From a bacterium (GTDB lineage: Bacteria > Patescibacteria > Saccharimonadia > Saccharimonadales > UBA4665), in assembly GCA_021778165.1 (NCBI GenBank), contig JAJYCU010000054.1, positions 1-5,247 of the forward strand: a DNA stretch of 5,247 nucleotides, read 5' to 3'. Numbering within the stretch: position 1 is the first letter of the stretch; every line of letters starts with the position of its first letter. The notes beneath the pieces were generated by a model. That model did not search any database, was not told where the DNA came from, and worked only from the letters and a program-made list of their open reading frames with translations. Shown one piece after another: positions 1 to 5,247 of this stretch. Both the position numbers and the translations under genes were made by a program.

Positions 1-534
1 TTCCTAGAACAGCTCGAGGGAGATTTAAAATTTTCTGCTGAAAAGAAGAAATTGTTTAGTGAGTTTGTAATTGGATCCAGCAAGAATATCGACGCGTCCA
101 CTAATAATCTCACCGAAAATCATCAGGTGAAACCACTATACTATGTCCTGATTGATCCCGATAGAATGAGAGAAGTTATAATTAATCTCTTTGATAATGC
201 AGTTAAATATACGGAGGAAGGGAAAATTTCAATCGGCATCACAGGAGATTCAGATATTGTTCAGTGTTATGTTAGAGATACCGGTGTAGGTATACCGACT
301 GAGGATATTACTCATCTTTTCCAAAAGTTTTATAGAGTAGATAGTTCTGCAACTCGAACCATAGGTGGAACAGGTTTAGGGCTTTTTATATCTAAAAAAA
401 TAGTAGAGTTATATCAGGGAAGAATCTGGGTAGAGAGTCAACTAGGAAAAGGTACAACATTTTTTATAAACCTTCCTAGAATTTCCAACGACAAGGCAAC
501 AGAGATGCAAAATAAGTTAATTAACCCATCTTAA
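1..534 (+). CDS. Sensor histidine kinase, C-terminal catalytic part (5' end outside window)
   Basis: Reading frame 1 is open from the first base, so this is the last 177 residues of a longer protein. It is the HATPase_c domain that binds ATP and phosphorylates the conserved His of the preceding dimerisation domain, which lies outside the window with any sensor or membrane segments. All ATP-binding boxes are visible: N box NLFDNAVKYT (about residues 62-71), G1 box DTGVGIP (93-99), F box FQKFYR (107-112) and G2 box GGTGLGL (122-128). The domain closes with the usual segment (GRIWVESQLGKGTTFFINLP) and a short polar tail. Intact boxes indicate an active kinase. The response regulator 61 nt downstream is the obvious phosphotransfer partner by position. 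The signal sensed cannot be deduced. The family call is very safe; a specific name is not possible. Confidence 0.96.
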   Translation, partial: FLEQLEGDLKFSAEKKKLFSEFVIGSSKNIDASTNNLTENHQVKPLYYVLIDPDRMREVIINLFDNAVKYTEEGKISIGITGDSDIVQCYVRDTGVGIPTEDITHLFQKFYRVDSSATRTIGGTGLGLFISKKIVELYQGRIWVESQLGKGTTFFINLPRISNDKATEMQNKLINPS

Positions 535-547
535 AAAATTTTATATA

Positions 548-556
548 TGATACAAT
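548..556 (+). promoter_or_regulatory. Extended -10 promoter for the response regulator
   Basis: TGATACAAT lies in the 61-nt gap after the kinase stop: TG, one base, then TACAAT (5 of 6 match to TATAAT). Transcription would start near 563, giving a leader of about 33 nt that contains an AAAAGGA ribosome site. No good -35 hexamer is seen at the right distance, which extended -10 promoters can tolerate. The regulator may thus be expressed independently of the kinase as well as by read-through. Inferred from sequence only. Confidence 0.5.
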
Positions 557-595
557 AAAAAAAGAATAAGCATTAAGATTGGCAAAAGGAAAAAA

Positions 596-1483
596 ATGGC
601 TAAAATTCTACTAGTTGAAGACGATAATAACCTTCGAGAAATTTATGAGGCTAGATTACAGGCGGAAGGTTTTTCTATCGTTTCCGCTCATGACGGAGAA
701 GAAGCTCTGGTTGTAGCAAAAGGTGAAAGACCTGATCTTATCATTTCAGATGTCATGATGCCTAAAATTAGTGGGTTTGAGATGTTAGACATAATCAGAG
801 CTACTCCAACTTTGGCTAATGTAAAAATTATAATGCTAACAGCTTTAGGACAAAATGAAGACCAAGACCGAGCTAATAAACTAGGAGCTGATAGATATCT
901 AGTAAAATCTCAAGTAACCCTAGAAGACATCGTAAATACGGCTAACGAGCTATTAAATCAATCAAGTGCCCCAACCTTAGAACAATTAAACTCAGACTCT
1001 ACAGTTCCTCAAGTAAACCAATTGACCGACGAAGTACCTCCAATTGAAACTAACTCCACTTTTTCTAGTAGCACTACTAGTATTGATCCAGTACCGCCTA
1101 CTCAATTCAATCCAATGGACACAACACCAACTGAGCCCGTTTATCAAGCACCTACACCCCAACCAAATCCAATAGTAAACGAAGTAGTTGCTGAACCTTC
1201 ATTTTCTAGTACCCAACCTATAATTCAAAATCCTGTATCTACCACCTCCAATCAAGATTTGATTAATCGAGCAGTTGAGGAGATTAATCAAGCATCTACA
1301 ACTAATGTCGAAGACGAAGCTGTTAACCTACCGCCAAGTATGAATAATCCTCTTGGAGGACAAAGAACAATTCATCCCATATCAAATATCTCAGAACCCA
1401 AAATCGATATAAATACTCTAGACAACTCCACGACGCCAGAAGTAAACAAAGATGAATTTGATCCAAACAGTGTTGCTCTATAA
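596..1483 (+). CDS. Response regulator: receiver domain with long disordered C-terminal tail
   Basis: Residues 1-120 form a complete CheY-like receiver domain. The acidic pair is D9/D10, the phospho-acceptor is D52 in SDVMMPK, the switch residue is T82 in MLTA, and the conserved Lys is K104 in YLVK. It should accept phosphate from a histidine kinase, most simply the one encoded just upstream. Residues 121-295 are rich in Pro, Thr, Ser, Asn and Gln with several PxP patterns. They contain no winged-helix, HTH, GGDEF or other recognisable output domain; one short helix-like stretch (DLINRAVEEINQA, about 221-233) stands out. The tail is therefore probably disordered, and output by protein contact is inferred rather than DNA binding. 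The ATG is supported by AAAAGGA ending 5 nt upstream and by the receiver fold beginning at residue 3. The protein is far longer than single-domain receivers (about 120-130 residues). Confidence 0.93.
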   Translation: MAKILLVEDDNNLREIYEARLQAEGFSIVSAHDGEEALVVAKGERPDLIISDVMMPKISGFEMLDIIRATPTLANVKIIMLTALGQNEDQDRANKLGADRYLVKSQVTLEDIVNTANELLNQSSAPTLEQLNSDSTVPQVNQLTDEVPPIETNSTFSSSTTSIDPVPPTQFNPMDTTPTEPVYQAPTPQPNPIVNEVVAEPSFSSTQPIIQNPVSTTSNQDLINRAVEEINQASTTNVEDEAVNLPPSMNNPLGGQRTIHPISNISEPKIDINTLDNSTTPEVNKDEFDPNSVAL

Positions 1484-1504
1484 AAGAATACGTAACATAT
1501 TCTT
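1484..1504. repeat. 7-bp perfect inverted repeat between response regulator and pseudouridine synthase
   Basis: AAGAATA and TATTCTT flank a 7-nt spacer and begin immediately after the regulator stop codon, ending 6 nt before the next start. The stem is AT-rich and has no U-tract, so it is a poor terminator. It could be a weak hairpin affecting the SD-less downstream start, a protein-binding site, or chance. Confidence 0.3.
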
Positions 1505-1510
1505 CTACCA

Positions 1511-2197
1511 ATGAGAATAAATCAATACATTGCAAAGAATAGTTCGTTTTCCAGAAGAAAGGTTGATGATTTAATTATTAACGGTTTGGTATTAATAAAT
1601 GACGAACCAGCCAAACTTGGGTCAACTATTATCCCGGGTAAGGATATTGTAAAATTAAATAACAGGGTTATTGAAGAAGATAACACGACTATTACAATTG
1701 CATTCAACAAACCTAGAGGATATGTAGTAAGTAGGCTGGGTCAGGATAATAAAACCATCTACGATATTCTCCCAAATCAATATAAACGACTCAATCCTGT
1801 CGGTAGACTGGATAAAAATTCGAGTGGTTTACTAATTTTAAGTAGTGACGGCAACCTGATCCAAGAATTATCACATCCCAAGAATAATAAGGTAAAGACA
1901 TACATCGTCCAAATAGATAAAAATTTAATTCCAGCTGATCTAAAAAAAATAAATCTTGTAGGTGTCAGCCTTTATGATGGGATTAGCAAACTGAACTTAA
2001 CCATCATCGATGACAAAAATCCTAAAACTTGGCGAGTAAAAATGACTGAGGGTAGGAATAGGCAAATCAGAAGAACTTTTGAAGCATTGGGTTACAAAGT
2101 AATTGATTTACACCGGACTAGATTCGGAGAAATATCCTTAGACAATTTGAAGTCTGGCGAAGTGAGGGTTTTATCTTCAGTAAACAGAGATAAATAG
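1511..2197 (+). CDS. rRNA pseudouridine synthase, RsuA/RluB/RluE/RluF family
   Basis: The enzyme converts a specific uridine of rRNA to pseudouridine in the cytoplasm during ribosome assembly. An S4 RNA-binding domain covers about residues 1-55 (RINQYIAKN...SRRKVDDLIINGLVLIN). The catalytic domain follows, with the FNKPRGYVVS motif (about 65-74), the catalytic motif GRLDKNSSGLLIL with nucleophile D101, and the family signature GRNRQIRRTFEALG (181-194). At 228 residues it is the normal size for RsuA or Gram-positive RluB. Which rRNA position it modifies (16S U516-type or 23S U2605-type) cannot be told from the motifs, so no symbol is given. The ATG begins exactly where the S4 domain begins, but there is no SD sequence in the 27 nt after the regulator stop, so initiation is leaderless or SD-independent. 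The short gap allows co-transcription with the regulator. Confidence 0.94.
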   Translation: MRINQYIAKNSSFSRRKVDDLIINGLVLINDEPAKLGSTIIPGKDIVKLNNRVIEEDNTTITIAFNKPRGYVVSRLGQDNKTIYDILPNQYKRLNPVGRLDKNSSGLLILSSDGNLIQELSHPKNNKVKTYIVQIDKNLIPADLKKINLVGVSLYDGISKLNLTIIDDKNPKTWRVKMTEGRNRQIRRTFEALGYKVIDLHRTRFGEISLDNLKSGEVRVLSSVNRDK

Positions 2198-2198
2198 A

Positions 2199-2207
2199 TG
2201 ATATACT
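2199..2207 (+). promoter_or_regulatory. Extended -10 promoter giving a leaderless der transcript
   Basis: TGATATACT (TG, one base, TATACT, 5 of 6 to consensus) fills most of the 16-nt gap between the pseudouridine synthase stop and the der ATG. The hexamer ends 6 nt before the ATG, so the expected first transcribed base is at or next to the A of the start codon. There is no SD-like purine run before der, which fits a leaderless mRNA. No clear -35 hexamer is visible. The promoter and start point are inferred. Confidence 0.55.
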
Positions 2208-2213
2208 ATTTAA

Positions 2214-3566
2214 ATGGTAAAAAAACTTCCCATAATTGCCATAGTCGGTAGAGCCAATGTAGGTAAATCAAGTCTCTTTAATAATATCCTGAAACAAAAA
2301 TACGCCGTGGTTGCGCGAGAACCAGGAACAACAAGAGACAGTATTGTCGAAAAGACTAGTTACAAAGGAAATTATTTTTGGCTTGTAGATACTGCTGGTG
2401 CCAAAGACCCTCAGGATAAATTTGAAATGACCATACAGGATCAAATCAAAGAAGCTATTATTAGTGCTGATGTAATTTGGATGATGACTGAAGCTAATAT
2501 TCCTTTGACTGACGACGATCGAAAAATAGCTAAGATGGCTTTAAGAAACAATAAAAAAGTATATCTGGTAATCAATAAAGTCGATCAAGCTCACAACCAA
2601 AATTTAGATTATTTCGTCAGATTAGGTATTAAAGATATTTATAAAATATCAGTCGTTCAAAACAAAGGCATTGAGGTTTTATTAGAAAATACACTTTATT
2701 CAATGCCTCAAATTAAATCATTTAAAGAAATTGAATCAATTAAAGTATCACTAATTGGGCGTCCAAACGTCGGCAAATCTTCTCTCTTTAACACTCTTGC
2801 TAGAAAACAACAAGCTATCGTAGCAGACAAAGCTGGCACAACAAGAGATGTGAATAAAACGACTGTCAAATACGATGGTAATGATATTGAATTCATGGAT
2901 ACTGCTGGGGTAAGAAGGAACGGAAAAATTCAGGTTGGAATAGAAAAATTCTCAGTATTACGAACGCTTTGGGCGATTGAAAAATCTAATATCTGTTTAC
3001 TTTTGATAGACGCCAACGAATTGAATGTCAAATTAGACGAAAAACTTGCTGGTTTAATCAAAGATTCGTCTAAAGGGTTAATCATTGTTATTACGAAATG
3101 GGATGCTTATGAAGACAAGACTCCATATTCTAGTGATGAAATCATCAAGATACTTAAAAATAATTTTGATTTTGTTCCCTGGGCGCCAGTCATATTTACT
3201 TCTTCAATCAGCGGACAAAATGTTACAAAAATATTTGATCTCATACTTGAAATATACAAAAACCAGCAGAAAAAGATTCAAACTAGTGCGTTAAACACTT
3301 GGCTTAAATTTGCAATCCAGGGACATCCACCCGCAGGTTTAAAAAATAGAAATCCGAAATTAAACTATATAGTTCAAGAAAAAGATAACACTATTCCGTC
3401 TTTCAAAATATTTGGTAGCCAGACAAAATTTATCCACTGGAGCTACAAACGATATTTAGAACATAGTTTGCGTGACAAATTTGATTTTTCGGGTTGTGCA
3501 ATAGAAATTTGGTTTATTGAAAAAAACAAAAGAAATTTCGAAAACTTCAAGATAAAAGAGGACTAA
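2214..3566 (+). CDS. der: Ribosome-assembly GTPase Der (EngA), tandem G domains
   Basis: Der is the double-GTPase needed for maturation and stability of the 50S subunit. G domain 1 has P-loop GRANVGKS (12-19), the GTTRD switch (38-42), DTAG (59-62) and NKVD (121-124). G domain 2 has GRPNVGKS (182-189), GTTRD (208-212), DTAG (229-232) and TKWD (294-297). A C-terminal KH-like domain (about 350-440) carries the typical SYKRYLEHSLRDKF stretch. Two complete G domains followed by a KH-like domain define the family. At 450 residues it is close to B. subtilis EngA (436) and lacks the longer insertions of the E. coli protein. The ATG is fixed by the short lead-in KKLPIIAIVGR and by the absence of room upstream. 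It has no SD. Its last codons carry the ribosome site of pth, only 4 nt downstream, so the two are almost certainly one operon. Confidence 0.98.
   Translation: MVKKLPIIAIVGRANVGKSSLFNNILKQKYAVVAREPGTTRDSIVEKTSYKGNYFWLVDTAGAKDPQDKFEMTIQDQIKEAIISADVIWMMTEANIPLTDDDRKIAKMALRNNKKVYLVINKVDQAHNQNLDYFVRLGIKDIYKISVVQNKGIEVLLENTLYSMPQIKSFKEIESIKVSLIGRPNVGKSSLFNTLARKQQAIVADKAGTTRDVNKTTVKYDGNDIEFMDTAGVRRNGKIQVGIEKFSVLRTLWAIEKSNICLLLIDANELNVKLDEKLAGLIKDSSKGLIIVITKWDAYEDKTPYSSDEIIKILKNNFDFVPWAPVIFTSSISGQNVTKIFDLILEIYKNQQKKIQTSALNTWLKFAIQGHPPAGLKNRNPKLNYIVQEKDNTIPSFKIFGSQTKFIHWSYKRYLEHSLRDKFDFSGCAIEIWFIEKNKRNFENFKIKED
3557..3562 (+). promoter_or_regulatory. Ribosome binding site of pth, inside the end of der
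   Basis: AGAGGA lies in the last sense codons of der, with 8 nt between it and GTG at 3571. That spacing selects the GTG start over the in-frame ATG at 3580, which would be 17 nt away. Its location within der suggests translational coupling. Confidence 0.7.
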
Positions 3567-3570
3567 CGTT

Positions 3571-4215
3571 GTGGGTTGGATGCAAAAGAAAATAAATACT
3601 CCCTCGATTACATCGTTTTATAGTTTGAATTCAACTCCAGTTTATTTAATCGTCGGGCTCGGTAATCCAGGAGAAAAATATAAATTAAATTATCACAACG
3701 CCGGATTTTTATCAGTAGAAAATTTAGTACTTAGTAACGACTCTAGTTGGCACTTAAAAAACAACTTTAATGCTGAACTAGCTGAATTTTATTTAAATGA
3801 AAACAAAATAATTTCAATAAAACCAAATACATACATGAACAACAGCGGAGATGCCGTTAAAAAAGTTATGGATTTTTACAAAATAGATCAAAACAAGGTC
3901 ATCGTTATTCATGATGATTCAGACCTGGAGTACGGAGTAATTCGAACTAGATTTGGCGGATCAAGTGGGGGCCATAACGGAATTGAATCAATTATCAATA
4001 GTCTAGGAGAAGAATTCAATCGAGTGAGAATTGGGATTAGATCAGATATAAATAAAAATGAATCCGCTGGAGATATGGTTTTAAAAAATTTTTCAAAAAA
4101 TGAACAATCTCATTTTCCAGAATTATATAAGGAGACTACTTCCATGATTCAAGAGTTTATATATTCTCATTCAAACAACATAAATTCTGAAACCAGATCG
4201 TTTCTACTGAAATGA
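3571..4215 (+). CDS. pth: Peptidyl-tRNA hydrolase, bacterial Pth family, with N-terminal extension
   Basis: Pth cleaves the ester bond of peptidyl-tRNAs that drop off ribosomes and recycles the tRNA. The core starts at YLIVGLGNPG (about residue 25). Equivalents of the E. coli functional residues are present: N32 (Asn10), catalytic H42 (His20), N90 in KPNTYMNNSG (Asn68), D115 in HDDSDL (Asp93) and N136 in GGHNG (Asn114). Spacings between them match E. coli, so the enzyme should be active. The GTG start chosen from the ribosome site gives 214 residues, about 20 more than E. coli, because of a 24-residue Ser/Thr/Lys-containing N-terminal segment. There is no Met between residue 4 and the core; only a TTG at residue 19 could shorten it. 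The residue before the catalytic His is Tyr (NYHNAG), where E. coli has Arg. The gene follows der by 4 nt and ends in TGA. Confidence 0.96.
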   Translation: MGWMQKKINTPSITSFYSLNSTPVYLIVGLGNPGEKYKLNYHNAGFLSVENLVLSNDSSWHLKNNFNAELAEFYLNENKIISIKPNTYMNNSGDAVKKVMDFYKIDQNKVIVIHDDSDLEYGVIRTRFGGSSGGHNGIESIINSLGEEFNRVRIGIRSDINKNESAGDMVLKNFSKNEQSHFPELYKETTSMIQEFIYSHSNNINSETRSFLLK

Positions 4216-4219
4216 ATTT

Positions 4220-4267
4220 AAACTAAAAGAGTCTCCGGAGGGGGTGGGCACCGCCGGAGACTCTTTC
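4220..4267 (-). terminator. Intrinsic terminator of the minus-strand RNA (possibly also used by the pth operon)
   Basis: A perfect 13-bp inverted repeat pairs 4226-4238 with 4254-4266 (AAAGAGTCTCCGG and its complement), with a 15-nt loop. Read on the minus strand, the GC-rich stem is followed by UUUUAGUUU, a plausible release tract. On the plus strand the stem is followed only by UUUCAAG, so it is a weaker stop for der-pth transcripts, whose stop codon is 10 nt before the stem. The loop also takes part in the pseudoknot described separately. Confidence 0.65.
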
Positions 4268-4315
4268 AAGAGATAATTTTAAAAATTATCTCTTATACAC
4301 CCTTCAACCCACCCC
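4241..4315 (-). other. Predicted pseudoknot: terminator loop with upstream G-rich strand
   Basis: On the minus strand GGGGUGGG (4315-4308) is perfectly complementary over 8 bp, seven of them G-C, to CCCACCCC in the terminator loop (4248-4241). A second hairpin (AAGAGATAATT, 4268-4278, paired with 4284-4294) lies wholly between them. The result is a compact 3' domain of two hairpins closed by a loop-to-strand helix. The complementarity is seen directly; that it forms is inference. Confidence 0.55.
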
Positions 4316-4350
4316 AATGAAGCATCATAGTTAAAAAATAAATAATTACT

Positions 4351-4399
4351 TGTGCCGGTTAAAATAACCATCGTTTAGATTCATTTTGAACGGGGCATA
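4351..4399 (-). other. Predicted three-way junction within the non-coding RNA
   Basis: Outer helix 4351-4356 with 4394-4399 (6 bp, one mismatch-like position that is G-U in the plus sense but C/A on the minus strand), hairpin 4357-4361 with 4365-4369 (GGTTA/TAACC, 3-nt loop), and hairpin 4372-4377 with 4387-4392 (one non-Watson-Crick position). The arms abut with 0-2 unpaired bases. The GGTTA hairpin is perfect on either strand; the other two are less certain for the minus-strand transcript. Confidence 0.35.
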
Positions 4400-4424
4400 T
4401 AACATAAAGTTAAACGTTAAAGGG

Positions 4425-4518
4425 GTTAGTATGTTTTAGAGCAGACCAATTAATAAATTGGTCTCACAAGTTAAGGTGGAGGGTATATCAACTTAAAATG
4501 CCTCTAAAACACTCTAAC
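4425..4518 (-). other. Predicted long helix enclosing two hairpins within the non-coding RNA
   Basis: The outer helix pairs 4425-4429 with 4514-4518, 4432-4441 with 4502-4511 (a perfect 10 bp, TGTTTTAGAG), and 4442-4443 with 4499-4500, interrupted by a 2x2 internal loop and one bulged base. Inside are a perfect 8-bp hairpin (GACCAATT with AATTGGTC, 4444-4463, 4-nt loop) and a 5-bp hairpin (4468-4472 with 4490-4494). The loop of the latter reads CCCUCCACC on the minus strand. This is the strongest evidence for RNA structure after the terminator. Confidence 0.55.
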
Positions 4519-4569
4519 AAAGTTAGATGAAAATGTACTAGAGTACTAATTTAATACTCAGTATTTGCG

Positions 4570-4598
4570 ATTATAGCAAGAAAGTGTCTTAATGTCAA
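4570..4598 (-). promoter_or_regulatory. Perfect consensus sigma-70 promoter driving the non-coding RNA
   Basis: Read on the minus strand: TTGACA (4598-4593), a spacer of exactly 17 nt (4592-4576), then TATAAT (4575-4570). TG at the extended -10 position gives TGCTATAAT. Both hexamers match consensus at 6 of 6 positions. Transcription should begin near 4562-4564. Sequence upstream of the -35 is A/T-rich. It is by far the strongest promoter in the window, implying a very abundant transcript. No protein gene lies downstream on that strand before the terminator. Confidence 0.85.
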
Positions 4599-4634
4599 TA
4601 CTACTCAACATTATTGCATTTTACACAAATAAGT

Positions 4635-4665
4635 TTCACATTTTAGTTATCGTATATGCTAAACT
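4635..4665 (+). promoter_or_regulatory. Promoter of the small membrane-protein gene, leaderless type
   Basis: TTCACA (4635-4640, 5 of 6 to TTGACA) is followed after 19 nt by TAAACT (4660-4665), preceded by TG to make TGCTAAACT. The hexamer ends 8 nt before the ATG at 4674, so the transcript would have a leader of zero to two bases. This matches the lack of any SD. It is back to back with the minus-strand RNA promoter. Confidence 0.45.
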
Positions 4666-4673
4666 AGATTAGT

Positions 4674-4844
4674 ATGAAGTTGGTAATTTCATTTTCTATA
4701 CTAATTGTATCAAGTTTGACCGGGTGGTTAGGTGCACTTCTTGATCACGGCAATTGGCTTGGAGGATGGAGCATTCTTTTTACAATTATTGGTAGTTTTT
4801 TAGGAATTTGGATTGGCTATAAAATTTATAAGAACTACTTATAG
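4674..4844 (+). CDS. Small two-helix membrane protein, 56 residues
   Basis: An open frame starts at ATG 4674 (MKLVISFSIL) and stops at TAG 4842-4844. Two hydrophobic segments, about residues 4-22 and 32-49, are separated by a short polar turn (LDHGNWLGG). The second is glycine-spaced (IIGSFLGIWIG) and ends in a basic tail (YKIYKNYL), which would favour a hairpin with both ends in the cytoplasm. No family is recognised. The layout resembles the many tiny integral membrane proteins of unknown function in small-genome bacteria. Reality of the gene is supported by its clean membrane pattern, a promoter-like element ending 8 nt upstream, and a position filling the gap before topA. It has no SD and is not in the same operon as pth. 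Confidence 0.72.
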   Translation: MKLVISFSILIVSSLTGWLGALLDHGNWLGGWSILFTIIGSFLGIWIGYKIYKNYL

Positions 4845-4857
4845 AGGATTCCTGTAT

Positions 4858-4866
4858 TGATAAAAT
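4858..4866 (+). promoter_or_regulatory. Possible extended -10 promoter for topA
   Basis: TGATAAAAT (TG, one base, TAAAAT, 5 of 6 to consensus) lies 14 nt after the membrane-protein stop. It would start transcription near 4873, leaving about 21 nt before the topA ATG. No -35 match is seen, and the region is so A/T-rich that a chance match is possible. TATATA at 4885-4890 is too near the ATG to serve it. Confidence 0.38.
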
Positions 4867-4893
4867 TATAAAAATAAGCTTAAGTATATAACT

Positions 4894-5247
4894 ATGAGTC
4901 GTAATTTAGTGATTGTTGAAAGTCCGGCGAAAGCCAAGACCATCCAAGGTTTTCTTGGTAAAGACTTCATTGTTCAGAGTAGCTTCGGTCATATTAGAGA
5001 TTTGCCATCCAAGGGAATGAGTATTGAGATAGATAATGGATTTAAGCCTATCTATGAGGTCCCAACTGACAAAAAGAAAATAGTCTCAGAACTAAAAAAA
5101 CTTTCAAAAAACTCAGAAGTTTGGTTAGCGACTGATGAGGATAGAGAAGGGGAAGCTATAGCCTGGCACTTAGCCAATGTTTTATCTTTAGACGCAAAGA
5201 AATCAAAACGAATTGTTTTTCATGAGATAACTAAAACTGCTATAAGT
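4894..5247 (+). CDS. topA: DNA topoisomerase I, N-terminal part (3' end outside window)
   Basis: The first 118 residues of a type IA topoisomerase, which relaxes negative supercoils by single-strand passage. The Toprim domain is clear: LVIVESPAKAKTI with catalytic E9 and K13, SSFGHIRDLP with H33, and the metal-binding motif ATDEDREGEAIAWHL with D81, D83 and E85. The segment ends with the conserved RIVFHEIT stretch. E9, K13 and H33 carry the same numbers as in E. coli TopA. The D-x-D-x-E triad comes about 30 residues earlier than in E. coli (D111), so the Toprim domain is a short version. The active-site Tyr is beyond the window. ATG 4894 is set by the family's usual N-terminus. No SD precedes it (upstream reads AAGTATATAACT). 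Confidence 0.97.
   Translation, partial: MSRNLVIVESPAKAKTIQGFLGKDFIVQSSFGHIRDLPSKGMSIEIDNGFKPIYEVPTDKKKIVSELKKLSKNSEVWLATDEDREGEAIAWHLANVLSLDAKKSKRIVFHEITKTAIS

Follow-up and report, generated by a model that had tools for sequence, protein, structure and literature searches.

The stretch of DNA analysed here (5,247 nt, referred to as the window) contains pth, the gene for peptidyl-tRNA hydrolase (3571-4215, plus strand; Pfam PF01195), and topA, which encodes topoisomerase I (Toprim; Pfam PF01751) and is truncated by the window end (4894-5247, plus strand). Between these two genes lie a structured non-coding RNA of about 340 nt on the minus strand (4222-4563), to which pth is the convergent neighbour, and a small hydrophobic ORF of 56 aa (4674-4844, plus strand), which is conserved in relatives. 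All three reading frames are located outside the RNA. The 56-aa ORF, which lies between the RNA promoter and topA, has no Pfam family and was found in 47 of 75 loci (window included). At the other end of the window, positions 1-1483 (plus strand) encode the end of a histidine kinase, followed by a long-tailed response regulator, ahead of the der operon.

A sequence-only reading of this region had claimed that a consensus promoter on the minus strand feeds into a stretch which encodes no credible protein, folds into long helices and ends in a GC-rich stem plus U-tract, and all of these features were recovered. The promoter is of the extended sigma-70 type (4570-4598, minus strand), with the -35 box TTGACA at 4598-4593 and TG plus the -10 box TATAAT (TGCTATAAT) at 4578-4570. 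It matches the consensus at 12 of 12 positions, with extended -10 and a 17-nt spacer, and was the single 12/12 match of the promoter scan within the window. As the 12 promoter-like sites in the window are fewer than the 20.1 found on average after shuffling, the weight is carried by the uniqueness and the conservation of this promoter. At least 9 of the 12 positions are matched in 153 of 154 homologues, all 153 with TG (which the scoring preferred); of these, 144 have the 17-nt spacing and 135 the -35 box TTGACA. The sole homologue without a scored promoter, L131, is cut by its own contig end. The conserved promoter is strong sequence-level evidence for transcription of the minus strand, and we infer that the RNA is transcribed and that its expression would be high. 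Both RNA boundaries are predicted, with the start placed about 7 nt past the -10 box and the end at the U-tract. A protein-coding gene was rejected, as neither strand of 4222-4598 contains an ORF of at least 40 aa and as the homologues vary widely in length. A cis-regulatory leader was rejected as well, because the RNA is oriented convergently to pth and divergently to the 56-aa ORF and topA.

The minus-strand fold has a z-score of -8.2, with 0 of 100 shuffles being equally stable. With the plus strand also reaching z = -6.2, energy alone leaves the strand undecided, and its assignment is based on the promoter and the 3′ hairpin. At the 5′ end, the minimum free energy fold contains a hairpin of variable sequence, P1 (4537-4562; this and all following elements on the minus strand). 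It is followed by a CUAAC...GUUAG element (4514-4526), whose GUUAG (4518-4514) alternatively pairs with a downstream CUAAC (4429-4425). As both pairings are nearly invariant, covariation favours neither of them (0 of 11 pairs). The helix P3 is formed by 4502-4512 and 4431-4441; in an anchored alignment its pairs 2-12 are paired in 92-95% of 154 sequences, with many pair types. Within the conserved C-rich internal loop UACCCUCCAC (4476-4485), ACCCUC is invariant among 47 aligned sequences. The long-range helix P4 connects CCCUUUAAC (4416-4424) with GUUGAAGGG (4308-4300) and is paired in 144-146 of 146 sequences; its ninth pair covaries from C-G to G-C (E=0.0066), while the other pairs are nearly invariant. 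A short helix, P5, was assigned by eye and without statistics, with AAUGA in the window and AGCGA or AGUGA elsewhere as 5′ strand (4381-4385) and UCAUU in the window and UCGCU or UCACU elsewhere as 3′ strand (4316-4320).

The 3′ hairpin (4226-4266), which has the GC-rich stem and the U-tract of an intrinsic terminator, consists of a 13-bp stem (4266-4254 with 4238-4226) and the 15-nt loop CGGUGCCCACCCCCU (4253-4239), with a short U-tract beyond the stem. The terminator scan reported no terminator in the window, including this hairpin, as it admits loops of 3-8 nt only. Of 154 host 3′ hairpins, 151 have at least five T within a window of 8 nt which begins inside the stem. Nine consecutive stem pairs (4-12) are paired in 153-154 of 154 sequences, with the first of the nine never varying. 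The hairpin is preceded by a dispensable one (4268-4294), which is missing in some homologues (e.g., L017 and L026). A G-rich strand, GGGGUGGG (4308-4315), is complementary to CCCACCCC of the 3′ hairpin loop, and a pseudoknot between the two is proposed. With G-U pairs allowed, GGGUGGG and the loop sequence CCCACCC can form all seven pairs in 106 of 146 sequences and six of the seven in 40. As the loop side is invariant, covariation gives no support for this putative pseudoknot.

For the proposed structure as a whole, 17 of 48 pairs covary at E<0.05 against a phylogenetic null, compared to 1 of 136 pairs in control structures with slid partners. The null was tree-based and was built for this analysis in place of R-scape. 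The covarying pairs are distributed over P3 (5 of 13), P4 (1 of 10), the 3′ stem (10 of 12) and the inside of the 3′ loop (1 of 2); an all-against-all test yielded nine pairs with E<0.05, every one of them in the 3′ stem. For this set, 156 sequences were reduced to 154 and then to 117 by removing those that were identical or lacked an anchor. The RNA thus has statistically supported covarying pairs, as seen in conserved structured RNAs. That this is a genuine conserved structured RNA gene appears virtually certain to us.

The homologues were collected in steps. When the GTDB family of G002 was searched at the DNA level, 74 of 93 genomes gave matches, with blocks of near 100% identity. Profile searches matched the window and 74 of 74 loci (L053 and L082 in part only) and, in the enlarged set, 156 of 156 sequences, all of these loci having been picked through an earlier match. 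L053 and L082 were left out of the resulting 73-row alignment, in which pairwise identities range from 50 to 94% (median 62%) and segments measure 363-496 nt, promoter and margins included. L031, L032 and L036 were not used for model building, for which 57 dereplicated sequences were reduced to 47 (A1) and 43 (A2).

Most homologues retain the der-pth-RNA-topA neighbourhood, which in a scan for relatives of Der was represented by the MAG contigs L001 (90%) and L002 (86%), both with the order der-pth-[region]-small ORF-topA. Across 75 loci, pth was found in 68, on a constant side and convergent to the RNA. The opposite side had topA in 46 loci, and topA was never seen on the side of pth; short loci limit both counts. 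Two of the 75 rows (L032 and L049) exhibited none of the neighbours. Extra sequence of 0.3-1.1 kb separates the neighbours in many rows, and inserts between the RNA and its neighbours were seen in many genomes (e.g., L059, L052 and L023).

Covariance models of the 5′ domain (R1) and the 3′ domain (R2) matched 203 and 209 of the 294 genomes of the order, respectively. About 30% of the genomes were thus without a match to either single model, which may reflect incomplete metagenome-assembled genomes or a real absence of the RNA. In a sample of the whole phylum R1 matched 24 of 379 genomes, all 24 being among the positives of the order. The order can be named from its 16S genes, which were found in 8 of 12 genomes queried and exhibited no mismatch to the sites of TM7-580F, TM7-567 and TM7-905 in any of the eight. 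These probe sequences, we assume, identify 16S genes as belonging to Saccharibacteria/TM7, and the order was taken as Saccharibacteria for this reason. The RNA occurs across one order of the Patescibacteria, Saccharibacteria/TM7.

No match to any Rfam 15 family at gathering score was obtained in the window, nor in 20 homologous loci (53 kb); at E<=10 the window gave only weak matches far under the cut-offs. tmRNA (RF00023) was not found at the locus by ARAGORN or Rfam, although it was over the cut-off in 69 of 92 genomes of the family, and the RNase P RNA model (RF00010) had no match at the locus but was over its cut-off in 77 of the 92. In G001, G002 and G067 both genes sit away from this RNA. 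The 6S RNA model (RF00013) did not match the locus either. 6S-like matches were present in 12 of the 92 genomes, none over the cut-off and none at this RNA. In nine of these 12 genomes the sub-threshold match lies at most 3 kb from the RNase P RNA gene (e.g., L183, G093:C1:160958-161106), and this site is a candidate 6S RNA of the lineage. The SRP model had no match in the window and the 20 homologues. An identity with tmRNA, RNase P RNA or 6S RNA was therefore rejected, given that no model matched here and that separate genes or candidates lie elsewhere in the genomes compared. A resemblance of GTTTTAGAGC to a CRISPR tracrRNA was judged to be fortuitous, since the sequence of this helix is unrelated in divergent homologues.

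Searches of the PMC literature (supplements outside their scope) yielded no paper that describes this RNA. The available portions of papers on a diverged RNase P RNA in CPR bacteria (PMC8172020) and on candidate RNAs, which are deposited as supplementary files (PMC8040213), do not describe it, nor do those of PMC7160235 and PMC10633639, and in the available portion of PMC2864571 the terms sought do not occur. The suggestion of the sequence-only reading that the locus might represent an undescribed RNA class of its lineage has thus been strengthened: there is no Rfam match, relatives have both the promoter and covarying pairs, the RNA is widespread in Saccharibacteria and the positives of the phylum-wide sample are confined to that order. 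Apparently, this is an RNA class of Saccharibacteria that is new by these searches. What is new is, mechanism aside, the RNA family and a loop which it shares with viruses.

This loop, on the 3′ hairpin, occurs in two forms among 154 host RNAs, GG..CC (127) and GA..UU (27), and in no other. When 286 Patescibacteria genomes were scanned for its c1 form as a 15-mer, six had it, each a single time and within the RNA, compared to no occurrence of the reversed 15-mer. In the 800 kb of the host genome G067 the loop occurs a single time, in the RNA, and no further hairpin with the loop core was found there. A 17-mer around the 3′ loop was detected at 37 sites in 36 viral contigs of IMG/VR, of which 33 sites exhibit a stem of at least 7 bp in the register of the RNA, the sequence of the stem being variable. 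The other host form, GAUGCCCACCCUU with a closing U-A pair, was found at 52 viral sites, 32 of them with such stems. As the exact viral loop follows from the design of the search, the informative parts are the stems and the contrast with hybrid loops, which in the register of the RNA gave 0 of 80 (80 listed of 118 stretches) and 0 of 29. The c1 14-mer without its closing context gave 4 of 54 (54 new stretches out of 80 listed, at least 120 in all), and random positions 124 of 54,000 with stems of at least 7 bp. Under a looser register, in which a few bases may slip, the natural loops remained at 33 of 37 and 32 of 52, hybrids reached 3 of 80 and 5 of 29, the 14-mer alone 12 of 54 and random positions 536 of 25,100, so that the contrast between natural and hybrid loops shrinks.

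The 65 viral hairpins lie in 59 distinct surroundings. A U-rich tail is present at 19 and missing at 46 of them. GGGTGG within 200 nt is missing at 57 of 63 viral hairpins, compared to 34 of 154 host RNAs. A viral pattern with variable gap gave no matches. The internal-loop motif occurs in 20 viral contigs, none of which matched R1 besides L185; the two covariance models were applied to 100 of 107 viral loci. L185, the one IMG/VR contig detected with a pattern derived from the RNA, contains a copy of the whole RNA with promoter (R1 99 bits, R2 71 bits) which is 77% identical to the nearest host RNA compared. The eight ORFs scanned in its 8.4 kb include two DNA methyltransferases, a KhpA-like KH protein, an FtsK/PDDEXK protein and a RecT-like protein just below the Pfam cut-off; pth and topA were not found among these eight. 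The RNA copy (7940-8367, plus strand) lies about 1 kb from a stand-alone loop hairpin in the same contig (6857-6885, minus strand).

With ORFs of at least 100 aa considered, 34 of 67 sites (stem of at least 6 bp) are located between two co-directional ORFs in sense orientation and one in antisense; five lie inside an ORF (four sense, one antisense), and the rest fall at convergent or divergent positions or contig ends. With ORFs of at least 60 aa, 25 sense and two antisense sites lie between co-directional ORFs and 22 inside one (eight sense, 14 antisense), many of the latter being likely spurious. At 15 of the 34 sites with an upstream ORF in sense, the hairpin starts 0-17 nt past the stop codon. 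A PHROGs protein scan covered 12 viral contigs. In five of them (L230, L249, L258, L281 and L295) a major head protein is encoded by the second or third ORF downstream, and these proteins belong to four different PHROG families; in L301 the hairpin lies between portal and head protease. In the other six the hairpin is not directly followed by a gene for a capsid protein or a protease: L242 has a terminase-like protein, L285 a ParB-like/methyltransferase protein, L226 a primase upstream, L236 a terminase upstream, and L228 and L251 no assigned function. The name scaffold is supported by L295 alone. One phage group has the hairpin at the same site in form c1 in eight contigs and in form c2 in L303. 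In this group (L231, L235, L241, L243, L244, L249, L250, L252 and L303) a second hairpin (CCAGC..GCTGG type) follows the loop hairpin, and an AAGGAG-like site precedes the next gene.

The viruses presumably infect Saccharibacteria, judging from the restriction of the loop to the RNA in the cellular genomes scanned and from the full copy of the latter in L185. Two phage portal proteins had no match in 177 and 182 genomes of the order in a search run without positive control. In INPHARED one of them had none and the other four distant matches. The nearest named relatives of one portal protein are Bifidobacterium phages (32-34% identity).

The gene, its conservation, promoter and fold, the two host loop forms and the viral hairpins with those forms were computed directly. 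Beyond these, we infer a housekeeping role, a factor acting in trans and an effect on phage mRNA. Most likely, the locus would produce an independently transcribed structured RNA that works as the RNA of a housekeeping ribonucleoprotein, its 3′ domain being closed by P4 and probably also by docking of CCCACCC in the 3′ hairpin loop on GGGUGGG. The 3′ loop would then be the recognition element for a trans factor, either an RNA-binding protein or the RNA's own G-strand. The mRNAs of phages infecting these bacteria may contain hairpins with this loop, often just past a stop codon and in several phages ahead of capsid genes, where the factor would act on the phage mRNA or be tied up by it. That the partner is likely in trans is indicated by the 57 of 63 viral hairpins without GGGTGG nearby. 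Pairing with GGGUGGG alone does not account for the loop, since hybrids retaining CCCACCC gave no viral hairpin in the register of the RNA. The contrast between natural and hybrid loops rather speaks for recognition of the entire loop, its inner G-C or A-U pair included, and thus for a protein or a structured docking more than for plain pairing with GGGUGGG. We lean, if only by a little, towards a housekeeping RNA whose 3′ loop is recognised by a trans-acting factor, which is exploited by phages as well.

The position of the viral hairpins favours an effect in cis on the phage mRNA, and it is this position, 0-17 nt after stop codons (15 of 34) and before capsid genes of four families, that speaks against a decoy. 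Such a hairpin would titrate the host factor or dock on the host G-strand in trans, and thereby disable the RNA in late infection. A loop that is shared on a stem that is free, a partner that is mostly in trans judging from GGGTGG, and late mRNAs whose abundance would make them good sponges all fit a decoy, but a virus disabling the RNA would hardly have kept a full copy of it as in L185, and we regard a decoy as unlikely, if quite conceivable. A base-pairing regulator similar to RNAIII, whose C-rich loops (UACCCUCCAC, UAACCCC and CCCACCCCC) would mask Shine-Dalgarno or other G-rich mRNA sites, draws on several conserved C-rich segments, one of them with CCUCC. Long motifs that hardly vary across the order, G-rich partners within the RNA, and viral hairpins in which both loop and closing positions are retained are, however, atypical of seeds adapting to their targets; we consider such a regulator clearly improbable.

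Even less probable is that the 3′ hairpin is a mere intrinsic terminator with a loop favoured by the lineage, the viral hairpins being ordinary terminators of that lineage. The run of T at 151 of 154 host hairpins and the U-rich tails of 19 viral ones would agree with this, but the other 46 viral hairpins are without such a tail, many are located between co-directional genes, and a loop found once in an 800 kb host genome is no general terminator loop there. That the RNA is a divergent form of tmRNA, RNase P RNA, 6S RNA or SRP RNA, as its size and wide occurrence might suggest, can hardly be reconciled with the tmRNA and RNase P RNA genes found elsewhere where compared, the weak 6S candidates at other sites and the lack of Rfam matches, and we give it next to no credence. 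Returning to the housekeeping RNA with an exploited 3′ loop, a more far-reaching version may be formulated tentatively, although we rather doubt that it holds in full: a core RNA on which Saccharibacteria depend would be exploited by unrelated phages, each of which independently placed a clade-matched hairpin with the exact loop before capsid or other genes, and the host RNA or a dedicated protein would process, stabilise or translate the phage mRNA, or be disarmed by it, with one phage having acquired the RNA gene in its entirety. If this is true, an epibiotic bacterium and its viruses would meet at an interface of a new kind, based on RNA.

Few members of the candidate phyla radiation have been cultivated, the tiny and epibiotic Saccharibacteria being among them. 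To our knowledge, little is known about gene control in Saccharibacteria, and an RNA that is widespread in the order and lies outside every catalogued family tested offers an entry point to it. The RNA is also experimentally approachable, as a genetic system with natural transformation and Tn-seq is described in the available portion of a study on Southlakia epibionticum (PMC10633639). The viral copies of the loop can help to find the binding partner of the RNA, and the loop is a marker that may assign virus contigs without a host to Saccharibacteria, perhaps even to either of two clades by its form.

Other large structured RNAs of bacteria with unknown or partly known function are OLE, GOLLD, ROOL and raiA, of which GOLLD and ROOL are associated with phages or prophages. 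Like these, the RNA described here is long, strongly conserved, encoded by its own gene and restricted to a lineage; unlike these, it has no Rfam match in the window and 20 homologues, belongs to another lineage and has its 3′ loop on stand-alone viral hairpins. With 6S RNA, tmRNA, RNase P RNA and SRP RNA it shares the wide distribution in its lineage, an own gene and the type of strong promoter, whereas its locus matches none of their models and tmRNA and RNase P RNA come from other genes. RNAIII of Staphylococcus aureus has C-rich loops, one of them on the 3′ terminator hairpin, a trait which this RNA has in common with RNAIII and other sRNAs with C-rich loops. In contrast to RNAIII, its loop is shared with viruses in two forms of two host clades, and it has an internal G-rich partner strand and a distribution resembling that of a housekeeping RNA.

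On the viral side, mimics and sponges are known in the form of anti-CRISPR RNAs and phage-borne sRNA sponges. Here, too, a virus bears a small piece of a host RNA recognition element, but it takes the form of a hairpin loop located between genes of the phage and is neither a repeat mimic nor a free sRNA. T7-like phages have RNase III processing hairpins before their late genes. The hairpins found here are likewise located between co-directional phage genes and in some contigs ahead of capsid genes; they differ in that their loop is shared with a host RNA while the stem sequence is free. That viruses have hairpins with exactly this end loop suggests a role in viral infection for the RNA or for its loop-binding partner.
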